Source: Thiotrichaceae bacterium
GTDB lineage: Bacteria; Pseudomonadota; Gammaproteobacteria; Thiotrichales; Thiotrichaceae
DNA: 10,352 bases
Reading direction: 5' to 3'
NCBI GenBank assembly: GCA_027024625.1
Contig: JALVRY010000366.1
Coordinates: 445-10,796, forward strand
Each line of letters opens with the position of its first letter. The stretch's first letter is position 1. Below the pieces are notes generated by a model, which was not told the DNA's origin, did not search any database, and worked only from the letters and a program-made list of their open reading frames with translations. The translations under genes were made by a program, and so were the position numbers. Below are positions 1 to 10,352 of this stretch, one piece after another.

Positions 1-558
1 TGTTAATTGTGTGCCTCCGGTATTTATTCTGTTAAAAATATCATATACCATTTCAAGCGGAACCGACGGTTGAATAAGATAAACAAGTAATTTAGTGTCT
101 TCTATTTTTGTTTGATATTCAGGATTGAGTTTAATTAAATCATCAAAGTTTTTTCCATTCAATTCAGGCAAGGCATTTAATTCGGATAACCTAAATTCAT
201 TATGTAAGAATCGTTTTAAAGTTGTCAGTCTTTGTCGGCCATCAACAACGATATATTTTCCCTCTTTATTCAGCTTGAAATCAGGGCTAAACATGGCGTA
301 AGCGGCGGTGGGAGCATTACGATCACCAATGGATTTTCCATCATCACCTAATGATGCTGCTCCACCAACACCGTTATCACGGTCGTCAATAAATCCTTTT
401 GCGGGATTGTGGCAAGTTGAACAAGATTGAGTTTTATTTTTTGATAGTTTTTTATCAAAATATAGCTGTTGCCCAAGTTTTTCCTTGGTGACTTCTGCCA
501 ATACATTATGAGAAATTAATAGTGTGCATATTGCACCAATAAGTATTGAATGACGCAT
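1..558 (-). CDS. Chimeric ORF: MauG/CcpA-like di-heme peroxidase N-terminus joined in frame to a DUF262-like domain (partial, runs off left edge)
   Basis: The frame is open from an ATG at 558 to the window edge (186 codons, no stop). The start has a good AAGGAAA ribosome site and lies 10 nt after the DUF1513 stop. Residues 1-21 form a Sec signal peptide ending VLA. CSTCH at residues 46-50 is a c-type heme site, and residues 22-100 read like a MauG/cytochrome c peroxidase N-terminus (LYFDKKLS, CSTCHNP, GFxD, DRNAPT). That family should continue GKYI-GG-FWDGR into a second heme domain. Instead, after GKYI (101-103) it reads VVDGRQRLTTL and later FNRINTGGTQL (about 175-185), hallmarks of the cytoplasmic DUF262 (GmrS-type) domain. 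The peroxidase half fits the operon; the DUF262 half does not. A functional exported hybrid is unlikely. Rearrangement or an assembly misjoin near 246-258 explains it better. Confidence 0.85.
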   Translation of the reverse strand, partial: MRHSILIGAICTLLISHNVLAEVTKEKLGQQLYFDKKLSKNKTQSCSTCHNPAKGFIDDRDNGVGGAASLGDDGKSIGDRNAPTAAYAMFSPDFKLNKEGKYIVVDGRQRLTTLKRFLHNEFRLSELNALPELNGKNFDDLIKLNPEYQTKIEDTKLLVYLIQPSVPLEMVYDIFNRINTGGTQLT

Positions 559-568
559 GATAATTTCC

Positions 569-1693
569 TTAACTTGAAGTATGGGATAGCATGTGATTAT
601 CCCAGCGGTAGTTTTTAAATAATACAATCAATGCACCGTGTTTTTGTGTAGCCTGATATTGGTGGATTTCTCCAGAGCCACTACTTAAATAAAAGTCATT
701 ATCTGTTATTCCCGCAGCAATTCCACAGCCATCATTAATCATTTGGGATGAGATAAACTTACCACTGCTATTCCATATGGTAAATAAATTTCCCTTAGGA
801 GATGACACCGCAAAAGATTGCCCTGAACGATCTGCACATACGCTGCCACAGTAATTTTTCATATTTGATAGTACTGATATTGGTGCTTCTGCAAGCTGCA
901 AAGCCTCCTGTCCTTGATGAAAGCCCACCAAGGGGAAATGATCATGACGAGAGCCTTGATATTGCATTGCAAAACAAACGGTATCATTTTGATTGACATC
1001 TAAATGGCGAATGCTGAGTTGATGGTATTGTTTATCAAGTCGGTAATCGTCAACGACTTTTTCTTGTTGAACATCTAAGTAAGTCAATGCAGGTGTCATG
1101 CTATCAATATTTAATTTGCTTCTGCCTGAGTTTGGGTGCGTTAGAATCCCACCGTTTGCCACGACTAAGGTTTTGCCATCGTGCATAAATTTCAATTCAT
1201 GTGGTCCAATTCCTCCCGTAGAAAATTCACTGACTTTGCGATATTTATCGCTTGTGTCCAGTACAGTGATAACACCATGTTGATTCTTGATGTCATTAGC
1301 GGTTAAGTAGAGGACTTTTCCATCATTAGAAAAAACACCATGACCGTATAAAGGACGACTTTCTTCACTGTTAACTGTCTGAATAATCTCTCCTGTTTTA
1401 GCATCTAAGACCATCAAGAAATGACCTGGGCGACGAGCAAAAACAAGCAACTCTGTCTTGTTAGGGTGTATTGCTAATGCATGAGCACGAGCGGGCAATG
1501 GAGTCTCAAATAATAGTTTTCCTTCACCAGAAATAGCAGCAACAACGTACTGACCTTTAGCATTCATTGCGGCACTGTAAAAGATACTTTGTTTACTATT
1601 TGACTCTAGCAATAATGCTGTGCTAGATGCTGAAGCAAGTAGCAAGCCACTCCCTAACGCATGTTTTAGAAAATCTCTGCGTGATAACGCCAT
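569..1693 (-). CDS. DUF1513 family Tat-exported beta-propeller-like protein
   Basis: This 374-residue periplasmic protein belongs to the DUF1513 family (Pfam PF07433), usually found next to imelysin and DUF1111 genes. The start is set at ATG 1693, 4 nt after the upstream imelysin stop, with a GGAG site about 9 nt before it. A longer frame to 1738 would overlap the imelysin and push the signal inward. Residues 4-8 read SRRDF in a twin-arginine signal, followed by a hydrophobic stretch (SGLLLASAS). The body has repeated WD40/YVTN-like strands (LAIHPN, GHGVFSNDGKVLYLTAND, PHELKFMHDGKTLVVANGG), consistent with a propeller. No catalytic residues are known to me for this family. Tat export suggests folding or cofactor loading before export. 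Its biochemical role in iron uptake is unproven; family assignment is solid. Confidence 0.9.
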   Translation of the reverse strand: MALSRRDFLKHALGSGLLLASASSTALLLESNSKQSIFYSAAMNAKGQYVVAAISGEGKLLFETPLPARAHALAIHPNKTELLVFARRPGHFLMVLDAKTGEIIQTVNSEESRPLYGHGVFSNDGKVLYLTANDIKNQHGVITVLDTSDKYRKVSEFSTGGIGPHELKFMHDGKTLVVANGGILTHPNSGRSKLNIDSMTPALTYLDVQQEKVVDDYRLDKQYHQLSIRHLDVNQNDTVCFAMQYQGSRHDHFPLVGFHQGQEALQLAEAPISVLSNMKNYCGSVCADRSGQSFAVSSPKGNLFTIWNSSGKFISSQMINDGCGIAAGITDNDFYLSSGSGEIHQYQATQKHGALIVLFKNYRWDNHMLSHTSS

Positions 1694-1697
1694 GTGA

Positions 1698-2744
1698 TCA
1701 ATCTCCATCCAAACTATTAAAGCCCAACGGAATATCAATTGCTTTGGGTAGCTCGATATTGATACTGGTTTTCAGTGCCTTGATTGCAGTAATCCATGTT
1801 TGTAATTCTTTTGAATGTTCATCATGTGCAATTTGTAGTGGAATTTCTAAATCCTTGCCTAAGTTAATCGCTGTATCAAATAGCTCTTGTTGTTTTTTTA
1901 GTAAACTTTTGTCTACAACTTGAGATGAAAAACCAACTTGATACAACTGTTTTGCAGCAAGCAAATTAAGCGAAATATTGCGTAAGGAACGTTGGCTACG
2001 CCATGATTCGGCTCGTGTTAAACGAAAGTTATCCGCATCAATGGGACGATTGATTTTTTGGTCAATAATGACTTGCAGCTGAGTATTGAGATCATTGAGA
2101 AACTGGGCGGCAGCTTCTTTGCTAGTTTCATAAAAATCATTGTCTTTACTCGGTTTTGTAACAACTTCTCGATAACCTCCTTGCCATGCTTTGAGCAAAT
2201 TATCGGATATAGATTGTACATTTAAGCTAATTGCCTCTACAAGTTGACATTTGAAATTGGCTTGCCCATCTGTTTGAAAGTCGTCTGCTGTCGTGTTTTT
2301 TGCATAAATAATACGTTCCATTGCCGATAAGCCTTGTACTGCGGTACTGGATTTAGCAAATTTTTTGGCTTGCAGATTTTCAGGTTTAGCTTCTTTTTGT
2401 AGCTTACGCAAATGTTTGGCAGCAGCATTGCTACGATCTGGCCACATTTCTAAGCGAAAACTCCGCATATTTTTACTTGCAGGACCAGAGCGTAATATTT
2501 GGGCAACTTGCCATGCATCCATTGTTGTATTGAAGTTGAGTTTTAGTTTTTCAAAAGATGGGTTATCGAGCTTAGAGCAAAATAATTGGCTTGCCTTGAC
2601 GAGTTTGTTACTATTTTTTTGCAATGTTTCAAAAACAGGAATAGCGAATTGATCAACAATAGCAGCATTATTTTCTGCCCATTTATCAGCATAGGATGCC
2701 GTACTGATTATCCAGAGACTTGCGATAAGTAATAACTTTTTCAT
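1698..2744 (-). CDS. Imelysin family periplasmic iron-associated protein (second copy)
   Basis: This 348-residue protein has a Sec signal peptide (residues 1-19, ending SYA) and an all-helical imelysin-type sequence. Hallmarks are the DAWQVAQ helix (about 76-82), MWPDRSNAAAKHLRKL (about 100-115) and an AVQGLSAMERIIYA segment (about 135-148). The last is the position where catalytic-type imelysins carry GxHxxE. Here it reads GLSAME, so the histidine is replaced by serine and only the glutamate remains, as is common in the second imelysin of paired loci. The ATG directly abuts the DUF1111 stop (TAA then ATG), with GGAAAG upstream, implying translational coupling. The stop lies 4 nt before the DUF1513 start. 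Imelysin-like proteins (IrpA/IcmP, EfeO-related M75 fold) are tied to iron uptake. Metal binding here is inferred from family, not shown by the sequence. Confidence 0.88.
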   Translation of the reverse strand: MKKLLLIASLWIISTASYADKWAENNAAIVDQFAIPVFETLQKNSNKLVKASQLFCSKLDNPSFEKLKLNFNTTMDAWQVAQILRSGPASKNMRSFRLEMWPDRSNAAAKHLRKLQKEAKPENLQAKKFAKSSTAVQGLSAMERIIYAKNTTADDFQTDGQANFKCQLVEAISLNVQSISDNLLKAWQGGYREVVTKPSKDNDFYETSKEAAAQFLNDLNTQLQVIIDQKINRPIDADNFRLTRAESWRSQRSLRNISLNLLAAKQLYQVGFSSQVVDKSLLKKQQELFDTAINLGKDLEIPLQIAHDEHSKELQTWITAIKALKTSINIELPKAIDIPLGFNSLDGD

Positions 2745-4151
2745 TTATAAACTTTCCAAAAATTTAAGGAGTATTTGACGAGATCTTTTATTCAAACGGC
2801 TATAACGACTGCTAGCATTTTGAGCTTCACCACCGTGCCATAAAATCGCCTGTTGTAGTGTTCTTGCTCTGCCGTCATGTAGGTAATAATTGTGCCCATT
2901 AATTGTTTCAGTTAAACCAATTCCCCAAAGTGGAGCTGTTCGCCATTCTTTGCCTGTTGCTTCACCTTCCGGACGGTTATCCGCTAGACCATCGCCCATA
3001 TCATGCAATAGCATATCGGTATAGGGTGAGATTGTTTGTGTGCCGAGTTGGTAGCTCGGTCTGTGGCAATGACTACAACCTAATTGATTAAATAGTTGTT
3101 GCCCTTTAATAACCATAGGGTCGTTCACATGGCGTTGTGAAGGAATAGAAAGATTACGGGTATAAAATAAAACGGCATCAGTTGCTTTTTGGGGGACTTC
3201 TAAATGCCCTTGAGTAGCATCATCACCATGCGGAGCACTACGACAAACGGGCTGATTTTTACTGCAATCTCCCCATGGCTTTGGAAACAAGGGGGTTGAT
3301 AAGCCAAGATCACCAAAAAAAGCACTTTGATTTTGCTCATTAAGTGTTGCTACACCCGCCTTATAGCCAAATCGTCCTAACATGACTTTTTGATTCTCTC
3401 GGCTCCAAACATAATTGGGTTTGCCTGAAATTCCATTATTATCGGCGTCGTTTAAATCACTGAATTGTAAAATATCTTGTTCGCTAATTTTCTCTAATAG
3501 TCCCATGCCAACTAGTTGTGGAGCCATGCGAGGTGACATTAGGGTTTCAGGATGGAGTTCACCATACTGAAGATTATCAATTTGGTAGCTTGGTTTGTGT
3601 AAGACAACAGTTTCATCATCTACTAAATTAATAGAAATGTCGTTGAAAGAAATCTGTAATTCACCCTCACTCGCTAAGCCTGTTACTGCAAAATTTTGGA
3701 GTTGTGTTCCATATGTGGGTTCAGCAATAACATTGAGCTTATGCTCCTGCAATAGGGCTTTTTCAGTATCGTTCTGAGGTGGAATAGATAAACGCATAAA
3801 AAGTGAAACGGCTCTTTTGCCTGTATCGGGGACTTGTCCTCGACCTGCATTAATATGACATTGAAAACACGAGCGAGCATTATAAAGTGGCCCTAAGCCA
3901 TCTGATGCTTTAGTTGCTGTTGGTGCTGCAATCCAGAGTTTTTTAAATAGACTACGACCTGCTGAAAATTTACTAAGTTGCTTTGAAGAAAGGTCATTAA
4001 TAGGAGTAGAAAAGGCTTTATTATTTTGTAATGGAGCAAGATAAGAGGTAACTTCATTTGCGAATACGGTACGAAATAAAACTAAAGCTATTACTGCAAG
4101 AATACTGTAAAGCGTAATTGTTACTACAATCAATATCTTTTGATGTTTCAT
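2745..4151 (-). CDS. DUF1111 di-heme c oxidoreductase (annotated elsewhere as thiol oxidoreductase)
   Basis: This is a membrane-anchored or exported di-heme protein of about 468 residues. I chose ATG 4151, which starts MKHQKILIVV followed by a hydrophobic helix ending near VFANE. A GGTG site lies 8 nt upstream. The frame stays open to an ATG at 4202, but that codon sits inside a strong hairpin and adds 17 polar residues before the signal. From the chosen start, heme motifs are CFQCH (about 95-99) and CSHCH (about 359-363). The C-terminus has EWRTAPLWGIGL, LHDGRARTLQQAILWHGGEA, the classic DUF1111 tail related to the MauG/cytochrome c peroxidase superfamily. It sits between two imelysins, a known arrangement. 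A periplasmic electron-transfer role linked to iron redox is inferred. 'Thiol oxidoreductase' is a historical label without support here. Confidence 0.92.
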   Translation of the reverse strand: MKHQKILIVVTITLYSILAVIALVLFRTVFANEVTSYLAPLQNNKAFSTPINDLSSKQLSKFSAGRSLFKKLWIAAPTATKASDGLGPLYNARSCFQCHINAGRGQVPDTGKRAVSLFMRLSIPPQNDTEKALLQEHKLNVIAEPTYGTQLQNFAVTGLASEGELQISFNDISINLVDDETVVLHKPSYQIDNLQYGELHPETLMSPRMAPQLVGMGLLEKISEQDILQFSDLNDADNNGISGKPNYVWSRENQKVMLGRFGYKAGVATLNEQNQSAFFGDLGLSTPLFPKPWGDCSKNQPVCRSAPHGDDATQGHLEVPQKATDAVLFYTRNLSIPSQRHVNDPMVIKGQQLFNQLGCSHCHRPSYQLGTQTISPYTDMLLHDMGDGLADNRPEGEATGKEWRTAPLWGIGLTETINGHNYYLHDGRARTLQQAILWHGGEAQNASSRYSRLNKRSRQILLKFLESL

Positions 4152-4181
4152 TATTGGTACACCCGAATATTCTTTATTTTT

Positions 4182-4232
4182 AACCTGAATCCACGACTTC
4201 ACTGCGGCACAGTGAAGTCGTGAATTCAGGTT
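4182..4232. repeat. Near-perfect 23-bp palindrome between porin and DUF1111 genes
   Basis: Arms 4182-4204 and 4210-4232 are 23 bp each with one mismatch (a G-U pair in one RNA strand) around a 5-nt loop (4205-4209). Read on the minus (gene) strand, it is followed by an A-rich run rather than a T-run, so it is not a canonical terminator for the operon. It would form a very stable mRNA hairpin directly after the porin stop (4238). Likely roles are protection of the porin mRNA 3' end, attenuation of the downstream genes, or a REP-like dispersed palindrome. It covers the alternative upstream ATG of the DUF1111 frame at 4202. Confidence 0.85.
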
Positions 4233-4237
4233 TAAGA

Positions 4238-5323
4238 CTAAAAATCAAGATTTAAAAAGGCTTTGGCAATTGTGCCATCATTATTCATATCAGCATATTC
4301 AAAGCCAGTACTCAGATTTTTTCGGATTTGATAGCTTGCGGTTAAATCCAGCTCATTTTCACCTTGGTCAAATGAAATATTTCTAATCCCAAACGTCCAA
4401 TCTTTTAAGCCAGCGTATTCGATACCTATAGCCGTCGCTTTTTGGTCAACTGCTTCAGCAATTGTGTGATCAATACCTGATGTATAAAATGGACCGCCGC
4501 CAAAACCATTGGTGACTTGTCCATCTGAAACTTTGTTGTAATCAAGGGAAATTGTTGTGTCCTTAATCGTATAAGCGGCTGTTGCTCCCCAAACGTTTCC
4601 ATCGAAACCTGTTGCATCAACCGTTGTATCATTTTGATTTGCATACTGAATGCCAAACTCCAACGCATCATTTGGTGTGATGGTGATATCAGCATAAGTC
4701 ATGTCTGTGCCATGATTTGAATCATAGAACCAAAGCTGAGTACCCCAGTTGTCTGCCTCATAGTTTGCACCTAAAACATTGACTCCTTTGTCATTATCTA
4801 ACTTTACAAACTTTTCAGGCTGTGGTGAGTCAACACCTGCCCAACGACTTAAATGAGCCGCAAATAGTTCTGTATTTGGAAGACTATGATTTGTGAACAC
4901 AAGAGCCTCAAAGTTATTTTGAATCATGCCAATATCATCAGTATCTGCAAAAGGCGTATCAACCCCTTGCCGACCTAGTTTAATGGATGTTTTTCCTATA
5001 TCGGCATTGAGCCATGCCTCGCCAAGGATAGAGTAACCATCATTGTTACTGTCTAAGAAGAATCCATCTTCATCTTTGCCTGCAACTGGGTTGGTTGTAT
5101 AAAACACAGCACCCGCACTTAAGCCTTTGTAACTTGGTGAGGTGTAGCCTAACTTACCGCCAATTGACAAGCTTGTGAGATCATCTACGTTGTTATCCGT
5201 ATTGATGTATCCCAACCTAACTTGGCCTGATACACCACTGCTATCTCCACTTTCTTCTTCTGCAAAAGCTGTTTGGCTGAATGCAGTTAAAACTAATAAA
5301 CTGGCTAGAGAATAAATTTTCAT
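4238..5323 (-). CDS. Outer-membrane beta-barrel porin (OprD/Opr-like)
   Basis: This 361-residue porin has a Sec signal peptide (residues 1-21, ending TAFA) and a mature start EEESGDSSG. The body is made of alternating amphipathic strands rich in G, N, D, Y and W, and it ends in phenylalanine (FLNLDF), the BAM-recognised C-terminal signature. GEAWLNADIGKTSIKLGRQ with TPFADTDDIGMIQNNFEA (roughly 101-140) resembles the OprD-type (PF03573) 'GRQ...P...D..M.P..F.G' region. The substrate cannot be read from the sequence. The ribosome site is AGGA about 9 nt before the ATG. It lies between imelysin and DUF1111 in the operon, so passage of an iron-containing small solute is a reasonable inference. No TonB box or plug domain is present, so it is not a TonB-dependent receptor. 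Confidence 0.82.
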   Translation of the reverse strand: MKIYSLASLLVLTAFSQTAFAEEESGDSSGVSGQVRLGYINTDNNVDDLTSLSIGGKLGYTSPSYKGLSAGAVFYTTNPVAGKDEDGFFLDSNNDGYSILGEAWLNADIGKTSIKLGRQGVDTPFADTDDIGMIQNNFEALVFTNHSLPNTELFAAHLSRWAGVDSPQPEKFVKLDNDKGVNVLGANYEADNWGTQLWFYDSNHGTDMTYADITITPNDALEFGIQYANQNDTTVDATGFDGNVWGATAAYTIKDTTISLDYNKVSDGQVTNGFGGGPFYTSGIDHTIAEAVDQKATAIGIEYAGLKDWTFGIRNISFDQGENELDLTASYQIRKNLSTGFEYADMNNDGTIAKAFLNLDF

Positions 5324-5353
5324 TTGAGTAAATCCTAAATTAAAACATTGAAT

Positions 5354-5458
5354 AAAAAAGTCCGTAGCATGGGCTTACAGGAGTCAACTGCATGATTTAC
5401 ATTTACAATCACAGGCTCTCAGTGATCTTGCGGATGTTTGTCAATTGCCCCGCTACGG
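5354..5458 (-). terminator. Structured intergenic RNA ending in a T-run (terminator or attenuator candidate) between imelysin and porin
   Basis: On the minus strand CCGTAGC (5458-5452) plus GGGC pair with GCCC plus GCTACGG (5368-5362), closing a loop of about 70 nt. T6 follows almost at once (5359-5354). Inside the loop is a smaller hairpin, ATCAC/GTGAT (5408-5412 with 5422-5426). The layout is a closing stem, an internal stem and a U-run just upstream of the porin ribosome site. That could be a partial terminator limiting porin expression, or a leader element sensing something. The long loop makes it weaker than a standard terminator. I cannot match it to a riboswitch class. Confidence 0.4.
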
Positions 5459-5490
5459 TAACGGTCTGACTATTTCTTTATTTTTATGAT

Positions 5491-6768
5491 TTAACCATCT
5501 GTACCCACTTTCTCTGGTGCATCTAAACTATCTGAGCCTTCAAATTCTATTTTTGAAAGCCCTAACACAGGCAGTGCTTTTTCTAATAATTTTGCTTGAG
5601 CAACTAAAGAATCAATTGCAGCTTGAACCTTTTTATTACCAGATTCATTGCCTTCAGCAATCATTTGGTCATAAGCTTCACCGCCTTTGCCTGTATCAAC
5701 CAAAACCTGCATATTACTAACTGTTGTAGCAAATCTTTCTTGCAGAGCTTTATCTGTTGCAGCATCTTTTTCTGCAATTAAACTAGACAAGCTTGCACCT
5801 TTGATTTCTGAGCCATCAACACGCGTGTATTTTCCTATATAAACATTCTGTACACCTTTCGAATCGTAAAAGTGTGAGTTATAGGTATTATCGCTAAAGC
5901 AATCATGCTCTTCTTCTGGATCGTGTAGCATTAGACCTAACTTCATACGCTCGCCTGCTAATTCTCCATAAGACAAGCTTCCCATACCTGTAACAATAGT
6001 GGATAAAGCTTCTTTCTCATCCTTTGCCAATAAATCAGTACGTGCTTTACCTTCCGCATCCCATTGTTTTGTCATCCATGCTAGATCATCAATTAATAAA
6101 TTGGTAACTGCTTTTAGGTAAGCTGCTCGGCGATCACAATTTCCATTGGTGCAGTTTTTAGTATCATAATCTGTTGCTTTGCGTTCGCCTGCACCCGCAT
6201 CTGTTCCATGTAAATCTTGCCCCCAAAGTAAAAATTCAATGGCGTGATAGCCAACTGCAACATTTGATTCAACTTCACCTGCTTCATTCAAACTGGCTAA
6301 TAGTTCTTTGCTAATATTGCTAGCATCAACTTCTTTACCTGCGACCATAAGCTTTTTATTTGCGATGATATTGGCGGTATATAAAGGGTTTTCATCTGAT
6401 TCTGTACCGTAAGAATCGGTATTTACATAGTCAATTAAGCCTTCATCCAACGGCCATGCATTCACTTTTCCTTCCCATTCATCAACAATGGCATTACCAA
6501 AACGATAAGCTTCTGATTGCTGATAAGGTACACGAGCCGCCTTCCATGCGGCTTTTGCTGTACCTAAAGTATCTTCACTGGGATTAGCAATAAAAGCATC
6601 CACAGCTTTTTGCAAGGCTTGTGCAGTGGTTAATGAGTCTTCATAAACTGCATGAGCAATATTGGAATAGTTATTGAGCACATCTTTACTTGATACTGTT
6701 TCTGCAAAAGATACTGAGGATGTGAATAACATGGCACTAATTGCTGTGCTAAGTAAAAGTTTTTTCAT
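5491..6768 (-). CDS. Imelysin (M75-fold) periplasmic iron-uptake protein with GxHxxE motif
   Basis: This 425-residue protein has a Sec signal peptide (residues 1-22, ending SFA) and then a helical imelysin domain. The diagnostic motif GYHAIE (GxHxxE) is at residues 173-178, inside VAVGYHAIEFLLWGQD. YRFGNAIVDEWEGKVNAWPLDEGLIDY lies earlier (about 88-114), and SYGELAGERMKLGLMLHDPEEEHDCFSDNT (about 266-295) marks the second half of the imelysin repeat. All are conserved in the IrpA/ICMP type. The ATG has an AGGAAAA site about 7 nt upstream. Imelysins are periplasmic or surface proteins tied to iron uptake; the HxxE pair is the proposed metal site. It is the first gene after the MITE and heads the imelysin-porin-DUF1111-imelysin-DUF1513 run. 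An orphan cysteine pair (CTNGNC, about 206-211) could form a disulfide. Confidence 0.92.
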   Translation of the reverse strand: MKKLLLSTAISAMLFTSSVSFAETVSSKDVLNNYSNIAHAVYEDSLTTAQALQKAVDAFIANPSEDTLGTAKAAWKAARVPYQQSEAYRFGNAIVDEWEGKVNAWPLDEGLIDYVNTDSYGTESDENPLYTANIIANKKLMVAGKEVDASNISKELLASLNEAGEVESNVAVGYHAIEFLLWGQDLHGTDAGAGERKATDYDTKNCTNGNCDRRAAYLKAVTNLLIDDLAWMTKQWDAEGKARTDLLAKDEKEALSTIVTGMGSLSYGELAGERMKLGLMLHDPEEEHDCFSDNTYNSHFYDSKGVQNVYIGKYTRVDGSEIKGASLSSLIAEKDAATDKALQERFATTVSNMQVLVDTGKGGEAYDQMIAEGNESGNKKVQAAIDSLVAQAKLLEKALPVLGLSKIEFEGSDSLDAPEKVGTDG

Positions 6769-6792
6769 TATATTTTCCTATATAAATTAGGA

Positions 6793-6810
6793 TTGGCTAG
6801 TGCTTGGCTA
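6793..6810. repeat. Tandem TTGGCTA half-sites with 11-bp period upstream of imelysin
   Basis: TTGGCTA occurs at 6793-6799 and 6804-6810, one helical turn apart, between the MITE and the imelysin start. It could be a binding site for a dimeric regulator on the same DNA face, or chance in a short stretch. No convincing -35/-10 pair is seen around it. Confidence 0.3.
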
Positions 6811-6825
6811 TCCAAGTAATAAATT

Positions 6826-6984
6826 GAGACCTTTGCACGAAAGATCTAACAAATAAAAAAGGCTTGAATTCCCCCTATTTAGTCTAAAAATTCAGCCAAT
6901 AGCTCAGCTATTACCTTCATTTTTAGACTAAATAGGGAAAATTACACTCTGTTTTCTTTCATCATCCTTTCGTGCAAAGGTCTC
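6826..6984. mobile_element. MITE-like palindromic element with 18-bp terminal inverted repeats and 5-bp flanking duplication
   Basis: Perfect 18-bp terminal inverted repeats GAGACCTTTGCACGAAAG lie at 6826-6843 and 6967-6984. They are flanked directly on both sides by AAATT (6821-6825 and 6985-6989), a likely target-site duplication. A second perfect 18-bp inverted pair lies inside (6873-6890 with 6920-6937), and a 7-bp pair at the very centre (6898-6904 with 6906-6912). All three share one centre at 6905, so the whole 159 bp folds as a single long hairpin. There is no room for a transposase, so it would be moved in trans. The GAGACCTTTGCA ends resemble those I associate with IS5-family elements such as IS1106, but this is from memory and needs a search. 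It lies between the split FTR1 gene and the imelysin. Confidence 0.85.
6855..6897 (-). terminator. Intrinsic terminator carried inside the MITE (minus strand)
   Basis: On the minus strand GGCTGAATT (6897-6889) pairs with AATTCAAGCC (6870-6861) with one bulged A. T6 follows immediately (6860-6855). This is the classic form of a Rho-independent terminator, oriented to stop transcripts coming from ferritin/FTR1 before the imelysin gene. It competes with the larger MITE hairpin, so strength is uncertain. Confidence 0.55.
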
Positions 6985-6999
6985 AAATTAAAGTGAATT

Positions 7000-7266
7000 T
7001 TATGCTTTCTGTTTTCTTTGCTTTATCCACCAAAATACGGCGAATGGCAGTGGGAGCAGTAACAATATTTGAGCTGAAACAGTTTCCAGTGTTGGGTGCA
7101 ATCCTAACCAAGATATACGTGGAAACCATTCAATAGGCGTAATACCGATCCACTTGGCTTCTTGTAGTTCCAATACACCATTGCCTGCAAATGTAACCGC
7201 TAAGTAGTAAAGCAAGATAGCGGTAGCAGTAAAAAATAGACCAATCGGCAAGCGATAAGAGGCTGT
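7000..7266 (-). pseudogene. FTR1 iron permease, C-terminal part downstream of an in-frame stop
   Basis: This segment is in the same reading frame as the preceding FTR1 ORF and is separated from it only by TAA at 7267-7269. It starts TASYRLPIGLFFTATAILL and holds the two last membrane segments of the FTR1 fold. These are about LFFTATAILLYYLAVTFAG and, after a loop with GVLELQEAKW and a Trp/Pro-rich stretch, VSAQILLLLPLPFAVFWWI, then a basic tail WIKQRKQKA. The LELQEAKWIG.TPIEW loop is typical of FTR1 C-termini. A TTG at 7251 could start a separate 83-residue polypeptide, but no good ribosome site precedes it. The best reading is the detached C-terminus of the upstream gene, not an independent small membrane protein. 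Its intact sequence suggests the stop is recent, is read through, or is a base-call error. Confidence 0.85.
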
Positions 7267-8190
7267 TTACATTACCCAATAAATACCTGCTAGAGCGACA
7301 GCGGCAGCAGCAAAGCCAAAGACAATTGCTAAACTATTGCCTTGTGTTTGCCCAACTAATGCTTGATAAAATAGAACTGTTTCAGCCCCTTCTCGATACA
7401 CTGCTAAGAAAGCAGCAAAACCAAGTGCGAAAGCACTTCCTTTGGAAATAGCATTGTTAATTTGCCCTTTAATCCATGACTGCCAACGAGCAGATTCACT
7501 TTTAGAAATTAGCCAGTAACTCACATAGAATAATACAATCGCTGCAACTAGCATGGTAGTGCCTTCTAATGCTTCTCTAGCTTCACCTGATACTTTAAAG
7601 ACGGCACTCAGTAAATATGCGGTTAATACGCTGGCAACTAAGGCTAAACCAACACCGTTATAAATAACAGAAAGTTGCTCCATTGCTTCTTGGCGACGTA
7701 AATAGGTGACTAAAGCGGTGATAACCAGCATGGCTTCAAAGCCTTCACGTAATAAAATCAAAAATGATTGAACGAGCAATGACCAAAATCCTTCATTATC
7801 ACCTGACTCTCCTTGTGAAGCTGCGGTATCTTGCAATAACGCATTTAATGATAACCATGCTTTTTCAACATCTTGCTTTGGTTTTCCTTTAGCGGCTAAA
7901 CCAATCACTGTACTAAAGTGAGACTCTAATTCAGTTTTTAGGCTTGGTTTTTCCATAGCGATTGCCATTTCTAAACCTTTACCTTCAAATACATCAAAGT
8001 ACAGAGAAGAAAACTCGTCACTAATATCTAAAGCATTTTTTGCTTGGTATTGGTCAATTAAGGCATTACCTTTTACAGAAATTTCATCAACAACCACTTG
8101 ATAATCAACTGGCTTACTTGCTTCTTCTGCTTGTATAAAAGGGCTACAAGCTAGCAAGAATAAAAGTGCAAAACGCATCAATGGTTTCAC
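7267..8190 (-). CDS. FTR1 family high-affinity iron permease, interrupted after five membrane segments
   Basis: The GTG start at 8190 abuts the lipoprotein stop, with GGAGG 8 nt upstream; ATG 8178 would be 20 nt away, so GTG is preferred. Residues 1-21 are a signal peptide (FIQA). Residues about 25-130 form a periplasmic domain with YFDVFEG (64-70). The permease core then begins. REGFE (148-152, in LLREGFEAMLV) and REGAE (266-270, in YREGAETVLF) are the two REGxE iron-binding motifs that define FTR1/EfeU. About five membrane segments are visible to residue 307 (GIYWVM), where TAA at 7267-7269 stops the frame. The remaining two segments continue in the same frame (7000-7266), giving about 395 residues if restored. 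FTR1 moves ferric iron across the inner membrane, normally with an oxidase or redox partner. Without the last two segments, function is doubtful. Confidence 0.92.
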   Translation of the reverse strand: MKPLMRFALLFLLACSPFIQAEEASKPVDYQVVVDEISVKGNALIDQYQAKNALDISDEFSSLYFDVFEGKGLEMAIAMEKPSLKTELESHFSTVIGLAAKGKPKQDVEKAWLSLNALLQDTAASQGESGDNEGFWSLLVQSFLILLREGFEAMLVITALVTYLRRQEAMEQLSVIYNGVGLALVASVLTAYLLSAVFKVSGEAREALEGTTMLVAAIVLFYVSYWLISKSESARWQSWIKGQINNAISKGSAFALGFAAFLAVYREGAETVLFYQALVGQTQGNSLAIVFGFAAAAVALAGIYWVM

Positions 8191-8667
8191 TTACATATCC
8201 TCCAGTAATGCGGCATCTATACCTGCATCATCTAATTCTTTAGCATCTTTTGTAACAGCGTCAATAATGGCTTTTGCTTGTTCTTTTAAGGTGCTGCTAT
8301 CTGCTTGTTCTTTGATGCTTTTGCGTAAAGCTCCGAAGAGACCTTCTACTTTCAACATATGTTTTGGACTTATCTGTATACGAATAGCTGTTTCCATTTT
8401 GCTACCTTCAAACTGCTGGAAATAGGTTTGTGTTATCGTACGTGTTGCTAATTTAATATCACCTTTCTCTGCTAGAGAAACAGCTTCATTCACTTGATTT
8501 TGGATAGTATTTGCAATATCCATCCAATATGATGCAGACGTTTCTGACTTTATTGTACTGTCTGCTAACGCCATCTTGTCATTATCTGAATTACATGCAG
8601 TCAATAAAAGAGTGGAAATTAGAGTGATAATGAATATAAATCGTCGTGGCTGAAGATACTGTGTCAT
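8191..8667 (-). CDS. Small iron-locus lipoprotein related to the FTR1 periplasmic domain
   Basis: This 158-residue lipoprotein has a basic N-terminus (QPRRF), a hydrophobic stretch and lipobox LLTAC with the lipidated cysteine at residue 25. The next residues are NSDND; with no Asp at +2, outer-membrane sorting is likely. The body is helical and acidic-rich. YFQQFEGSKMETAI (82-95) matches YFDVFEGKGLEMAI in the N-terminal domain of the adjacent FTR1. Flanking helices also correspond (SLAEKGD.K.A..., LFGALRKSI), so the two look like duplicated forms of one domain. The stop TAA is directly followed by the FTR1 GTG, so the pair is probably translationally coupled. A periplasmic iron-binding or iron-delivery role for FTR1 is inferred. 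I know no established gene name. Confidence 0.75.
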   Translation of the reverse strand: MTQYLQPRRFIFIITLISTLLLTACNSDNDKMALADSTIKSETSASYWMDIANTIQNQVNEAVSLAEKGDIKLATRTITQTYFQQFEGSKMETAIRIQISPKHMLKVEGLFGALRKSIKEQADSSTLKEQAKAIIDAVTKDAKELDDAGIDAALLEDM

Positions 8668-8692
8668 GGGAATTCTCTGGCTTCAATCGCGT

Positions 8693-9211
8693 TTAATTAG
8701 TCGATGTTGGTTGTGCTCGATTCGCTGCACTTGCGGCTAGCTCTTTATCAATAATGAGCAAACCTGTTTTACTCCCATCAACCATTTTAATTCGTTCAAC
8801 AATACCCATAAATAAATGCTCTTCTTCATGTTGTTCTGCCACATACCATTGTAAAAAGTTTAAGGTAGAGTAATCATTTGCTTTTGTTGTCGCTGCAACT
8901 AACTCATTGATTGTTGAAGTTACATAGCATTCGTGTTTATAAATTTCTTCAAATACGTTGAGCAATGATTCGAATATATAGGGAGGTTGTTCTAAAGCGG
9001 GAATAATGGCTTGAGAGCCAGTATCATTTATATAAGTAAAGATACGTCGCATATGCCCCATTTCTTCGTCAGCATGCTCAAGCAAGAATTGAGCTGCCCC
9101 TGTAAAATTATTTGCCTCACACCAAGATCCCATTTGTAGGTACAGATTGGCTGAATAAAACTCAACTTGTATTTGTTCATTTAGTTTTTCGATAATTTCT
9201 GTTTTTAACAT
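8693..9211 (-). CDS. ftnA: Non-heme ferritin (FtnA-type iron storage protein)
   Basis: This 172-residue cytoplasmic ferritin is similar along its whole length to E. coli FtnA (MLKxExIEKLNEQ start; NFLQWYVAEQHEEE; FIDKEL-like tail as LLIIDKEL). The expected ferroxidase ligands are present: E17, E50 and H53 (site A), E94, Q127 and E130 (site B). Y24 and site-C glutamates E49, E126 and E129 are also present. It should form a 24-mer shell that oxidises Fe2+ and stores it as ferric mineral. ATG 9211 has an AGGAAA site about 6 nt upstream. It is the first gene of the leftward run, 25 nt before the lipoprotein, so iron storage is co-transcribed with iron import. A terminator-like hairpin and a promoter with a Fur-like site lie upstream. 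The C-terminal extension (ASAANRAQPTSTN) is unremarkable. Confidence 0.96.
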   Translation of the reverse strand: MLKTEIIEKLNEQIQVEFYSANLYLQMGSWCEANNFTGAAQFLLEHADEEMGHMRRIFTYINDTGSQAIIPALEQPPYIFESLLNVFEEIYKHECYVTSTINELVAATTKANDYSTLNFLQWYVAEQHEEEHLFMGIVERIKMVDGSKTGLLIIDKELAASAANRAQPTSTN

Positions 9212-9256
9212 GGTGTTTCCTGTTGGTAAATTTACGAATTAATGTACTAGTTCAAT

Positions 9257-9302
9257 AAAAAACCACAAATACAAAAGAGGGAGCTACTTTCTGTATCTGT
9301 GG
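9257..9302 (-). terminator. Rho-independent terminator in the ferritin leader (attenuator or sRNA end)
   Basis: On the minus strand CCACAGATACA (9302-9292) pairs with TGTATTTGTGG (9273-9263), one G-U pair included, extendable inward by about three more pairs. T6 follows directly (9262-9257). It lies 45 nt before the ferritin ATG and downstream of the promoter at 9436-9464, with no gene between. It would therefore end a leader RNA of about 170 nt or attenuate ferritin. Upstream TGTGGC (minus strand, 9368-9363) can pair with GCCACA (9303-9298), a possible but weak 6-bp antiterminator. Confidence 0.65.
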
Positions 9303-9429
9303 CACTGGGTTTGTTTATTGCCTGTAACTTTTATTGAGATCGAGCTTTGGAGGAGTCACACAGCCACACCAATAAACATGCCTATATCCAAAAGATAAAA
9401 CAAATAATATTTATTCGCACTTGAGAATG
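9258..9429 (-). ncRNA. Candidate ferritin leader RNA or Fur-controlled small RNA
   Basis: The predicted start is about 9429 (7 nt after TAAGAT) and the predicted end is the T-run of the terminator. The stretch has no ORF of note. A promoter with an overlapping Fur-like site at one end and an intrinsic terminator at the other is the architecture of iron-responsive sRNAs (RyhB/PrrF are known examples). I see no sequence match to those families. The alternative is an untranslated leader controlling ferritin by attenuation. Confidence 0.35.
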
Positions 9430-9436
9430 AGTCGCA
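9422..9436. promoter_or_regulatory. Fur-box-like site at the ferritin promoter start
   Basis: TGAGAATGAGTCGCA matches the 7-1-7 Fur consensus (TGATAAT-N-ATTATCA) at about 10 of 14 positions. It abuts the -10 element and covers the predicted start of leftward transcription, the right place for repression. It is weaker than the two hemP-side sites. Confidence 0.45.
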
Positions 9437-9464
9437 TCTTAGTTGTTGCTAATATTCCTGTCAA
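9436..9464 (-). promoter_or_regulatory. Sigma70-like promoter for the ferritin/FTR1 operon
   Basis: On the minus strand a perfect -35 TTGACA (9464-9459) is followed after 17 nt by -10 TAAGAT (9441-9436). The predicted start is near 9429, giving a leader of about 218 nt to the ferritin ATG. It is divergent from the hemP promoter, with the two -35 boxes about 35 bp apart. Confidence 0.65.
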
Positions 9465-9475
9465 GTTAAACTAAA

Positions 9476-9490
9476 TAAAAATAATTCTCA
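9476..9490. promoter_or_regulatory. Fur box 1 of the hemP promoter
   Basis: Read on the minus strand the site is TGAGAATTATTTTTA, 11 of 14 matches to the 7-1-7 Fur consensus. Its core ATTCTCATTT (9484-9493) is the exact inverted copy of AAATGAGAAT at 9509-9518. The inverted pair brackets the hemP -35, and this copy lies between the two divergent promoters, so it could act on both. Confidence 0.65.
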
Positions 9491-9498
9491 TTTATTTC

Positions 9499-9527
9499 TT
9501 GATATTGCAAATGAGAATTAATATTAT
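9499..9527 (+). promoter_or_regulatory. Sigma70-like promoter for hemP
   Basis: -35 TTGATA (9499-9504) and -10 TATTAT (9522-9527) are each one base from consensus with a 17-nt spacer. The predicted start is near 9534, leaving a short leader of about 17 nt containing the GGAG ribosome site at 9541-9544. Confidence 0.65.
9512..9526. promoter_or_regulatory. Fur box 2 between the -35 and -10 of hemP
   Basis: TGAGAATTAATATTA matches the 7-1-7 Fur consensus at 11 of 14 positions and occupies the spacer and -10 of the hemP promoter. Binding there would block RNA polymerase, giving iron repression typical of hemP genes. Confidence 0.7.
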
Positions 9528-9550
9528 TTATACGAATAAAGGAGAAGAAT

Positions 9551-9688
9551 ATGGTTGAAGAAGTCAACAAACTAAACTTGAAAGACTTAATGAAAGGAAA
9601 GAAACAAATAATGCTGGAGCATAATAATAAGCTTTATGTGCTAAGCATTACACGTCGTGGAAAGTTGATACTAACTGCGGCATATTGA
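9551..9688 (+). CDS. hemP: HemP family hemin uptake protein (45 aa)
   Basis: This small ORF of 45 residues starts at ATG 9551, 6 nt after a GGAG ribosome site, and ends with TGA at 9686-9688. The family signature is clear: LKDLMKGKKQIMLEHNNKLYVL followed by ITRRGKLILT (about 33-42). It matches the HemP pattern of a leucine/glycine start, H-x-x-x-x-Y-x-L and T-R-x-G-K-L-I-L-T. HemP (HmuP-like) is a small cytoplasmic protein, usually Fur-controlled, needed for or enhancing heme-receptor expression. Usually a TonB-dependent heme receptor follows; here the next gene points the other way, so this hemP is alone. The last residues AAY replace the usual terminal lysine. The tandem Fur boxes upstream strongly support the call. 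Confidence 0.9.
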   Translation: MVEEVNKLNLKDLMKGKKQIMLEHNNKLYVLSITRRGKLILTAAY

Positions 9689-9770
9689 TTCAAAAAACGC
9701 TATTTTGGAAGGATAGTCGACATATCTTAGCTTCGAGCAAAGACGTCTATCTAAATTAATTGTCCAAAGT

Positions 9771-9789
9771 ATTGTTAACTATTAACAAT
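9771..9789. repeat. AT-rich perfect palindrome downstream of hemP
   Basis: ATTGTTAA and TTAACAAT (8 bp each) flank CTA in the 174-bp gap between hemP and the convergent HvfC-like gene. No T-run follows, so it is a weak terminator at best. It may be a protein-binding site. I see nothing else firm in this gap apart from a run of seven G at 9824-9830. Confidence 0.4.
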
Positions 9790-9862
9790 CAAAGTGGTGG
9801 GTAATTACAAGGGCTGAATTCAAGGGGGGGTGAACACTTGCTTTCTAGCTGAATCCACAGGT

Positions 9863-10352
9863 TCACGTCGAAACATTAATGATTAAACCATCATTAATCC
9901 ATGAACTAATTAATTCAACAGCTCGTTGTGGTGTATTCATTTCATCTATCCATTCACACAAACCTTCGCAGATTTCTGCAAAATTATTACCTTCGATTAT
10001 CGCATCAAGCGCCCATGCTTCATCAACCTGTAGTGATTTATAGAAGATTTTTAGTTTACCTTCACGCCAGATTCTCCAACTGATAGGGTATTCATTTTCT
10101 TCTGCGGGAATAGGGGCTTGTTTATTTTCAATGGCTTGCCAAAGTGCGGGAGTATTCCATTTTAAATTAAGACGATGAACTGAAGGGTGAAGCCTAAAGT
10201 GCATTTCTCCCCATTGTTCAGGTGGGATCGCTTGTAACGCTTCGATGGTGATGGTTTGTTCATCGGAAGAATCAAATGCAGCTCGTAATGCCCACTCAAA
10301 CTCTGCCATTTCAGCAAACACTGGAGTGTATTTATACTCTTCCATATCGTGC
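9863..10352 (-). CDS. HvfC/BufC-type peptide-modification chaperone, C-terminal part (DUF2063-family partner; truncated by window edge)
   Basis: About 162 residues are visible. The frame remains open to the window edge (codons for His-Asp precede the ATG at 10345), so that ATG is probably internal and the N-terminal DUF2063 domain lies outside. The visible part matches the HvfC/BufC C-terminal domain. It has FAEMAEFEWALRAAFDS, then IEALQAIPPEQWGEMHFRLHPSV, LNLKWNTPALWQAIE, ISWRIWREG, DEAWALDAIIEGNNFAEICEGL and a terminal SSWINDGLI. In known systems such proteins partner with a DUF692 multinuclear-iron enzyme (HvfB/BufB/MbnB) that modifies cysteines of a small metal-binding precursor. The enzyme and precursor genes would be expected to the right, outside the window. 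Its place beside Fur-box iron genes is suggestive but may be coincidental. Older annotations call the family 'putative DNA-binding'. Confidence 0.8.
   Translation of the reverse strand, partial: HDMEEYKYTPVFAEMAEFEWALRAAFDSSDEQTITIEALQAIPPEQWGEMHFRLHPSVHRLNLKWNTPALWQAIENKQAPIPAEENEYPISWRIWREGKLKIFYKSLQVDEAWALDAIIEGNNFAEICEGLCEWIDEMNTPQRAVELISSWINDGLIINVST

Follow-up and report, generated by a model that had tools for sequence, protein, structure and literature searches.

The window analysed here is a stretch of 10,352 nt from a draft Thiotrichaceae genome (C366:445-10796, contig JALVRY010000366.1). The assembly comprises 490 contigs, is 83.2% complete and 6.6% contaminated, and is probably a metagenome bin. 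Pfam matches identify FTR1, two imelysins, a DHOR di-heme protein, an OprD-type porin and DUF1513 ahead of a peroxidase gene, and a ferritin gene lies upstream. Operons that combine imelysins with di-heme peroxidases are a known part of iron uptake (PMC3143127). The FTR1-type iron permease gene (7000-8190, minus strand) contains an in-frame stop at about 7267-7269, beyond which permease-like sequence continues in frame; the piece downstream of the stop, taken alone, has no Pfam match, and the stop would be a sequencing error, a strain variant or the mark of a broken gene. A 160-aa ORF (9863-10345, minus strand), located past the ferritin gene where the window ends on the right, likewise has no Pfam match.

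At the left end of the window, the peroxidase gene runs into sequence of another kind. The features concerned are as follows.

250..558, minus strand: N-terminal 103 residues of a di-heme peroxidase native to the operon, with CSTCH as the first heme motif (PF03150, E 1.8e-17)
250..270, minus strand: codons of the shared segment NKEGKYI, the switch site, from a codon comparison of 13 DUF262 loci and 7 peroxidase loci
1..249, minus strand: fragment of an NsnA (Menshen DUF262) gene, almost certainly foreign, with its left end at a 10-N gap (PADLOC NsnA, E 6.2e-32; identity to the protein P0008)

Translation of the window gives one open minus-strand frame, 558..2, of 185 residues. It starts with a signal peptide, judged by eye, and contains CSTCH (residues 46-50), DRNAPT, VVDGRQRLTTL (from residue 104) and FNRINTGGTQL (175-185). 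CCP_MauG (PF03150) matches residues 25-102 (64.8 bits against a cut-off of 25.6), and GmrSD_N/DUF262 (PF03235) matches residues 97-185 (E 2.6e-12; 47.7 bits against a cut-off of 33.2). With these scores both halves exceed chance, and the first-pass annotation, which had read a single frame passing from a peroxidase into DUF262, is borne out. Residues 22-100 are 65–73% identical to intact peroxidases of the same bacterial family (L004-L011). From its sequence, the underlying gene encodes an ordinary di-heme peroxidase and is the last in an iron operon of the imelysin/FTR1 type, carried by a gammaproteobacterium near Cocleimonas/Thiotrichaceae.

Leftward extension, which the first-pass annotation had proposed as a check on whether DUF262 continues, shows that it does not. 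A run of 10 N (C366:435-444) adjoins window base 1, and after it the peroxidase itself resumes: in the same orientation, the frame reads TNPSEMGMPDKATTVERI...TNCNLCHQL. This C half matches PF03150 (E 5.3e-12), which is thus matched on both sides of the gap, and it supplies the second heme motif, CNLCH, so that the two halves together carry two CxxCH motifs. Alignment to L007, an intact peroxidase from the same bacterial family, gives 68% identity for the N half (L007 residues 17-113) and 72% for the C half (L007 residues 126-231). The N half stops at NKEGKYI and the C half restarts at (T)NPSEMG, with 20 residues (60 nt) absent relative to L007; the space is taken by 249 nt of DUF262 sequence and the 10 N. 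A continuous peroxidase frame of about 370-390 aa is therefore not found here, interrupted as it is by the DUF262 piece and the gap, and a search of the genome did not recover the last third of the protein (L007 residues 232-380). The sequence of C366 that follows CHQLK is also not peroxidase. It diverges right there, and this far end (C366:1-117; L002:1-117) has no significant match in Pfam, in plasmids (best E 1 and 9), in its own genome or in 62 further genomes from the family. Perhaps this contig end, too, is foreign.

The DUF262 piece corresponds to the middle of NsnA, the Menshen DUF262 protein (PADLOC PDLC03877, profile positions 104-190 of 385). Among the best 120 of 1,524 protein hits, P0008 is identical to I103-L185 at 83 of 83 residues, an identity established at the protein level; P0008 is an intact, free-standing protein of 439 aa encoded elsewhere, on a 2,338-nt contig. 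The closest relative in named genomes comes from a Campylobacteraceae bin, L034 (87% protein identity; 204 of 258 nt), where NsnA, NsnB and NsnC are consecutive. The piece has a GC content of 31.3%, whereas sampled contigs of the assembly average 39.9% (s.d. 4.2) and 2.8% of their 2,349 overlapping 246-nt windows are as low; NsnA of L034 has 28%. Low GC is suggestive of a foreign piece but not decisive. In 44 genomes of L034's family, the donor gene has one match at E <= 1e-100, from L034's own genome (82%). Viral contigs yielded a single relative, 55% identical to P0008, and plasmids no match to the donor-gene DNA. A Vibrio phage record (PQ189377, L024) carries genes annotated as Menshen NsnA, NsnB and NsnC next to a Type II methylase and an integrase. 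A literature search found no paper that pairs Menshen with NsnA, or imelysin with DUF1513.

Could the two parts form a normal protein? The first-pass annotation had named this as the outcome that would overturn its reading of an abnormal join, and the searches speak against it. All 36 hits to the whole frame cover one part only (18 the peroxidase, 18 DUF262), and none of the 240 relatives listed from the single-half searches (the best 120 of each) contains both. Among the 57 genomes searched, the genome's own included, 39 had a match. Each half was tested separately on 22 relative loci (19 from this search and three stretches taken because their matches were long or weak), of which 20 had the peroxidase only, two had DUF262 only and none had both; some weak peroxidase matches extended beyond the join, to residue 114 or 126. 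A real domain fusion is rejected, no other protein among the hits examined having both parts. A GmrSD-type DUF262-DUF1524 restriction enzyme was considered as well and finds no support: DUF1524 (PF07510) had no match at E <= 10 in the same protein or among the contigs searched, which may leave out those below 3 kb, and in a control the same profile was matched in 7 of 14 genomes.

The switch had been placed at residues 101-105, and we locate it within that interval, at residue 103/104 (window about 250/249). The two families do share a short word there, as had been suggested, yet its extent is (N)KEGKYI at window 250-270, slightly to the right of the GKYI segment put at 246-258. A codon comparison finds KEGKYI-GGQF in the L007 peroxidase and KEGKYI-VVDG in the DUF262 proteins of L034 and L037-L039; a further DUF262 protein, P0242, has NKEGKYI-VVDG. 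Among the listed hits that retain the conserved motif, EGKYI precedes it in 32 of 119 DUF262 proteins and 5 of 118 peroxidases. Since the same short peptide precedes the motif in members of both families, these could share a DNA word as long as about 19-22 nt, as estimated from relatives, P0008 itself lacking KY. P0008 has KEGDFI where the window has KEGKYI, and KY would therefore most simply be the peroxidase's own. The proposal of microhomology joining thus holds in outline: members of both families encode KEGKYI at the join, the donor being assessed by the codons of its relatives. A length of about 19-22 nt is near the smallest k of common assemblers.

We conclude with high confidence, on the evidence of sequence comparison, that the apparent fusion is an assembly chimera, in which foreign sequence ends a contig next to a scaffold gap, and not a new protein. 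Its basis is directly visible: a run of N, peroxidase on both sides, 60 nt missing in comparison with an intact relative, and the DUF262 piece matched without a difference by an intact protein that stands on its own. The foreign part both adjoins the gap and exists intact elsewhere, the latter in P0008 and at the protein level. The first-pass annotation had offered two possibilities, a rearrangement that brought a defence-type gene fragment to the operon end or an assembly chimera; the peroxidase beyond the 10 N strongly indicates the latter, and the former is unsupported. The chimera may have arisen as follows. Extension of the contig through the peroxidase gene would have reached the short shared word (N)KEGKYI, where the path would have jumped into the NsnA gene of a different organism from the sample. 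It would have continued there for 249 nt, at which point the contig would have ended. A scaffolder would then have joined it to the contig with the remaining peroxidase and inserted a standard 10-N gap. The jump would thus be the work of the assembler, neither of the library nor of an event in vivo, and the donor probably another organism, perhaps one of the Campylobacterota to judge by its nearness to L034.

Other joins in the same assembly help to place this one. In 43 contigs (298,349 nt) from a sample of 60 there are four N runs, of which three measure exactly 10 N and the fourth 61, and this recurrence makes 10 N look like the standard gap of the assembly, left by a scaffolder and not by masking. 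In two of the three 10-N gaps, sequence is repeated across the gap, which indicates that scaffold joins here are unreliable. At one of these (L108; G000, C380, 2661-3498), 413 of the 414 positions to the right of the gap are the same as on its left, an unmerged overlap within a frame that we take to resemble a glycogen-branching-type enzyme. At the other, 39 20-mers recur across the gap. No such repeat occurs at the third 10-N gap, at the 61-N gap or at the C366 gap (0 shared 20-mers at C366). Scaffold joins in this assembly are thus not always sound, and the two faulty gaps are repeats, not chimeras.

It is very improbable that the join is real, that is, that an element bearing NsnA inserted or recombined into the peroxidase gene, whether in all cells or in a part of them, with the rest of the insert lost in the gap. 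The short shared word would also fit microhomology recombination, and Menshen genes do occur on mobile DNA such as the Vibrio phage, but the far side of the gap is peroxidase and not the remainder of NsnA, and no footprint-like repeat pair was found near the join. Nor was a further GmrSD_N/NsnA gene found in the genome, where the contigs searched may exclude those below 3 kb; absence of the Menshen genes under that limit is not proof. A full-length NsnA followed by NsnB and NsnC was not found in searches for NsnA and NsnB: the fragment stops at the gap, and the NsnB profile has two short, weak matches elsewhere in the genome (E 0.002 and 0.03). We accordingly give very little credence to the version in which true microhomology recombination carried a Menshen gene into the iron-operon peroxidase and left part of the population with a disrupted or fused gene. 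Hardly credible is a chimeric DNA molecule formed during library preparation or amplification, then sequenced and assembled, which would yield an identical join at the same short shared word, but such molecules are usually rare relative to true ones, and foreign sequence at a contig end that directly adjoins a scaffold gap seems more typical of an unresolved assembly graph.

Were the join true, it would mean that a defence gene had become lodged in an iron operon, and we found nothing in support of this. Read as an assembly chimera, the locus shows how a short shared word can yield a believable in-frame fusion protein in a draft genome, and the bases that adjoin a scaffold gap should not be taken as gene architecture.

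Finally, the locus can be compared with three known systems. It resembles the MauG-like di-heme cytochrome c peroxidase (PF03150) of L007, which is identical to P0122, 'methylamine utilization protein MauG [Cocleimonas sp.]': both halves match this one protein, and DUF1513 lies just upstream in both. This neighbourhood is not general, since DUF1513 was not found near the peroxidase at the other eight of nine loci checked, within flanks of up to about 1.5 kb. Unlike L007, the present gene has foreign sequence and a gap in place of the 20 residues between the halves, and non-peroxidase sequence after CHQLK. The likeness to Menshen NsnA lies in the profile match and in residues 103-185, identical to part of the intact NsnA-like P0008; the difference is that the piece here covers only about 87 of 385 profile positions, and the NsnA start, the NsnA end and NsnB were not found alongside. 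In the mock-community test of PMC8172020, chimeric sequences are reported to have been located always at contig ends. As in those chimeras, foreign sequence stands at a contig end, with a short shared word at the join. The two genomes involved there are highly similar, whereas here they are not, and here the reading frame is kept, so that the product resembles a fusion protein.
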